A stretch of DNA of 64,000 nucleotides, from assembly GCF_000378965.1 (NCBI RefSeq), contig NZ_KB900536.1:1371583-1435582 (forward strand), in the 5' to 3' direction. The notes beneath the pieces are model-generated. The model worked only from the letters and a program-made list of their open reading frames with translations. It was not told the origin of the DNA and searched no databases. Each line of letters begins with the position of its first letter. Positions within the stretch are counted from its first letter, which is position 1. Position numbers and translations under genes: made by a program. The stretch comes from Thioalkalivibrio thiocyanodenitrificans ARhD 1 (lineage in GTDB: Bacteria; Pseudomonadota; Gammaproteobacteria; Ectothiorhodospirales; Ectothiorhodospiraceae). Shown piece after piece: positions 1 to 64,000 of the stretch.

Positions 1-1499
1 CAGGGGAACACGCCCTTGGTGTACTCGATGCCCTGGTCCTTCGCCTCGGTCTCGGTGAGCCCCATCCAGGCCACTTCCGGATGCGTGTAGGCCACCGACG
101 GGATGGCCCGGGCGTCGAAGTGGGACTTCTCCCCCGCGGCCACCTCGGCCGCCACCTTGCCCTCGTGGGCGGCCTTGTGGGCCAGCATGGGCTGGCCGAC
201 GATGTCGCCGATGGCGAAGATGTGCGACACGTTGGTGCGCAGTTGTTTGTCCACCTTGATGAAGCCGCGCTCGTCCACCTCCACGCCGGCGGCCCCGGCG
301 TTGATATTCCCGCCGTTCGCGCTGCGGCCCACGGCCACCAGCACGCGATCGAAGGTATCCGTCTCCGGAGCCTTGCCGCCCTCGAAACTCACCTTGATGC
401 CCGACTTTGTCGCCTCGGCCTTCGCAACCTTGGTGCCCGTGTAGATGGCCTCGTAGCGGCCCTTGATGCGCTTCTCCAACGGCTTGACCAGGTCCCGGTC
501 GGCGCCCGGCATGAGATCGTCGAGGAGTTCACACACGGTCACCTTCGACCCCAGCGCATCGTAGACGCAGGCCATCTCCAGGCCGATGATGCCCCCGCCC
601 ACCACCAGCAGGCGCTTGGGCACATCCTTGAGCATCAGCGCGTCGGTGGAATCCATGATGCGTTCGTCGTCCCAGGGGAACCCCGGCAGCTTCACCGCCT
701 GTGAACCGGCCGCGATGATGGCCTGCTCGAAGCCGATCACCTGTTTGCCGCCCTCGCCTTCGACCTCGAGGCTGTTGGGCGAACTGAATTTCCCGACACC
801 CTGCACGACGCGCACCTTGCGCTTCTTCGCCAGCTGCTTGAGACCGCCGGTGAGCTTGCCCACCACGCCGTCCTTGAAGGCGGCCAGTTTCGGCAGGTCG
901 ATCTTCGGCTTGCCGAAGTCGATGCCGTGCCCGGCGAAGGCCTCGGCCTCCTCGATCACCTGTCCCGCGTGCAGCAGTGCCTTGGAGGGGATGCAGCCCA
1001 CGTTGAGGCATACGCCACCGATCTCCGGGTAGCGCTCCACCATGATCACGTCGAGGCCGAGATCGGCGGCCCGGAAGGCCGCCGTGTAGCCGCCGGGTCC
1101 GGAGCCGAGCACCAGCAGCTGGCAGCTCATGTCCGTGTCGGCGGGCGCGGCCGCAGGCGTCGGGGCGGCTTTCTTCTTCTCCGCGGCCGGGGCGGCCTCT
1201 GACTTCCCGGCGGGTGTCTCCTGGCTGCTTTCGTCCTTCCCTTCGCCCTTGCCACCCTCATCCGCATCCATGTCCAGAATCGGATCGCCTTCGGACACCT
1301 TGTCGCCCTTCTTGACCTTGAGCGCCTTGACGGTGCCACCCCGGGGCGCAGGGATGTCGATGCTGGCCTTGTCGGATTCCAGGGTGATGAGCGGGTCCTC
1401 CGGTTTGACCGTGTCACCCGCCTTCACCAGGACGTCGATGATCTCCACGTCCTTGAAGTCACCGATGTCCGGTACCTTGATCTCAACCACCTTGCCCAT
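1..1499 (-). CDS. lpdA: Dihydrolipoyl dehydrogenase (E3) with N-terminal lipoyl domain, 3' end beyond window
   Basis: FAD-dependent E3 subunit that reoxidises dihydrolipoyl groups of the pyruvate dehydrogenase complex using NAD+. I translated it through the window edge; it has no internal stop. Residues 1-82 form a lipoyl domain with the lipoylated Lys44 in ESDKAS, followed by an Ala/Glu/Lys-rich linker. The flavoprotein begins near residue 122 with the dinucleotide-binding GSGPGGYTAA. The redox-active disulfide is C164-x4-C169 (CLNVGC). The HPEVAWMG region near the window edge belongs to the FAD/NAD core. The ATG follows GGAGTTTTCC. It is the third gene of aceE-aceF-lpdA, separated from aceF by a long repeat array. 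A lipoyl-E3 fusion is known in several proteobacteria. Identification is secure; only the C terminus is missing. Confidence 0.96.
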   Translation of the reverse strand, partial: MGKVVEIKVPDIGDFKDVEIIDVLVKAGDTVKPEDPLITLESDKASIDIPAPRGGTVKALKVKKGDKVSEGDPILDMDADEGGKGEGKDESSQETPAGKSEAAPAAEKKKAAPTPAAAPADTDMSCQLLVLGSGPGGYTAAFRAADLGLDVIMVERYPEIGGVCLNVGCIPSKALLHAGQVIEEAEAFAGHGIDFGKPKIDLPKLAAFKDGVVGKLTGGLKQLAKKRKVRVVQGVGKFSSPNSLEVEGEGGKQVIGFEQAIIAAGSQAVKLPGFPWDDERIMDSTDALMLKDVPKRLLVVGGGIIGLEMACVYDALGSKVTVCELLDDLMPGADRDLVKPLEKRIKGRYEAIYTGTKVAKAEATKSGIKVSFEGGKAPETDTFDRVLVAVGRSANGGNINAGAAGVEVDERGFIKVDKQLRTNVSHIFAIGDIVGQPMLAHKAAHEGKVAAEVAAGEKSHFDARAIPSVAYTHPEVAWMGLTETEAKDQGIEYTKGVFP

Positions 1500-1556
1500 G
1501 GAAAACTCCAATTGTTCGTTTGATGTGCCCCGGCCCTTGGGCCGTCGACATATCCC

Positions 1557-2371
1557 GTAGGAGCGGCGACCCCGCCGCGAACGCCCATGCCGCGGGGCGC
1601 CGCCTCCTTTCGGCCCGGGGTCGGGCCTCCTACATCCGCCATCCCAGGCACCGTAGGAGCAGCGACCCCGCCGCGAACGCCCATGCCGCGGGGCGCCGCC
1701 TCCTTTCGGCCCGAGGTCGGGCCTCCTACATCCGCCATCCCCGGCACCGTAGGAGCGGCGACCCAGCCGCGAACCGTCCTTGCCTGGGGCGCCGCCTCCT
1801 TTCGGCCCGGGGTCGGGCCTCCTACATCCGCCATCCCAGGCACCGCAGGAGCGGCGACCCCGCCGCGAACGCCCATGCCGCGAAGCGCCGCCTCCTTTCG
1901 GCCCGAGGTCGGGCCTCCTACATCCGCCATCCCCGGCACCGTAGGAGCGGCGACCCCGCCGCGAACGCCCATGCCGCGGGGCGCCGCCTCCTTTCGGCCT
2001 GAGGTCGGGCCTCCTACATCCGCCATCCCCGGCACCGTAGGAGCGGCGACCCCGCCGCGAACACCCATGCCGCGGGGCGCCGCCTCCTTTCGGCCCGAGG
2101 TCGGGCCTCCTACATCCGCCATCCCCGGCACCGTAGGAGCAGCGACCCCGCCATGCCGCGGGGCGCCGCCTCCTTTCGGCCCGGGGTCGGGCCTCCTACA
2201 TCCGCCATCCCAGGCACCGTAGGAGCGGCGACCCCGCCGCGAACGCCCATGCCGCGAAGCGCCGCCTCCTTTCGGCCCGGGGTCGGGCCTCCTACATCCG
2301 CCATCGCCGGCACCGTAGGAGCGGCGACCCCGCCGCGAACCGTCCTTGCCTGGGGTGCCTCCTCCATTCGG
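1557..2371. repeat. Tandem array of 96-bp REP-pair units between aceF and lpdA
   Basis: Nine units start at 1557, 1653, 1749, 1845, 1941, 2037, 2133, 2219 and 2315. The spacing is exactly 96 bp, except that the seventh unit is 86 bp (a 10-bp deletion) and the last is partial. Each unit opens with GTAGGAG plus a GC hairpin (GCGGCG-ACCC-CGCCGC) and closes with a second hairpin (GGCCCG-GGGT-CGGGCC) followed by CTCCTAC, so it is two REP-like elements head to head. GTAG followed by a palindrome is the classic REP layout mobilised by RAYT (TnpA-REP) proteins. No RAYT gene is in the window. Reading frames through the array are repeat artefacts, not genes. Confidence 0.93.
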
Positions 2372-2411
2372 CTTCTTGTCTCTTGCCTCTTGTATCCTGC
2401 ATCTTGCGCCT
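2371..2411. repeat. Heptamer tandem repeat, single arm (xxTCTTG type)
   Basis: Six imperfect 7-bp units with the pattern NNTCTTG or NNTCCTG run directly up to the aceF stop codon. They join the end of the 96-bp array. No inverted partner arm is visible. Period 7 and location at a gene end match the other heptamer loci in this window. Confidence 0.7.
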
Positions 2412-2413
2412 TC

Positions 2414-3742
2414 CTACAAAAGCATCCTGCGCATGTCCGAAAGCCGGCTGCTCAGGAATGTCATGAAACGCGCCCCCAGGGCGCCGTCGACCACCCGGTG
2501 GTCGTAGGACAGCGCCAGCGGCAGGATCATGCGCGGATTGAACGCCTTGCCGTCCCACACGGGCTGCATCTTGGCCCGGGAGACACCCAGAATGGCCACT
2601 TCGGGCGCGTTGATGATGGGCGTGAACGAAGTGCCGCCGATGCCGCCGAGACTGGAGATGGTGAAGCATCCGCCCTGCATGTCGCCGGGCTTGAGCTTCT
2701 TGTCACGGGCCTTGGCGGACATTTCCTGCAGGGCCCGGGCGATGTCCACCAGACTCATGCGGTCCACGTCGCGGATCACCGGCACCACCAGACCGTCCGG
2801 CGTGTCCACCGCCACGCCGATATGGTAGTACTGCTTGAGGATCAGGTGCTCGCCGGTCGAATCCAGCGATGCGTTGACCCGGGGGTATTCCTTGAGCGCC
2901 GCGACCACGGCCTTCATGAGGAAGGCAAGAAAGGTGATCTTGACCCCTTTCTCCTTGTATTCCTCGCTCAGGGATTTGCGAAATTCCTCCAGTTCGGAGA
3001 TGTCCGCCTCGTCGAACTGCGTCACGTGGGGGATCGTCACCCAGTTGCGGTGCAGGTTCTGCCCCGTGAGCTTGTTGATCCTGGTGAGCGCCAGGGATTC
3101 CACCGGTCCGAACTCGCCAAAATCGATCTCCGGCATGGGCGCCACGCCCAGGCCGCCGCCCTGGACCAGGGCACGCTTGACGTAGCCCTGCACATCCTCC
3201 TTGAGCACCCGCCCCTTGGGACCGCTGCCGTCCACCTGCCCCAGGTCCACACCCAGCTCGCGGGCAAATCGACGGACCGCCGGCGAGGCGTGGGCCTTGC
3301 GGAAGCCCTCCTCGTTGACGATGGATGCGGTGGGGGAGGGGCGCGGGCCGCCCGGCGCCGGGCCGGGCTTGCCGGCCGGTGCCGCTGGTTCGGGGGGCGC
3401 CTGCCGGTCCGTTGCCTGTTCGGATGCGGGCTCGGGTTCTTTGCCGGACGCCTCCGGTGCTTCAGATTCGGCATCGCCGGCCTCACCATCCTGCCGGCCT
3501 TCTGCGGCCTCCATGTCCAGCACCGGATCGCCCTCGGAGACCCGGTCGCCCTTCTTGACCTTGAGCGCCTTGACGACCCCCGAGCCCGGGGAAGGGATAT
3601 CGATGGAGGCCTTGTCGGACTCCAGGGTGATGAGCGGGTCCTCGGCCTTGACCGCATCGCCCGCCTTCACCAGGACGTCGATGATCTCCACGTCCTTGAA
3701 GTCCCCGATATCCGGGACCTTCACCTCAACCACGTTGCCCAT
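2414..3742 (-). CDS. aceF: Dihydrolipoyllysine-residue acetyltransferase (E2) of pyruvate dehydrogenase
   Basis: Core E2 of the pyruvate dehydrogenase complex; it transfers acetyl from lipoyl-lysine to CoA. The 442 residues show one N-terminal lipoyl domain (Lys44 in ESDKAS), a Pro/Ala/Glu-rich flexible linker (about 85-145), a peripheral-subunit binding domain (ASPAVRRFARELGVDL near 150), and the acyltransferase domain ending in the catalytic DHRVVDG motif (His415). It has a single lipoyl domain where E. coli AceF has three. The lipoyl domain is almost the same sequence as that of the neighbouring LpdA. It lies 77 bases after aceE on the same strand, so co-transcription is likely. Confidence 0.97.
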   Translation of the reverse strand: MGNVVEVKVPDIGDFKDVEIIDVLVKAGDAVKAEDPLITLESDKASIDIPSPGSGVVKALKVKKGDRVSEGDPVLDMEAAEGRQDGEAGDAESEAPEASGKEPEPASEQATDRQAPPEPAAPAGKPGPAPGGPRPSPTASIVNEEGFRKAHASPAVRRFARELGVDLGQVDGSGPKGRVLKEDVQGYVKRALVQGGGLGVAPMPEIDFGEFGPVESLALTRINKLTGQNLHRNWVTIPHVTQFDEADISELEEFRKSLSEEYKEKGVKITFLAFLMKAVVAALKEYPRVNASLDSTGEHLILKQYYHIGVAVDTPDGLVVPVIRDVDRMSLVDIARALQEMSAKARDKKLKPGDMQGGCFTISSLGGIGGTSFTPIINAPEVAILGVSRAKMQPVWDGKAFNPRMILPLALSYDHRVVDGALGARFMTFLSSRLSDMRRMLL

Positions 3743-3818
3743 TTCGCAACTCCAGTGTCTTGTATTCTGTCCACGCGCGGTGCCCGTGCCGTAACCGGGG
3801 CCGCGCCCATGAACGGGC

Positions 3819-6485
<2,667 letters not shown>

Positions 6486-6740
6486 ACCAGCCTCACGGGT
6501 CCAGGCCTCCGCCCTGCTCATCCACTGCCGGTATCCACGTCATCATCGCCATCACGTGTGCGCAGTAAAAGGGGGGAGATTCCTGATATGTTATAGATTC
6601 GGTCGGGCGCAGACCCGGTTGCACGGGCCGCAATGGAGTTCATTATCTTCAAGCCTGGCGTCAGGCAGGTCAAGGCAAAAGGCACCGGCAGCAAATGTTG
6701 ATCACGGCCGCAAGGCACAGAAAAGCCACAGGAATACCCC

Positions 6741-7781
6741 ATGACATCCGTACAGACACTGACCCTGCGGTATCCGGACGACTGGCATCTGCACCTGCGC
6801 GACGGTGACGCGTTACCCGCCGTCGTGCCGCATACCGCACAGCGGTTTGCGCGGGCCATCGTCATGCCGAACCTCAAGCCGCCGGTGACCACCACGGAAC
6901 AGGCGCTCGCCTATCGTTCACGCATTCTCGCCGCGGTGCCGCACGGCGCGGCCTTCACACCGCTCATGACGCTGTACCTGACGGATGACACAACGGCGGA
7001 CGAAATCCGCCGCGCCAGGGACAGCGGCATCGTATACGGCGTGAAGCTCTATCCGGCCGGCGCCACCACCCACTCCGATGCGGGCGTCACCCATGTGCGC
7101 CATGCCTATGCCGCCCTGGAAGCGATGCAGCAGGCCGGACTGCCCCTGCTGGTGCACGGGGAGGCCACCGATCCGGACGTGGACGTGTTCGACCGGGAAA
7201 CGGTGTTCATCGAGCGGACCCTGGCGCCGCTGATGAAGGACTTCCCGGGCCTGAAGATCGTGCTCGAGCACATCACCACGGCCGATGCGGCGGCCTTCGT
7301 GCGCGAGGGCGGCGAGCTCCTCGGGGCAACGGTGACGCCGCAGCACATCCTGATGAACCGCAATGCCCTGTTTCAGGGCGGGATCCGTCCCCATCACTAC
7401 TGTCTTCCGGTGCTCAAGCGCGAACGCCATCGCCAGGCCATTATGGACGTACTGGCCGAAGGTCATGCACGTTTCTTCCTGGGCACCGACAGCGCACCCC
7501 ACCCCAGGGGCGCCAAGGAATCCGCCTGCGGCTGCGCCGGCATCTACAGTGCCCATGCCGCCCTGGAGCTCTATGCCGAGGCCTTCGAGGCGGCCGGCGC
7601 CCTGCAGCATCTGGAGGCGTTTGCCAGCCTCAACGGCCCGCGCTTCTACGGCCTGCCCGAGAACGAGGGGACCCTCACCCTGGTGCGGGATCCCTGGGAG
7701 GTGCCTCAGGCGTATCCGCTGGGCGGGGACACGGTGGTGCCATTGCGGGCGGGGACACACATTGCCTGGCGACTCAAGTGA
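6741..7781 (+). CDS. pyrC: Dihydroorotase, class II
   Basis: Zinc amidohydrolase that closes carbamoyl-aspartate to dihydroorotate in pyrimidine synthesis. At 346 residues it matches the E. coli enzyme (348). Visible catalytic features: HLHLRD with metal ligands His16 and His18, the carboxylated Lys102 in YGVKLYPAG, the His of HGEATD, the His of LEHITT, and the metal Asp in GTDSAPH. It is divergent from aceE, with about 255 bases between the two starts. Its TGA stop forms part of the first unit of a heptamer repeat. Confidence 0.97.
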   Translation: MTSVQTLTLRYPDDWHLHLRDGDALPAVVPHTAQRFARAIVMPNLKPPVTTTEQALAYRSRILAAVPHGAAFTPLMTLYLTDDTTADEIRRARDSGIVYGVKLYPAGATTHSDAGVTHVRHAYAALEAMQQAGLPLLVHGEATDPDVDVFDRETVFIERTLAPLMKDFPGLKIVLEHITTADAAAFVREGGELLGATVTPQHILMNRNALFQGGIRPHHYCLPVLKRERHRQAIMDVLAEGHARFFLGTDSAPHPRGAKESACGCAGIYSAHAALELYAEAFEAAGALQHLEAFASLNGPRFYGLPENEGTLTLVRDPWEVPQAYPLGGDTVVPLRAGTHIAWRLK

Positions 7782-7888
7782 AGTGGGAAGTGGGAATTGG
7801 GAAGTGGGAGGGGTGGGTGTCCGCGGATGGAGATGACAGCCTTTCAGGCCCTTCTTCCCATTTCCCAATTCCCACTTCCCACTTCACC
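7779..7888. repeat. Inverted heptamer repeat (AAGTGGG type) between pyrC and rnt
   Basis: The left arm (about 7779-7812) is built from AAGTGGG and AATTGGG units. The right arm (about 7853-7887) is the reverse complement (CCCACTT, CCCAATT). A spacer of about 40 bases separates them and contains GCCTTTCAG at 7839. The arms could fold into a long stem. The left arm starts inside the pyrC stop codon. Confidence 0.9.
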
Positions 7889-7907
7889 TGTATTACCCTA
7901 CCGCCCC

Positions 7908-8558
7908 ATGACCAACGCACCCGACTTCCAGCCCATGGGTCACCGCTTTCGGGGATTTCTCCCCGTGGTGGTGGACGTGGAAACCGGCGGATTCAATCCG
8001 CAGTCCGATGCACTGCTGCAGGTGGCCGCAGTGCTGCTGCGCATGGACAGCGAGGGCCGCCTGTACCGGCACTATACGGTCGCCCGGCACGTGCAACCCT
8101 TCGAGGGCGCCAACATGGACCCGAAGTCCCTGGAGGTGAACGGCATCAACCCCTTCCACCCCCTGCGCATCGCGCACCCGGAGAAGGACGCCCTGGCGAC
8201 GGTGTTTCGCTCCATCCGAGAAGAAATGAAGCTTAACGCCTGCAAGCGGGCGATCCTGGTGGGACACAATGCCGGGTTCGATCTCTCTTTCATCAATCAG
8301 GGTGCCGAGCGCGCCGGACTGAAACGCAACCCGTTTCACCCCTTCAGCAGCCTGGATACCGTGACCCTTTCCGCCATGGCCTTCGGGCAGACGGTACTGG
8401 CCAGGGCGGTCCAGGCCGCCGGCATGAAGTGGGACAACAGTGAGGCCCACTCCGCCGTCTATGACGCCGAGAAGACCGCGGACCTGTTCTGTCACGTCCT
8501 CAACCGCTGGGGGCCGATCCTTCAACCGTCCGTCGATACGCACATGGACAGTGGATAA
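7908..8558 (+). CDS. rnt: Ribonuclease T
   Basis: DEDDh 3'-to-5' exoribonuclease that trims tRNA and other stable RNA 3' ends. It has 216 residues (E. coli 215). Exo I is VVVDVETGG, with metal ligands Asp23 and Glu25. Exo II is [10 protein letters not shown]. Exo III is [14 protein letters not shown], containing the catalytic His and Asp. The frame extends 37 codons upstream through the heptamer repeat, but that part is repeat translation. The ATG before [15 protein letters not shown] matches the family N terminus. Confidence 0.96.
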
Positions 8559-8647
8559 CCGGGACGTTATAAGACGCTTGGAGAACGGGTCGCCGGCATA
8601 AATCGCACCTGTGCCGCATCTCCTCCGGGGAGGAAGGTGCATGGGCA

Positions 8648-9649
8648 ATGCGGGCACCGCAAGCTGACCAGATAACACTTAGCGACGGGGTTGATCAGGG
8701 AATGGTCGAAGATCTCGCCATCGTCATTGTCGACGATATGCAATACAGCCGCGCGGTGCTGCGCACCACGCTCAACCGCATTGGCTACACGGACGTGCGC
8801 ATGGCCGCATCGGCTTCCGAGGCCCTCGTCATGATGAGCGACCGCCGGGCGGAAGTGGTGCTGGCCGACTGGGTGATGCCGGAGATGAACGGTCTGGAAC
8901 TGACCGCCGAAATCCGCCGGAAGGACGAGCAGCGCAGCCACTACACGGGGATCATCCTGTTCACCGGCAAGGAAGGCGACGAGGCCATGATGGAAGCCTT
9001 CCGCCATGGGGTCGACGATTATCTCACCAAGCCGGTCAACCAGATACAACTGGCCGCCCGGCTGTTTGCGGCGGGCAGGGTCGCCCGCCTGCAGAACAAG
9101 GTACTGGAAACCTCAGCCGCACTGAGCGCCACCAACCACCAGCTGGAATTCCTGTCCACCACGGACCCCTTGACCGGGCTGCCGAACCGACGCGCCATGG
9201 ACAAGCGTATGGAGGCGGCGATCATGGAGACCTGCAGCCGTGGAGGCGCATTGTGCCTGGGCATCCTGGACGTGGATCATTTCAAGCGCATCAATGATCT
9301 CCACGGACACGACGTGGGCGACGAGGTGCTCATCCTCATCGCCCGGCGCATGCGGCTCGCGCTTCGCCCCATGGACATGGTGGCGCGTATGGGCGGCGAG
9401 GAATTTGCCCTGGTGGCCCACTTCCATAAGTCGGAAAAATGCGATCCCGCGATCTTTGAACGGGTGCGACAGACCATCAGCGATGAACCCATACCCATCC
9501 CGGAAGGCGGCATCACCGTGACCGCGTCCATTGGCGTATGCTGTTACCAGCATGGCGAGGAGATGCCAACCATCCAGACCATGACCCGGCTGGCCGACCA
9601 GAACCTCTACCGGGCCAAGTCGGAGGGAAGAAACAGGGTCGTTGGGTAA
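8648..9649 (+). CDS. Response regulator with GGDEF diguanylate cyclase output
   Basis: A REC domain (about 22-150) carries the phosphoacceptor Asp74 in VVLADWVMPEMNG. A short linker and a GGDEF domain (from TDPLTGLPNRRAMDKR, near residue 175) follow. The active-site motif is intact as GGEEF, so c-di-GMP synthesis under phosphorylation control is expected. The length of 333 residues is normal for this class. The start chosen has a strong GGGGAGGAAGG about 11 bases upstream; an in-frame ATG at codon 19 (VEDLAIVIVDD) lacks a good ribosome site. No partner kinase is adjacent. The TAA stop opens a heptamer repeat. Confidence 0.92.
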   Translation: MRAPQADQITLSDGVDQGMVEDLAIVIVDDMQYSRAVLRTTLNRIGYTDVRMAASASEALVMMSDRRAEVVLADWVMPEMNGLELTAEIRRKDEQRSHYTGIILFTGKEGDEAMMEAFRHGVDDYLTKPVNQIQLAARLFAAGRVARLQNKVLETSAALSATNHQLEFLSTTDPLTGLPNRRAMDKRMEAAIMETCSRGGALCLGILDVDHFKRINDLHGHDVGDEVLILIARRMRLALRPMDMVARMGGEEFALVAHFHKSEKCDPAIFERVRQTISDEPIPIPEGGITVTASIGVCCYQHGEEMPTIQTMTRLADQNLYRAKSEGRNRVVG

Positions 9650-9725
9650 GTGGGAAGGGTGAATTGGGAGGTGCGAAGTTAAAGCCTTTCAGTTCCCACT
9701 TCCCAATTCACACTTCCCACTTCGA
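9650..9725. repeat. Inverted heptamer repeat (AAGTGGG type) between convergent genes
   Basis: The left arm (9647-9672, AAGTGGG-like units, degenerate) and right arm (9693-9725, CCCACTT and CCCAATT units) flank a 20-base spacer that contains GCCTTTCAG at 9684. The repeat fills the whole gap between the GGDEF regulator and grxD, which are convergent. Confidence 0.88.
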
Positions 9726-10055
9726 TTACGCGCTGTTGCGCTTGGCGCTCGCCTCATCCACCATCTTCTTCAGCTCGCCGCTCTGGGCCAGCTCCAGGGT
9801 GATGTCACAGCCGCCCACCAGCTCGCCGTCGATATAGACCTGCGGGAAGGTCGGCCAGTTGGCGTACTGGGGCAGGGCCTGCATGACCTCCTGGTCGGCG
9901 ATCACGTTCACGTAAGCGAACTCCTGCCCGCACTGCTTGAGCGCCTCGACAGCGCGGCTGGAGAAGCCGCACATGGGGAACTGGGGGGTGCCTTTCATGA
10001 AGATGACCACCGGGTGGCCTTCCACCTGCTGTTTGATGCGTTCAAGCGCTTCCAC
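9726..10055 (-). CDS. grxD: Monothiol glutaredoxin, Grx4 type
   Basis: CGFS-type glutaredoxin that binds and transfers [2Fe-2S] clusters with glutathione and BolA partners. It is 109 residues long. The monothiol active site C29-G-F-S is preceded by the glutathione-contacting Lys21 in FMKGTP. The cis-proline region WPTFPQVYI and GGCDIT are conserved. It is convergent with the GGDEF regulator. Identification is clear from length and motif. Confidence 0.96.
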   Translation of the reverse strand: MEALERIKQQVEGHPVVIFMKGTPQFPMCGFSSRAVEALKQCGQEFAYVNVIADQEVMQALPQYANWPTFPQVYIDGELVGGCDITLELAQSGELKKMVDEASAKRNSA

Positions 10056-10241
10056 GTCTTCTGACCTCGCAAATCAATTCAATGTATTCGTTTGCCTAGT
10101 TTATACCCCGCCCCCCGGCAAATAAACGGCCTGCAAAAGGGGGCATTGGCAAGACGGCCACGCGACGAGCGGCTCGCGGGACCGCGCGGCAGGTCTCCGG
10201 TCCCCGGCGCGGGCAAGGTCCCGGGTGCGGCATAATGACGA

Positions 10242-11804
10242 TCAGGAGGCCTGGGCCGCCAGCGCCTCCTTGAGATAACGGCTGGCGGCTTCCGGCTGTC
10301 CGCGTTCCGAGAAGAACCGCGCCAGCACCCGCGCCGCCGCCCGGGCAAATGTCTTGTCGTAAGCAGCCACCCGCTCCAGGGCGACGACGCCCTTTTCGTC
10401 GCCCCGGGCAAGGAGATAACGGCCGATGCGCAGATTCAACTCCGCGTCGGGCACACCCATGGTCAGCAACTGCCGGTACACGGTGCATGCCTGGGCGCCC
10501 GGCAGCAGGCGTTCGGCCAGGGCCGCATAGCCGCGCGCCTCCTGCACGCTCAGGGGACCCCCCTTGGCCTTTTCGGCCAGCGCCCGGATGCGCCTGAGCG
10601 AACGCTGCCTGCGCTCGTAGCGCTCCCTCCAGGCCGGCATGATGCCGCGAAACCACAGGCTGTCCATGTGCCTGACCCGGGCCGCGAGGGAGGCCCCGAG
10701 GTAATGGCCTGCTGCGGCTTCCTCCAGGGGTCCGGGCACAGGCGCAACGCCATGACCGATGTGATCCAGCCGGGCCCGCAGGCCCGGAAGCTCGCCGCGC
10801 CCCGAATCGGCCTCCGACAGGACCCGGTCGAGCCACTGCCTCGCTTTCTGCGGACCCAATGCCCGTATCGCGGCCGTCATGCGCGCAAAGGGGAAGTTGC
10901 GGGGCTGCGGGGACGCCGGCTGGTCCGGCTGCAATCGCGGCCAGAATGCCTCATCGAGATAGCGCTGCCGCAAGATGCTCGCAGCCAGGGCTTCCGCCAC
11001 CTCCTGGTCGTCGATGACGGTCAGGACGCTGGCGTCGGCATCCAGTTCGGCCTGGCGGGCCGCACGCCGGGACAGGCGGCGCAGCAGCGGCACGTACCAT
11101 GGAAAGAACGCCCGGAGCAGCCAGGACAGGGGCCAGGGCGCCGACGCCGCGTCCCGCCGATACCGGGGCCAGACGCGCGCGAGCACGTATACCCAGTTCC
11201 CGGGCCTGTAGTGCGGGGCGGCGAGTTGGCCGATGCGCCGGGCCATCAGCACCCGTGCCTGCTGCGGCGACAGACTCAGCAGGACCGGCAACCCGACCAT
11301 CAGCGTATTGGTGAACACGAAGGGATAGCCGAATCGCGGCGTACGGATCATCTCCACCTCGAAGCGCTCGGAGAGCACGATCCGGTGCACCGGCGCGGCG
11401 CCGCAGAGCCGGCGCAGCTCGTCGACGGTGTCGAAAAGCGCCGGGGCCTCACCCGGTTCCAGCACCTCCGCACCGGGCAGCGTGAAGCGCAGGCGCGCAA
11501 TCTGCCAACTGACCAGACCCAGCAGCGCGATGAGCACCACCACCCCCGCCAGCATGGCCCAATCAACGGGATCGGCGAGGCCTGCCACCCGCCCGGGCAG
11601 GCCCGCCAGCAGCAACAGGGCGACAAGCGGGAAACTCAACAGGTACAACTGCCCCAGGGCCGAAAGGCCGATGTTCAGCCCCATGTGCGTTCTGGGCCAT
11701 CGGGTGACAAACCGATCGATCGCGCGTCGATATCCGCGCCGGATGCGCGCCCTGACCAGGGACGGCCGCGCACGGCGAAGCCTGCGCCTCAACTGCGGGG
11801 TCAT
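10242..11804 (-). CDS. M48-like membrane protein with missing zinc-binding motif
   Basis: A 520-residue protein with a basic N terminus and two transmembrane helices (about 42-68 and 84-105). The next region has the layout of M48 (Ste24/HtpX-type) peptidases: ALFDTVDELRRLCG, a VLSERF..FGYPFVFTNTLMVGLPVL segment, then the helix that should hold HExxH. Here that helix reads ARRIGQLAAPH, so both His and Glu are gone. The later ExxAD-like region survives as QAELDADASVL. The C-terminal third is helical and TPR-like (SEADSG to the end). I infer a non-catalytic membrane scaffold derived from an M48 protease. It stands alone, between grxD and the amidotransferase. Confidence 0.6.
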   Translation of the reverse strand: MTPQLRRRLRRARPSLVRARIRRGYRRAIDRFVTRWPRTHMGLNIGLSALGQLYLLSFPLVALLLLAGLPGRVAGLADPVDWAMLAGVVVLIALLGLVSWQIARLRFTLPGAEVLEPGEAPALFDTVDELRRLCGAAPVHRIVLSERFEVEMIRTPRFGYPFVFTNTLMVGLPVLLSLSPQQARVLMARRIGQLAAPHYRPGNWVYVLARVWPRYRRDAASAPWPLSWLLRAFFPWYVPLLRRLSRRAARQAELDADASVLTVIDDQEVAEALAASILRQRYLDEAFWPRLQPDQPASPQPRNFPFARMTAAIRALGPQKARQWLDRVLSEADSGRGELPGLRARLDHIGHGVAPVPGPLEEAAAGHYLGASLAARVRHMDSLWFRGIMPAWRERYERRQRSLRRIRALAEKAKGGPLSVQEARGYAALAERLLPGAQACTVYRQLLTMGVPDAELNLRIGRYLLARGDEKGVVALERVAAYDKTFARAAARVLARFFSERGQPEAASRYLKEALAAQAS

Positions 11805-11948
11805 GTGGATACCCGCTCCCCTGTTCTCGTGATTATTGTCCGTGACACTCTAGCCACGCCCGCGGCGCGCGGATGTTAAGGACTTCACACAAGAACGCGT
11901 GCACACAGGAACCGTCCACTTGGACGGTATAAAAAGCCGGGTGAACGG

Positions 11949-13724
11949 TCAGTCCAGATTACGTTGCAGCCAGAACTCCAGCAGGGCCAGATGCCAGAGC
12001 TTGCTGCCCTGAATGCGGGTGAGGTGGGATTCGGGGCTCGAGAGCAGGGCTTCCACGTAGCCGCGCTGATACAGCCCCCGTTCCCGGCAGGCCCGGGAGT
12101 CCAGGATGTCCCGCATGAAATCCAGGAACTCGCCGCGCACATACTTCAGTGCCGGCACCGGGAAATAGCCCTTGGGCCGGTCGATTACCGCGTCGGGAAG
12201 ACGGCCCCGGGCGATCTGCCGCAGGGCGTACTTGCCGCCGTCACGCAGTTTCAGATCCGGCGGCATGGCCGCGGCCAGTTCCACCAGTTCCTGGTCAAGG
12301 AACGGCACCCTGGCTTCCAGGCCCCAGGCCATGGTCATGTTGTCCACGCGTTTGACCGGATCATCAACGATGAGGGTGGTGACATCCAGGCGGAGCACCG
12401 CATCGATGAAGCTGTCCGCGCCGGGTGCGTCCAGCAGTTCCGCGATGAGTGCGGCCGTGTGATCGCCGTCCACCAGGCCGGGGGCGATCATGCGCGCATA
12501 CTCGTCGTGGTCCCGGTCGAAGTAGTGACGCCGGAAGCGGTCCACGCGGCTTCCTTCGGACTCCTGCGCCATGCGCGGATACCAGAAATAGCCGCCAAAT
12601 ACCTCGTCCGCCCCCTGCCCGGACTGCACCACCTTGACGTGCTTCGACACCTGCTCCGCCAGCAGGTAGAAGGCCACGGCATCCTGACCCACCATGGGCT
12701 CGGCCATGTGGTCCACAGCCTCCGGCAGGCGGGTGAGCACTTCCGCATTGGGCACGTGAAAGCGGAAATGCTCGGTGTCGTATCGCGCGGCCACCGGATC
12801 GGAATATTCGAACTCGCTGCCCTTCTCCTCGGGCTGATCCTCGAACCCCACGGTAAAGGTCTTCAGGCCCTGCACACCGCATTCCGCGAGCAGGGCCACC
12901 AGCAGACTCGAGTCCAGCCCCCCAGAGAGCAGCACGCCCACGGGGACATCGGCGATCTGCAGGCGGCGTTCCACCGCCCGGCGCAGGCTCTCGTGCACCG
13001 CCTCGATCCACTCCGCCTCACTGCGCGGCCCGGCGGGCCGCGAGGCATCGAGCTGCCAGTATCGATCGAGCCGGGCACGACCGTCCGCCTCCACCGTCAG
13101 CGTATGTGCCGGCGGCAGCTTGCGAACGCCGCGGAACAGGGTGCGGGGGGCGGGCACGACGGCGTGCAGGGTGAAGTGATGATGCAGTGCCACCGGATCG
13201 ATGGACGTGTCCACGCCCCCCGCCTGCAGCAGGGCCTGTGAATTGGAAGCGAACCGGAGACGATTCGCGTCCTGGCTGTAGTACAGGGGCTTGATGCCCA
13301 TGCGGTCGCGGGCCAGAAACAGGCGGCGGTTGCGCAGATCCCACACGGCGAAGGCGAACATGCCCTTGAACCGGCGCACACAATCTGCGCCCCATTCGGC
13401 GTAGGCCTTGAGGATCACCTCGGTATCACCGGTGGAGAAGAACCGGTGGCCGCGCCCCTCGAGCACGGCACGCAGGTCGCGGAAATTGTAGATCGTGCCG
13501 TTGAACACCACGGCGAGCCCCAGCGCGGGATCCAGCATGGGCTGGTGGGCACGTTCCGACAGGTCCAGGATGGACAAACGCCGATGACCGAACGCCAGCG
13601 GGCCATCGCTCCAGGTACCCTCGTGATCGGGTCCGCGCCGCTCCAGCCGGTCCAGCATGCGTCGCAGGGACGCCAGCTCCGGGCGCGCGTCGTTGAAGTT
13701 CAGTTCACCGCAGATGCCGCACAT
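11949..13724 (-). CDS. Asparagine-synthase-like amidotransferase, probably N-acetylglutaminylglutamine amidotransferase
   Basis: Class II glutamine amidotransferase fused to an asparagine synthetase domain, 591 residues. Starting at this ATG places Cys2 (MCGICGEL) as the N-terminal nucleophile; the frame is open 7 codons further upstream but that would bury it. GRRPDH-type RRGPDH, FNGTIYN and SGDTEV-like STGDTEVI belong to the glutaminase half. SGGLDSSL is the PPi loop of the synthetase half. The segment DPVALHHHFTLHAVVPAPRTLFRGVRKLPPA is typical of the amidotransferase that makes the osmolyte N-acetylglutaminylglutamine amide rather than of AsnB. The usual partners (GNAT/ATP-grasp synthetase and M42-like hydrolase) are not beside it. 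The exact substrate is therefore inference. Confidence 0.78.
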   Translation of the reverse strand: MCGICGELNFNDARPELASLRRMLDRLERRGPDHEGTWSDGPLAFGHRRLSILDLSERAHQPMLDPALGLAVVFNGTIYNFRDLRAVLEGRGHRFFSTGDTEVILKAYAEWGADCVRRFKGMFAFAVWDLRNRRLFLARDRMGIKPLYYSQDANRLRFASNSQALLQAGGVDTSIDPVALHHHFTLHAVVPAPRTLFRGVRKLPPAHTLTVEADGRARLDRYWQLDASRPAGPRSEAEWIEAVHESLRRAVERRLQIADVPVGVLLSGGLDSSLLVALLAECGVQGLKTFTVGFEDQPEEKGSEFEYSDPVAARYDTEHFRFHVPNAEVLTRLPEAVDHMAEPMVGQDAVAFYLLAEQVSKHVKVVQSGQGADEVFGGYFWYPRMAQESEGSRVDRFRRHYFDRDHDEYARMIAPGLVDGDHTAALIAELLDAPGADSFIDAVLRLDVTTLIVDDPVKRVDNMTMAWGLEARVPFLDQELVELAAAMPPDLKLRDGGKYALRQIARGRLPDAVIDRPKGYFPVPALKYVRGEFLDFMRDILDSRACRERGLYQRGYVEALLSSPESHLTRIQGSKLWHLALLEFWLQRNLD

Positions 13725-13727
13725 AAG

Positions 13728-13935
13728 GGCAGTGGCAAGTCTCAAGTGGCAAGTGGCAAGGAAGTGCGAAGTGGGAATTGGGAAGTGGGAAACGAGATGC
13801 CGGAGCCGGGCATTGCGATTCCCGCCACATGCACATGAGGGACCATTCTAACAAGACCCGGCCACAAGCGCGTGGTCCGTTCCCGTTTCCGCCGTTCAGC
13901 TTTTCGTTCTCACTTCCAAATTCACACTTCGCCCT
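13728..13935. repeat. Inverted heptamer repeat (AAGTGGC/AAGTGGG) between hyuB and the amidotransferase
   Basis: The left arm (about 13731-13791) passes from AAGTGGC units to AAGTGGG and AATTGGG units. The right arm (about 13908-13935) has degenerate CACTTCC and CACACTT units. About 115 bases separate the arms. The right arm ends at the hyuB stop codon. Nothing coding is visible in the spacer. Confidence 0.85.
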
Positions 13936-15483
13936 TCAGGAGGCGGCTCCACACCCGCCTCCGCCCGGGGTCTCCAGGGTCAGCACATCACCCGGGCGGA
14001 CATCCATACTCACCTTCGGCGGCAGGATCACGTTGTTGAGACAGTTGATGCCGGGGGCGCCGGAGGCGCCGCCGTGCAGGCCCCAGGGGGCGCGGCGTCG
14101 GCGCTCGGTGAGCAGGGTGAAACGCGCCGGGGCGAGAAACTCGTAGCTGCGCACCAGACCGTCGCCGCCCGATCGCAGGCCCGCCCCACCGGAACCGCGG
14201 CGAACCGAATACTCGCGCACGTGAATGGGGTAGCGGGATTCCAGCACCTCGATGGGCGTGTTGCGGGTATTGGTCATGTGGGTCTGGACGGCCGAGAGAC
14301 CTCCGCCGTGGCGCCCGGCGCCCATACCGCCACCCAGGGTCTCGTAGTAACCCCAGGGATGTGCACCCGCCGCGCCCATCGCGACGTTGTTCATGCTGCC
14401 GTGGCTGGCGGCGGGGATGCGCCCCGGCAGCGCATCGGCCAGGGCGCCCAGCACCACGTCCACGACCCGCGTGCTGGTTTCCACGTTGCCGGCGGCCACG
14501 GCAGCGGGACGCAGGGCATTGAGCAGACAGCCCTCGGGCACGGTCATGCGCACCGGCCGGAACGTGCCGGCGCAGGCGGGTGTCCGGGCCGGCATCAGGC
14601 AGCGCATGGCGTAGAGCACGCCGGCCGCGGTGACGGACAGGGGGCAGTTGATGTTGCCCGCCACCTGGGCGGCAGTGCCCGTGAAATCCACGTGAACATG
14701 GTCGTCGCGGCGTTCGACGGCCACGCGGATGGGGATGTCCTCGTGCCCCAGACCGTCGTCGTCCATGAAATCCTCGAACTCGAAGCGGCCCCCGGGGATA
14801 GCGCCCAGGGCATCCCATGCGAGGCGTGCACCATAGTCGTTCAGCTGGTCGACGGCGGTGCGCCATGCCTCCTCTCCCATGGACTCCACCAGCGCTGCGA
14901 GACGTTGCAGGCCACGCCGGTTGGCGCCGATCTGGCCGGCGAAATCGCCCTGGGCATCGCGCGCATTGCGGGTGGCTTCGGTGACCTCGGCAAGGCGTTC
15001 CCGATTGACCACGCCGCCTCGCACCACGTGCCCCGGCGGAATCAGGATGCCCTCCTCGTGCAGGCTTCGCGACAGGGGCATGGACCCGGGGGATTCGCCG
15101 CCGATGTCCGCATGGTGTGCCCGGTTGGCCACGAAGGCCACGAGCCGATCCTCCACGAACAGGGGCGCCACCACGGTCACATCCGGCAGATGGGTGCCGC
15201 CGAGGAAGGGATCGTTGAGCATGACCATGTCGCCGGGCGACCACCGGATCCCCGCCACGATGCCGCGCATGGCATGGGCCATGCTGCCCAGGTGAACGGG
15301 GATGTGCGCAGCCTGGGCGCACAGTTCGCCCCGCGCGTCGAACAGGGCGCAGGAAAAGTCCAGCCGGTCCCGGATATTGGGAGAGAACGCGGAACGGGCC
15401 AGTTGCACACCCATCTCCCCGCACACGGAATCGACGCGGCTGGCGAACAGGCTCAACTCAACCGGGTCAAGACGAGAAGCCAC
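13936..15483 (-). CDS. Hydantoinase B / oxoprolinase-type protein (HyuB family), orphan
   Basis: Full-length HyuB-family protein (515 residues), the beta subunit of N-methylhydantoinase, acetone carboxylase or 5-oxoprolinase type enzymes. Family landmarks are SPNIRDRLDFSCALFD near the N terminus, MVMLNDPFLGGTHLPD, RAHHADIGG, the central DFTGTA and the late YPIHVREYSVRRGSGGAG. It starts at GTG. The ATP-binding HyuA partner, normally the adjacent upstream gene, is absent here: the next gene upstream is sodB, on the other strand. Substrate cannot be assigned. Confidence 0.9.
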   Translation of the reverse strand: MASRLDPVELSLFASRVDSVCGEMGVQLARSAFSPNIRDRLDFSCALFDARGELCAQAAHIPVHLGSMAHAMRGIVAGIRWSPGDMVMLNDPFLGGTHLPDVTVVAPLFVEDRLVAFVANRAHHADIGGESPGSMPLSRSLHEEGILIPPGHVVRGGVVNRERLAEVTEATRNARDAQGDFAGQIGANRRGLQRLAALVESMGEEAWRTAVDQLNDYGARLAWDALGAIPGGRFEFEDFMDDDGLGHEDIPIRVAVERRDDHVHVDFTGTAAQVAGNINCPLSVTAAGVLYAMRCLMPARTPACAGTFRPVRMTVPEGCLLNALRPAAVAAGNVETSTRVVDVVLGALADALPGRIPAASHGSMNNVAMGAAGAHPWGYYETLGGGMGAGRHGGGLSAVQTHMTNTRNTPIEVLESRYPIHVREYSVRRGSGGAGLRSGGDGLVRSYEFLAPARFTLLTERRRRAPWGLHGGASGAPGINCLNNVILPPKVSMDVRPGDVLTLETPGGGGCGAAS

Positions 15484-15644
15484 GGGAACGGCCGGTCCTC
15501 AAAACAGGATGATCATGAAGGATTATTGCATTACGAAGAGTGCCTGTCCTATCTTTACGCCCTTACTCGGAAATTCGACCAGCCGCTTTCAGGCGGAAAG
15601 CGGCCGTTCCACTCACGTCACCCAATGAGAAAGGAGAATCCCCG

Positions 15645-16226
15645 ATGGCACATGAACTGCCTCCCCTCCCCTATGCGAAAGATGCACTGGCCCCGCACAT
15701 CTCCGCGGAAACGCTGGAATTCCATCACGACAAGCATCACGCCACCTACGTCACGAACCTGAACAAGCTGATTGCCGGCACCGAGTTCGAGGACCTCTCC
15801 CTGGAGGAGATCGTGAAGAAGGCCCCGGCTGGCGGCATCTTCAACAACGCCGCGCAGGTGTGGAATCACACGTTCTATTTCAACTGCATGGGCCCCAACG
15901 GGGGCGGCGAGCCCGGCGGCGCGCTGGCCGACGCCATCAACAAGGCCTTTGGATCCTTTGCGGAGTTCAAGGACAAGTTCAATGCCTCGGGCGCGGGCAA
16001 CTTCGGTTCCGGATGGACCTGGCTGGTGAAGAACGCCGATGGCAGTGTCGAGATCGTCAATACCAGCAATGCCGCCACGCCGCTCACCGGCGACCAGGTC
16101 CCGCTGATGACCGCCGATGTGTGGGAGCACGCCTACTACATCGACTACCGCAACGCCCGGCCCAAGTACCTGGAAGCCTTCTGGAACGTGGTCAACTGGG
16201 ACTTCGTGGCCAGCAACTACGGCTGA
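15645..16226 (+). CDS. sodB: Superoxide dismutase, iron type
   Basis: Converts superoxide to oxygen and hydrogen peroxide in the cytoplasm. It has 193 residues, the same as E. coli SodB. Metal ligands are visible as His27 (LEFHHDKHH), His75 (VWNHTFYFN), and the Asp and His in [13 protein letters not shown]. The [11 protein letters not shown] and GSGWTWLV segments favour the Fe form. The frame extends 35 codons upstream, but this ATG has AAGGAGA 8 bases before it and gives the family N terminus [11 protein letters not shown] good terminator follows at once. Confidence 0.97.
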
Positions 16227-16247
16227 ATGCCCCGTGGTTGATCCCGG

Positions 16248-16282
16248 AACCGGGCGGGGGTGAACCTGCCCGGTTTTTTTTT
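16248..16282 (+). terminator. Rho-independent terminator of sodB
   Basis: Stem AACCGGGC / GCCCGGTT with a 12-base loop, followed by a run of nine T, 22 bases after the sodB stop. Confidence 0.93.
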
Positions 16283-16329
16283 GTGCCTGCCCGTTTGCGG
16301 GACACCGTCGTTTTCCGGCCTGTCGACCT

Positions 16330-16606
16330 TCCCGAACCCAACCCCCTTTCGCCCGGAGGACCGGGCTCCTACGCGGCCTCGATCCCGCCCCGTGGGAGCC
16401 CGGTCACCTGGGCGATCCTCTCCTACCCAAGCCCCTTTCGCCCGGAGGACCGGGCTCCTACGCGGCTACGATCCCGCTGTAGGAGCCCAGTCCCCTGGGC
16501 GATCCCGCCCAAGCGAAACCCCTTTCGCCCGGAGGACCGGGCTCCTACGTGGCCTTGATCCCGCCCCGTAGGAGCCCGGTCCTCCGGGCGATCCTGCCCA
16601 GCCCCC
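16330..16606. repeat. REP/BIME cluster (GTAGGAG plus palindrome)
   Basis: Alternating inverted elements: CGCCCGGAGGACCGGGCTCCTACG and its reverse complement occur about six times, separated by short linkers (CGGCCTCGATCC, CCCAAGCC). Each element is a GC hairpin bounded by GTAGGAG or CTCCTAC, the same boundary used by the 96-bp array upstream of lpdA but with a different stem. It fills the gap between the sodB terminator and the argD promoter. The stretch from 16283 to the promoter holds nothing else recognisable. Confidence 0.88.
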
Positions 16607-16714
16607 TGGACCAATTCAACGTCGCCGGCAAGGGTTTTTCATGCGAAACCTCGAAGAACCCTTTTTGCTGTGTCCCTTCGTGTGCTTCGAAGCAACCCGC
16701 GTTTCAGGACGCCG

Positions 16715-16742
16715 TTGAACACAACCTAATCACCGGTATAAT
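16715..16742 (+). promoter_or_regulatory. Sigma-70 promoter for argD-argF
   Basis: TTGAAC, 16 bases, TATAAT. The -10 is a perfect consensus and stands out in this GC-rich sequence. The predicted start site is about 60 bases before the argD ATG. No ArgR box was recognised by eye. Confidence 0.75.
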
Positions 16743-16810
16743 GAAATCCGATGCGGCAGCCCCTATCGCTGCCGTTTTTGTTTCCCGGTCGTCCTTTCAC
16801 GGAATCACCC

Positions 16811-17989
16811 ATGTCGGATGCGCTGATGCACAATTACGGCCGCCAGCCCGTCGCCTTCGAACGCGGCGAAGGCGCGTGGCTGTGGGACACGGAGGGCCGC
16901 CGTTACCTGGACGCGCTGGCCGGTATCGCGGTGTGCGGTCTGGGTCATGCCCACCCGGCAGTGACCCGCGCCCTGTGCGACCAGGCAGGCACCCTGGTCC
17001 ATACCTCCAATATCTACCGCAACCCCCTGCAGGGACAGTTGGCGGAGCGCCTGTGCACCCTGACCGGCATGGATCGGGCCTTCTTCTGCAACTCGGGTGC
17101 GGAGGCCAACGAGGCAGCCATCAAGCTTTCGCGCCTGCACGGCCACGCGCGCGGCATCGATGCGCCCGCGGTGATCGTCACCGAAGGCAGCTTCCATGGG
17201 CGCACTCTGGCCACGCTCACGGCCACCGGCAATGCGAAGATCCAGCGGGGCTTCGAGCCGCTGGTGCCGGGTTTCGTGCGTGTGCCCTACGGAGATCTGG
17301 ACGCCATCGCCCGGCTTGCGGATCAACCCGGCATCGCCGCCGTGCTGGTGGAACCGGTGACCGGCGAGGGGGGCATCCGCATCCCTCCTCCCGGTTACCT
17401 GAAAGGCATCCGTGAACTCTGCGACCGCCATGACTGGCTCATGATGCTCGACGAGATCCAGACGGGCATCGGCCGCACCGGCGCATGGCTCGCGTGCCAG
17501 CACGAAGGCGTGCTTCCCGACGTATTGTCCCTGGCCAAGGGGCTGGGCAACGGCGTGCCCATCGGCGCGTCACTGGCTCGCGGCAAGGCGGCCGAGCTGT
17601 TCACGCCGGGCAGCCACGGCACCACCTTCGGCGGCAACCCGCTGGTCTGCCGGGCGGCCCTGGCCGTGCTGGACACCATGGAACGGGAAGACCTTCCTGC
17701 CCGGGCCGCCCGCACGGGCAGTTACCTGCTCAACGGCTTCCGGGATCGCCTGGGCGGACAGCCCGCGGTCCGGGAGATTCGCGGCCTGGGTCTGATGATC
17801 GGCATCGAACTGGACCGCCCCTGCACGGAACTGGTGGGCCGAGCCCTTGAGCGGGGCCTGCTCATCAACGTCACCGCCGAGCGCGTCATCCGCCTGCTGC
17901 CGCCCCTGATCCTGTCCACTTCCGAGGCGGACATCCTGCTCGAGACACTCACGGGTCTGGTGGAGTCCTTTGCCGCCGGAAAAGCCTGA
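16811..17989 (+). CDS. argD: Acetylornithine aminotransferase
   Basis: PLP enzyme of arginine synthesis (N-acetylglutamate semialdehyde to N-acetylornithine), possibly also acting in lysine synthesis. It has 392 residues. The PLP-binding Lys243 is in [43 protein letters not shown] and [13 protein letters not shown] are typical of the class III aminotransferase fold. The frame is open 20 codons upstream; the chosen start [19 protein letters not shown] matches the family. The next gene is argF, 14 bases on, so an operon is likely. Confidence 0.95.
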
Positions 17990-18003
17990 ACACGGAGGCC
18001 TTC

Positions 18004-18906
18004 ATGACCGTGCGCCATTTTCTTTCCCTGCTCGACCTCAGTACCGAAGAGTTGCGTGGCCTGATTGCGCGCGCCATCGAACTCAAGCGGCTGCATCGCA
18101 GCGGCACGGAACACGAATCCCTTCGGGGGAAAGTGCTGGGCATGATCTTCGAGAAATCATCCACCCGCACCAGGGTGTCCTTCGAGGTGGGCATGATCCA
18201 GCTCGGGGGACAGGCCCTGTTCCTCTCGCCACGCGATACCCAACTCGGACGCGGTGAGCCCATCGAGGATACCGCCCGGGTGCTGTCCCGCATGGTGGAC
18301 GGGGTGATGATCCGCACGTATGAACACGAGAAGATTGAACGCTTCGCCGCCCACTCCCGCGTGCCGGTGATCAATGGACTGACGGACCTGGAACACCCCT
18401 GTCAGCTGCTGGCGGATCTGCAGACCTGGTTCGAACACCGGGGCGACATCACCGGCCGCGTCGTGACCTACGTGGGTGACGGCAACAACATGTGCAACAG
18501 CTACATCAACGCGGCGCAACTACTGGGATTCACGCTGCGCGCCGCCTGCCCGGAGGGTTACGACCCGGATCCGGAGCTGGTCCGTGCGGCCGGCGACGCG
18601 GTGAGCGTGGTGCGCGATCCCGCCGAGGCGGTGCGCAACGCCGACCTGGTGGTCACCGACGTCTGGGCCAGCATGGGTCAGGAGGACGAGCAGACCGCAC
18701 GCAGGCAGGCCTTCACCGACTACGTGGTGGACTCGGCGCTCATGAAACGGGCGAACCCCGAGGCACTGTTCATGCACTGCCTGCCCGCCCATCGCGAGGA
18801 AGAGGTGTCCACCGAGGTGCTGGAAGGCCCCCAGAGCGTCGTCTGGGACGAGGCCGAGAACCGCCTTCACGCCCAGAAGGCCCTGCTCGAGTTTCTGCTC
18901 ACCTGA
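18004..18906 (+). CDS. argF: Ornithine carbamoyltransferase
   Basis: Makes citrulline from ornithine and carbamoyl phosphate. It has 300 residues. The carbamoyl-phosphate loop is FEKSSTRTR (residues 49-57). HPCQLLADL follows, and the ornithine-binding HCLPAHR lies near the C terminus. GGAGG sits 5 bases before the ATG. Co-transcribed with argD by spacing. Confidence 0.97.
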
Positions 18907-18987
18907 GGAAGGGATTGCCGTTGAGACTCGGGAAAGAATAACGGACAGGATTAGGCTTTTGTGAACCTCTGCGGGCATGAATCCCCG

Positions 18988-21066
18988 ATGGATGACGTTG
19001 ATCTTTCAAACCCGGAGCTTTATCTCAACCGTGAGCTGAGTCTGCTGGCGTTCAACCAGCGCGTGCTGGATCTGGCCAAGGACGCCTCCATACCCCTGTT
19101 GGAGCGGCTGCGTTTTCTGTGCATCTCCAGCACCAACCTGGACGAGTTCTTCGAGGTCCGGGTGGCCGGACTCAAGCAGCAGGTGCAGCTGGGCGTGAAT
19201 ACCCCGGGGCCGGACGGCCTCTCCGCCGCCGAGCAGCTCGCGCGTGTCGGCACCCGGGCCCATGCGCTGGTACAGGACCAGTACCGGACCCTCAACGAGG
19301 TCCTGATCCCCGCCCTGGAAACCGAGGACGTGCGCTTCCTGCGCAGGACGCACTGGAATGCCGAGCAGGCCGACTGGGTCAGGGAGTTCTTTTCCCAGGA
19401 ATTGCTGCCAGTGCTTTCGCCGCTGGGCCTCGATCCGGCACACCCGTTTCCGCGCATCCTGAACAAGAGCCTCAACTTCATCGTCACTCTGGAGGGCAGG
19501 GACGCCTTCGGCCGGGAGAGCCGCATGGCCGTGGTGCAGGCGCCCCGCTCGCTGCCGCGCATCATCCGGGTGCCCCGGGAGATTGCCCGCGGCGACTACG
19601 ACTTCGTGTTCCTTTCCTCCATCCTCCATGCCCACGTGGGCGATCTCTTCCAGGGCATGAAGGTGACGGGGTGTTACCAGTTCCGACTCACCCGAAACTC
19701 GGATCTTTTCGTGCGCGAAGAGGAGATCGATGATCTGCTCATGGCGCTGGAGGGCGAGCTGCCCCAGAGGAACTATGGCGAGGCCGTGCGCCTGGAAGTG
19801 GCGGACAATTGTCCCGACGACACCGCGCAGTTTCTGCTGCGCCAGTTCAAGCTGGACCCGGAGGATCTGTTTCAGGTCAGCGGGCTCGTGAATCTGAACC
19901 GCCTGCTGGCGGTGCACGACCTGGTGGAGCGTCCGGATCTGAGATTCCCCGCCTTCACACCCTCCCTGCCTCCGGGTCTGTCCGCCGGCACCGATATCTT
20001 CCAGACCGTGCGCCGGAACGATGTGCTGCTGCACCACCCCTACCAGTCGTTCATGCCGGTGGTGGAGTTCCTGCGCCAGGCGGCCGGCGATCCGGACGTG
20101 CTGGCCGTCAAGCAGACCCTGTACCGCACGGGACTGCGTTCCCAGCTTGTGGACATCCTGGTGGAGGCGGCGGAGAACGGCAAGGAGGTGACCGTAATCG
20201 TGGAACTGCGCGCCCGGTTCGACGAGGCGGCCAATATCCAGCTGGCCAACCGCCTCCAGGATGCGGGCGCTCACGTGGTCTATGGCGTGGTGGGCTACAA
20301 GACACACGCCAAGCTCGCCATGGTGGTGCGCCGGGAAGCGGGCCGGATCGTGCGCTACGTGCACCTGGGCACCGGCAACTATCACATGGGCACCGCGCGG
20401 GCCTACACGGACTTCGGCCTGCTCACCACGGAAAAGACCATCGGCGAGGATGTCCACAAGGTGTTTCAGCAGCTCACGGGACTCGGCCGTGTGTCAAAGC
20501 TGAAGAAGCTCCTGCAATCCCCCTTCACGCTGCACTCGGGCATGCTGGAGCGCATCGACCGGGAAGCGGAGCACGCGCGCGCAGGCCGACCCGCGCGCAT
20601 CATGGCGCGCATGAACTCCCTCATCGAGCCCCGGATCATCCAGGCGCTCTACCGGGCCTCCCGGGCGGGCGTCAGGGTGGATCTGATGGTGCGCGGCATC
20701 TGCGGCCTGCGTCCGGGCATCCCCGGGGTATCGGAAAACATCCAGGTCCGTTCCGTACTGGGCCGCTTCCTGGAACACTCGCGTGTCTTCTATTTCGAGA
20801 ACGGGGATGAGGCACCCGAACTGTTCCTGTCGAGCGCCGACTGGATGCCGCGCAATTTCTTCCGGCGGGTGGAGGTGGCCTTCCCCGTCACCGACGACAC
20901 GCTGCGCAAGCGGGTCATGCAGGAGGCCCTGCTCAACTACTTCTCCGACAACACCCAGGCCTGGGTGCTGCAGAAGGACGGCGGTTACCGGCGGATCAAA
21001 CCGGCGGCCAACCAGAAGCCGCGTTCCGCACAGAACGAACTGCTGGCGCAGTATTCGACCATGTAG
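18988..21066 (+). CDS. ppk: Polyphosphate kinase 1
   Basis: Reversible polymerisation of ATP gamma-phosphate into inorganic polyphosphate at the membrane. It has 692 residues (E. coli 688). The N-terminal domain is recognised by NRELSLLAFNQRVL and CISSTNLDEFFEVRVAGL. The PLD-like catalytic half contains the HxK of YKTHAKLAMV and the RYVHLGTGNYH motif, and later SSADWMPRNFFRRVE. A GTG nine codons upstream is also in frame, but neither start has a clear ribosome site; the ATG fits the family length better. It is convergent with ppx. Confidence 0.96.
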   Translation: MDDVDLSNPELYLNRELSLLAFNQRVLDLAKDASIPLLERLRFLCISSTNLDEFFEVRVAGLKQQVQLGVNTPGPDGLSAAEQLARVGTRAHALVQDQYRTLNEVLIPALETEDVRFLRRTHWNAEQADWVREFFSQELLPVLSPLGLDPAHPFPRILNKSLNFIVTLEGRDAFGRESRMAVVQAPRSLPRIIRVPREIARGDYDFVFLSSILHAHVGDLFQGMKVTGCYQFRLTRNSDLFVREEEIDDLLMALEGELPQRNYGEAVRLEVADNCPDDTAQFLLRQFKLDPEDLFQVSGLVNLNRLLAVHDLVERPDLRFPAFTPSLPPGLSAGTDIFQTVRRNDVLLHHPYQSFMPVVEFLRQAAGDPDVLAVKQTLYRTGLRSQLVDILVEAAENGKEVTVIVELRARFDEAANIQLANRLQDAGAHVVYGVVGYKTHAKLAMVVRREAGRIVRYVHLGTGNYHMGTARAYTDFGLLTTEKTIGEDVHKVFQQLTGLGRVSKLKKLLQSPFTLHSGMLERIDREAEHARAGRPARIMARMNSLIEPRIIQALYRASRAGVRVDLMVRGICGLRPGIPGVSENIQVRSVLGRFLEHSRVFYFENGDEAPELFLSSADWMPRNFFRRVEVAFPVTDDTLRKRVMQEALLNYFSDNTQAWVLQKDGGYRRIKPAANQKPRSAQNELLAQYSTM

Positions 21067-21083
21067 GTTGTCGAGGACTGGGG

Positions 21084-21199
21084 GTCAAGGTTCAAAGTTC
21101 AAAGTTCAAAGTTCAAAGTTCAAGGTTCAAGGTCAGTGGAAGGATCAAGCCTTGGCACCGCTTTGAACTTTGAACTTTGAACTTTGAACCTTGAACCCC
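21084..21199. repeat. Inverted heptamer repeat (GTTCAAA type) between ppk and ppx
   Basis: Left arm (21084-21133): seven units of GTTCAAA or GTTCAAG. Right arm (21162-21197): CTTTGAA units. The spacer is about 28 bases. It occupies the gap between convergent ppk and ppx and ends at the ppx stop. Confidence 0.93.
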
Positions 21200-21200
21200 T

Positions 21201-22703
21201 TCACTCAACCTTCAGCTTCACCCCCGCCGGCTTCAGATACTCCTTCTCCCGTTCCAGGTCCGCCCGCGTCAGCGGATGCGTGTCGAGCCAGCCCGGGGAG
21301 AACACGAGCTTCAGGCCGTTGGACGTGGCACTCGCCGATTGCAGGGCCGGGGGCGTATCGCCTCGGCTCCTGCGCAGCAGCACCGCCAGACGCAGCAGTA
21401 CCGCCAGGCGCACAAGGCGCAGCTGCATGTCTCCCGACACGGACTGTCGGATCAGCCCGACGCGGAACTTGCGTCGATGGTTCAGCACCAGCAGCGACAG
21501 CCACTGCTGGCCCTGGCGCGAGTACCCGGCCAGATCCGCATTGGCAAGCAGGTAGGCACCATGCTTGTGATAACCCGCGTGGGAGATGGAAAGCCCCAGT
21601 TCATGGAGCCGCGCCGCCCAGCCCAGGGTATCGGCGGCGTCCTCGTCCATGTCCCACGCCTCGGCCACGTACTCCAGCAGTGTCCGGGCGGTGGATTCGA
21701 CACGGAGTGCGTGGTCCGTATCCACCTGAAAGCGGTGCATGAGCCCGTCAATGGTCCTTTCACGCACATCCTCGTGGCTGATGCGCCCCAGCAGATCAAA
21801 GACGAGCCCTTCACGCAGCGCGCCGTCGGATACCTGCATGGTGTCTATGTCCAGGGCCTCGAAGATGGCCAGCAGAACCGCCGCCCCCCCGGGAAACACA
21901 GGCTTTCGATCCTCGCCGAGCCCGGCCAGTTCCAGTTTCGAAAGATCACCCGCCGCAATCATGGCCTGACGCAACCGCCGGAGCCCCTCCAGGGTGATGC
22001 CGCCCCGGGACCAGCCCTGTTCATGCAGCACGCGCTCCACGGCCAGCAGCGTCCCCGATGCGCCCAGCGCGCTCTCCCAGCCCAATGCCGCGTAATGGCG
22101 TTCGACCGGCTGCAGTTCGAGGCGCGCGGCAAGATCCGCCGCGCGCCATCCGGTCTCCGTGATACGGCCCTCCGGGAAATAGAGCTGTGAGAAGCGCACG
22201 CAGCCCATGTAGAGACTCTCGCCGTGGATCGGCTCGAAGCGCTCGCCGATGATCAGCTCCGTACTGCCGCCGCCGATGTCCACCACCAGGCGCCGGCCGC
22301 CGTCATCGGAAAGGGTGTGTGCCACCCCCAGGTAGATCAGGCGGGCCTCCTCATGCCCGCCGATCACCTCGATGGGATGGCCCAGTGCGGCGGCGGCGCG
22401 TTCCATGAACTGCGCGGCATTGGTCGCCTTGCGCAGGGTGTTGGTGCCTACCGCACGCACCGCCCCCCGGGGCAGATCCCGCACCCGTTGCCCGAAACGC
22501 TCAAGGCAGGCCGTGGCCCGGTCCATCGCCTCCGCCGTAATCCGGTCACGCCGGTCCAGGCCGCCGGCCAGACGCACGGTCTCACGAAGGCGATCGAGCA
22601 TGTGGACATGGCCATCGCGCACCTGCGCCACGATCATGTGAAAACTGTTCGAGCCGAGATCGACGGCGGCAACGGTCTCGGGCGGTTTGAGGCGTCGGAT
22701 CAT
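21201..22703 (-). CDS. ppx: Exopolyphosphatase / guanosine pentaphosphate phosphohydrolase
   Basis: Processively releases phosphate from polyphosphate ends and may convert pppGpp to ppGpp. It has 500 residues. The actin-like ATPase fold is shown by VAAVDLGSNSFHM, GTNTLRKA, VIGGHEEARLIYLG, and the phosphate loop VVDIGGGSTEL. The C-terminal part is the helical HD-like domain of Ppx/GppA proteins. An upstream TTG in the same frame exists, but the ATG directly before IRRLKPPETVAAVDLG gives the usual N terminus. It pairs with ppk across the heptamer repeat. Confidence 0.95.
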   Translation of the reverse strand: MIRRLKPPETVAAVDLGSNSFHMIVAQVRDGHVHMLDRLRETVRLAGGLDRRDRITAEAMDRATACLERFGQRVRDLPRGAVRAVGTNTLRKATNAAQFMERAAAALGHPIEVIGGHEEARLIYLGVAHTLSDDGGRRLVVDIGGGSTELIIGERFEPIHGESLYMGCVRFSQLYFPEGRITETGWRAADLAARLELQPVERHYAALGWESALGASGTLLAVERVLHEQGWSRGGITLEGLRRLRQAMIAAGDLSKLELAGLGEDRKPVFPGGAAVLLAIFEALDIDTMQVSDGALREGLVFDLLGRISHEDVRERTIDGLMHRFQVDTDHALRVESTARTLLEYVAEAWDMDEDAADTLGWAARLHELGLSISHAGYHKHGAYLLANADLAGYSRQGQQWLSLLVLNHRRKFRVGLIRQSVSGDMQLRLVRLAVLLRLAVLLRRSRGDTPPALQSASATSNGLKLVFSPGWLDTHPLTRADLEREKEYLKPAGVKLKVE

Positions 22704-22811
22704 GCGGTCACCGGGACAGGACGACTCGTTGATCAACCTTCAGTGGACAGCGCCCCGAAGCAGCTGCCGGGGGCGGGGCGGGATCCCTGGATCCTGAAGA
22801 TCGGAGCAGCA

Positions 22812-23348
22812 TCAGAATTTGCGCAGCTGTGCCTGAGACATGAGCCAGAGGATGGTGCCCCGCCCTTTCCCGGGCGTCCCGGCGAAATACACCGCGCAGG
22901 CCGCGCCTTTCTTGATTTCCACCAGTGACGTGGCGCTGTCGGCACACAGCCAGGCGATCAGGCGGGACAGGTCCGGTTCGTGGCCGACGAGCATCACCAC
23001 GCCGCCGGAACCGGAAAGCGTGTGCGCGAGCCACTGAGTGAGCTCGGCCGGATCACCCCCGGGGGCCAGTTCCACGGCGCGCTCCACGGTGCCGTGGTCC
23101 AGCTCGCGCGCCAGGATGCGGGCCGTCTGTTCAGCGCGGGTACAGGGGCTGGTCAGGATGCGGTCCACGCCGTCGATCAGTTCCCGCATACCCTTGGCCG
23201 CGCGCTTCATGCGCTTGACCCCCTGCGAGGTGAGAGGACGGTCGCAGTCAGGCGATCCCGTGCCCGCGGCGAACGTACCCGGGTCCTCTGCCTGACCGTG
23301 GCGGACGAGGATCAGGGTGAGATCGCGGGGTGTTTCTTCGCCTGACAT
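22812..23348 (-). CDS. sixA: Histidine phosphatase family protein, SixA-like
   Basis: Phosphoglycerate-mutase-like fold, 178 residues. The RHG motif LVRHGQAED holds the catalytic His. Supporting residues are TSPCTRAEQTA (Arg) and VGHEPDLSRLIAWL (second His). Length and sequence fit SixA, which dephosphorylates phospho-His proteins such as PtsN-system carriers. Being next to ppk/ppx/pit it could act on phosphate metabolism; that is only context. The chosen ATG (MSGEETPRDLTL) has AGGGG upstream. Confidence 0.82.
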   Translation of the reverse strand: MSGEETPRDLTLILVRHGQAEDPGTFAAGTGSPDCDRPLTSQGVKRMKRAAKGMRELIDGVDRILTSPCTRAEQTARILARELDHGTVERAVELAPGGDPAELTQWLAHTLSGSGGVVMLVGHEPDLSRLIAWLCADSATSLVEIKKGAACAVYFAGTPGKGRGTILWLMSQAQLRKF

Positions 23349-23581
23349 GGTAGCCCCTGATAAAGGCTGAGCGAACACTCAGGATACAGTGCGACGGAGA
23401 GGGGGGCCGGGGCAAGTGGCGGAACCCCATTCTTCGACACGGTCAACACTGCTGCCGCGCCGAAACGCCAGGACCCATTGAAGCAGTATCGGCGTGGATC
23501 CCCCGTGACGCACGGGGCGAAACAGGGTTCGAGCGAAAAACCCGAAGGGGCGCCGCCGGGATGCGGCACCAGCACCCGCCT

Positions 23582-24838
23582 TCACCCCAGAAACCCCTTC
23601 AGGATGAAAAAGAACACGATCGCCAGAACCGCGCCCGCGGGCAGCGTCACGATCCATGACAGGAAGATGGTGCGCACCACCCCCATGTTGATGGCCGCGA
23701 TACCGCGGGCCATGCCCACGCCCAGAACGCCGCCCACCAGGGTATGGGTGGTGGAGATAGGCAACCCGGTCCCGGAGGCCATGACGACGGTGATGGCGGC
23801 GGCCAGCGTGGCGGCGAAGCCGCGGCTGGGGGTGAGCTGGGTGATGCCGGTGCCCACGGTGGCAATCACCTTGTGGCCATAGGTCACGAGCCCCACGACG
23901 ATGCCCAGCCCGCCCAGCAGCAGAATCCAGATGGGCATCACCGTGCGCGCATCCACCACACCCCCACTCTGCACCACGCTCACCACCGCCGCCAGCGGAC
24001 CCACGGCATTGGCCACGTCGTTGGAACCATGGGCGAATGCCATGGCGCATGCGGTGATCAGCATCAGCACCCCGAAGACCTTCTCCACGTTGGTGTAGTG
24101 GAAATCCCGGTCCGCTCCGGGGTCGAACTTCTGGCGACGAATGGCATGCACACCAAACGCCGTGACCACCAGGCCGATGCCGGCGGCAATGGCATAGGTT
24201 TCAAACGTCGAGAACTCGAGTCCCAGGTGGGTGAGCCCCTTGAACAGTGTGACAAGGGCGGTGATGAAGGCCGCCAGGAAGATGTAGCCGGGGACGAAAC
24301 GCCGGGCATTGGCCAGCGGATCACGGGTATCGAGGATCAGGATCTGCACACTGCGAAACAGGGCAAACGCAATGCTGCCCGCCAGCAGAGGCGAGACCAC
24401 CCAGGACATGGCGATTCGACCCACTTTGGACCATTCCACCACCTCCACGCCGATCCCCACGGCGGCGAAACCCACGATGGCGCCGACGATGGAATGGGTG
24501 GTGGATACCGGCCAGCCGAATCGTGATGCGATCAGCAGCCACGTGCCCGCCGCCAGCAATGAGGCCAGCATGCCGAAGATGAGAAGTTCGGGGTTGCCCG
24601 ACATGAAGGCCGGATCCACCATGCCGCTGCGAATGGTCTGAGTCACCTCGCCGCCGGCCAGCCAGGCCCCGGCAAACTCGAAGACCGCGGCGATGATCAC
24701 CGCCTGACGCAGCGTGATCGCCCCGGACCCCACCGACGTGCCCATGGCATTGGCCACGTCATTGGCTCCGATGCCCCAGGCCATGAAGAAACCGAACACA
24801 CAGGCGAGGATGATGAACAGCGTGCCGTATTCCAGCAT
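23582..24838 (-). CDS. pit: Low-affinity inorganic phosphate transporter, PiT family
   Basis: Inner-membrane phosphate (metal-phosphate) symporter of 418 residues with about ten hydrophobic helices. It carries the two inverted PiT signatures, GIGANDVANAMGTSVGSGA near residue 22 and AHGSNDVANAVGP in the second half, and the paired PVSTTHS / PISTTHT loops. It follows a DUF47 protein on the same strand by about 40 bases, a common PiT operon. Confidence 0.95.
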   Translation of the reverse strand: MLEYGTLFIILACVFGFFMAWGIGANDVANAMGTSVGSGAITLRQAVIIAAVFEFAGAWLAGGEVTQTIRSGMVDPAFMSGNPELLIFGMLASLLAAGTWLLIASRFGWPVSTTHSIVGAIVGFAAVGIGVEVVEWSKVGRIAMSWVVSPLLAGSIAFALFRSVQILILDTRDPLANARRFVPGYIFLAAFITALVTLFKGLTHLGLEFSTFETYAIAAGIGLVVTAFGVHAIRRQKFDPGADRDFHYTNVEKVFGVLMLITACAMAFAHGSNDVANAVGPLAAVVSVVQSGGVVDARTVMPIWILLLGGLGIVVGLVTYGHKVIATVGTGITQLTPSRGFAATLAAAITVVMASGTGLPISTTHTLVGGVLGVGMARGIAAINMGVVRTIFLSWIVTLPAGAVLAIVFFFILKGFLG

Positions 24839-24879
24839 GAAGAACCCTTCGACGAGTCGGTGACGGGCGGTGCGCCGGC

Positions 24880-25560
24880 CTAACGCGCCAGCATCAGTTG
24901 CAGGCGGCTTCCCACCCGTTGCGCCTCATCGGCCAGGTCGCCGATGTTGTCGATGATCCTGTACATGAACATCACGTCCACGGGAAACAGGTTTGCCTCC
25001 TGCCTGAACAGGGTCTCCCGTATGCGCCGCTGGATGGCGTCGGTATCCTGTTCGATATGATCCAGCTCCGCAAGCATCTCGTTGACCACATCCACCTCGT
25101 GCCCCCGGAAACCGGCCTCCACCAGTTCGTCCAGCTCATGGACAATGCGCCCTGCCTGATGCACCGCATCGATGCAGCGCGCAAGATAGTTCTGGAGATC
25201 CTGGGTCATGTTGTCGGGGAAGCGCATCCTGCGGCCGAGAATCAGGCCGGCGATATCCTTGGCGGTGTTGGCAATCCGATCCTGGACCGTGAGCACCTCG
25301 AGCACGTCACGTCGTGACATGGCGAGCATCATGCCCTTGGGCAGCTGCAGGCGCAGCTCCTTCTTGAGCGAATCGGCCTCGCGCTCCAGGGTGGCGATCT
25401 TCTGCTGCTGGGTCCCGGCCTTTTCCCAGTCGCCGCTGCACACGGCCTCGAAAAACATCGGCAACTCGGCGACACAGACCTGCACCTTGTCCATGTGCGC
25501 CTGGAGCGGACGCACCGGGGATCTGCCGAACAGGTCATAGACGAAATTCTTGGTGAACAT
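24880..25560 (-). CDS. DUF47 / PhoU-like protein (TIGR00153 family)
   Basis: All-helical PhoU-like protein, 226 residues, which typically accompanies and modulates PiT transporters. Recognised by FGRSPVRPLQAHMDKV at the N terminus and acidic helices such as ATLEREADSLKKELRLQLP and ELDHIEQDTDAIQRRIRE, where PhoU-type proteins bind metal. The frame runs further upstream, but homology begins at MFTKNFVYDLFG; an alternative ATG lies three codons before. First gene of the DUF47-pit pair. Confidence 0.9.
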   Translation of the reverse strand: MFTKNFVYDLFGRSPVRPLQAHMDKVQVCVAELPMFFEAVCSGDWEKAGTQQQKIATLEREADSLKKELRLQLPKGMMLAMSRRDVLEVLTVQDRIANTAKDIAGLILGRRMRFPDNMTQDLQNYLARCIDAVHQAGRIVHELDELVEAGFRGHEVDVVNEMLAELDHIEQDTDAIQRRIRETLFRQEANLFPVDVMFMYRIIDNIGDLADEAQRVGSRLQLMLAR

Positions 25561-25731
25561 GGCCAGCATCCAGGAAAGTAACCTGGCTCCTATTGTACCC
25601 AAATCGGCCGGCTTCAACGGAGTTCGTACGGGTGGCCCGCGGGCTGCGGCGAGCACCGGCAGATCCGCAGCCCGACACGTCCATTGCCTGGCCGCCCCTG
25701 ATACCGCGCACACGGGCATCGAACGGACGAA

Positions 25732-26760
25732 TTACAGGGGCCGGACCCGGGACCGCAGCGACAGTCGGGCGTGAACCAGGGAGAAATAGCCGTTGTCCGG
25801 CTCGAAACGGGACATGGACTCCAGCCCGGCCTCCCCAAGCATGGCCTCCAGGGTCTCGGGGGTGAACTTGCGGCTAATCTCTGTGAGGATGGACTCGCCG
25901 GTTTCCAGTTCCAGGCGCTCATCGAGGCGGGTCAGGTGAACGGTCTGGCGGATACTGGAGACCAGATGCATCTCGATACGCTGGCACCCGGCATTGTAGA
26001 GGGCCCGGTGCATGAACGCATCGGGCACGAAATCAGAATCCAGTTCTCTGTTGAGCACCTCGAGCAGATTGAGGTTGAAGGCCGCCGTAACCCCCTCGGC
26101 ATCGTTGTAGGCGGCCTCCAGAACGGCCGGTGACTTGACCCGATCAGCGCCCAGCAGGAGGCTGTCTCCGGAATCCATCAGGGCCGCCAGTTCGCGCAGG
26201 AATCCCACCGCCTCGGCCGGTTCGAAGTTGCCGATCGTGCTGCCCAGAAAGACAAACAGCCGCCGCCCGCCGGGCCGCGGCATGCCGGACAGCCCCCCCA
26301 GATAATCACCCACCAGGGCGTTGACCCGCAGGCCCGGACGGGCGGCCATCAGCCGGGCCGCCGCCTGGCGCAGCATGGGTTCGCAGACATCAAAGGGCCA
26401 GTACTGGCAGCCATGCAGTCCGGCCCGGTCCAGGGCGGCCAGCAGGTGCACGGTCTTGCGTGAGGCGCCGCTGCCCAGTTCGATGATGTGATCCGGACGG
26501 GCACGGGCGATCACCTGGCCGGCGCACGCGGCCAGCAGGGCGTCTTCGGTGCGGGTGGGGTAGTACTCGGGTGTATCGCAGATACGATCAAACAGGGCCG
26601 AGCCCCGTTCATCGTAGAAATACTTGGGCGGCAGACTGCGGGGCCGCACGAGAAGCCCGCGGCGCACGTCCTCCTCGAGGCCCGGCACCGGACGCGCGGC
26701 CGGCACCCGCATGCAGCGGAATCGTTCGTCCGTGTCGAGTCGCGACAAGATCTGGTCCAT
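25732..26760 (-). CDS. egtD: L-histidine N(alpha)-methyltransferase (ergothioneine synthesis)
   Basis: SAM-dependent trimethylation of histidine to hercynine, the first step to ergothioneine. It has 342 residues. YFYDERGSALFDRICDTPEYYPTRTE is the EgtD signature. IELGSGASRKT is the SAM loop, FLGSTIGNF follows, and the histidine-contacting YNDAEGVTAAFNLNLL is intact. The frame stays open far upstream on the opposite strand of egtC; the start at MDQILSRL fits the family. It is divergent from egtC with 87 bases between. Confidence 0.95.
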   Translation of the reverse strand: MDQILSRLDTDERFRCMRVPAARPVPGLEEDVRRGLLVRPRSLPPKYFYDERGSALFDRICDTPEYYPTRTEDALLAACAGQVIARARPDHIIELGSGASRKTVHLLAALDRAGLHGCQYWPFDVCEPMLRQAAARLMAARPGLRVNALVGDYLGGLSGMPRPGGRRLFVFLGSTIGNFEPAEAVGFLRELAALMDSGDSLLLGADRVKSPAVLEAAYNDAEGVTAAFNLNLLEVLNRELDSDFVPDAFMHRALYNAGCQRIEMHLVSSIRQTVHLTRLDERLELETGESILTEISRKFTPETLEAMLGEAGLESMSRFEPDNGYFSLVHARLSLRSRVRPL

Positions 26761-26847
26761 GATGGGCACGTGCGCCGGGATTTCCCAGACGCTAACATGA
26801 TCCACATACCGGGGAAACCAAAGCCCCCGACACTTCAGGGACATGCC

Positions 26848-27630
26848 ATGTGCAGACACGCCGCGTACCTGGGACCGGAGATCGCCCTGGCCCAACTCCT
26901 GCTGACCCCGTCCCACAGCCTCGAGGTACAGGCCTGGGCGCCGAAGGAACTGCGCTATGCACGGCTCAATGCCGACGGCTTCGGGTTCGGCTGGTACGGG
27001 GTCCACGATGGCGCCGTTCGCTACGTCAATGATATGCCCATCTGGTCGGATGTGAACCTGCCCACGCTGGCGGAGAACCTGCAGAGCGACCTCTGGATCG
27101 CGGCCGTACGCAGCGCCACGCCCGGCCTCGGCAGCGGACCCGTCAATACCCAGCCCTTCGCGGACGGAGATTACCTGTTCTCCCATAACGGCTATCTGGA
27201 GGGTTTCGTGCAGGAGGTGCGACCCGAGATGCAGCGATGGCTTTCGCCGGAGGTGGAGTCGGCCATCATCGGTACGACCGATTCGGAGTACCTATTCGCA
27301 GTGGTGCGGCAGCTCCTCGACGAGGACGAGGACCTGCCCCTCGAAGCCGCACTGGGCGAAGCGTTCAACCTGGTGGGCGAATGGGCCGGCGAAGGGGCCG
27401 CACTGCTCAATGTGCTCATGAGCGACGGCGAACGCATCTATGCCACCCGGCACGCCATCAACCATGAGTGCCCAAGTCTCTACTACATCACCGATGACGA
27501 CGGGTTTCCGGAAGGCGCGCAACTGGTCGCCTCCGAGCCCCTGACCGAGACCGGCCTCTGGCGCGCCGTGCCGGAACACCACGTACTGATCCTGGACCCG
27601 GACGCCCCCCCGGAACTGCTGGCCCTGTGA
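26848..27630 (+). CDS. egtC: Gamma-glutamyl-hercynylcysteine sulfoxide hydrolase
   Basis: Class II glutamine-amidotransferase-like hydrolase that removes the glutamate from the EgtB product. It has 260 residues. The start gives Met-Cys, so Cys2 is the N-terminal nucleophile (MCRHAAYLGP). GFGFGWYG, AAVRSATPG, NTQPFADGDYLFSHNGYLEGF and GTTDSEYLF are family features. Its presence implies that EgtB here uses gamma-glutamylcysteine as sulfur donor. Its TGA overlaps the egtB GTG start. Confidence 0.93.
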   Translation: MCRHAAYLGPEIALAQLLLTPSHSLEVQAWAPKELRYARLNADGFGFGWYGVHDGAVRYVNDMPIWSDVNLPTLAENLQSDLWIAAVRSATPGLGSGPVNTQPFADGDYLFSHNGYLEGFVQEVRPEMQRWLSPEVESAIIGTTDSEYLFAVVRQLLDEDEDLPLEAALGEAFNLVGEWAGEGAALLNVLMSDGERIYATRHAINHECPSLYYITDDDGFPEGAQLVASEPLTETGLWRAVPEHHVLILDPDAPPELLAL

Positions 27631-28784
27631 GCACCTCTCTTGTCACCCTGACGCGGCTGCGCGCGGTACAGCGCCGCATGCGGGCACTGATCGAACCCCT
27701 GGATGACGACGGATACCGCCTGCAGTTTCACCCGGACCTGAGCCCGCTCGGCTGGCACCTGGGTCACTGCACCTTCATCGAAAATCACTGGCTGCGCACG
27801 GTGGTGCTGGGCGATGACCGCCTGACCAGCCCCCTGCACGATTACTACACGCCCGAACGGAACCCCAAGCCCCGCCGAGGACCGCAACTGCCCGACAAGG
27901 CACGGCTGCTCGAGGAAGTCTCGCGGCAGCAGGACGACAACGTGCTGCTGCTCTCGGGCATGGCCGAGGCCCTGCCCGCGCATCCGCTGCTGGAGGACGA
28001 GTACCTGGAGCGTTTTCTCATCCAACACCATTGTCAGCACTACGAAACCATGCTCATGGTGCTCAACCAGCGTATGCTCGCCGGCCCGGCCGGCGCGTTC
28101 CGCCCCGAGACGCACCTGTTTTCCGATCCGGCCCCTGTAGCACACACGCACGTCCCCGGGGGGGACTTCAGCGTGGGTGGCGAGCCGCCCCAGGCCCTAG
28201 ACAACGAACTGCCGGCTCACCGGGTGCAACTGTCCGCCTTCGAGCTCTCCACGCGCCCCGTCACCAATGCGCAGTACCTTCACTTCATGGAGCGTGGTGG
28301 CTACCGGGACCCGGCGCTCTGGGACGCGCCGGGCAGTGCATGGCTTGCCGAGCATCCCGTTCGGGCGCCCGATCACTGGCGCCAGGACAAGGAGGGGGCC
28401 TGGTACGGGATCGACGAGAACGGCCCCCACGATCTGGACCCCGGGGCGCCGGTGCACGGCTTGTCACGCCATGAGGCGCGTGCCTACGCGTGTTTCGCCG
28501 GCGCCCGCCTGCCGCACGAGCATGAATGGGAGGCAGCCTGCCGCCTGGGGCTGATGCAAGACAGCGGGCACGTGTGGGAATGGTGCGAGAATGCCTTTTA
28601 TCCCTACCGGGGCTTTCGCGCCTCCCCCTATGAGGCATACTCGCTGCCCTGGTTCGACGGGCAGCACTTCACCCTTCGAGGCGGCAGCCGCCACACCCGC
28701 CGTGACGTGCGAAGGTGCAGCTTTCGCAACTTCCACACGCCCGACAAGAAATACGTGTTTGCGGGAATCCGGCTGGCGTGGTGA
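27627..28784 (+). CDS. egtB: Hercynine oxygenase (EgtB), iron(II)-dependent sulfoxide synthase
   Basis: Joins hercynine and a thiol with O2 to form the sulfoxide precursor of ergothioneine. It has 385 residues. The N-terminal DinB-like domain supplies the three iron His: HLGHC and HHCQHYETM. The C-terminal formylglycine-enzyme-like domain shows PGGDFSVGG, FELSTRPVTNAQYLHFM, RLPHEHEWEAA, GHVWEWCENAF and LRGGSRHTR. It starts at GTG within GTGA, sharing 4 bases with the egtC stop, so translation is probably coupled. No egtA or egtE is near. Confidence 0.93.
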   Translation: MSTSLVTLTRLRAVQRRMRALIEPLDDDGYRLQFHPDLSPLGWHLGHCTFIENHWLRTVVLGDDRLTSPLHDYYTPERNPKPRRGPQLPDKARLLEEVSRQQDDNVLLLSGMAEALPAHPLLEDEYLERFLIQHHCQHYETMLMVLNQRMLAGPAGAFRPETHLFSDPAPVAHTHVPGGDFSVGGEPPQALDNELPAHRVQLSAFELSTRPVTNAQYLHFMERGGYRDPALWDAPGSAWLAEHPVRAPDHWRQDKEGAWYGIDENGPHDLDPGAPVHGLSRHEARAYACFAGARLPHEHEWEAACRLGLMQDSGHVWEWCENAFYPYRGFRASPYEAYSLPWFDGQHFTLRGGSRHTRRDVRRCSFRNFHTPDKKYVFAGIRLAW

Positions 28785-28804
28785 AGGGCGAATCAAGGGT
28801 CAAC

Positions 28805-29112
28805 ATTCAAAGTTCAAGGTTCAAAGTTCAAAGTTCAAAGTTCAAGGGGAAGGTTGGGGCACTTCGTCGTTCCGGGTGGATTCGATCATCACGGGGGTCC
28901 ATGGACATCTGCGCGACACGCCCCCGTAGAGGCCCAGCCCGCTAACGACTTGGCCGTCGCCGACCAAGGCATTCCACTCGAAACGCCGAAGAGCCTTGAA
29001 CCTTGAACCTTGAACCTTGAACCTTGAACTTTGAACCTTGAACCTTGAACCTTGAACTTTGAACTTTGAACTTTGAACTTTGAACTTTGAACCTTGAACT
29101 TTGAACCTTGAA
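28805..29112. repeat. Large inverted heptamer repeat (GTTCAAA type) between egtB and marC
   Basis: The left arm (about 28805-28848) has six GTTCAAA or GTTCAAG units. The right arm (about 28995-29112) is much longer, with about 16 CTTTGAA or CCTTGAA units. The spacer is about 145 bases and shows no coding or RNA gene. This is the largest of the heptamer loci and fills the whole gap between the genes. Frames through it give spurious repeat peptides. Confidence 0.93.
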
Positions 29113-29153
29113 TCCCAAGTGCCTCCACAATCCCTCACTGCTATCCTTGATTG

Positions 29154-29846
29154 ATGCTGATCCTGCTGGAATATCTGGTCATCACCTTTCTCGCGGTGTT
29201 TGTCGTGGTCAATCCACTGACCACCGCCTTTGTGTTCATGGCCCTGCTGCCGCGGGCGTCGGACGAGAAGCGGCGCATCATCGCGGCACGCTCCACCAGG
29301 ATCGCCACGTTGCTGTTCTTCGTGTTCGCCACGCTGGGCGGCATCATCTTCCAGCTCTTCGGCATCACCCTGGCTGCCTTTCGGATCGCGGGCGGCGTGA
29401 TCCTTTTCGGAATCGCCATGAACATGATCCGCAGGCGCGGCGACGAGGACGAGGAGAAGGCGGAGGAGGCCAGGGCGGACAAGGCGCGCATCACCGATGA
29501 CATCTCCGTGATTCCGCTCGCCATCCCCTTCATGAGCGGCCCGGGCGCCATCGCCACCGTCATGATCCTCACCAGCGAAGCACCCACCGTGTATCACACG
29601 GGGCTCGTCTACCTGGCGGTACTGGCCACCACCGTGGCCTGTTACTTCGCCATGATCCATTCGCGCCACATCGTTCGCTTTCTGGGCGATACCGGCAAGC
29701 AGATTCTCACCAAGATCTTCGGTCTGATCCTGGCCGTGCTGGCCATTCAGTTCATCATCAACGGCGCGAGTGATGCAGTCACCGGGTATATGCTGGACAA
29801 GGGGCTTCTGGATGGCGCGGTGATCGAGGACCCGCGCACGCCCTGA
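29154..29846 (+). CDS. MarC family (UPF0056) integral membrane protein
   Basis: 230-residue inner-membrane protein with six hydrophobic segments. MarC-family landmarks are FVVVNPLTTAFVFMALLP in the first helix pair and IPLAIPFMSGPGAIATVMIL in the middle. A charged loop (RRRGDEDEEKAEEARADK) separates the two halves. Function of the family is unknown; it was once linked to multiple antibiotic resistance without proof. The ATG used is one codon after an in-frame TTG. Confidence 0.92.
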   Translation: MLILLEYLVITFLAVFVVVNPLTTAFVFMALLPRASDEKRRIIAARSTRIATLLFFVFATLGGIIFQLFGITLAAFRIAGGVILFGIAMNMIRRRGDEDEEKAEEARADKARITDDISVIPLAIPFMSGPGAIATVMILTSEAPTVYHTGLVYLAVLATTVACYFAMIHSRHIVRFLGDTGKQILTKIFGLILAVLAIQFIINGASDAVTGYMLDKGLLDGAVIEDPRTP

Positions 29847-29849
29847 CGG

Positions 29850-30066
29850 CTGTCAGTTGTCAGTTGTCAGTTGTCAGTTGTCAGTTGTCAGTTGTCAGTT
29901 GTCAGGAGATGAAAGCATGTGCTGGCGGGGATGCAAGGGAACTCGCTTGTCGATGAACGGTCTTTTGCGAAAGGCCCGATCAGCGCCCGGCCCTGACTTG
30001 CGGCCCCCCCTGCCACGAACCACGAACCACTGACAACTGACAACTGACAACTGACAACTGACAATG
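29850..30066. repeat. Inverted heptamer repeat (GTTGTCA type) between marC and the SIMPL gene
   Basis: The left arm (29850-29904) has about eight TGTCAGT units. The right arm (30027-30066) has CTGACAA units, preceded by an ACGAACC pair. The spacer is about 120 bases with nothing recognised. Same architecture as the other heptamer loci but a different heptamer. Confidence 0.93.
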
Positions 30067-30093
30067 GACAATGGACCAGTAAGGAGAACCTCC

Positions 30094-30813
30094 ATGGCTC
30101 ACATGCTTCGCGGCATTCTGTTCGTTCTGCTGTGCCTGTCCCTGCCCGTTACCGCTCTGGCCGGTGACGACGGGGTACGCCTGAACCTGTCGGCGGTCAG
30201 CGAAAGGGAGGTGGATAACGACCTCATGGGCGTGACGCTGCAGGTGGACCGAAGCGGCGAGGACACGGCGGAACTGGCCCTCGCGGTGCGCGGCATCATG
30301 GAGAGGGCGCTCGACACCGGCCGCGCCTATCCGCAGGTCAGACTGCGCACCCCGGCCTATACCACCCAGCCGGTCTATGAACGCCGGGACGGAGAAACTC
30401 GGCAGACCGGATGGCGCATCACCCAGACCCTGGAACTGGAAAGCACGGACATGGAGGCGGCCACGGAGCTCACGGGCAAGCTGCAGCAGGGTGAGCTGCG
30501 GGTGATCCGGATGGCGTTCAGTGTGTCCCCGGAAAGCCGCAACCGGATTCGGCGGGAGTTGACCCATGAGGCCATTGACCTGTGGCGCGACAAGGCGGCC
30601 ACGGCGGCCAGACGCATGCAGGCGAGTCACTGGGAGCCCGTGGAGCTGACCGTACAGGATGATATGGATGGCCCGCCCGTGCGCCCCATGGCGGCCCGCG
30701 CGATGGACGCCGTGGAGTCCGCACCGGCCGTGGAAGCGGGCACCTCGCGCGTCATCGTTCAGGTCAGTGGCAGCGCCCGGGCCCTGGGCGTGAAACGGCA
30801 GCCACTTCACTGA
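30094..30813 (+). CDS. SIMPL-domain (DUF541) exported protein
   Basis: 239-residue periplasmic or membrane-associated protein. A signal peptide (MAHMLRGILFVLLCLSLPVTALA) is expected to be cleaved before GDDG. The mature part looks like a DUF541/SIMPL protein: a VDNDLMGVTLQVD start, RITQTLELES, and MAFSVSPESRNRIRRELTHEAIDLWRDKAATAARRM. The family function is not known. The in-frame region upstream is repeat-derived; the chosen ATG has AAGGAG 8 bases before it. Confidence 0.8.
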   Translation: MAHMLRGILFVLLCLSLPVTALAGDDGVRLNLSAVSEREVDNDLMGVTLQVDRSGEDTAELALAVRGIMERALDTGRAYPQVRLRTPAYTTQPVYERRDGETRQTGWRITQTLELESTDMEAATELTGKLQQGELRVIRMAFSVSPESRNRIRRELTHEAIDLWRDKAATAARRMQASHWEPVELTVQDDMDGPPVRPMAARAMDAVESAPAVEAGTSRVIVQVSGSARALGVKRQPLH

Positions 30814-30870
30814 CCGGCCAGTACCACGTCACGGCGGGTTCACCGCCGGGATATCGTGACTCCCGGGGCT

Positions 30871-32274
30871 TCACACGGAGAAGCGGGGTTCGGGGGCCGG
30901 CACCACGACGTTGCGCCCGCTGGACTTGGCCTGATACAGGGCATCGTCCACACGCTGGAGCAGCGCATCGGCGCTGTCCACACCGGGCGCCGGGGCGGCG
31001 TCCACCCCCAGGCTGACCGTGATCCGTTCCGGTCCCGCGCCGGCGATCTCCATGGACGCCACGGCGGTGCGCACACGCTCGGCGATTCCACAGGCCTCGG
31101 CCAGGCTCGCTCCCGGCAGCAGGATCATGAATTCCTCGCCTCCGTAGCGCACCAGCACATCACCTTCGCGCAGCACCCGCTGCGCGGCATGGGCCGTTTG
31201 CACCAGGATACGGTCGCCCGCCAGATGGCCCCAGGTATCGTTCACCGGCTTGAAGTGGTCGATATCGAACATGATCAGTCCCAGCGGCTCGCCGCTGCGC
31301 GCGCTGCGGGCGAACTCCTCCATGAGACGCTCCATGCCCATGCGGCGGTTGTAGCAGCCGGTCAGCGAATCCATGGCCGCGATGCGCCCCAGATGCTCAT
31401 GGCTGAGGGCATTTTGAAGCGCGAGCTTGAGGCTCTGGCGGAAGAAGTCCAGCAGGCGGAATGTGTCCGGTGAAAAGGGTTGCAGCGAGGTCAGCACCAG
31501 CATCCCCATGGGCGCACCCTTGCCTTCCAGGGGCAGTAGCAGCATCTCCCGGGGTTGCGCCTCCGGCCGGCCCTTCAGCGATACGCCGGAGGGGGATGCC
31601 ACCTGGCGTGACTTCAGGTTGCCGAGCGCTGCGCGCACGTCGCTGCGCCCCAACAGACCCTCCGGATCATCCAGGCCGTAGGCGGCAACACATTCCAGTT
31701 CCCCCTCCCGCACCACCAGGAGCGCGCCGGCCACCGCACCGGTGCGGGCCAGCATCACGCTCAGGGCCTCCCGACACAGGGGCGCCAGTTCCAGTTGCGA
31801 GGCCAGCGTGTTGGAGAAATCCCGTACCGATTCCTCCATCCGGCGGGCACTCACCAGCACATCGATAAGTCGGTTGAACGAATCCGCCGCCCGGCCCAGT
31901 GCATCCCGGGAGTCCACCGGCACGTGAAAACGATCCGCGTCCCGGTACGGGAGGCCCTTTACCACCTCGTCCTCGACCAGCACCTGGCGGAAGGCGTGCA
32001 TGCCATCGGACAGCAGGTTGACCCGAGGCCGCACCACGTTGCAGACCACCAGGAAATTGAACGCCCCCACCATGAGGCCCGCACCCAGACAGGCCGCGTA
32101 GAAACTGGGCTGGTAGGCTAGGGACGGGGGAACGCCAAGCACCACCACGAAGGGCGGAAAGACCACCCCGGCAAACAGACCCAGGCCCACCATCCAGGTG
32201 GCCAGTTCGACGAACAAGCGCCGCTTCCCGGGGCGCTCCGCGGGCATCCGATCGCTTGCCGGACCCTCGGGCAT
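30871..32274 (-). CDS. Membrane-bound GAF-GGDEF diguanylate cyclase
   Basis: 467 residues. Two transmembrane helices (about 20-50 and 60-80) are followed by a HAMP-like stretch, a GAF-like sensory domain (SNTLASQLELAPLCREALSVMLART onward) and a GGDEF domain starting at MDSLTGCYNRRMGMERL. The active site is GGEEF in VLVRYGGEEFMILLPG, so it should make c-di-GMP. The frame stays open 49 codons upstream on the antisense of the next gene; the ATG used has GGGAGG about 10 bases ahead. It is divergent from the ceramidase-like gene. Confidence 0.9.
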   Translation of the reverse strand: MPEGPASDRMPAERPGKRRLFVELATWMVGLGLFAGVVFPPFVVVLGVPPSLAYQPSFYAACLGAGLMVGAFNFLVVCNVVRPRVNLLSDGMHAFRQVLVEDEVVKGLPYRDADRFHVPVDSRDALGRAADSFNRLIDVLVSARRMEESVRDFSNTLASQLELAPLCREALSVMLARTGAVAGALLVVREGELECVAAYGLDDPEGLLGRSDVRAALGNLKSRQVASPSGVSLKGRPEAQPREMLLLPLEGKGAPMGMLVLTSLQPFSPDTFRLLDFFRQSLKLALQNALSHEHLGRIAAMDSLTGCYNRRMGMERLMEEFARSARSGEPLGLIMFDIDHFKPVNDTWGHLAGDRILVQTAHAAQRVLREGDVLVRYGGEEFMILLPGASLAEACGIAERVRTAVASMEIAGAGPERITVSLGVDAAPAPGVDSADALLQRVDDALYQAKSSGRNVVVPAPEPRFSV

Positions 32275-32458
32275 GGTGCCATGCCTCCCTTGGTTTTGTG
32301 ATGGCGCGCACAATGTTAGGGCATGGGCGGGAAAAATGCCCGCATGTTTCCGGCAAAACACACCATTTTTCGGGATCAATGGCAAGCGCCGCCACGGACA
32401 GGACCCCGCGGGCACGGTCACTCCCGTCCCGACGGGTCATCCCGGTACACTGCTGCCC

Positions 32459-33124
32459 ATGGACCTGCCCACCTACTGCGAGCGCACGGCACACGGCCTG
32501 TGGGCCGAACCCTTCAATGCCGTCAGCAACGCGGCCTTTCTGGCCGCCGCCTGGCTGGCATGGCGCCGCTGGCGAGCCCATCCGCAGGCCTCCTGGCGCC
32601 ATCAGCCCGACCTGGGAGGGCTCATCCTGCTGGTCGCCGCCATCGGTTTCGGCAGCCTGCTGTGGCACACCGTGGCACGGCCCTGGGCCTACTGGATGGA
32701 CGCCCTGCCGATCATTCTTTTCATCCATCTGTTTTTGCTGAGTTTTCTGTGGCGGATGGCGCGGCTGTCGTGGCCCGCCATCCTGGCCGTATTCCTCGTC
32801 TACGAGGGGCTCACGCTGGGCCTGCTGCGCGTGGCGCCAGCGGGCGCGCTGAACGATTCGGTGGGCTATCTGCCGGTCCTGCTGTCCCTGTGGCTCATGG
32901 CCCTCTGGCTGAGGTTCCGTGCCCATCCCCTGGGGCACAGATTCCTGGCCTGTGGCGCGCTGTTCAGCGCCTCGCTCGGCTTCCGGATACTCGATCCCGC
33001 CCTGTGCCACGTGCTGCCGGTGGGGACCCATTTCCTGTGGCACGGGCTCAACGGCTGGGTGCTGTACCTGCTGCTGGCGGGCCTGATCCGCCACGGCATC
33101 CCGTCCACGGAGCGGCATCCGTGA
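32459..33124 (+). CDS. Ceramidase-domain (CREST superfamily) membrane protein
   Basis: 221 residues, seven predicted transmembrane helices. The bacterial alkaline-ceramidase family is recognised by YCERTAHGLWAEPFNAVSNAAFL at the N terminus, the GSLLWHTVARPWAYWMDALPI segment (Ser, His and Asp of the zinc site) and the final HFLWHGLNGWVLY (HxxxH). CREST proteins are zinc-dependent membrane amidases; substrate here is unknown. It overlaps the next gene by 4 bases. Confidence 0.83.
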   Translation: MDLPTYCERTAHGLWAEPFNAVSNAAFLAAAWLAWRRWRAHPQASWRHQPDLGGLILLVAAIGFGSLLWHTVARPWAYWMDALPIILFIHLFLLSFLWRMARLSWPAILAVFLVYEGLTLGLLRVAPAGALNDSVGYLPVLLSLWLMALWLRFRAHPLGHRFLACGALFSASLGFRILDPALCHVLPVGTHFLWHGLNGWVLYLLLAGLIRHGIPSTERHP

Positions 33125-33594
33125 CGCCCGCGATCAGACTCCTGCAACAGGCCCGCGTCACGCACCGGGTACACGCATACGAACATGACCCCGGCAGCGC
33201 GTCCTACGGGCTGGAGGCAGCGCAGGCCCTGAACATACCCTGTGAACGGGTGTTCAAGACCCTGCTCGCACAGGACGCGGGGGGACGCCTTCTGGTGGCG
33301 CTGGTTCCCGTCGCCGGCCAGCTGGATCTCAAGGCCCTGGCCGCGGCCTGCGGTACGAAACGGGTCACCATGGCCAGACCCGAGGATGCGCAGCGGGCTA
33401 CCGGCTACGTGGTGGGCGGAATCAGCCCGCTGGGGCAAAAACGGCGGCTTCCCCTCTGGCTGGACCGGTCCGCCCTTTGCCACGCCACCGTGTTCGTCAG
33501 CGCCGGTCGGCGCGGCCTGGAGATCGAACTGGCGCCCCGGGATCTGCTGGCAGTCACCGGCGGACAGGTGGCGGAGATCGTCCGGACCGGGTGA
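33121..33594 (+). CDS. ybaK: Cys-tRNA(Pro) deacylase, YbaK/EbsC family
   Basis: Clears cysteine misloaded on tRNA-Pro. It has 157 residues. It starts at GTG in GTGA, overlapping the ceramidase-like stop. Family features: YEHDPGSASYGLEAAQALN, the conserved catalytic Lys in VFKTLLAQ, LAAACGTKRVTMA, GYVVGGISPLGQKR, and FVSAGRRGLEIELAPRDL. Convergent with the following membrane protein. Confidence 0.93.
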   Translation: MTPAIRLLQQARVTHRVHAYEHDPGSASYGLEAAQALNIPCERVFKTLLAQDAGGRLLVALVPVAGQLDLKALAAACGTKRVTMARPEDAQRATGYVVGGISPLGQKRRLPLWLDRSALCHATVFVSAGRRGLEIELAPRDLLAVTGGQVAEIVRTG

Positions 33595-33603
33595 CCCGCC
33601 ACC

Positions 33604-34347
33604 CTACTCCGCCAGTTCCACCCGCAGACGGCCCTGCTCCACCCGCAGGTCCCGGACGCCTTCAGCAAAGGCCTGCCAGAACCCCGGTTCGCTGCCGTAG
33701 AGGGCGACAAGATCACGCCCCTTGAGCCCGCCCAGCCAGGCATCGGGCAGCGGGACGCCCATGATGCTCACCCCGCGCAGGACCACCACGGGCCGGTCGT
33801 TCATGTGCTGCAGGGCCAGCCCGGCATCCACCCGGATCACGCGCCCCGCCATGACGGGGAAGTCCGGGGGAAGGCTCACCAGCACCGTGGCCGACACCAG
33901 GTCGTCGGACAGGTGCAGCGCCACGCGGTCGGCCAGTTCGGGGCTGCCCGCGATCAGGCCGTTGAGTTCCCGCTGGGTAAAGTACAGCACCCGGGCGGCG
34001 GGGGCCTCGCCGTAGCGTTCCGGCACCGGACCCACGCCGGGATCCGCCGGGTCCGGATCCCGAACCTGACGCAGCTTGTCCTCCAGCACCTGCCGTTCCG
34101 GGGCGCTGAGCACCACCGGCTCCAGCGGTGCAGGGTACAGGTAGATGCGGGCCGCCCAGAGGGTCGCCACCGCGGTGATCAGGACCGCCGCCAGGAGCAA
34201 CAGGAACACCTGGAGGCCTCCGAAACGCCGGGGTGATCGGGCAGCCGTGGGAGGGAGGGAAGGGTCGGGACTGGACACGGATTCCTGCTCGGAAGGTTGC
34301 GTCTGGGAGACGGGGAGCCCGGATGTGACCGGGCCCTCAGGGTTCAA
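33604..34347 (-). CDS. Conserved hypothetical single-pass membrane protein
   Basis: 247 residues if it starts at TTG; no in-frame ATG lies near, and the frame opened further upstream would cover the next gene. After a Ser/Pro-rich N terminus one helix (VFLLLLAAVLITAVATLWAA) anchors it, followed by a periplasmic domain with FTQRELNGLIAGSPELADRV and MGVPLPDAWLGGLKGRDLV. I know similar proteins only as unassigned; the outline (anchor plus ELN-type motif) vaguely recalls YpmS/DUF2140. No function is given. The start is the weak point. Confidence 0.6.
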   Translation of the reverse strand: MNPEGPVTSGLPVSQTQPSEQESVSSPDPSLPPTAARSPRRFGGLQVFLLLLAAVLITAVATLWAARIYLYPAPLEPVVLSAPERQVLEDKLRQVRDPDPADPGVGPVPERYGEAPAARVLYFTQRELNGLIAGSPELADRVALHLSDDLVSATVLVSLPPDFPVMAGRVIRVDAGLALQHMNDRPVVVLRGVSIMGVPLPDAWLGGLKGRDLVALYGSEPGFWQAFAEGVRDLRVEQGRLRVELAE

Positions 34348-34381
34348 TGTAGCATTCCGCCGACCGGGCTGCCCGGGATGA

Positions 34382-34588
34382 TCAGCGGCGTGACTGATAC
34401 AGGAAGTAAAGCCCGAGCACCACGAAGGCCACGCCCACTGCAAGGGCCCCCGGTCCGGACATGGATTGGTATTCGGTGACCGCCGTGCGGCTGAACCAGA
34501 TCTCGCCGGTCACCAGCACATAGCCGCCCACCCCCAGCAACAGCAGGCCCACCAGCACCAGGCCCATATCGGTACGTCGCCGTCTCAT
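34382..34588 (-). CDS. Small two-helix membrane protein
   Basis: 68 residues: basic start (MRRRRTDM), hydrophobic helix LVLVGLLLLGVGGYVLVTG, short polar loop, then VGVAFVVLGLYFLYQSRR. GGAGG stands 8 bases before the ATG. It lies 34 bases upstream of the preceding hypothetical on the same strand, so the two may be co-expressed. No family recognised. Confidence 0.65.
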   Translation of the reverse strand: MRRRRTDMGLVLVGLLLLGVGGYVLVTGEIWFSRTAVTEYQSMSGPGALAVGVAFVVLGLYFLYQSRR

Positions 34589-34875
34589 GGCCGCTCCTCC
34601 GGGCATGAACCCTGCCGTTCGCCATACGCGAACAACATGTTAAGCTTTCGTCCGGCCATCACAATCCGCGCCAGTGGGAAGAATGACCCGGTGCCGCGCG
34701 TCATTTTCCCATGAGTGCGCCCTTGCGCACGCCCCGCACTGGGAACAATGTGCCCGGAATGTGGCCTTACAGGACAGGTCCCGCGTCCGTGCCCCGCCGG
34801 TCCCCGGGTGTGCGCAGGCACATCCGGGCCTGAGGCGCCTGCGGCTGACGATCATCCCAACACAGGAGACATTGC

Positions 34876-35397
34876 ATGGTCAAAAACGCCGTCATTCCGC
34901 TGCTGAGCTGTCTCATGGCCTTGTGGCTCAGCCAGGCCGCGGCAGGCGGCACCGGCAACCCGGGACTGGCCGAGCAGGTGGCCGCGATTCCCGAGTCGGA
35001 TCTGATCGTCTTCAGCCCTGATGAACCCCGCTTCGCGGTAACCGTGTTCACCGACGTGAACTGTCCCTTCTGCCGCCGCCTGCATACCCAGATGGACGAT
35101 TACATGCTGTTCGACGTGGAGATCCGCTATGCGGCCTTCCCCAACATCGACAATGCCCTGGAGCAGATGCACGCCGTCTGGTGCAGTGAAGACCGTAAGA
35201 ATGCCATCACCCGCGCCAAGCGTGGCGAGATCATCGACGCCTCCGATTGCGAAAGCAAGGCGGTAGAGGCACAGATGGATCTGGCCCTGAAGCACCGGTT
35301 CATCGGCACGCCGGCCATTGTGACGCCGAAAGGCCGTATCCTCTACGGATATGTGGCCGCGGAAGACCTGGTCGACGCACTGGAACGGGAACGGTAA
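34876..35397 (+). CDS. DsbC-like periplasmic thioredoxin-fold protein without dimerisation domain
   Basis: 173 residues with a signal peptide ending near AAAGG. The thioredoxin fold carries CPFC in VFTDVNCPFCRRLH, the same pair type as DsbC/DsbG/ScoC-like proteins (DsbC itself has CGYC). The cis-proline loop is FIGTPAIVTPKGRILYGY, and a second Cys pair (WCSEDR ... SDCESK) is like DsbC. The N-terminal cystatin-like dimerisation domain of DsbC is absent, so it is probably monomeric and more oxidase-like. CAGGAGA precedes the ATG. A cupin gene follows 18 bases on. Confidence 0.82.
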   Translation: MVKNAVIPLLSCLMALWLSQAAAGGTGNPGLAEQVAAIPESDLIVFSPDEPRFAVTVFTDVNCPFCRRLHTQMDDYMLFDVEIRYAAFPNIDNALEQMHAVWCSEDRKNAITRAKRGEIIDASDCESKAVEAQMDLALKHRFIGTPAIVTPKGRILYGYVAAEDLVDALERER

Positions 35398-35415
35398 GGC
35401 GCCGGCCGGCACGAG

Positions 35416-35781
35416 ATGTCCAGCCTCTTCGATCACATCCCGAAGGACCTGCCTGAAGAACACGTGGACACCCTGCTCGAGCACCGGGGTGTGCGGGTGG
35501 AGCGCATTGTCTCCCGGGGACACTCCACCCCCGAGGGCGTCTGGTATTGCCAGGATACGGACGAGTGGGTGCTGCTGGTTCAGGGTGAGGCCGCCCTGGA
35601 GTACCGTTCGCCCGAGGGGCACACCCGGCTCAGGGCCGGGGACTGGTTGTTCATCCCCGCCGGGCGACAGCACCGCGTGAGCTGGACGGCTCATGATCAG
35701 GATACGATCTGGCTGGCCCTGCACTGGACGGGCGACGTCGCGGGGCACGCAGCCGGCGGATTGCAGCCACCGCGTCCCTGA
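35416..35781 (+). CDS. Small cupin-domain protein
   Basis: 121 residues forming one cupin. Motif 1 region is GVWYCQDTDEWVLLVQGEAALEY and motif 2 is LRAGDWLFIPAGRQHRVSWT. The usual metal His-x-His of motif 1 is not evident (YCQDTDEW), though the motif 2 His is kept. It is likely co-transcribed with the DsbC-like gene. Substrate unknown. Confidence 0.82.
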   Translation: MSSLFDHIPKDLPEEHVDTLLEHRGVRVERIVSRGHSTPEGVWYCQDTDEWVLLVQGEAALEYRSPEGHTRLRAGDWLFIPAGRQHRVSWTAHDQDTIWLALHWTGDVAGHAAGGLQPPRP

Positions 35782-35850
35782 CCTACCCTGTCAGACAATA
35801 CCAGGCGAGCATGATCCGTTGCTGCCCGCCCAAGATGAACGGAGACGCCC

Positions 35851-36060
35851 ATGCACTGGACGCGCATTCTCGGCATTGCCCTGCTGGTCGGCGGCGCCAT
35901 CCTGCTCTGGATGGGGTTCTCCGCCACCGAAACGATCTCTGAAGATATTCGCCAGACCGTCACGGGCCAGTACTCCGATGCCACCACCGGTTATCTCGTG
36001 GGTGGTGGCGTAGCCGCGGCCGTCGGGTTGGTGCTCATCCTGTTCGGCGCCCGCCGCTGA
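35851..36060 (+). CDS. DUF3185 family small membrane protein
   Basis: 69 residues: helix RILGIALLVGGAILLWMGF, a polar stretch (SATETISEDIRQTVTGQYSD) and a second helix VGGGVAAAVGLVLILFG. The order and the ATETISEDI-type loop match DUF3185. Function unknown; such proteins are found in stress-responsive clusters. Confidence 0.82.
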   Translation: MHWTRILGIALLVGGAILLWMGFSATETISEDIRQTVTGQYSDATTGYLVGGGVAAAVGLVLILFGARR

Positions 36061-36109
36061 TGACAGCACACGCATTCCGCTCACCACACACGCACAGGAA
36101 ACGGACACC

Positions 36110-36295
36110 ATGGGCATCGAGATCAGCGGTCTGCTCGGCATCATTCTGCTCATTCTCAACATCTGGGCCATCGTCAGCACCTTATCCAGCACCGCGGGCG
36201 TAGGGCCCAAGGTGTTGTGGATCGTGCTCATCCTGATCCTGCCGCTGATCGGCTTCATTCTCTGGCTGCTGCTGGGACCCAGGGCCGCGCGTTAG
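36110..36295 (+). CDS. PLDc_N-domain small membrane protein
   Basis: 61 residues, two helices. The pattern LNIWAIVSTLSSTAGVGPKVLWIVLILILPLIGFILWLLLGPR is that of the phospholipase D-nuclease N-terminal domain family (PF13396), here as a free-standing protein with no PLD domain. It lies 49 bases after the DUF3185 gene; both are small envelope proteins. Confidence 0.83.
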   Translation: MGIEISGLLGIILLILNIWAIVSTLSSTAGVGPKVLWIVLILILPLIGFILWLLLGPRAAR

Positions 36296-36303
36296 TGTCG
36301 TGT

Positions 36304-36366
36304 CCCCCGGGCGATCCGGCCCACCCGGTGGATCGTCCTTCGCCCGGAGGACCGGGCACCTACGGG
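36304..36366. repeat. Solitary REP-like pair
   Basis: A CCCGGGCGATCC fragment followed by CGCCCGGAGGACCGGGCACC-TACGGG, the same element as in the 16.3-16.6 kb cluster with one change in the CTCCTAC box. Confidence 0.7.
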
Positions 36367-36392
36367 AAGGCCCCCGCAGTGCAGACACTCAG

Positions 36393-36451
36393 CCCGTCAC
36401 AGCGAGCGGATCGGCGGCCGCAGCAGAAGGGTGGTGAGATACGCGGGCTAG
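36393..36451. mobile_element. Half copy (right end) of the 58.4-kb MITE
   Basis: About 59 bases match the right end of the element at 58448-58631 with two or three changes, ending in GTGGTGAGATACGCGGGCTAG. The left half is missing. The terminal CTAG supplies the TAG stop codon of the zinc-ribbon gene on the minus strand, so the element has set the 3' end of that gene. Confidence 0.8.
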
Positions 36452-36882
36452 ATATTCCACTGCTCACCGCATCGGCGGCAAACCACGCGAATCCAGCCAC
36501 CGGCTTCGTCATCGCCGGGTTCGCTGTTGTCCGCCGGCGACTGCCCGTGAGCCCTCACGTCGAAGGCACCATAGACGCCGCATTGCGGACAATTGGCCCG
36601 ATCCGCCCTGCGCTGAGCCCTCTGCATGCCGATGCGGTAATGGGTCCAGCCGAACATGGCCACCATGGCGCCGCCGAACATCACCCCGTAGCGCTGCAGC
36701 CACTGCCAGAGAGTGCCGGGATCACTGAACATCTCGAAACCCACCGGGATGAGCACCAGACCCAGGATGCAGGTCACCAGATGCAGATGTGCGCGCATCA
36801 ACACGCGCTCATGCCAGCGTATGAAACCGAGCCGGCTGATCTCGCCGGCCACACGCTCCGTGTTGTCACCCTGCTCGGCCAT
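36448..36882 (-). CDS. Hypothetical membrane protein with C-terminal zinc ribbon
   Basis: 144 residues. Two hydrophobic helices (LHLVTCILGLVLIPVGFEMF and YGVMFGGAMVAMFGWTHYRI) precede a zinc-ribbon pair CPQC...CRRC near the end, separated by an acidic loop. GGAG lies 7 bases before the ATG. The stop codon is provided by the tip of a MITE remnant, so the C terminus (WNI) may be shorter or longer than in relatives. Family not recognised. Confidence 0.72.
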   Translation of the reverse strand: MAEQGDNTERVAGEISRLGFIRWHERVLMRAHLHLVTCILGLVLIPVGFEMFSDPGTLWQWLQRYGVMFGGAMVAMFGWTHYRIGMQRAQRRADRANCPQCGVYGAFDVRAHGQSPADNSEPGDDEAGGWIRVVCRRCGEQWNI

Positions 36883-37035
36883 GTTCGTTCTCCATGCGCG
36901 CAATTCGCCGCATCCCGTGTCTATAGCCGACTGGAAGCCCGCCTGCCGAAACGCGCCCGCGGGCGTTGCAGGCAATCGGCCCGCCGGGCACACTGCCCTC
37001 ATGTTGCATGTCGCTGATCATCCACGGCCCGCCCC

Positions 37036-38322
37036 ATGATTCGGGCAAGGCTCGGCGCACTGGTACTCGTCGCGCTGGTTCTCCTGCCGCTGCTGGCATC
37101 CGGCCTGCACCAGCCGCACGGCGCCGATACCACGGCGGTGCTGTCCTGGCTCGCCCGCGCCACGGGCGTGCTGTCCCTGACGCTGATGCTGATGGCCGGT
37201 GTCCTGAGCATCCGGCTGCCCGGGCTGGATCCCTGGTTCGGCGGATTGACGCAGATGTGGTTTATCCATCACCTGATGGGCTGGTCGGGATTCATGCTGG
37301 CCATGATTCACGTCTGGATGGTGGCCGGCAGTGCCCTGACCCTGTCCCTGGACGCGGCGGTGCACAACCTGTTCCCGCCCCTGGCCTACTGGCAGGTCTG
37401 GGCCGGGTGGGCATCCCTTGCCGCCCTGCTGATCTTTCTGGCGCCCACCTTCAAGTTCTTCCATGAGCCCGCTTACCGGCGCTGGAAACGCCTGCACCTG
37501 CTCTCGGCGCTGGCCCTGCTGCTGGGCCTGGTTCACGCCCTCGCCCTGGGTTCCAGGCCCTGGCCCTGGCTCCTGCTGGGCACCCTGGCGCTTGCCGCCT
37601 ACGTCTGGCGCAAGCTGCTCTCACCCCGTATCGCCCGCCTCGACTATCAGGTGGCGGAAGTGGAAACCCTGGGGTCCGGGATGGTGGAACTGAGCCTGAG
37701 TCCGGAAGGCGCGCCGCTTCGTCATGGTCCCGGCCAGTTTGTCTATCTCACGCCCCTGGACCCGACGCTGGCCGACGGGCGGGGCGAGGAACATCCCTAC
37801 ACCCTGAGTTCCGCCCCGGGCGCCCCCCGCCTGCGCATCGGCATCAAGGCCCTGGGGGATGCGACGCAGGCCATCCAGGACATCCGGCCGGGCAGCCGCA
37901 TGCAGGTGGAAGGGCCGTACGGTGAGTTCCTCACCCCGCGCGATCCGGCCCGGCCGGCCCTGTGGCTGGGCGGCGGCATCGGCATCACACCGTTTGTTTC
38001 CGCTGTGCGCGCCATGGATGGCGGTGCGGCGGACCCGCCGGTGCACCTGTTCAACCTGGTGAACACGGATGCGGATGCCTACTACCGGCCTGAACTGGAA
38101 CGCCTTGCGGAGGAGATCCCGGGGCTCACCCTGACCATCCACCGTTGGGAGCAGGATGGCGTGCTGGACATCGCCTATCTCGCGGCCCACTGCCCGGACT
38201 TCCCCCGGCGCGAGGTCTGGATCTGCGGCCCACCCGTACTCACGCAGCACCTCACGGCCATCCTTCGGGCCCAGGGTGTGCCTCGCAGACGCATTCATTC
38301 GGAGGCCTTCAACCTGCTGTGA
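37036..38322 (+). CDS. Ferric-reductase-like transmembrane flavocytochrome
   Basis: 428 residues. Six or so transmembrane helices (1-195) carry the haem-ligand His pairs expected of ferric-reductase-like (FRD/NOX) proteins: MWFIHHLMGWSGFMLAMIHVWMV and RLHLLSALALLLGLVHALAL. A ferredoxin-reductase module follows: FAD motif HPYTLSSAP, NAD(P) loop GGGIGITPFVSAV and the C-terminal WICGPPVLTQHL. It should pass electrons from cytosolic NAD(P)H across the inner membrane. Its stop overlaps the start of a cytochrome b5-like gene, a likely electron partner. Confidence 0.88.
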   Translation: MIRARLGALVLVALVLLPLLASGLHQPHGADTTAVLSWLARATGVLSLTLMLMAGVLSIRLPGLDPWFGGLTQMWFIHHLMGWSGFMLAMIHVWMVAGSALTLSLDAAVHNLFPPLAYWQVWAGWASLAALLIFLAPTFKFFHEPAYRRWKRLHLLSALALLLGLVHALALGSRPWPWLLLGTLALAAYVWRKLLSPRIARLDYQVAEVETLGSGMVELSLSPEGAPLRHGPGQFVYLTPLDPTLADGRGEEHPYTLSSAPGAPRLRIGIKALGDATQAIQDIRPGSRMQVEGPYGEFLTPRDPARPALWLGGGIGITPFVSAVRAMDGGAADPPVHLFNLVNTDADAYYRPELERLAEEIPGLTLTIHRWEQDGVLDIAYLAAHCPDFPRREVWICGPPVLTQHLTAILRAQGVPRRRIHSEAFNLL

Positions 38323-38693
38323 CCACCTACGGACGCATCGCCTACACCACCCTCGTGGCCTTCGCCGCCAGCCTCCTGACGCTGCTGGCCGCGTACGCCC
38401 TGTCTCCCGACAGGCCGCGCCCCGCCGCGCCGGCGCCGGAGGTGTCGCGGCAGATCGATCGCGACACGCTGGCCCGGCACGACAAGGCAGAGGACTGCTG
38501 GATGGCCATCCATGGCCGCGTCTACGATTTCACCGACTACCTGCCCGATCACCCCACCCCGATCCGGGTGCTGATCCCTTACTGTGGTACCGATGCAAGC
38601 GAGGGCTGGGACACCAAGGGCGTGAGCCGTCCCCACAGCCCTGCGGCCCACGCCATGCTGCCCGACTACGAGATCGGCGTGCTGGCGGACTGA
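38319..38693 (+). CDS. Membrane-anchored cytochrome b5-like protein
   Basis: 124 residues, starting at GTG within GTGA (4-base overlap with the upstream reductase). One N-terminal helix (YTTLVAFAASLLTLLAAYAL) anchors a b5 fold: ARHDKAEDCWMAIHGRVYDFTDYLPDHP gives the first haem His, and SRPHSPAAHAMLPDYEIG the second. The HPGG loop of classic b5 reads HPTP. The overlap suggests a stoichiometric partner that accepts electrons from the flavocytochrome on the periplasmic side. Confidence 0.87.
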   Translation: MTTYGRIAYTTLVAFAASLLTLLAAYALSPDRPRPAAPAPEVSRQIDRDTLARHDKAEDCWMAIHGRVYDFTDYLPDHPTPIRVLIPYCGTDASEGWDTKGVSRPHSPAAHAMLPDYEIGVLAD

Positions 38694-38814
38694 ATCAGGC
38701 AACGGCACCATGGAGATGCCGCCGGTCCTGCAGGGCGGAACAGACACAGCCGCACCGACCGACCCCGAAAACCGGGCTTGCGGGGCGTAGAGGACACCCG
38801 GACAACCGTCCTGA

Positions 38815-40173
38815 TCAGGAGGCCCTGAACATCTCCGGCTCCAGGTGATGACGCTTGAGCAGCTTGTAGAACTCGGTGCGGTTGCGCCCGGCGAGACGTG
38901 CCGCACTGCTCACGTTGCCGCCGGTGATCTGCAACAACTCCTCCAGATAGTCCCGCTCGAAGCGATCCCGCGCCTCGGCCAGCGGCAGCACGCCACTCGG
39001 ATCGGAACGCAAGGCACGCTGCACCAGGCTGGCGGGCACGATCTCCGTGGTGCTCAGCGCCGCGGACTGCTCCACGACATTCTGCAACTGTCGCACGTTG
39101 CCCGGCCAGGAAGCGGCCATGAGCGCCTCCATGGCGTCGGGGGCGAAGCCCTCGATGTGCCGGCCATTGCGCTCGTTGACCCGGGAAAGGAAATGGCGCG
39201 CCAGCAGCGGGATATCATCCCGGCGTTCGCGCAGCGGCGGCATTTCAAGGCGCACCACATTCAGGCGGTAATAGAGATCGGCGCGAAAGTCGCCCGTCTC
39301 CACGGCCTGTTCCAGATCCCTGTGGGTGGCGGAAATCACGCGAACGTCCACCGGCACCTGGTTGTTTGCCCCCACCGGACGTACTTCGCCTTCCTGCAAT
39401 ACCCGCAGCAGCTTGGCCTGGAAGGCCAGCGGCATGTCACCCACCTCGTCCATGAACAGGGTGCCGCCGTCCGCGGATTCGAACAGCCCCTTGCGGCTCT
39501 GGGTGGCCCCCGTGAAGGATCCCTTGCTGTGTCCGAACAGTTCCGATTCCAGCAGGGCCTCGGGAATGGAGCTGCAGTTGACGGCCACGAAGGGCCCGGC
39601 CGCCCGCCGGCTGGCCCGGTGCAGGGCGCGGGCCAGCAATTCCTTGCCCGTGCCGCTCTCGCTCTGGATGAGCACATTGGACTCGCTGTCGGCCACCAGT
39701 CGCGCCTGGCGCAGAGCCTCTTCCATGACCGCACTGCGACTGATGATGCCGTCGCGCCAGTCACCGGAGTCATCGCCCCCCTCACGCGGCTCGGCGCTCA
39801 GGCCGGTCAGGCGCAGGGCACGGTCCACGTAGTCCAGAAGCTCCTGGCTGTCGAAGGGCTTGGTCAGAAAACCGAACACACCCCGGCGGGTCGCCTCCAC
39901 CGCGTCCGGGATGGTGCCGTGGGCAGTGAGGATGATGATGGGCAGCGCCGGATGATTCTTGTGGATCGCATCGAACAGCGCCATGCCGTCGATGCCGTCC
40001 ATCCGCAGATCGGTGATCACCAGCCTCGGCTGGAACTGAGGCAACGCGGCCAGGGCCTGCTCGCCGCTGGCCACCGCCTTGATCTCGTGACCCGCCGACG
40101 CGAGGCGCATGGACAACAGGCGCAGCAGCCCTTCATCGTCATCCACCAGCAGTATGCGTGTCGTTTCACTCAT
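38815..40173 (-). CDS. glrR: Sigma-54-dependent response regulator, GlrR/QseF type
   Basis: 452 residues: REC domain with phosphoacceptor Asp55 (VITDLRMDG), AAA+ domain with Walker A SESGTGKELL and the sigma-54 contact loop GSFTGA, and a Fis-type HTH at the C terminus (SSAARLAGRNRTEFYKLLKRHHL). The gene order kinase - small lipoprotein - regulator is that of E. coli glrK-qseG-glrR, which supports the name more than sequence alone. Its ATG overlaps the qseG stop (ATGA). TGTC-N10-GACA sites, the known GlrR motif, occur 3 kb away. Confidence 0.93.
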   Translation of the reverse strand: MSETTRILLVDDDEGLLRLLSMRLASAGHEIKAVASGEQALAALPQFQPRLVITDLRMDGIDGMALFDAIHKNHPALPIIILTAHGTIPDAVEATRRGVFGFLTKPFDSQELLDYVDRALRLTGLSAEPREGGDDSGDWRDGIISRSAVMEEALRQARLVADSESNVLIQSESGTGKELLARALHRASRRAAGPFVAVNCSSIPEALLESELFGHSKGSFTGATQSRKGLFESADGGTLFMDEVGDMPLAFQAKLLRVLQEGEVRPVGANNQVPVDVRVISATHRDLEQAVETGDFRADLYYRLNVVRLEMPPLRERRDDIPLLARHFLSRVNERNGRHIEGFAPDAMEALMAASWPGNVRQLQNVVEQSAALSTTEIVPASLVQRALRSDPSGVLPLAEARDRFERDYLEELLQITGGNVSSAARLAGRNRTEFYKLLKRHHLEPEMFRAS

Positions 40174-40742
40174 CGTTCGTTTTCCAGGTTCGGGGCCGGG
40201 GTCCGGTCGCGGTCACGGATCTCCCGCTCAATGGCCTTGAGTTCTTCCAGTTGTTGTTGCAATGCGTCGCGCTCGGAGCGCGCGTCACTCAGACTCGCCC
40301 GCAGGGCCTGGCGCGCGAGAAGCTGATCCCGCAACAGGTTGGCCAGCAGGTTTCCGCCGTGGGAAGACGCCTCCCGGGACAGATGGGCCTCCAGCAGTTC
40401 CACGGCACGGGCGTTCTCCCCCGGGTCGTCAAGGGCCAGGAGCAGTAATGCCTGGCGGAGCGGTCCGGAGCCGGGGGACTCGAGCGCATCGCGCAGGGCC
40501 TGTTCCCCCTGATCCGACAGGGCCGCCACCTCATCCATGAGCTGACCCAGCCCTCTGGCATCCAATGCCGCCAGGCGGTCGTCCGCAAGGCAATGCATGG
40601 TTGGAGGGTCCGTATCCTCCACGTGCAACGGACAAGGCTTCGCCACGGGGCGCGCGTCCTGAATCGCCGCACAGGCACCGATCAGGACGGACACGAGCAT
40701 CACCATCCCTGCCATCCGCACTTGACGGAGACGTGCGTTCAT
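40170..40742 (-). CDS. qseG: QseG/YfhG-like outer-membrane lipoprotein
   Basis: 190 residues. A signal peptide ends in the lipobox LIGAC (Cys near 24). The rest is helical with a C-terminal coiled coil (LSDARSERDALQQQLEELKAIEREIRDRD). It lies between glrK and glrR with 4-base overlaps at both ends. In enteric bacteria QseG binds and activates the GlrK (QseE) kinase from the periplasm; the same role is inferred. Sequence similarity to QseG itself was not tested. Confidence 0.82.
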   Translation of the reverse strand: MNARLRQVRMAGMVMLVSVLIGACAAIQDARPVAKPCPLHVEDTDPPTMHCLADDRLAALDARGLGQLMDEVAALSDQGEQALRDALESPGSGPLRQALLLLALDDPGENARAVELLEAHLSREASSHGGNLLANLLRDQLLARQALRASLSDARSERDALQQQLEELKAIEREIRDRDRTPAPNLENER

Positions 40743-42238
40743 ACGACCTCCGCTGGATCATCGTCTTGGCCCGCCGCCTCGGGCGGCGCCAGCCAGACCC
40801 GCGGCAGCAGCAGGCGCAACCGCGCGCCCCACTCAATGTCCAGTACCTGCAATTGCCCGTTCAGGGCCCTGGCGTACTCTCGGGCGATGGAAAGTCCCAT
40901 GCCGCTGCCGCGCACATGGCCACGGTGACCGCTGGGACCGGTGTCACCCTGGTAGAAGACCTCGAACACCCGTTCCCGTTCCTCCCGGGGAATACCGGGG
41001 CCCTGGTCGCTGATCTCCACGAAGATCTGATCCCCGAACTTGCCCGTCTGAATGCGCACGGCCGAGTTCTCTACGGTGAACTTGATAGCATTGGACAAGA
41101 GATTATCCAGAATGACCCTGATTTTTTCCCGGTCCGAGTTCACTGTCTCCCCGGACAGCCCGAGTTCGAGCCGGACGCCTTTGCTTCGCGCCGCCAGCTT
41201 GTGCTGCTCGACCAGATCCGTGATCAGGGAGTCCAGATCGATGGGCCGGGACTCGATGACCGGCAGGGCCGTGTGAGCGACACTGAAGCTGATCAGGTCC
41301 TCGATGAGGTGCTGCAACTGAACGCTGTTGTCGCGCACGATTTCCACAATCTCTCCCTGCTGCGGTGTCAGGCTGCCCACCACCCGGTCCGTGAGCAGTT
41401 CCGTACCCTCGCGGATATTCGTCAGTGGCGTCTTGAGCTCGTGGGAGATATGGCGCAGAAAGGTGACCTTCTGCTCTTCCAGCTCAACCAGGCGCTGCCT
41501 GAGCCAATCCAGCCGCGCACCCAGCTCCGAGAGGTCATGGGGCCCGGTGATGCGGATCGGGCGGTCGAACCGACCGGAGCCCAGGGTGTGGATGGAGCGG
41601 TTGATCTGACGCAGCGGCCGCAGGATCAGCACGGTGAACACCACCACCAGGACCAGGACCGCGGGGATGAGTGCGGAAGCCTGCCAGAGCAGTTCCTGGC
41701 GCACCTCGGTCGCCTGCGCCTGCATGGCCTCGACCTCCCGGGATACCGCCCGCGTACTCTGCTGAAACACCCCGCGCGCCAGCTCATTTAGGGCAGGGAA
41801 ACTCTCCAGCACGGCACGCACTCCCTCGCTGCCCGGCGCTTCGGTCTTCAGGGCCTCGAAGGCATCGGCCTCCCGGCGTTCGAGAAGTCGCAGCTCCTCC
41901 CATACCGGCGTGCCCAATTCCAGCCCGTACATTCGCGCAAGCGCCTCCCCGAGGCTTTCACGCCGGCTGGCGTAGGCCTCCAGCAAGGCCGTGTCGCCCA
42001 GTACATGGTACTGGCGCGCATGGCGCTCCAGGGCCGTCACATCTTCCATCAGCGTACGGCTCGCCTGGATGGCCTGCACGGCGTCCAGCACGGCCTGCTG
42101 CCCCTGGTGGGTCAACCTGTCCACGGAGATCAGCGCCGTGGCCAAGGCAAAGAACAGGGGCAGCGTCACCAGGGAGAATCCCAACAGGATCAGCTGAAGA
42201 ATGGTGAGTGAACGATAAAAGGACAGCGGCGCGGCCAC
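40739..42238 (-). CDS. glrK: Sensor histidine kinase, GlrK/QseE type
   Basis: 499 residues from a GTG start; the frame is open further and other starts are possible. Helix 1 (LTILQLILLGFSLVTLPLFFALATALI), a helical periplasmic domain of about 150 residues, helix 2 (ASALIPAVLVLVVVFTVLIL), HAMP, the H box FLRHISHELKTPLTNI, N box LDNLLSNAIKFT and G boxes DQGPGIP and GSGMGLSI. First gene of glrK-qseG-glrR with overlapping junctions. The phosphorylation partner is GlrR. Confidence 0.9.
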   Translation of the reverse strand: MAAPLSFYRSLTILQLILLGFSLVTLPLFFALATALISVDRLTHQGQQAVLDAVQAIQASRTLMEDVTALERHARQYHVLGDTALLEAYASRRESLGEALARMYGLELGTPVWEELRLLERREADAFEALKTEAPGSEGVRAVLESFPALNELARGVFQQSTRAVSREVEAMQAQATEVRQELLWQASALIPAVLVLVVVFTVLILRPLRQINRSIHTLGSGRFDRPIRITGPHDLSELGARLDWLRQRLVELEEQKVTFLRHISHELKTPLTNIREGTELLTDRVVGSLTPQQGEIVEIVRDNSVQLQHLIEDLISFSVAHTALPVIESRPIDLDSLITDLVEQHKLAARSKGVRLELGLSGETVNSDREKIRVILDNLLSNAIKFTVENSAVRIQTGKFGDQIFVEISDQGPGIPREERERVFEVFYQGDTGPSGHRGHVRGSGMGLSIAREYARALNGQLQVLDIEWGARLRLLLPRVWLAPPEAAGQDDDPAEVV

Positions 42239-42350
42239 GATTCGCGAACTTATAACAAGGGGCCGCCACAGGGTCAAACGGGCGCCCGGTCCTCCCGCCT
42301 GTTGTGTCCCGAATCTGGTCACGGATGGAACATCGCTGATCGTGCAGGAC

Positions 42351-42398
42351 AAAAATGACCCGGCCCATCCCGACAAACCTCATCGGGGATGGGCCGGG
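42351..42398 (-). terminator. Rho-independent terminator of the acidic-repeat gene
   Basis: 13-bp stem CCCGGCCCATCCC / GGGATGGGCCGGG with a 14-base loop; read on the minus strand it is followed by TCATTTTTG. It lies about 90 bases after the stop of the acidic-repeat gene and upstream of glrK, so it isolates the kinase operon. Confidence 0.88.
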
Positions 42399-42486
42399 CC
42401 CTCCTGGAAGAACCGATTCCCGACGCATCCGGATGCACCTCGCGGTTCAAACCGGACGGTGTCGGTTGATGGCATCCCTGGGGAGA

Positions 42487-43056
42487 TCAGCCGATGATCG
42501 TCCCGCCACGCTGCGGACGGTCGTGGTCCTCGTCCTTCTCCTCCTCGTCCGCATCGTGCATACCGCTCAGGTGCAGGGTGGACTCACCACGCTGCGGGCG
42601 ATCCTTGTCCTCGTCCTTCTCCTCCTCGTCCGCGTCATGCATACCGCTCAGGTGCAGGGTGGACTCACCACGCTGCGGGCGATCCTTGTCCTCGTCCTTC
42701 TCCTCCTCGTCCGCGTCATGCATGCCGCTCAGATGCAGGGTGGACTCACCGCGCTGCGGGCGATCCTTGTCCTCGTCCTTCTCCTCTTCGTCCGCATCGT
42801 GCATACCGCTCAGGTGCAGGGTGGACTCACCGCGCTGCGGGCGATCCTTGTCCTCGTCCTTCTCCTCCTCGTCCTCGTCGTGCCAGGTGCTGAGCTGCAG
42901 AGCATCACGGGTATCCATGTGGTCGCGGGTTTCCTCGTCCTTGTCCTTGTCGTCCTGGCCGTAGCCAATCAGCGCGGCGGAGGCCGAACCGGCACCCAGG
43001 GCGCCGGCCGCGATCATGGCGATCAGCAGAGACTTTACGGAAGTGGGTTTGTTCAT
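42487..43056 (-). CDS. Exported acidic protein with five 27-residue repeats
   Basis: 189 residues. A signal peptide (MNKPTSVKSLLIAMIAAGALG, cleavage after SASA) leads to a short acidic stretch and, from residue 58, five tandem 27-residue units. Each unit reads MHDADEEEKDEDKDRPQRGE then STLHLSG; the first begins WHDED and the last is cut to 24. Corresponding DNA units are 81 bp and nearly identical. Each unit combines an acidic block, a basic DRPQRG and two His, a layout that could bind divalent metal or the cell surface; that is inference. AGGAG precedes the ATG by 8 bases. A sigma-54 promoter and GlrR-type sites lie upstream. No known family recognised. Confidence 0.88.
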   Translation of the reverse strand: MNKPTSVKSLLIAMIAAGALGAGSASAALIGYGQDDKDKDEETRDHMDTRDALQLSTWHDEDEEEKDEDKDRPQRGESTLHLSGMHDADEEEKDEDKDRPQRGESTLHLSGMHDADEEEKDEDKDRPQRGESTLHLSGMHDADEEEKDEDKDRPQRGESTLHLSGMHDADEEEKDEDHDRPQRGGTIIG

Positions 43057-43143
43057 GACATTAACTCCTGAATGATCGTTGCTTGGTTGAGTGGCCCCCT
43101 GTGGCCGGAGGCCCTACGCTTGCGTCGACTTCAATCAGGGTAA

Positions 43144-43159
43144 TGCGACGACCATGCCA
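43144..43159 (-). promoter_or_regulatory. Sigma-54 (-24/-12) promoter of the acidic-repeat gene
   Basis: On the minus strand TGGCATGGTCGTCGCA, against consensus TGGCACG-N4-TTGCA: GG and GC spacing correct, two mismatches. The predicted start is about 75 bases before the ATG. An AT-rich patch (43165-43185) lies between it and the upstream palindromes, where IHF often bends such promoters. Confidence 0.6.
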
Positions 43160-43225
43160 TCCACGAAAAACATATATTTTTCAGCATCTTGCCCACAACA
43201 CCCCCGAAGCAGGCACCTGTCCGGA

Positions 43226-43342
43226 TGTCGCTTGCAGGCGACAGATCGCCGGACCGCATCTCGCCAACATCCTGATAAGGCTCACATTCCCGACCGTCGC
43301 CTGAAGGAGACAACCGGCCTGCAACGTCGGGACACCCTGACA
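43226..43342. promoter_or_regulatory. Cluster of three GlrR-type sites (TGTC-N10-GACA)
   Basis: Site 1 at 43226-43243 is TGTCGCTTGCAGGCGACA, a perfect TGTC-N10-GACA with six-base symmetric arms. Sites 2 (43295-43312) and 3 (43325-43342) are CGTC-N10-GACA, one base off. TGTC-N10-GACA is the published recognition motif of GlrR at enteric glmY/glmZ. The sites lie about 100 to 200 bases upstream of the minus-strand sigma-54 start, a normal enhancer distance. Confidence 0.6.
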
Positions 43343-43575
43343 CACCCTGACCGGTTCTCCGGGGGGTGGCGCAACAGTCCCGCGACACCGTCATTCCACC
43401 GGTCAGCGCGTCGCACGAGGTAACCGGATCGGATCGTTGCCGTCACGAAAGCCCCGGCTGCGGCGGGGTTGGCTCGATCAAGGCGGTGATCTGACCGCCT
43501 CCCGGGAAGGCGATCGGGACATCCCCGGTTGTGCGTCGAAGCAGGTCTCTCCGCAGCCTCCCTCCCTGCAATTCC

Positions 43576-43591
43576 TGGCATGCTTTGTGCT
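43576..43591 (+). promoter_or_regulatory. Sigma-54-like promoter reading away from the acidic-repeat gene
   Basis: CTGGCATGCTTTGTGCT matches YTGGCACG-N4-TTGCW with two mismatches and exact GG/GC spacing. No open reading frame of credible quality follows before the terminator at 43834. Confidence 0.45.
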
Positions 43592-43602
43592 GCATGTCAT
43601 GG

Positions 43603-43872
43603 CATGTGGATCGAGCGCTTACACAAAGGCAACCACCGGGGGACGTCCAGGCGAGACGCCCCGCCAGCCCGGGAGAGGGCTGGCGCCGGTGCCGATCCCA
43701 AGGTCCGGACCATCCGCGGTTTGCAGGGATGTGCGAACCACGCGGTCCTGTCGGCGGGTCCTCCCCCCCTCTCTGGGCCCCTCCCTGGCCCTCCCCTGCC
43801 CGCCGAGCCGTCCCCCCCGACGGCGCTTGGGCCGGTCACCCGCCATGAGGGCGGGTGACCCGCTCTTTTTTC
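43603..43872 (+). ncRNA. Candidate sigma-54-dependent small RNA
   Basis: Defined only by a sigma-54-like promoter upstream and an intrinsic terminator downstream, about 270 bases apart, with no believable gene between. It is GC-rich and has several short inverted repeats (GCCAGCCCGGGAGAGGGCTGGC). Its position beside a glrK-qseG-glrR operon recalls enteric glmY, but I see no sequence likeness to GlmY or GlmZ. Confidence 0.3.
43834..43872 (+). terminator. Rho-independent terminator with no obvious upstream gene
   Basis: 11-bp perfect stem GGTCACCCGCC / GGCGGGTGACC, 5-base loop, then CGCTCTTTTTTC. Upstream on this strand there is no gene for over 5 kb except antisense frames, which is why a small RNA is proposed. 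The rest of the 900-base gap (43057-43960) holds only the promoter elements listed. Confidence 0.88.
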
Positions 43873-43960
43873 TTGTCACACACGCAAATTCGAGAGGCGG
43901 AACGGGAAGACACCGTTCGCCAACCATCGGGAAACATTCAGAAAACCAAGGAGATCCTGT

Positions 43961-44218
43961 ATGAAACCGTTCAACCTGCCCGCTACCGTCAAACCCCTGG
44001 GCCTGGGTGTCCTGCTGACACTGACCCTGTTGGCCGGGTGTTCGGAGAGCGGCCCCGCCGAAGAGGCCGGCGAGCGCATCGACGATGCCGTGGAAGAGGC
44101 CGGGGAGCGCATTGAGGACGCCACGCGGGAAGCAGAGGACGCCATCGACCCGCCGGGTCCCGCCGAGCGTGCCGGCCGCCAGTTCGACGATGCAATGGAG
44201 CGGGCCACCGGCGACTGA
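43961..44218 (+). CDS. Small lipoprotein with acidic amphipathic repeats
   Basis: 85 residues. The signal peptide ends at the lipobox LLAGC (Cys27). The mature part is short and helical with repeated EEAGERIDDAVEEAGERIED-type 11-residue blocks, resembling the small apolipoprotein-like, stress-induced entericidin/YqjD class in style only. AAGGAGA precedes the ATG. A DUF1328 gene follows after 57 bases. Confidence 0.8.
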   Translation: MKPFNLPATVKPLGLGVLLTLTLLAGCSESGPAEEAGERIDDAVEEAGERIEDATREAEDAIDPPGPAERAGRQFDDAMERATGD

Positions 44219-44275
44219 CGCCGCACCCCGCCGGATAAGCGCAACCCCAATACGCCACTGTGCAAGGAGGCCGTC

Positions 44276-44437
44276 ATGCTCAGCCGGGTACTGATCTTCT
44301 TCATCCTCGCCATCATTGCCGCCGCACTCGGCCTTTCGGGAGTGGCGGGCGCGGCATCCTGGGTGGCACAGGTGCTCTTTCTGGTGTTCCTGGTGCTTCT
44401 GGTGGTGGCAGTTGTCACCGGCCGGCGGGTTCCGTAG
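44276..44437 (+). CDS. DUF1328 (YtjA) family small membrane protein
   Basis: 53 residues, two transmembrane helices: MLSRVLIFFILAIIAAALGL, then SGVAGAASWVAQVLFLVFLV and the end VVAVVTGRRVP. The GLSGVAGAASWVAQVLF core is the DUF1328 signature. A full AAGGAGG lies 5 bases before the ATG. It probably shares a transcript with the preceding lipoprotein. Function unknown; members are often stress-induced. Confidence 0.9.
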   Translation: MLSRVLIFFILAIIAAALGLSGVAGAASWVAQVLFLVFLVLLVVAVVTGRRVP

Positions 44438-44510
44438 CCGCCCGCCGGTCCCGGTCACCACCGCTTGACCCCACCCGCTGGAAACCCGGGTGGTCGAACA
44501 GGAAGGCAGC

Positions 44511-45593
44511 CTATTGCGATGACCCGCCATCGGCGCGGTTGCGCCATTGCTGGAACTGGGGTTGCTCCACGTAGCCCTTCTCCAGCACGTAGCGAAGCCG
44601 CGCGACGATGTTTGCCGTGACACGGGGCGTGGCCTCCTCCACGGCCGTACCGCCGGCATCGATCAGCAGTTCCGAGTCGGCGCGCACCACCTCCTCGCCA
44701 TTCTCGTCGAAAAAGAGCAGCGCCGGGGCGTGTAGCAATTCCAGCCGATCCGCCCATGCGGCGGGGGTGCTGGTTGTACCGTCCGGGAGCACGATGGATG
44801 TGGTCGCATCAGTGGCGTCCAACTGAACCGCATGGAAACGGGCCACCCTCTCGCGTACGGCCGTTTGCGCGAGGACCGTGCGATGCAACCGTAAACAGGC
44901 TGCGCAATCCGGCCGCTCGAAAACCACCAGCAGCGGCCGGTCCGCGGGCTGGCGCCGATCCAGGTCATGAGGCGGTGCGGCAAACAGCTCGGGGTCATGC
45001 ACGATTGCGCCTTCGGCTGCGCGATCCGCTGCCTCCCGTTCCGCCAGGTACTCGCGCAGGCTCTGGCGCCCGTCGCGCCCCTCCTCCAGGTAATCCAGTG
45101 CGACCCGAAAGCGCTCCGGCGGCACATAGCCCACGAGACGCAGGCGCAGGGCGCCGTCCTCCCCGTAGAAAGCCAGGGTCGGAGTGAACCTGGCCTTCTC
45201 CTGGACGGCGAAATCCTTGGTCCAGTGGGATCGTCCCTGGAAATCCAGGAGCTGGTCGTCGCTCAGCACCTCCAGGCCGATGACATCGTAGCGGGCATTG
45301 AGCCGCGCCACGATGTCCTCCTCCGCGAACGTGGTCTCCATGAGGGCATGGCAGTAGCTGCAGGTGCGGGTGCCGAAATACAGCAGCACGCCCGCCTTTC
45401 CTGCGGCCAGTGCGTCATCGAGATCCGCCCGAAGGTCCAGGAGGCTCTCCTTGAACCAGGGCGGGTGCACGACTTCCACCTGGCCACCGGAACCGGGCTG
45501 TGCCCCGGTCTGCGCTGACGCGGGCACTGCGGGCACAAGTGCCAGACAGAGCACCACCGCAAGCGCGCGTCCCGAATTCACGATCGACAACAT
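44511..45593 (-). CDS. Exported protein with two thioredoxin-like domains
   Basis: 360 residues. Signal peptide ends near VPASAQ. Domain 1 (about 50-175) has CSYC in YFGTRTCSYCHALMETTF, a SoxW/thioredoxin_2-like site, with cis-Pro in RFTPTLAFY. Domain 2 (about 220-345) has CAAC in VFERPDCAACLRLH. The second of two ATG codons is chosen because GGGAG lies 9 bases before it. The domain 1 type is used in periplasmic thiol reduction, including sulfur-oxidation systems, and soxYZ-like genes are 6 kb away; the link is only context. Confidence 0.85.
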   Translation of the reverse strand: MLSIVNSGRALAVVLCLALVPAVPASAQTGAQPGSGGQVEVVHPPWFKESLLDLRADLDDALAAGKAGVLLYFGTRTCSYCHALMETTFAEEDIVARLNARYDVIGLEVLSDDQLLDFQGRSHWTKDFAVQEKARFTPTLAFYGEDGALRLRLVGYVPPERFRVALDYLEEGRDGRQSLREYLAEREAADRAAEGAIVHDPELFAAPPHDLDRRQPADRPLLVVFERPDCAACLRLHRTVLAQTAVRERVARFHAVQLDATDATTSIVLPDGTTSTPAAWADRLELLHAPALLFFDENGEEVVRADSELLIDAGGTAVEEATPRVTANIVARLRYVLEKGYVEQPQFQQWRNRADGGSSQ

Positions 45594-45653
45594 GGCCATG
45601 GTCTCCCGAGGCTCAAAGGGGGCGGGCCCGATGCCATGCCCCCGGATCCTCCA

Positions 45654-47273
45654 TCATAGCCCGAGGGAGGCCCGTGCGTGACCGATCTCGGCCCGACCGG
45701 CGCCGACCTCCCCCACGATCGCCAGAAGCGTCCCATAGTGTTCCCGTGCGCGTTCGGCCAGACCGGCCTGCTCGGCGGCCCGCGCGGCGCCGTACAAGGC
45801 GCGGAACCGGTTGGGCTCCTTGCCCGTCACCGACTCGAACTCCCGCAACGCCGCCGCGGGATCACCCATCTCCATAAGCATTTCGCCCAGCAGTTCCCTG
45901 GCCGGTGCCACGGGACCCGGCGTGACCACGTTCTTCTCCGTGGCGTCCTCATGATCGGCGGCGGCACGCAGTCGTTGCAGCGCTTCCGCGTCGCGGCCCT
46001 CGGCCCGTGCGATCCAGGCCTCGATGATGCCTTCCTGTATCAGGCTCTGGTCCGCCCAGTAGCGTTGCCCCGCCGCGAGCATCGCCTCGCGCAGCCCGGC
46101 CAGGCGTTCCAGCTCGATTCGGGCCGCCGTGGTGTCACCGACTCGGGCGGAGCCAAGGCCCCGCCCGAAGGCATTGACCGCTTCAGCATTGGGGAAACGT
46201 GCCCAGGCAAAGTCGGGCTCCGAGGGCGAGAGTTCGATCCCTGCGGCGTCGACCCAGCGGCCGCGCTCCAGCGCGTGTCTCACGGGGATGGCCGCGATGG
46301 CGTAGGCGATGCCCAGGTTCTCGTTGCGGATCTCGCGCAGCGCTGCCACCTCCTCCACGATCTGCATGGCCTCTTCGTCCCGTCCCATCTGCAGGTACGC
46401 GTAGGTCAGGTAGTCCATGGCGTGCAGGCGCCCCCGCAGCTCGCCGGCGGCCTTGGCCGCGGCCCGGTTGGCGTCGATGGAGGCCTGCCAGTGACCGAGC
46501 CGGGTGAAGATGTGCGACGGCATGTGCAGGGCATGGGGCGCGCTTTCGGCCACGGCGGCGTAACGCTGCGCGGCGGGCAGACCGAGGTGCGCCAGCGGCG
46601 GATAGTCGTAGCTATGGATCAGGTAGTGCGCGACACCGGGGTGCTGAGGATAGCGTTCGAACAGCGGCTCCAGGATCGCCGCCGCCTCGCGCTGCCCGGC
46701 GTAGGTCTTGTCGGTCGGGTCGACGGTGGCGCTCAGCGCCAGGGCATGCAGGATGCTCGCCTCCACGCCCTCGCGATAGCGTGCCGCCAGCGCACTCATG
46801 GCCTGCGTATAGGCAGTGGCCCGGGCCTTGTGCTCGACGGACTCATGATCCCGGTAGAAGCGTTCCATTGCGGCGATGTAATCGCGCTCGCGCTGCGTCT
46901 TCGCGTGTGCAGCCCGGGCCTGCTCGACCATCGCCAGCCCCTCCGCGAGGTTCCTGCCCCGCAGCGGCCAGATGAAGGGGTTGTCCATCAGGACCAGGGC
47001 GTGACCCCAGTAGGCCATGGCGCAGTCAGGGTCGGCGGCCAGCACCGCATCGAAGGCCTTCTTCGCCTCGCGCCAGTGGAAGGAGTGATACAGCGCCATG
47101 GCGCGGTCGAATGCCTGCCCGGCCTGCGCATTGCAGGACACGGGGAAGTGCACGCTGCCGAGTACTTCCGTGTCGCCGCGGGGCGTTGAGACATCGGCCG
47201 TCGCGGACGCGACGAGCATGATCAGGGCGCACGCCGTGCCCAGGGCGCCCGTGGTGAATCTTCTGGTGTTCAT
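45654..47273 (-). CDS. Exported TPR-repeat protein
   Basis: 539 residues. Signal peptide MNTRRFTTGALGTACALIML, cleaved near SATA. TPR-like helices run throughout (FHWREAKKAFDAVLAADPDCAMAYWGHAL; GDPAAALREFESVTGKEPNRFRALYGAARA). A conserved block HALHMPSHIFTRLGHW is shared by a family of bacterial TPR proteins of unknown role. GGAGGA lies 7 bases before the ATG; the frame is open 14 codons upstream. A TGTG-N7-CACA palindrome sits 98 bases upstream, and the leader is nearly identical to that of the gene at 50346. Confidence 0.83.
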   Translation of the reverse strand: MNTRRFTTGALGTACALIMLVASATADVSTPRGDTEVLGSVHFPVSCNAQAGQAFDRAMALYHSFHWREAKKAFDAVLAADPDCAMAYWGHALVLMDNPFIWPLRGRNLAEGLAMVEQARAAHAKTQRERDYIAAMERFYRDHESVEHKARATAYTQAMSALAARYREGVEASILHALALSATVDPTDKTYAGQREAAAILEPLFERYPQHPGVAHYLIHSYDYPPLAHLGLPAAQRYAAVAESAPHALHMPSHIFTRLGHWQASIDANRAAAKAAGELRGRLHAMDYLTYAYLQMGRDEEAMQIVEEVAALREIRNENLGIAYAIAAIPVRHALERGRWVDAAGIELSPSEPDFAWARFPNAEAVNAFGRGLGSARVGDTTAARIELERLAGLREAMLAAGQRYWADQSLIQEGIIEAWIARAEGRDAEALQRLRAAADHEDATEKNVVTPGPVAPARELLGEMLMEMGDPAAALREFESVTGKEPNRFRALYGAARAAEQAGLAERAREHYGTLLAIVGEVGAGRAEIGHARASLGL

Positions 47274-47390
47274 GACAGGTTCCTCCTCGATTCCGTCGTG
47301 CCCTTGGTTCGGCACGCCCCCAGAGTGGAGGGGGGCGAACGGCGGGACGAGGGAGGATTACCCGTGGGCTTGTGAACTATGCACAGCGCG
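47271..47390. repeat. Promoter/leader duplication, copy A
   Basis: Read on the minus strand, the 120 bases before the TPR gene match the 120 bases before the gene at 50346; over the last 86 bases there are only 6 differences. Both contain a TGTG-N7-CACA site and end in GAGGAGGAACCTG-CATG. The two copies form an inverted pair around the crp-like and cyclase genes. Confidence 0.9.
47371..47385 (-). promoter_or_regulatory. Crp-like operator A, upstream of the TPR gene
   Basis: TGTGCATAGTTCACA on the minus strand; TGTG-N7-CACA, one base shorter than the E. coli Crp site (TGTG-N8-CACA). Matches operators B and C at 12 of 15 or more positions. Confidence 0.65.
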
Positions 47391-47397
47391 CACTGCC

Positions 47398-48042
47398 TTA
47401 CCAGGCGCGGGGAAAGCGCTCCGCCAGGACCATGCGGCCGCTGTCCATCTGCACGTAGCCGCCGCGGACGAGATCCCCGAGGATGCGCGTCACCATCTCC
47501 CGGGAGGCGCCGATGCGGCTGGCCAGTTGCTGGTGGGTAGGGCGAGGGTCGATGACAAGCTGTCCGTCGTGCCGCTCCGCCAGCGTCATCAGCAGCCGGG
47601 TCAGGCGCCCGTAGACATCCTGCAGTGACAGGGACTTCACCTGCTCGGTGAGCCGGCGCACCCGCCCGGTCAGTTCGCTGATGAGGGCGAGCGCGATTCC
47701 GGGATGGTCCTGCAAGCAGCGCAGCAGGTCCTCACGCCCCAGCATGGCGAGGCGGGTGCGCTCGAGGGTCATCACGGACGCCGAGCGCGGGGCCTCATCG
47801 AACAGGGACATCTCGCCAAAGTACTCGCCCGAACCCTGGGTGCAGAGCAGGGCCTCCCGGCCCTCTTCGTCACTGGTGAACACCTTCACCCGTCCGTCCA
47901 GGATCAGGTACAGGGAACGGGTGTCGTCACCCTCGCTCACGACCATCACGCGCGCCGGGTAGACCTTCGTGTGCAGGCACGCCTCGAGCGCGGCACGCGC
48001 CTGCCCACCAAGACCCGCAAACAGGGGGAATTCCTCGATCAC
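47398..48042 (-). CDS. Crp/Fnr-family transcription regulator
   Basis: 214 residues from GTG with GGAG 7 bases upstream. The N-terminal cyclic-nucleotide-binding fold has a good phosphate-binding cassette: GEYFGEMSLFDEAPRSASVMTLE (E. coli Crp: GELGLFEEGQERSA). The dimer helix follows, and the C-terminal HTH is THQQLASRIGASREMVTRILGDL, with Arg, Glu and Arg at the positions that contact GTG in Crp. No Fnr-type cysteines at the N terminus, so cAMP or cGMP is the likely effector. It lies 88 bases after the class III cyclase on the same strand. Confidence 0.92.
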   Translation of the reverse strand: MIEEFPLFAGLGGQARAALEACLHTKVYPARVMVVSEGDDTRSLYLILDGRVKVFTSDEEGREALLCTQGSGEYFGEMSLFDEAPRSASVMTLERTRLAMLGREDLLRCLQDHPGIALALISELTGRVRRLTEQVKSLSLQDVYGRLTRLLMTLAERHDGQLVIDPRPTHQQLASRIGASREMVTRILGDLVRGGYVQMDSGRMVLAERFPRAW

Positions 48043-48130
48043 GGGAACGCTCCGGGACGAGGGGCGCGCACGACACCCGCGGGTGCCGCGCACGGGATCC
48101 GGCGACGGGGCACTCCGCGCATCGCCGGGC

Positions 48131-50086
48131 CTACTCCGGGATCCCGGCCTTGCGCAGGCCTTCAATGTACCACTGCAGCGTCTCCGGGCTTCCGAAGGAC
48201 TCCGAGGTGATCCAGTATCCGATCGAGAAGCCAGGGCTCAGCATGCGGATCTCCTCCGCCACCCAGGCCGCCTCGTCAAGCCGCCCCTGCCTGCCATAGG
48301 CGGCTGCCAGCAGCACGTGGTTCTTCAGGTGGGTGTGATGCTGCGCAACGGCCTTTGTAAGCTCGCGAACCGCATCGTCATAGCGCTCCAGGAGTATGTA
48401 GGCGCTGCCGATCACCGTGGCGTACAGGGCGGAATAGTGGGGATTGAGCCGTACGGCGCGCTCCATGTGCTCCAGCGCCTGTTGAGGCTCGCCCATGGCA
48501 ACGAGGATGAGCGCCACCAGCCCGTAGCCTTCCGCGAAGTTCGGATCGAGCGCGGTGGCATAGCGGGCCTGCGCCAGCGCCTGCTCGAACTCCCCCACGT
48601 GCAGCAGCACGTAGCCCTGCACCCACCGGACCTGGGGGAGGGAATCGTCCAGGACCAGGGCGCGATCGGCCAGTTCCCGGGCCATGCTCAGCGATGCACC
48701 CCGGTCGGCACTCCAGCCCCAGCGAGAGTCCCAGGCGTGGGTCAGAGCGAGCGCCGCCGGGGCGCGGGCGAAGCCCGGGTCGAGTTCGAGCGCGCGCTCG
48801 TAGTGCGCACGCGCGCGGGCATTGCCCTCGGCGGTGAACTCCTGGAAGTGCCACTGCCCCTGCAGGAAGTGGTCATAGGCCTCCAGGTGGACCGTGTAAC
48901 GCCGCGCCAGTCGCGCCTGCTCCGCCTCGGTGACGGTGACCTGGAGCGCGCCGACGATCTGCTCCGTCACCGCATCCTGCAGGGCGAACACATCCTCCAG
49001 CGCGCCGTCATAGCGCCCGCCCCATATCTGGCGGCCGCTTTCCGTTTCGACCAGTTCTGCCGTGATACGCAACTGCCCGCCCGCCCGCCGTACCGTGCCC
49101 TGCAACAGATAGCTCACGCCCAGCCGGCTGCCGATCTCCCGGGGCGACACGTCAGCCGTCCGGTATGCGAAAGCCGTGGTGCGCGCAATCACCAGCAGGC
49201 TCGAAAGGTTGGAAAGCTCGGCGGTGATATCGGCGGTGATTCCGTCGCTGAAGTAGTCCTGTTCCGGCTCGGGACTCAGATTCCGGAAGGGCAGCACGAC
49301 GATCGCCGGTCCGCCGGCCAGGGTCGCCGGGGTGAGCACCGTCTCCCGAACCGGCCCGGGCGCACGCAGCACGCCGACCATGAGCACGATGCCGAGCAGT
49401 CCGGCGATGACGATGAATGCAGTGAGAGAATGTCGGTGCAGATGCAGCCTGCGCGCAACCGGGCGCGACGACGGGTCCGCCTCTACCCGGTAGACCTCAA
49501 CGGGCTCGGCCATGTTCTTGACGCGACGCCGCCCCATGGGCACGTAGCCGAGATCGAGCCTGTGGTGCACCTGGTTGTAGACATCCCCGGAGATGCAGAT
49601 GCCACCGGGCTCCGCCAGTGCCTCCAGGCGCGCGGCCAGGTTCACCCCGTCGCCGTAGACCGCGCCCTCGCCGCTGAGGATGTCGCCCAGATGCACGCCG
49701 AGCCGGAACGCCATGCGCCGATCGGCCGGCAGGTCGGCGTTGCGCCCGCCGAGTTCGCGCTGGATCCCGACCGCGGCGCTCAGGGCCTCCACCACACTGG
49801 GAAAGGCGGCCAGGACACCGTCGCCCGCGGTGTCCACGACCCTGCCCCCATGCCGGGTCACGTGCCGGGAGATGACCTGCCGGTACTCGGCAAGGCGTCC
49901 GACAGTGCCCTCCTCGTCCTCGCGCATGAGCCGGCTGTAGCCGCTGACATCCGCGCTCAGGATGGCCGCGAGGCCGCGCACAAGCGCCGGGGCCCCGGGC
50001 GACTCCCGGGCGCGGTCGGACGCGCTCCCGTCCTCCCGGGACGGGTCGAGCCCTTCCCGCAACCAATGTTCGGGACTGCCAACCAT
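48131..50086 (-). CDS. Class III nucleotidyl cyclase with TolB-like and TPR domains
   Basis: 651 residues. Cyclase domain (about 35-205): ILSADVSGYSRLMREDEEGT with the metal Asp, the second metal Asp in GDGVLAAF, and VNLAARLEALAEPGGICIS. One transmembrane helix (SLTAFIVIAGLLGIVLMVGVL) follows, then a TolB/FlgO-like segment (VVLPFRNLSPEPEQDYFSDGITADITAELS) and TPRs to the end. This rhizobial-type arrangement normally makes cAMP. Start uncertain: the frame extends 40 codons further; ATG before VGSPEHW is chosen. The C-terminal part probably senses something outside the cytoplasm. Likely an operon with the Crp-like gene. Confidence 0.9.
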   Translation of the reverse strand: MVGSPEHWLREGLDPSREDGSASDRARESPGAPALVRGLAAILSADVSGYSRLMREDEEGTVGRLAEYRQVISRHVTRHGGRVVDTAGDGVLAAFPSVVEALSAAVGIQRELGGRNADLPADRRMAFRLGVHLGDILSGEGAVYGDGVNLAARLEALAEPGGICISGDVYNQVHHRLDLGYVPMGRRRVKNMAEPVEVYRVEADPSSRPVARRLHLHRHSLTAFIVIAGLLGIVLMVGVLRAPGPVRETVLTPATLAGGPAIVVLPFRNLSPEPEQDYFSDGITADITAELSNLSSLLVIARTTAFAYRTADVSPREIGSRLGVSYLLQGTVRRAGGQLRITAELVETESGRQIWGGRYDGALEDVFALQDAVTEQIVGALQVTVTEAEQARLARRYTVHLEAYDHFLQGQWHFQEFTAEGNARARAHYERALELDPGFARAPAALALTHAWDSRWGWSADRGASLSMARELADRALVLDDSLPQVRWVQGYVLLHVGEFEQALAQARYATALDPNFAEGYGLVALILVAMGEPQQALEHMERAVRLNPHYSALYATVIGSAYILLERYDDAVRELTKAVAQHHTHLKNHVLLAAAYGRQGRLDEAAWVAEEIRMLSPGFSIGYWITSESFGSPETLQWYIEGLRKAGIPE

Positions 50087-50227
50087 GAGCGCCCCCGAGG
50101 TCCTCGACCCTGCATCGCGCAGTCCGCACCAAGGTGCCACGGCAGGCGAAACACACGTCCATGCCTGCGAAGCATCCTGCACCCGGCGCCGGTCCCTTGG
50201 GGTCAACGCCGCCTACTGAGTTTAGTC

Positions 50228-50348
50228 CAGCATGTGCATATATCACATCCGGCCACGGGCATCCTCCCTCGTCCCCCCGTTCGCCCGCCTCCACTCTGGG
50301 GGCGTGCCGAAGCAAAGGCTCGACGGAATCGAGGAGGAACCTGCCATG
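50228..50348. repeat. Promoter/leader duplication, copy B
   Basis: Plus-strand copy of the 120-base leader described at 47271-47390, in inverted orientation. It lies between the cyclase and the gene at 50346. Confidence 0.9.
50233..50247 (+). promoter_or_regulatory. Crp-like operator B, between cyclase and exported-protein gene
   Basis: TGTGCATATATCACA, 99 bases before the ATG at 50346 and 147 bases before the cyclase start. In this divergent region it could control both genes, which would make the cyclase-crp pair self-regulating. Confidence 0.65.
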
Positions 50349-51098
50349 CGTATCAGACCCTTCCCGGGATCAGCACCCCTTGCCGCGCTGATCGCTGTCA
50401 TCGCGTTGCTGCCTGCACCGGTGGCGGTCCCCGCGGCCGTGTCGGAGCCGGTGCTCCCCCCGGATCGGTTGCGGTTGTTCGACGCGCCGATCCCCGGTGA
50501 TGCGCGCCGTGAGGCTACGCACCACGCAGCCTACGGGCTAGCACCCCCCGCTGAACGGACGGACCCGGAGACCTTCACGGGCCCCGGATTCACCGGCCAC
50601 GCGCCACCCGGCGCCCACTGGAAACCCGACATCGGCCGGTCATATCTGGCGTTTACCAGGGCGACTCCGGAGGCGATTGAACTGGCCGCACGCGGCCAGA
50701 CCTTCGTCATCATGATCACCCTCACGGACGCCGCGTATGCGCGGGGGACCACCGCAGAAAGTTTCCCGGAGGCCTTCGAAACCGAGACGAGGCGGGCAAC
50801 CCGCGGCCGCTTCCGGCTGGTGGACATCACCGCGACACCCCGGGCAAGCGCCGGGAATCGCTGCGTGGACTACGCACTCCGGATGGGGGAGCGGGACGAC
50901 CCGGATCTGCCCGGTGCAGAACTGGTGATCGAAACGAGAGGGGTTGCCTGTCTCGAGGCATCCTCGACCTTCATCGTCAATGCCTTCTACAGCGAGCGCA
51001 GGCCAAATGGCACACCGACGATGGTTGACGCGAAGCTCCGGGGACAGGGAGAGATGTTCCTGCGCAACCTGATCGTCCATCCGGAGTACGCGCGATGA
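50346..51098 (+). CDS. Exported protein of unknown function
   Basis: 250 residues; signal peptide MRIRPFPGSAPLAALIAVIA ending near VPAA. The mature part has one Cys pair (NRCVDYAL, GVACLEAS) that could form a disulfide, and a closing segment NAFYSERRPNGTPTMVDAKLRGQGEMFLRNLIVHPEY. GAGGAGG lies 8 bases before the ATG. It shares a near-identical 120-base leader with the TPR gene and precedes soxYZ on the same strand. I do not recognise the family. Confidence 0.78.
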   Translation: MRIRPFPGSAPLAALIAVIALLPAPVAVPAAVSEPVLPPDRLRLFDAPIPGDARREATHHAAYGLAPPAERTDPETFTGPGFTGHAPPGAHWKPDIGRSYLAFTRATPEAIELAARGQTFVIMITLTDAAYARGTTAESFPEAFETETRRATRGRFRLVDITATPRASAGNRCVDYALRMGERDDPDLPGAELVIETRGVACLEASSTFIVNAFYSERRPNGTPTMVDAKLRGQGEMFLRNLIVHPEYAR

Positions 51099-51158
51099 TC
51101 GGGGCGCAAAGTCAACCACCCGACACGCAAGCGCACCCTGCAGGGACTGCGCCCCGAA

Positions 51159-51173
51159 TGTGCAGATATCACA
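51159..51173 (+). promoter_or_regulatory. Crp-like operator C, upstream of soxY-soxZ
   Basis: TGTGCAGATATCACA, 179 bases before the soxY ATG, differing from operator B at one position. The gap 51099-51351 holds nothing else recognised. Confidence 0.62.
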
Positions 51174-51351
51174 GGCTCGCACGGCAGCACTCCCTGTCGG
51201 TGGCCCCCGTCGATGACCAGACTGCTATTGCATGCCGGAGGACGCAGGGGACCACCGACCGGCAGCTCACGGACCTCGTCGGATTGACCTGGACAGCTCT
51301 TACCTGCGGATACCTTCGGGAATCGGAAGCCCGACAAAGGAGGACGTCATC

Positions 51352-51807
51352 ATGAATCGCAGACACTTTCTGAAACACACGGTCACCGCCGCGCTCGCGG
51401 CCGGGCTTGTCCCGGCGCTGCTCAGGCCTTCACGGGTGATGGCCGCTTGGCCCCGGGAGGCCTTCATGGCCCAGGATGCGGCACTCGCCTGGCGCACGCT
51501 CGCGGGAAACACCGAGGCCGAGTTGAGCCCCAGGGTGATGCTGGACACACCGGCGCGCGTGGGCAGCGGTGCGCTGGTTCGTGTCGGTGTTGCCACCGAC
51601 CTCGACGACGTGCAGGGCGTCACGCTGATCTCGGACCCCAACCCCTTCCCCCTGGTGGCGAACTTTCGGCTCTCGCCACGGGTCCGGGGCCCCATCGTCA
51701 CGCGCATCCGCATGGGCGGAAGCGGCAACGTGGTGGCCATCGTATCGGCCGACGGAAGGTACTTTCGTGCACAGAATACCGTGCAGGTAGCCACGGGAGG
51801 ATGCTGA
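51352..51807 (+). CDS. soxY: SoxY-like sulfur carrier protein
   Basis: 151 residues. A Tat signal (MNRRHFLKHTVTAALAAG) targets it folded to the periplasm. The SoxY fold is shown by TPARVGSGALVRVGV, DPNPFPLVANFRLSP and the end QVATGGC. The C-terminal Cys carries the sulfur chain in SoxY; the usual GGCGG tail is cut to GGC, leaving the Cys as the last residue. AAGGAGG precedes the ATG. It is followed directly by soxZ. No soxA, soxX or soxB is in the window. Confidence 0.88.
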   Translation: MNRRHFLKHTVTAALAAGLVPALLRPSRVMAAWPREAFMAQDAALAWRTLAGNTEAELSPRVMLDTPARVGSGALVRVGVATDLDDVQGVTLISDPNPFPLVANFRLSPRVRGPIVTRIRMGGSGNVVAIVSADGRYFRAQNTVQVATGGC

Positions 51808-51808
51808 C

Positions 51809-52117
51809 ATGCAGAGCAAGATGCGTGCTGAGTTGAAGGACGGTTTCACCGCCGTCGCGGTGCTGATCAGTCACCCCATGGAAACCGGCACCCGGAAGGA
51901 CCCCGTGACGGGCCTCACGGTACCGCGACATTTCATCGAGGAGATCCGTTGCGACCATCTGGGCGAGACCATCCTCAGTGCCGACTGGGGCTGGGGCATC
52001 TCCACGAACCCGCTTTTGACCTTCCAGTTTGCCGGAGGGGCTGCGGGCGATCCGGTCACCGCCCGTTGGAGAGACAACCTTGGTTACAGCGAGATCATTG
52101 AGGCGCGGATCGAATAG
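51809..52117 (+). CDS. soxZ: SoxZ-like sulfur carrier partner
   Basis: 102 residues without signal peptide; SoxZ rides out with SoxY by Tat. Recognised by VAVLISHPMETGTRKDPVTGL, PRHFIEEIRCDHLGETILSADWGWGISTNPLLTFQFAGG and the ending SEIIEARI. It starts one base after the soxY stop, so the pair is translated together. Confidence 0.93.
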   Translation: MQSKMRAELKDGFTAVAVLISHPMETGTRKDPVTGLTVPRHFIEEIRCDHLGETILSADWGWGISTNPLLTFQFAGGAAGDPVTARWRDNLGYSEIIEARIE

Positions 52118-52223
52118 CCAGCACATGCCACAGGCCTCGCTGGTTCGGCGCCGGCGCGGTCATGGATCATGCGCCCGTCACGCCTTACAATGCCCCTTCA
52201 AACCGCAAACCGCCGGATCAGTC

Positions 52224-52769
52224 ATGTCCAACTCATTGCGCGACCAGTTGCTGAAGTCCGGGCTGGTGGACGAGAAGAAGCTTCGTCAGGAGCGCCAGAA
52301 CCGCAAGAAGCCCAAGGGCCGCAGGAACGGGGCGAAGCCCGCGGTTCAGGATTCCGCGGCGCTGCAATTGCGCGAGCGCCAGGCCCAGCGTTCCCGGGAA
52401 CTGAACCGCAAGCAGCAGGAGGCGGCGGAACGCAAGGCGCGCGCCGCCCAGATCCGCCAGATCATTCTGGACCAGCGATTGCCGCGCGAGGACGGCGACC
52501 AGCCCTATCACTTCCAGCATGGTGACAAGGTCCGCTCCATCCATGTCACCGGCGAACAGCGGGACGGCCTGGTGCGCGGGCAGTTGGGGATCGTGACGCT
52601 GGCGGGCGGGTATGAACTGCTGCCGCGGGACGGGCTGGAGAAGGTGCGTGAGCGCGATGCCGGGCGCGTCGTCGTATTCAATGAACCGGACGGCACGACC
52701 GGGACACGACCCGACAGGGAAGACGACCCATACGCAGGCTATGAGATCCCGGATGACCTCATGTGGTGA
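52224..52769 (+). CDS. DUF2058 family nucleoprotein/polysome-associated protein (YaiL-like)
   Basis: 181 residues. Very basic N-terminal half (LRQERQNRKKPKGRRNGAK) with a long charged helix, then the DUF2058 C terminus YHFQHGDKVRSIHVTGEQRDGLVRGQLGIV...YELLP. E. coli YaiL is a nucleoprotein/polysome-associated member. The frame is open upstream but homology starts at MSNSLRDQLLKSGLVDEKK. Its end overlaps the next gene. Confidence 0.9.
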   Translation: MSNSLRDQLLKSGLVDEKKLRQERQNRKKPKGRRNGAKPAVQDSAALQLRERQAQRSRELNRKQQEAAERKARAAQIRQIILDQRLPREDGDQPYHFQHGDKVRSIHVTGEQRDGLVRGQLGIVTLAGGYELLPRDGLEKVRERDAGRVVVFNEPDGTTGTRPDREDDPYAGYEIPDDLMW

Positions 52770-53451
52770 CGCTCCGGAAGAAACCCCGGATGTCGACTGG
52801 GCCGGCGAGCGCCGCCGGCAGCGATGGCGGCTGCTTGCCCTGGGTATGCTTGCGATCGTCGTCATCGCGCTCGCGGTCTCTCAACCCGTGGCGGTGGCTG
52901 ACGCCCTGGCCTGGGGGGAGGCGCTGGCACCGCACCCGGCCACCATCCCGCTACTGATCCTGCTGCAGGCCCTGCTGCTGTCGCTGGCCCTGCCGGGCAC
53001 CCTCATGCTGTGGATCGTGGCTCCCTTCTATCCGCCGCTGGCGGCGGCGGCGATCCTGACCGCCGGCAGCACCCTGGGTGCGCTGGGCGCCTATTACACG
53101 TCGCGCTGGCTGGGCCGGGCCTGGCGACCCGGCCCCACCGGACAGCGGGTACTGAGGCTGCTGCGCCGCAAGGGAGACGCCTGGACCCAACTGACCCTGC
53201 GCGTCCTGCCCGGCTTTCCCCACTCGGTGGTGAACTTCGGCGTCGGCACCCTCGGCCTGCCGCTGGGCGGGTACCTGCTTGCGGCCGCAGTGGGCCTGGG
53301 GGCCAAGTGGGTGGTGTATGCCTATGCGGTCCAGACACTCATGAAATCCGGCATGGAGAACGAAGGCATCAGCCCGGCATCTCTTCTGCCCCTGCTGGCA
53401 CTCGTTGCTTTACTGGCCGGCGGGCGCTGGCTGCGGGGCAGACTCGCGTAG
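52753..53451 (+). CDS. TVP38/TMEM64 (VTT-domain) membrane protein
   Basis: 232 residues, about five hydrophobic helices. VTT/SNARE-associated-domain features are ILTAGSTLGALGAYYTSRWLGR and LPGFPHSVVNFGVGTLGLPLGGYLLAAAVG. Members are thought to be lipid scramblases or transporters. The start overlaps the DUF2058 end by 17 bases; an ATG four codons earlier is also possible, and neither has a strong ribosome site. Confidence 0.88.
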   Translation: MTSCGDAPEETPDVDWAGERRRQRWRLLALGMLAIVVIALAVSQPVAVADALAWGEALAPHPATIPLLILLQALLLSLALPGTLMLWIVAPFYPPLAAAAILTAGSTLGALGAYYTSRWLGRAWRPGPTGQRVLRLLRRKGDAWTQLTLRVLPGFPHSVVNFGVGTLGLPLGGYLLAAAVGLGAKWVVYAYAVQTLMKSGMENEGISPASLLPLLALVALLAGGRWLRGRLA

Positions 53452-53510
53452 GCCAGTGTCGTGTCCCACAAATAACTTGCCTTTCAGAGCCCCGCTGTCT
53501 GATTCATCCC

Positions 53511-53547
53511 TAATCCTTCAACCTTCATCCCTCATCCTTCATCCCTG
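53511..53547. repeat. Heptamer repeat, single arm (TTCATCC type), running into DUF3581
   Basis: Six units of TTCATCC, CTCATCC and variants between convergent genes. The array contains the stop codon and last five or so codons (GMKDEG) of the DUF3581 gene. A GCCTTTCAG lies 24 bases before it at 53479. No inverted partner is visible. Confidence 0.85.
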
Positions 53548-54253
53548 ACCTGCGGTTTGCCGCCTTCGACTCTGCATACTGGTCCACCAGCGCCTGCATC
53601 GTGGCGTCGTCATAGGGCCTCAATCCGCTCAGCACCAGCTTCTTGGCGCCGGTCCCCACCGCCCGACCCCCGGCACGGATTACGAAATCAAGGCTCACGT
53701 CGCCCCGCTTGCCGTTGACCATGAGCGACGAGTTCTCCAGCTCCAGCTCAGGCTCCCGGATGTCCAGATCTTCAAGATCGAAACTCATGCCCTCGTAGAT
53801 CACCAGCGGCCGCTGCGGGTTGATCATCACGTCGTGCGCGCGCATCAGCGGCACCAGCACATGGGGGAAGGTCTGTCCGGAAAATGACACGTACGCCAGC
53901 GTGAATCGTTCCAGCAGCGACATGTCGCGTGTCCTGCGTCCCTCGCGCCGCACCTTGAGGCACACGCGGCCGGTCGCATCGGCGATCTCGAACGACGGCG
54001 CGTCGGTGTCGGGGAAATCCAGGTCGGTATCCGCACCCACCATGTCGGTGAAGGAAAAGGCCATGCATTCGCTGAGCCCATAGCGCTCCAGCACCAGGGA
54101 GAACAGGAGGTCGCCGGGCACAACGAAGCGTTTGGCGCCCGGATTGTGGATGGGATTGAAATCCCCGGCGATCTCCTTGGCGAACCTGCTGCCCTGTTGC
54201 GCGGTAATTCGGGTGAGTCCGTCCTGCGTGTCGTGGAAAGCATCCAGATACAT
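53525..54253 (-). CDS. DUF3581 family protein
   Basis: 242 residues. Family features: GLTRITAQQGSRFAKEIAGDFNPIHNPGAKRFVVPGDLLFSLVLERYGLSE, resembling a hot-dog/MaoC-like start, and VNGKRGDVSLDFVIRA in the second half. Function unknown; conserved in gammaproteobacteria. The ATG before YLDAFHDTQDG is chosen over one 13 codons upstream. The final residues (GMKDEG) are encoded by heptamer-repeat DNA, so the natural C terminus has been replaced or extended. Confidence 0.88.
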   Translation of the reverse strand: MYLDAFHDTQDGLTRITAQQGSRFAKEIAGDFNPIHNPGAKRFVVPGDLLFSLVLERYGLSECMAFSFTDMVGADTDLDFPDTDAPSFEIADATGRVCLKVRREGRRTRDMSLLERFTLAYVSFSGQTFPHVLVPLMRAHDVMINPQRPLVIYEGMSFDLEDLDIREPELELENSSLMVNGKRGDVSLDFVIRAGGRAVGTGAKKLVLSGLRPYDDATMQALVDQYAESKAANRRSGMKDEG

Positions 54254-54355
54254 GGTGATTGTGCGTCGCAATGGGGTGAAATGGCCCGGCATTCTACAAC
54301 GGCCGAGGGGTGCCCGGTATCGGTGTCCATGCGGCGTCCTTTTCCGCCCCCGGGT

Positions 54356-56593
54356 TCAGTTTGTGCCCCGGTCCCGGAGCCAGCGGGCCAGTGCCTCGGG
54401 CGCCATGGGGCGGGCGATGTGGTGGCCCTGGGCGCTGTCACAGCCAAGGATCTCCAGGAGCTGGAGCACCTCGGCGTCCTCCACGCCCTCGGCCACCACC
54501 GAGTAGCCCAGGTTATGGGCCAGATCCACGGTGGAGCGCACGATCACCGCGTCGTTCTCATCCTGACACATGTCGATCACGAACGACTTGTCGATCTTGA
54601 GCGTATGCAGCGGCAGCTGCTTGAGATAGGCCAGCGAGGAATAGCCCGTGCCGTAGTCGTCGATGGCGATCCTGATACCCCGGCCCGCCAGGCGCTCGAG
54701 CACCGCGGAACTCGTGGCGATGTCGCTCATCAGCAGATTCTCCGTGAGCTCGATCTCCAGGCAGTCGGCCGGCGCGCCGATCTGCCCGAGCAGCACGCCG
54801 ATGCGCTCGGCGAGATCGCAGTGGTGAAACGACAGCGCATCGTCGACGTTGACCGCCACGCGCAGGGCAAGGCCCTCGGCGCGCCAGGCCATGCACTGCG
54901 TGAGCGCCTCGCGCAGCACCCAGTCGGTCATGGGGTGGATCAGCCCCGTGCGCAGGGCCGTGGGCAGGAACTCCTCCGGATACATCAGACCGCGCCGCGG
55001 ATGCGCCCAGCGCACCAGCGCCTCCACCCCGCTGACCCTGCCCGAGGCGAGATCCACCTTGGGCTGATAGTGCAGGCGCAGCTCATCGCGCTCGAGCGCG
55101 CCGCGCAGCTCCGCCGCGAGCCTGAGCCGCTTCGTGGTGTGGGGGTTGGTGCCTGCGTCGTAGAAACCGTAACCGAGCCCGGCACGCTTGACCTCGTACA
55201 TGGCCACATCGGCGCGGCTCATCAGACTGTCCACGCTCTCGCCATGCTCCGGGAACATGGCAATGCCGATGCTCGCCCCCAGATAGAGATTCTGGTTGGC
55301 AACACAGAACGGCTCGCTGAAACAATCAAGCAGCTTGCCCGCCACCTTCTCGGCGGTGTCCCGGGCATGCTCCATCTCCGGCAGCAGGACCGCGAACTCG
55401 TCGCCGCCCAGGCGCGCAAGCGTGTCGGAGTCGCGCAGCTTCTCCGAGAGACGCGCCCCCACCCTGCGCAGGACCTCGTCGCCCACCGGATGGCCCAGGG
55501 TGTCGTTGATCTCCTTGAACTGGTCCAGGTCCATGAGCATCAGCGCCACCTGCCGGGGCACCCGCCCGCGCCCGGCCGCGGCAATCGCCCGCTCGAGCCG
55601 GTCGAGCAGCACCGTGCGGTTCGACAGCCCCGTGAGACTGTCGGTGGTGGCCAGCACATTCAGGCGTTCCAGATTGTGCTTGGCATCGGTGGCATCCTCC
55701 ATGAGCCCGTCGATGCGCACCACGCGACCGCTCTCGTCGGTGAAGGGGTGAAACACGCGCCGGAACCAGCGCAACTCCCCGTCCGGCGCCCTGACCCGGC
55801 TCTCCACCTCTACCTGACGCCCCGCCAGCGCCTCGCGCCAGGCCTGGCGCACCGCCTCGCGGTCCTCCGCCACGGTCCAGTTCAGACAGGGAATCGGTGT
55901 GTCCACGTCCATGTCGCAGATCCGCCTGCTGCTGGGGCTCACGTACAGCGGCTCGTTGCGCACCACGTCCACCGACCACAGCACCTGGGGCAGATTCGCC
56001 AGCAGACTGGTGATCTGCTCGCGCAGCGCCTGCGCCTTGTTGCGCTCGTCCTGCACCTGGCGCACGGTCGCATCCCAGTAGCCCTCGAGCATCAGCCCCA
56101 TGTCGCGGAACAGGAACTTCGTCACCGCGTTCTCCAGGGCGGTGCACTCGGGCTCCGGGACATCCGCCAGGCGCGCATGCAGGTGATCCCAGTACAGCAG
56201 GTAGGCCCCCATCACCCACACCGGCTCCACGCCAAAGCCGTAGTGCACGTCACCGATATGGGCCAGACGACGCGCCGATTCCCGGTCCACTCGCCCGGAG
56301 AGCAGCTGCCACAGGTGACCCAGCTGGGAGTTGATCAGCGCACGCAGCTCCCCGCCGCCTTTCTGGTATCGGGCCAGGATCTGTGCGGTGACCGGGTAGC
56401 TCAGCAGATAATCGTAGAAGATCTCGGCAAAACGCTCGCTCTCGCCGATCAGCACCTCGTGGTACCTGACCAGCAGCCGCTGATCCTGCTCCGTGATGCC
56501 CAGAAACTGCGCGAACGCCTCATGGATGGTCTGATCCGAATATACGCGCAGACGCGCTGATCCCGCCTCTTCACCGGAGGATTTCGAAGACAA
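54356..56593 (-). CDS. Globin-coupled sensor with PAS, GGDEF and EAL domains
   Basis: 745 residues, starting at TTG with AGGGG 8 bases before. A protoglobin-like domain (about 20-175) has the proximal haem His in LAHIGDVHYGFGVEPVWVMGAY, so it should sense O2 or another gas. A PAS domain (about 195-310) follows, then GGDEF (intact LGGDEF after TDSLTGLSNRTVLLDRL) and EAL (GVEALVRW, ELTENLLM, DDYGTGYSSLAYLKQLP, KIDKSFV, AEGVE). Both c-di-GMP synthesis and breakdown are possible. It has a near-consensus promoter. Confidence 0.93.
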   Translation of the reverse strand: MSSKSSGEEAGSARLRVYSDQTIHEAFAQFLGITEQDQRLLVRYHEVLIGESERFAEIFYDYLLSYPVTAQILARYQKGGGELRALINSQLGHLWQLLSGRVDRESARRLAHIGDVHYGFGVEPVWVMGAYLLYWDHLHARLADVPEPECTALENAVTKFLFRDMGLMLEGYWDATVRQVQDERNKAQALREQITSLLANLPQVLWSVDVVRNEPLYVSPSSRRICDMDVDTPIPCLNWTVAEDREAVRQAWREALAGRQVEVESRVRAPDGELRWFRRVFHPFTDESGRVVRIDGLMEDATDAKHNLERLNVLATTDSLTGLSNRTVLLDRLERAIAAAGRGRVPRQVALMLMDLDQFKEINDTLGHPVGDEVLRRVGARLSEKLRDSDTLARLGGDEFAVLLPEMEHARDTAEKVAGKLLDCFSEPFCVANQNLYLGASIGIAMFPEHGESVDSLMSRADVAMYEVKRAGLGYGFYDAGTNPHTTKRLRLAAELRGALERDELRLHYQPKVDLASGRVSGVEALVRWAHPRRGLMYPEEFLPTALRTGLIHPMTDWVLREALTQCMAWRAEGLALRVAVNVDDALSFHHCDLAERIGVLLGQIGAPADCLEIELTENLLMSDIATSSAVLERLAGRGIRIAIDDYGTGYSSLAYLKQLPLHTLKIDKSFVIDMCQDENDAVIVRSTVDLAHNLGYSVVAEGVEDAEVLQLLEILGCDSAQGHHIARPMAPEALARWLRDRGTN

Positions 56594-56630
56594 ATGAATA
56601 CCCCTGAGCTTATATACGTAGTTTTTTCTG

Positions 56631-56659
56631 GTTATATGAACAAGTTATGATGATGTCAA
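56631..56659 (-). promoter_or_regulatory. Sigma-70 promoter of the globin-coupled sensor gene
   Basis: On the minus strand TTGACA, 17 bases, TATAAC: one mismatch to consensus, ideal spacing. Predicted start about 30 bases before the TTG start codon, in an AT-rich patch. Confidence 0.8.
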
Positions 56660-56727
56660 TGATCACTGTCCGGCCACGGCCGCGCACCTCCTGCCCATAC
56701 TTGCCACGGACGCGCCGCACCGGGCGC

Positions 56728-56940
56728 TCAGGATCCCGACGATACCGTGCCGAACAGGTGCCAGAGCATGTAGCCGCCATAGACCGCCAGCATCACGCCC
56801 GCCAACAGGGTCACTGCCCGGGGCCCCTTCTGCTCGGGGACTTCCACCCCTTCCCGGCGTAATCGCCGGTGCCACAGATAGCGCCGGAACCGCCACCAGG
56901 CGAAGGCGAGCAACACCAGCAATGTCACGATCTTGAGCAT
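56728..56940 (-). CDS. Small two-helix membrane protein
   Basis: 70 residues: MLKIVTLLVLLAFAWWRFRRYLW, a basic cytoplasmic loop (HRRLRREGVEVPEQKGPR), then AVTLLAGVMLAVYGGYMLWHLF. The frame extends 23 codons upstream; the ATG directly before the first helix is preferred. No family known to me. The 284 bases between its start and the MFS gene show nothing recognisable. Confidence 0.65.
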   Translation of the reverse strand: MLKIVTLLVLLAFAWWRFRRYLWHRRLRREGVEVPEQKGPRAVTLLAGVMLAVYGGYMLWHLFGTVSSGS

Positions 56941-57224
56941 CGTAAGAATCAGCCCTTGGCCATACGCATCCTGAATCGGCGCCCCATGATAAGGCATCGC
57001 CGTGCACACATCATGAGACGCCGGCCCTGAGGATCCGGCCGCCGCTGGTTCTCAGCCCGGGGAGAGGCCGAACGCCTCACGAGGACAGGTCTGTCGACGG
57101 GACCTTACCGGCATCGGCGTCCCGGCAGGCCGAAGACCGCCCGCATGACCCGCCCCTGGTCCATGGCGTAAAGTCCCCGCTAAACCATCACGCCGGAACA
57201 ACACCTCACTTCACTGCTCTCCAG

Positions 57225-58445
57225 ATGCCGACCCCCGCAGCCCAAGCAGGACCGCCCGCCGGCTGGATCGGCCGGCATCCCGTGACCGTGATCGTACTGG
57301 CACAGCTTTTCGGCACTTCGCTCTGGTTCAGCATCAACGGCGTGGCGGTCTCACTGCACCGGGAAACCGGCCTGACCGAAGCCGGCCTGGGCCTGCTCAC
57401 CGTGGGCGTGCAGGCGGGTTTCATCACCGGTACGCTGTTGCTGGCGGGCACGGGCCTGGCCGACCGCGTCCGCGCCAGCCGGCTGTTCGCGGGGGCCGCG
57501 GTGGCCGGCGCGCTGGTCAATGCCGCCTTCATCCTCACCGCCCACGACCTGACCGTGGCATGGCTGCTGCGCTTCGTCACCGGCCTGTGCCTGGCGGGCA
57601 TCTATCCCCTGGGCATGAAGCTGGTGGTGAGCTGGACGCCGAAACATGCGGGCGCGGCCCTGGGCTGGCTGCTGGGCATGCTGACCCTGGGCATCGCCCT
57701 GCCGCACCTCCTGCGCGGGGTCACCCTGGACCTGCCCTGGCAATGGCCGATGGCCATCTCCTCGCTGCTCGCGCTGCTGGCCGCGGTGATGGTGCATCGT
57801 CTGGGTGACGGCCCCCACCTGCCCGCCACCGCCGGCCCGGGACGCCCCTGGGCCGGCCTCGTCGCCTTCACCCGGCGCCCGTTTCGCGCCGCCGCCCTCG
57901 GCTACTTCGGCCACTGCTGGGAGCTGTTCGCCTTCTGGACCCTGGTCCCGCTGCTGGTCCTGCGGGAAATGCTGCGCCTGGAGTGGCCCCTGCCCTGGCT
58001 GCCGTGGCTGGCCTTCGCGGTGATCGGTGTGGGCTCCGCCGGGTGCGTGCTGGGTGGCCGCCTGAGCCGGCGAACGGGCAGCCTGCGCGTGGCCCGCTGG
58101 GCACTGGGCATCTCGGGCACCCTTTGCCTGGTCTATCCCTTCCTCGGACACCTGCCGCCGGCATTCCTGCTTCTGCTTCTGGCCCTCTGGGGCCTGACGG
58201 TGATCGCCGACTCGCCCCAGTTCACCGCGCTGGCCTCCCTCAGCGCGCCCGGGGAACGCCTGGGCGCGGCGCTGGCCATGATGAATGCCGTGGGTTTTGC
58301 GCTCACCATCCCGTCCATCGCCGTGGTCACCCGCCTCTGGCCGAGCCAGGAACTGGCCGTGCTGTGGCTGATGCTGCCGGGTCCCGTGCTGGGTCTGTGG
58401 GCGCTGGGCCGTGTACGGGCATCGGATTACGTCACGCGGCGCTGA
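57225..58445 (+). CDS. MFS transporter
   Basis: 406 residues, 11-12 predicted helices in two halves. LFGTSLWFSINGVAVSL in helix 1, GLADRVRASRLFAGAAVAGAL as the loop 2-3 MFS motif, and FVTGLCLAGIYPLGMKLVVSW in helix 4-5. The YPLGMKL segment is typical of an MFS branch found in proteobacteria without known substrate. A MITE is inserted 2 bases after the stop codon. Confidence 0.88.
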   Translation: MPTPAAQAGPPAGWIGRHPVTVIVLAQLFGTSLWFSINGVAVSLHRETGLTEAGLGLLTVGVQAGFITGTLLLAGTGLADRVRASRLFAGAAVAGALVNAAFILTAHDLTVAWLLRFVTGLCLAGIYPLGMKLVVSWTPKHAGAALGWLLGMLTLGIALPHLLRGVTLDLPWQWPMAISSLLALLAAVMVHRLGDGPHLPATAGPGRPWAGLVAFTRRPFRAAALGYFGHCWELFAFWTLVPLLVLREMLRLEWPLPWLPWLAFAVIGVGSAGCVLGGRLSRRTGSLRVARWALGISGTLCLVYPFLGHLPPAFLLLLLALWGLTVIADSPQFTALASLSAPGERLGAALAMMNAVGFALTIPSIAVVTRLWPSQELAVLWLMLPGPVLGLWALGRVRASDYVTRR

Positions 58446-58447
58446 TC

Positions 58448-58631
58448 CTAGCCCGCATATCTCACCACCGTTCGTGGCGAGGGCGTCGAGGCGCCGCTGT
58501 GACGGGGCGCGCGGACCGGAGGACGGCGCAGGCGTAGCCGACACTACGTCAAGCCGGCTGGAGGGAGCACGCCCCGTCACAGCGAGCGGATCGGCGGCCG
58601 CAGTAGAAGGGTGGTGAGATATGCGGGCTAG
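58448..58631. mobile_element. MITE-like element with 22-bp perfect terminal inverted repeats
   Basis: 184 bp. The left end begins CTAGCCCGCATATCTCACCA and the right end is its exact reverse complement over 22 bases. A second internal inverted pair (CGCTGTGACGGGGCG / CGCCCCGTCACAGCG) surrounds a GC-rich core. No coding capacity. No target duplication could be made out. The end sequence resembles IS1380-type termini as I remember them, which is not verified. It lies between convergent MFS and GlcG-like genes; a half copy is at 36393-36451. Confidence 0.88.
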
Positions 58632-58635
58632 CGGC

Positions 58636-59064
58636 CTACTTCAGGCCGGCGGCCTTGATGCCCGCCCGGGCACAGGTTTCGTCGTCATCGGATGCGGCGC
58701 CGGCAATGCCCACGGCCCCCAGGATCCGGCCCGCCTGATCGTGGATCAGCACGCCGCCGGGCAATGGCACAACCCGGCCGCCGCTCATGGCGTTCAGCCC
58801 GTCGATGAAACCTTGCTGAAGACCGCCCTGCTCGTAACGCTCCGCGATGCGCCTGGAGTCCACCGCCAGCCCCAGCGCACCCCAGGCCTTTGCCTGGCAG
58901 ATGCGCACGCGCAGGAAGGACACCCCGTCCTCGCGCTGCAAGGCCTTGAGGTGCCCGCCGTCGTCGAGCACGGCAACCGCGATGGGCGGCAGGGACAGTT
59001 CGCGCGCCCTGGCAAGGGCCGCTTCGATCAATCTGTTCGCCTGTTCAAGAGTCAGTGGCTGCAT
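58636..59064 (-). CDS. GlcG/HbpS family (DUF336) protein
   Basis: 142 residues. Family features: LTLEQANRLIEAALARAREL, VAVLDDGGHLKALQREDG, AKAWGALGL, and GGVLIHDQAGRILGAVGIAGAASDDDETCARAG. HbpS members bind haem; GlcG is named for its place in glycolate operons. Here the neighbour is a hydroxyacid dehydrogenase, which fits a glycolate/glyoxylate theme without proving it. The stop is 5 bases from the MITE. Confidence 0.9.
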   Translation of the reverse strand: MQPLTLEQANRLIEAALARARELSLPPIAVAVLDDGGHLKALQREDGVSFLRVRICQAKAWGALGLAVDSRRIAERYEQGGLQQGFIDGLNAMSGGRVVPLPGGVLIHDQAGRILGAVGIAGAASDDDETCARAGIKAAGLK

Positions 59065-59190
59065 GGAGGCTTCCGGTACGTAAAGGAATGATGGTGCCCC
59101 GGCGATCCCCCGACCACGGGCCCGGTGAACAATAGTTCCCGATCGGTCTATGATGGGTCAAACCCATCCTCGTCAAGGAGCTCAAGGATC

Positions 59191-60156
59191 ATGACCGACA
59201 GACCGGCCGTTCTGGTGACCCGCAAACTCCCACGGGCCGTGGAGGAACGCCTGGCGCGTGACTACGAGGCGCACTTCAACCGGGACGACAGGGTCTATCC
59301 GGCCGATGAGCTCGTCGAGCTTGCCGCCGGCGCCTTCGCCATCATGCCCTGCCACACCGAGAAGCTCGACGCCGGGGTGATTGCCCGTCTGCCGGACACC
59401 GTGCGCGCCATCTGCAGCTACTCGGTGGGATACGACCACATCGATCTGGCGGCGGCCAAGGCCCGCGGGATCATCGTCACGAACACGCCGGAGGTCCTCA
59501 GCGACGCGACCGCGGAGGTGGCCATGCTGCTGCTGCTGGGCGCCGCCCGCCGGGCCTTCGAGGGCGAACGCCAGATCCGCACCGACACCTGGGCAGAATG
59601 GAGCGCCGTCCATCAACTGGGCGTTCAGGTCACCGGCAAGCGTCTCGGCATCCTCGGCATGGGGCGGGTGGGCCGGATCATGGCCCGGCGCGCACGGGGT
59701 TTCGACATGGAGATCCACTACTACAACCGCCACCGCCTTGCGCCGGAACTCGAGGCCGGGGCCACGTATCACGAGAGCGTGGAGGCGCTGCTGCCCCATT
59801 GCGACTTTCTCTCCATCCATTGCCCGGCCACCCCGGAGACACACCACCTGCTCGACGAGGCACGCATCGCGTTGCTCCCGGATTCGGCGGTGGTGATCAA
59901 CACCGCCCGCGGCGCCGTCGTGGATGATGATGCCCTCATTGCCGCCCTGCGCTCGGGCCGATTGTTCGCCGCGGGACTCGACGTGTTCAACAATGAACCG
60001 AACATCGATCCGCGCTACCGGGCCCTGGACAACACCTTCCTGCTCCCCCATATCGGCAGCGCCACCCGGGAAACCCGCGACGCCATGGGGTTCCGGGCGC
60101 TGGACAATCTCGATGCCATCGTCGCCGGGCGCGAGCCCCGGGACCGGCTGGCCTGA
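59191..60156 (+). CDS. D-2-hydroxyacid dehydrogenase (glyoxylate/hydroxypyruvate reductase type)
   Basis: 321 residues. NAD(P) loop GILGMGRVGRIMARRA. The catalytic triad is Arg in VINTARGAVVDD, Glu in FNNEPNIDP and His in LLPHIGSATRET. The N-terminal ICSYSVGYDHIDL is typical of glyoxylate reductases. The frame is open 22 codons upstream; the chosen ATG has AAGGAG about 10 bases before. Malate synthase, another glyoxylate enzyme, is 3 kb further on. Confidence 0.9.
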   Translation: MTDRPAVLVTRKLPRAVEERLARDYEAHFNRDDRVYPADELVELAAGAFAIMPCHTEKLDAGVIARLPDTVRAICSYSVGYDHIDLAAAKARGIIVTNTPEVLSDATAEVAMLLLLGAARRAFEGERQIRTDTWAEWSAVHQLGVQVTGKRLGILGMGRVGRIMARRARGFDMEIHYYNRHRLAPELEAGATYHESVEALLPHCDFLSIHCPATPETHHLLDEARIALLPDSAVVINTARGAVVDDDALIAALRSGRLFAAGLDVFNNEPNIDPRYRALDNTFLLPHIGSATRETRDAMGFRALDNLDAIVAGREPRDRLA

Positions 60157-60177
60157 CGACACCTTCCCGCAACGAAA

Positions 60178-60210
60178 GGGGCCCGGCCGGACATGCGCCG
60201 GCCGGGCCCC
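60178..60210. terminator. Strong hairpin between convergent genes
   Basis: 13-bp perfect stem GGGGCCCGGCCGG / CCGGCCGGGCCCC with a 7-base loop, between the dehydrogenase and ppiC. There is no T tract on either side, so termination would be factor-assisted. Confidence 0.6.
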
Positions 60211-60229
60211 TCGCGATGCCTCTTCAGGG

Positions 60230-60511
60230 TCAGTCCTGGCGGGAGGTCACCTCCAGCAGATGGTAGCCGAACTGGGTCCTGACCGGCCCCTGCACCTGGT
60301 TCACCGGCGCGGAGAACACGACCTGGTCGAACTCGGGCACCATCTGTCCGCGCCCGAAGGAACCCAGCTCACCTCCCTGCTTCCCGGAAGGGCAGGAGGA
60401 GTATTCCCTGGCCAGGGCGGCAAAATCCTCGCCCCCTTCAATGCGCGTCTTCAGTTCGTTGCACAGGTCTTCGGAATCCACCAGGATGTGTCGTGCGCTT
60501 GCCATGGCCAT
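60230..60511 (-). CDS. ppiC: Peptidyl-prolyl cis-trans isomerase C (parvulin)
   Basis: 93 residues, same as E. coli PpiC. SARHILVDSED, EDFAALAREYSSCPSGKQGGELGSFGRGQMVPEFDQVVF and RTQFGYHLLEV are the complete parvulin fold with the active-site His, Cys and Met-Phe residues. GAGGA lies 9 bases before the ATG; a second ATG two codons on is possible. Cytoplasmic; no signal. Confidence 0.95.
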   Translation of the reverse strand: MAMASARHILVDSEDLCNELKTRIEGGEDFAALAREYSSCPSGKQGGELGSFGRGQMVPEFDQVVFSAPVNQVQGPVRTQFGYHLLEVTSRQD

Positions 60512-60592
60512 GGAATCTTGTCCTCGAAAATTGAATCGAGGGGCCATTGTGGTGGATACGCCGCCATCAGGGAACCCCCGGCGCCGGGGCGG

Positions 60593-60964
60593 CTATCCGG
60601 TGTCGGTGTCGCGGCACACCAGGTGGATGATTGAGGCCGGACTCGAGATCCAGAACCCCTCGAAACCCTCGGGCAGCGCCTCGATCTCGTCCCTCCGAAC
60701 CACGCCGGAAGCCTGCAACGCCGACGCGGCGGCCGCTACATTGTCGGTATTGAGCTCCAGCCACACCTCCGCCTGGCTGAGGCCGTCGACGGAATCGATC
60801 CAGAGCCGGCTGGCGCCGAACTCGAACACCACCGACGGGGCCAGGTGTTCGATGACCGGCAGGCCGGCCACGTCCCGATAGAACCGGATGGTGGCGTCGT
60901 AGAGATGGGGCGGCACCTTCATGGCGATGTTGCGGCCGCCGGTAAAGCCCGGCTTGTTGCGCAT
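60593..60964 (-). CDS. VOC-superfamily (glyoxalase-like) protein
   Basis: 123 residues with the paired beta-alpha-beta modules of VOC proteins: ATIRFYRDVAGLPVIEHLAPSVVFEFGASRLWID and EVWLELNTDNVAAAASALQASGV. The usual metal ligands are incomplete, so it may bind rather than transform its ligand. AGGAG precedes the ATG. Function not assigned. Confidence 0.83.
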   Translation of the reverse strand: MRNKPGFTGGRNIAMKVPPHLYDATIRFYRDVAGLPVIEHLAPSVVFEFGASRLWIDSVDGLSQAEVWLELNTDNVAAAASALQASGVVRRDEIEALPEGFEGFWISSPASIIHLVCRDTDTG

Positions 60965-61042
60965 GATGCACTCCTGGTCTGATCCGTCCGTGCCACCGCC
61001 CGGTGCCGGCCATCCGGCACCGGCACGCTCACCCCGCGCCCG

Positions 61043-61285
61043 TCACTCGAGCCAATCCAGCAGATAGAAAAGGTACTGCCCCTCCGACGATTTGGACGGG
61101 CCAAGCACCCGTGCGGGGAACCATTTTCCCTGCGGGTCCGCCGCCGCGACGGCCGCCTCCGCTGAATCCATCAACCGCACACACCCGGCGGGAAAGCGCT
61201 TGCGGGTACGGCCGGGCATGTAGACCAGCGCATGATGTGCGGCGGAGACGTCGGTCTCGGGATCGGGTGGAACAATGCCTCGCAT
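61043..61285 (-). CDS. Small conserved hypothetical downstream of the FHA gene
   Basis: 80 residues, no membrane segment. ALVYMPGRTRKRFPAGCVRLM and PQGKWFPARVLGPSKSSEGQYLFYLLDWLE look like a compact beta-rich fold. GAGGA lies 5 bases before the ATG, and it begins 8 bases after the FHA stop, so the two are one operon. I do not recognise the family. Confidence 0.72.
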   Translation of the reverse strand: MRGIVPPDPETDVSAAHHALVYMPGRTRKRFPAGCVRLMDSAEAAVAAADPQGKWFPARVLGPSKSSEGQYLFYLLDWLE

Positions 61286-61293
61286 GCTCTTCC

Positions 61294-62031
61294 TCACTCC
61301 AGGGTCCATAGCCCGGTATGGGCATCCGTCGGGTCCGGTCCAACGACTATCAGTATGCGCAGGTCGCCCACATGAATCACGTCGTTGTGCCTGAGCGGTA
61401 CCGCTTCGGCTTCGAGTGCGACGTCGTTCACCCGTACGCGGCCCGGGTCACCCTGTACCTGCCGGATGGAGAGTTCATCGCCACTGCGCAGGAACACCAC
61501 CACTTCCTGCCCGGGCTCTCCGAGGGCGGTCACCGGCCCCAGCAGGTCCAGTTGCCGCCCCTGGTTGCAGCCGCTCATGATGCGCAGGGCCATCTGGCGA
61601 TCCGCCGCCTGCCCGGCCTGGCGGGCGGCGGCCCGCAACTGCCTGATCCGCCGGGTGCAATGCTCATCCGCCAACCCCGGCGGCATACCCGGGCGGTCGA
61701 CCCGGAGGATCTGCGTGGGCGGGCCCGGATCCTGGACGACGACCTCGCCCCTGCCGAAGCCCAGGCGATAGTTGCCGATGGCGATCATGTCTCCGTCCCG
61801 CAGCGAATGCGTGGTCACGCGCCTGCCGTTGACGAAGGTACCGTTGGTGCTGTCGAGATCCTGGATCGTGACCTCGCCCCCGGTCAGTTCGATACGCGCG
61901 TGCCGGCCGCTCACGGCCCGATCACTCAGCACGATGTCGTTGTCCGGCCTCCGACCGATGGTGGTGACCCCGTCGGACAGATCCAGTTCGCCCAACGGCT
62001 TGCCGCGCTTTCGCAAATACAGCTTCATCAT
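61294..62031 (-). CDS. Protein with two FHA-type domains
   Basis: 245 residues. The N-terminal FHA domain is canonical: GRRPDNDIVLSDRAVSGRHARIEL with the phosphothreonine-binding Arg, Ser, and then STNGTFVNGRRV. The C-terminal part (about 160-240) has a second, more divergent FHA/beta fold (LLGPVTALGEPGQEVVVF ... RVRVNDVALEAEAVPLRHNDVI). Two adjacent ATGs are possible; the frame beyond is not family-like. No Ser/Thr kinase gene is nearby to supply its ligand. Confidence 0.85.
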   Translation of the reverse strand: MMKLYLRKRGKPLGELDLSDGVTTIGRRPDNDIVLSDRAVSGRHARIELTGGEVTIQDLDSTNGTFVNGRRVTTHSLRDGDMIAIGNYRLGFGRGEVVVQDPGPPTQILRVDRPGMPPGLADEHCTRRIRQLRAAARQAGQAADRQMALRIMSGCNQGRQLDLLGPVTALGEPGQEVVVFLRSGDELSIRQVQGDPGRVRVNDVALEAEAVPLRHNDVIHVGDLRILIVVGPDPTDAHTGLWTLE

Positions 62032-62135
62032 GGCCCCGTTGCGCATTCTTTCGAACGCCCGGACAACAGGAGAGCCCTGTCGGGCATTCACATAGCCGAA
62101 GGCGGAGGGAGCGTCAACTCCCGCCGCTGCCGGCC

Positions 62136-63149
62136 TCACGGCAGCGAGCGGTCATGGCCCGTGAAATCCACCCGCCCTTCCACGGCATCTGCGATCCGGC
62201 TGCCCGCCTGCGACCGGGCCCGGGCACCATCCGGGTCACGGGGAAAATCCGGATCCATCAGTTCCAGGAAGGAACAGGCCTGCGGCGACAGGAACTTGCC
62301 CTTGCGCATCACGACACCGTAGGTGCGCCTGGGGAAATACTCGCTCAACGGGATGGCCGCCAGCTTCTCCTGCCCGGTCAGGCAGATACTCGTGACGATG
62401 GACACGCCCAGGCCCAGTTCCACGAACTTCTTGATCACCTCCCAGCCGCCGGCCTCCAGAACCACGTGATAACTCAGGCCGTGCTGATGAAACACGAGAT
62501 CCACGATCTGCCAGGTGGAAAGGTGGCGTGGCGGCAGGATCAGTCCACAGGGCGCCACCTCTTCCAGGGTCACCTTCTTCTTGCGCGCCAGGGGGTGGTC
62601 CAGCGAGGTGATCAGCATGGGCTCGTAGGTGAATATGGGGTGATAGCTCATGTCGTCGGGCACATCGATCATGGAACCCACGGCGAAATCCACCTCGCCG
62701 GCGCGCAGCATCTTCAGACCGTCGCGGCCCGTGACGTTGTGCATGTGCAGTTTCACGTTCGGATAGCGCTCGCTGAAGCGTTTTACGTAATCCGGCAGGA
62801 GATAGAGGATGGTGGATTCCCCGGCCGCCAGATCCAGCGCCCCCTGGCCGACCTCACCCAGACGCGCGGCGAACACCTCGGGCAGGTGGTCCATGCCCTC
62901 CACCAGCGGCAGGCTGGTCTCCAGCAGCACCTGACCCGCCGCGGTCAGATCGATGCGGGGGCCCCGGCGATCGAACAGGAGCACACCCAGATCCTTTTCC
63001 AGGGCCTTGATCAGCAGGGACACCGAGGGCTGGCTGACACACAGGCGCTCCGCGGCCTTGGAGATGCTGCCTGTCTGTGCCGCCTGGCAGAATGCGCGCA
63101 GCTGTCGCAGCCGGTTGGGCGTTGCGGCGAGTGAATTGTTGCGGGCCAT
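62136..63149 (-). CDS. LysR-family transcription regulator, CysB-like
   Basis: 337 residues. HTH at residues 12-70: LRQLRAFCQAAQTGSISKAAERLCVSQPSVSLLIKALEKDLGVLLFDRRG. The effector domain includes LAAGESTILYLLPDYVKRFSERYPNVKLHM and GLGVSIVTSICLTG, which resemble the CysB group. It is divergent from malate synthase across 206 bases that carry a palindrome, so it is a candidate regulator of that gene. Effector unknown. Confidence 0.88.
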   Translation of the reverse strand: MARNNSLAATPNRLRQLRAFCQAAQTGSISKAAERLCVSQPSVSLLIKALEKDLGVLLFDRRGPRIDLTAAGQVLLETSLPLVEGMDHLPEVFAARLGEVGQGALDLAAGESTILYLLPDYVKRFSERYPNVKLHMHNVTGRDGLKMLRAGEVDFAVGSMIDVPDDMSYHPIFTYEPMLITSLDHPLARKKKVTLEEVAPCGLILPPRHLSTWQIVDLVFHQHGLSYHVVLEAGGWEVIKKFVELGLGVSIVTSICLTGQEKLAAIPLSEYFPRRTYGVVMRKGKFLSPQACSFLELMDPDFPRDPDGARARSQAGSRIADAVEGRVDFTGHDRSLP

Positions 63150-63219
63150 GGACTAAACCTATAGTGAATGCCACCGGTGCCACGAAACCTCGCGGTCTCA
63201 TTGTGGAATTTAATATTCA

Positions 63220-63234
63220 TTATTTGGTTAATAA
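63220..63234. promoter_or_regulatory. Candidate LysR operator between the regulator and malate synthase
   Basis: TTATTTGGTTAATAA, an inverted repeat TTATT-N5-AATAA with the T-N11-A form of LysR boxes, in an AT-rich patch of the divergent intergenic region. A TTGACT on the minus strand nearby may be the regulator's -35. Confidence 0.45.
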
Positions 63235-63355
63235 CCTAGTCAAATACTACGCAGTTTTCTACCGTAGGGCCAGACAGACCCGGGCGGCCCGGGCGCCGAT
63301 CCCGTAAAGATCAGACCGGCCCCGGTCCCGGGACACGCCACAGGAGGAGACGACC

Positions 63356-64000
63356 ATGCCGAACTACAGCGACGCCGTCGCGTTCAACGGCCCCATCGAG
63401 GGCTTCGAGGACCTGCTCACGCCCGAGGCGGTGGAATTCCTGGTGTCGCTGCACGATCGCTTCGCCGAGCGGGTGGAAGCCCTGCTGCAGGCGCGCCGCG
63501 AGCGCCAGGCCCGCTTCGACGCAGGCGAATTGCCGGACTTCCTCCCGGAGACCCGCGAGATCCGCGAGTCCGACTGGACCGTGGCGCGCATCCCCGAGGA
63601 CCTCCTTGACCGGCGCGTGGAGATCACCGGCCCCACCGACCGCAAGATGCTGATCAACGCGCTCAACAGCGGCGCGAAATGCTTCATGGCATGCCTGGAG
63701 GATGCCCATTCCCCCACGTGGCGCAACTGTCTCGAGGGGCAGGTCAATCTGCGCGATGCGGTCAACCGCACCATCGACTTCACATCGCCGGAAGGCAAGG
63801 ACTACCGCCTCAACGACGATACCGCCGTGCTGATCGTGCGCCCCCGCGGCTGGCACCTGCCGGAAAAGCACATGGCCGTGAACGGCAAACCCATCCCGGG
63901 CGCCCTGTTCGACTTCGGCCTGTACTTCTTCCACAACGCTCGCAACCTGATCGACCGGGGCACCGGTCCCTACTTCTACCTGCCCAAGATGCAGGCGCAC
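63356..64000 (+). CDS. aceB: Malate synthase A, N-terminal 215 residues (runs off window)
   Basis: Condenses glyoxylate and acetyl-CoA to malate. AGGAGGA lies 7 bases before the ATG. The part seen has [56 protein letters not shown] and the catalytic Arg of [12 protein letters not shown]. The sequence is the A-type (about 530 residues). No isocitrate lyase is visible; it may follow outside the window. Divergent from the LysR gene. Confidence 0.96.

Follow-up and report, generated by a model that had tools for sequence, protein, structure and literature searches.

A candidate GlrR/sigma-54 output in a soda-lake-type sulfur bacterium: an exported acidic repeat protein that may stand in for EF-hand proteins

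Here we describe a gene for a small exported repeat protein and the regulatory region in front of it. Both lie in the window, by which we mean the whole stretch of 64,000 nucleotides that was analysed. Downstream of the repeat gene on the same strand, past a terminator, are genes for a histidine kinase (glrK), a QseG-like lipoprotein and a sigma-54 activator (glrR). The features of the locus, all on the minus strand, are these:

38815..40173 (-), GlrR/QseF-type sigma-54 activator (best NCBIfam match NF011695 GlrR, 599.8 bits)
40170..40742 (-), QseG-like lipoprotein, named from its position and a lipobox
40739..42376 (-), GlrK/QseE-type histidine kinase (Pfam HAMP, HisKA and HATPase domains), start probably near 42241
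42350..42401 (-), predicted intrinsic terminator (hairpin and T-tract) between the repeat gene and glrK, from a folding test with coordinates read from the sequence
42487..43056 (-), gene for the exported acidic repeat protein, 189 aa
42506..42883 (-), 81-bp tandem array of four full 27-aa units (aa 62-169) and a truncated fifth
42976..43056 (-), part coding for a putative Sec-type signal peptide, aa 1-27, ASA|A, read from the sequence
43065..43069 (-), ribosome binding site AGGAG, 8 nt before the ATG and conserved among the aligned genomes
43144..43159 (-), sigma-54-type promoter TGGCAT-N5-TCGCA, one mismatch to TGGCAY-N5-TTGCW
43226..43243 (-), perfect GlrR box TGTC-N10-GACA, 66 bp from the -24 element, conserved
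43295..43312 (-), GlrR box with one mismatch, 135 bp from the -24 element
43325..43342 (-), third GlrR-like box with one mismatch, 165 bp from the -24 element

The N-terminus of the repeat protein, MNKPTSVKSLLIAMIAAGALGAGSASA, reads as a textbook succession of n-, h- and c-regions with a predicted cut at ASA|A. This signal sequence is strongly conserved in the orthologues of three congeners (G042, G043 and G044), in line with the signal peptide that the original prediction had proposed, and we infer that the protein reaches the envelope via Sec. Cut after ASA, the mature protein would have 162 aa with 59 D/E, 23 K/R, 11 H and no Cys, and a pI of 4.4.

Tandem Repeats Finder places the array at 42506-42883 (period 81, 4.7 copies, 94% matches, score 658). 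The four full units are identical 27-mers, DEEEKDEDKDRPQRGESTLHLSGMHDA, each indeed with the two His that had been described. They are preceded by a degenerate half unit and followed at aa 170 by a truncated fifth unit, DEEEKDEDHDRPQRGG. The description as five near-identical 27-residue repeats was therefore slightly generous, although it holds for the four. At the DNA level the 81-bp units are as alike as had been claimed: the four full units vary in just six columns, all of them third codon positions and all synonymous in the minus frame, which argues for selection on the protein. Over three units, the translations in four of the remaining frames vary at six amino-acid columns, but one plus-strand frame, the fifth, has a single varying column and the frame test alone is insufficient against it. 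Coding on the opposite strand was nevertheless rejected, as the signal sequence, the ribosome binding site and the orthologues favour the minus frame.

We found no credible family for the repeat protein in Pfam, NCBIfam, PHROGs or the sequences of the PDB, which agrees with the earlier view that no known family fits. Matches to PF06894 (E 0.084) and NF043060 (E 0.64) were rejected as weak. The PHROG matches fall on acidic runs and were taken as low complexity; PHROGs 16061 and 37337, with no function assigned, resemble an acidic run of the protein weakly (E 2.5e-5 and 4.8e-4) over 28 and 18 residues only, and we draw no relationship from this. Two calcium-binding designs deserve mention. The EF-hand loop has a Gly at position 6 and a hydrophobic residue at position 8, and the RTX calcium repeat has the nonapeptide motif GGxGxDxUx. 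Pfam EF-hand models (PF00036, PF13202, PF13405 and PF13499) gave no match in the repeat protein up to E = 1, and on this ground an EF-hand identity of the repeat itself was rejected. The RTX nonapeptide is absent from the sequence as read by eye. A single-sequence AlphaFold2 model, weak evidence because it was built from one sequence, has a mean pLDDT of 47 and a pTM of 0.15 and contains no helix or strand of reportable length. The protein is probably intrinsically disordered, as far as such a model can indicate.

The point that goes beyond the original prediction is the regulatory setting of the gene. The sigma-54 site is conserved in four aligned genomes, and in all four the -12 element deviates from the consensus in the same way (TCGC). 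The proximal box at 43226..43243 is the only perfect TGTC-N10-GACA in the 64-kb window. The distal box has one mismatch in our genome (G000) and in G043, and is perfect in G044 and G042 at a gap of 134-135 bp. The third GlrR-like box is present in G000 and G043; it was not found in G042 or G044. Over the whole window we counted 21 boxes with at most one mismatch against 22.6 expected by chance, and 5 sigma-54-like sites against 3.8. What stands out is the group of three boxes within 117 bp beside a sigma-54 site, and the repeat gene has the sole box-plus-sigma-54 match in the window. Beyond the window, a scan that covered a further 1.2 Mb of G000, 32% of its 3.75 Mb, found four such sites, about the chance rate, each with a single one-mismatch box; at none of these four were there multiple boxes as at the repeat gene.

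The repeat gene had also been credited with its own terminator. A hairpin of 20 pairs at about 42357-42401, followed by ATTTTTG, bears this out in the folding test (-40.6 kcal/mol, z -4.4, with none of 200 shuffles as stable), although a simple terminator scan did not list it. Beyond the hairpin, glrK may have a sigma-70 promoter of its own: TTGACC-17-TATAAG at 42249-42277 (-) was read by eye and is not in the list of the promoter scan. As for the activator, its score is below the curated equivalog cut-off of NF011695 (763). We call it GlrR-type despite this because GlrR is its best NCBIfam match and the genes are in the order glrK, qseG-like, glrR. The QseG-like lipoprotein had no credible match in Pfam or NCBIfam. 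Divergent from the repeat gene, at 43961-44218 (+), lies a gene for an 85-aa lipoprotein with heptad-like EEAGERIDDA repeats and a weak match, below the cut-off, to the Ala-zipper lipoprotein NF040598 (E 7e-5).

Among 47 genomes of the order the repeat protein was found in four: G000, G042, G043 and G044. Exactly the same four have a close GlrR orthologue (86-100% identity, E < 1e-250), and the next GlrR matches in the order come at E of about 1e-111. In the fifth member of the genus, G045, neither the repeat protein nor a close GlrR orthologue was found. Matches in two genomes of another genus (G016 and G025, E 0.003 and 0.009) lie inside frames of 659 and 788 aa and were set aside as acidic low complexity. 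A protein search of genome contigs returned only two pieces of one MAG. The upstream regions of all four glrR-bearing genomes of the genus keep the proximal box, the distal box and the -24/-12 site.

The orthologues differ in their repeats. That of G044 is in frame, with fewer, degenerate and unequal repeats (TGAEEKDKDKERQNRADSALQLS and similar), which together with the near-identical units of the window fits the recent expansion or homogenisation that had been suggested. In G043 the gene is split over two contig ends and in G042 the array has a 59-N gap. In G000 and G044, the two of the four that have no such break, the gene is complete and in frame; repeats out of frame or disrupted in most strains had been named as the observation that would count against the original prediction. 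The orthologues of G042, G043 and G044 all show the order (D/E)x(D/E)x(D/E)R again. The G044 protein is nearly charge-balanced (25 D/E, 20 K/R, pI 5.1), from which it follows that strong acidity is not conserved. Its mature part of 103 residues contains 2 His, compared with 11 in the 162 residues of the window's protein, and the idea of transition-metal binding through His is weakened accordingly.

The analysis also covered GlrR loci across the class. Of its 369 genomes, 94 have a GlrR match at E up to 1e-125, and 80 stretches were fetched from these, the remainder, mostly weaker matches, being left out. Enrichment added 19 further stretches from the families of two EF-hand loci (f65 and f83) and second copies. 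The final set has 104 stretches, 103 with glrR and 89 with glrK. The scan asked for a sigma-54 site preceded, at a distance of 45-90 bp, by a box with no more than one mismatch. There are 52 such sites in the 104 stretches, compared with 5, 2, 3, 6 and 4 in five Markov-simulated sets. The gaps between box and promoter are mainly near 64, 75 and 85 bp, and a small number lie near 53 and 95; the 66 bp of the repeat gene are in phase with the other loci. With one gap value per family group (n = 26; L021 excluded as a near-copy of the window, f65 split in two, mixed families entered by their median), R is 0.59 at a period of 10.5 bp and 0.61 at 11 bp, and none of 20000 uniform draws reached the value at 10.5 bp. 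This looks like the helical phasing of a real activator site.

What do these promoters drive? At 25 of the 52 sites, over 11 families, the site precedes a small ORF whose product begins with a hydrophobic segment and has an EF-hand loop, a count with an enrichment bias in that 11 of the 25 loci are from f65 and three from f83, two of the latter via enrichment. In the class sample before enrichment, 13 of 80 stretches, again over 11 families, have an EF-hand ORF under a site. Export was judged by a crude hydrophobicity rule. In a Pfam scan of ten of the 25 ORFs all ten matched EF-hand models at E < 0.1, and eight exceeded the curated cut-off; the two below it are L069, which also has a BON domain, and L113. 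Against the 25 EF-hand ORFs under sites stand 17 elsewhere in the stretches, and with slightly different filters the total is 40 among 898 small ORFs. Three of the 17 were judged by eye to be regex false positives (in L098, in L125 and one of the pair in L119), and four more are additional copies at loci that had entered the count before (two in L052, one each in L134 and L135). The remaining ten loci, all from the class sample, have an EF-hand protein in the stretch with no site of this score in front of it. Several of the genomes with GlrR loci encode EF-hand proteins apart from glrR as well (6 matches in G166, 4 each in G065 and G355), and such proteins are thus not special to GlrR.

The repeat gene accounts for four of the 52 sites (that of L021 nearly repeats the window's), and 23 precede neither an EF-hand ORF nor the repeat gene. 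The products at these 23 include charged exported proteins (L079, 72 aa, and L110, 73 aa, both small and non-EF), lipoprotein-like or BON proteins (L053, L074, L082 and L127) and others; some of the sites have no clear exported ORF. BON-domain slot proteins occur at L069:9033-9557 (by Pfam) and, by eye, at L071:4462-4986 and in L127 after the sigma-54 site at 4592, and in f85 slot proteins BON and an EF-hand loop occur together. In L056 and L075 the first long ORF past the site resembles, by eye, a PEP-CTERM/exosortase-associated acyltransferase.

The history of the slot can be read against a tree of GlrR (103 rows, quick method, SH-aLRT). The four rows that carry the repeat gene make up a single clade with support 100, inside a set of 28 rows whose support is 92, drawn open. 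The set otherwise contains 17 rows with an EF-hand protein in the slot, three with one nearby, three with other sites, and L145, one of two loci (with L022) in which the upstream region is missing; the contig of L145 stops short of it. The three other-site rows are L053, with an EF-hand match about 2 kb from glrR, L079, with its acidic 72-aa protein, and L115, with no clear product. For 45 of the 103 rows of the whole tree, the stretch that was fetched showed no site and no EF-hand ORF. A profile (A2) built from 17 slot EF-hand proteins found no member in G042-G045 and only a match at E = 0.25 in G000; the control genomes G242 and G171 were found at 1.7e-29 and 2.3e-25. Whole-genome searches with PF13202 and PF13499 gave no match in G000 or G042-G045. 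PF13499 also missed G242 and G481, which have EF-hand slot proteins, and for this reason we rely on the profile with its positive controls. The simplest reading of these distributions is that the repeat protein replaced an EF-hand protein in the slot; loss of the EF-hand protein followed by an unrelated gain of the repeat gene is a possible alternative history.

A known system provides a useful comparison. In enteric bacteria the neighbour immediately upstream of glrK is the sRNA gene glmY (PMC8745638), whose sigma-54 promoter is activated by QseF/GlrR (PMC6075780). The QseF consensus is TGTCN10GACA, and three putative QseF sites precede glmY in Proteus mirabilis (PMC8745638). The glmY-glrK(qseE)-qseG-glrR(qseF) locus of E. 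coli and Proteus mirabilis, like ours, has a GlrR-boxed sigma-54 unit directly upstream of glrK, with the same gene order and the same boxes. The differences are that its output is an sRNA, where ours is an exported protein, and that our GlrR is below the cut-off of the GlrR model. A GlmY-like sRNA within the repeat-gene unit was considered and rejected, since a covariance search of the locus (L001) against Rfam at E up to 1 returned neither GlmY nor any other match.

The EF-hand slot proteins (e.g. L080, L052 and L064) are the second comparison. They share with the repeat protein the promoter architecture beside the glrK-qseG-glrR genes, a signal-type N-terminus, small size and Asp-rich stretches of DxDxD type. 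They differ in having loops with the Gly and the hydrophobic position, where the repeat protein has neither an EF-hand match nor a predicted fold. In Pseudomonas, the EfhP-type EF-hand proteins are small envelope calcium proteins; we know of no GlrR control of these.

We propose the following model. Under the control of QseG, GlrK would phosphorylate GlrR, which would bind the TGTC-N10-GACA boxes and drive sigma-54 RNA polymerase at 43144-43159. The product would be an exported, disordered, D/E/K-rich repeat protein that leaves the cytoplasm via Sec. In the periplasm or at the surface it would act as a binder or buffer of divalent cations with low affinity and high capacity, the (D/E)x(D/E)x(D/E)R blocks of the repeats making the contacts. 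The sequences themselves show the gene with its signal-type N-terminus, repeats constrained at the level of the protein, the promoter and its boxes at phased distances, the synteny, and EF-hand proteins in this slot in other families. Four elements of this model, GlrR activation, envelope location, disorder and cation binding, are what we infer. They differ in strength. Control of the repeat gene by GlrR and sigma-54 is very probable on the sequence evidence. That the protein is a functional stand-in for the EF-hand proteins of the slot is an even call. Cation binding, proposed from the slot analogy and the composition, is a somewhat weaker candidate for the main work of the protein. The calcium or metal binding of the original prediction gains indirectly from EF-hand proteins in the same promoter slot in 11 other families and loses from the near charge balance in G044. 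As a whole, a GlrR/sigma-54 output in which a cation-binding repeat protein has replaced an EF-hand protein is the best explanation we have, and we consider it about evenly balanced between right and wrong.

The strongest competitor keeps the promoter and gives up the cations. A generic disordered polyampholyte, rich in K, E and D and under GlrR/sigma-54 control, might protect or hydrate the envelope, or fill the periplasm, under salt or alkaline stress and bind no cation specifically. The near charge balance of the G044 orthologue is the best argument for it, helped by the lack of a fold in the AlphaFold2 model (mean pLDDT and pTM from one sequence, as given above) and by L079 and L110, whose slot proteins are small, charged, exported and non-EF. 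However, the commonest slot product is an EF-hand protein, at 25 of 52 sites, which points to cations, and three orthologues have kept the (D/E)x(D/E)x(D/E)R order. We regard this reading as unlikely, though by far the most serious of the alternatives. A third view would make the repeat protein, and the EF-hand proteins elsewhere, a secreted feedback ligand that tunes QseG-GlrK in the periplasm, as CpxP does for CpxA. In its favour, the gene for this exported protein has a kinase gene as its neighbour, and in E. coli the corresponding kinase needs a periplasmic partner, QseG (PMC6075780). Yet acidity is all that the slot proteins have in common, with neither a fold nor a motif shared, unlike what one expects of a specific kinase ligand, and we think this improbable.

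Two further explanations dispense with more of the model. The promoter motifs could have arisen by chance, and the repeat protein could be an orphan of the envelope that has nothing to do with GlrR. Sites of this kind do occur at a few per Mb (2-6 in about 1 Mb simulated, 4 in 1.2 Mb of the genome itself), but the repeat gene has three boxes, one of them perfect and two at the same spacing in the congeners, adjoining glrK-qseG-glrR, and co-occurs with GlrR in four of four genomes; we give this explanation very little credence. Slightly less still goes to a multi-copy precursor cut at RPQRG sites into 27-residue peptides. Its units are identical and have basic sites between acidic blocks, as such a precursor might, but the units of G044 are unequal, and no protease, modification enzyme or transporter was found among the six neighbourhood proteins scanned with Pfam and NCBIfam.

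If the preferred model, the cation-binding replacement of an EF-hand protein, is extended beyond this locus, the GlrK-QseG-GlrR system outside the enterics might serve divalent-cation or envelope-charge homeostasis, frequently with a small secreted calcium-binding protein as its output. In this haloalkaliphilic genus a non-homologous, disordered, acidic repeat protein would then have taken over the same work in the same slot. We put this generalisation forward tentatively and below even chances. Carbonate keeps free Ca2+ low under strongly alkaline conditions. A strain of Thioalkalivibrio sulfidiphilus, HL-EbGr7, which is assigned to biosafety level 1, grows at 0.2-1.5 M Na+ and was grown at pH 10 (PMC3072093).

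The literature on GlrR/QseF, in the portions available, is concerned with glmY, rpoE and virulence in enteric bacteria. Our literature search found no paper that joins EF-hand proteins with GlrR or QseF. GlrR/GlrK are listed among the activators of Acidithiobacillia in a text whose available part leaves calcium unmentioned (PMC12194929), and qseEGF is described as widespread in Pseudomonadota, with no targets outside glmY given in the accessible sections (PMC12691602). Sigma-54 has been tied to the bacterial exterior in general, again with EF-hand and calcium absent from the available part (PMC3162934). If a secreted EF-hand protein is a frequent output of GlrR elsewhere, the cation state of the envelope becomes a candidate for what is sensed or managed. 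Should this be true, a one-promoter reporter is available for the idea, and the repeat protein would clearly illustrate how a disordered protein can take on work that a folded one did before.

Some other observations may be of use to researchers working on these loci. In twelve stretches (L057, L058, L067, L070, L073, L075, L084, L093, L109, L112, L146 and L148) sites lie about 165-270 bp past the end of glrR, and the 100-300 bp that follow several of these sites contain no clear exported ORF. GlrR might drive small RNAs or leaders from them; an Rfam search of 15 loci with a box/sigma-54 site gave no match at gathering scores. The genome of L079 (G065) has two GlrR-box/sigma-54 units in tandem upstream of glrK, the first with no evident exported ORF and the second before the 72-aa acidic exported protein, and has a second glrR at G065:C1:257605-258933. 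The window itself contains other repeats. Short arrays of 7-bp units (TCAAAGT, CCTTGAA, TGTCAGT and others), several of them closely spaced inverted pairs, lie at 7780-7885, 21085-21196, 28793-29112 and 29851-30071. GC-rich tandem arrays at 1555-2372 (96-bp unit, 8.6 copies) and 16327-16604 (89-bp unit, 3.1 copies) hold GTAGGAG and CTCCTAC motifs.
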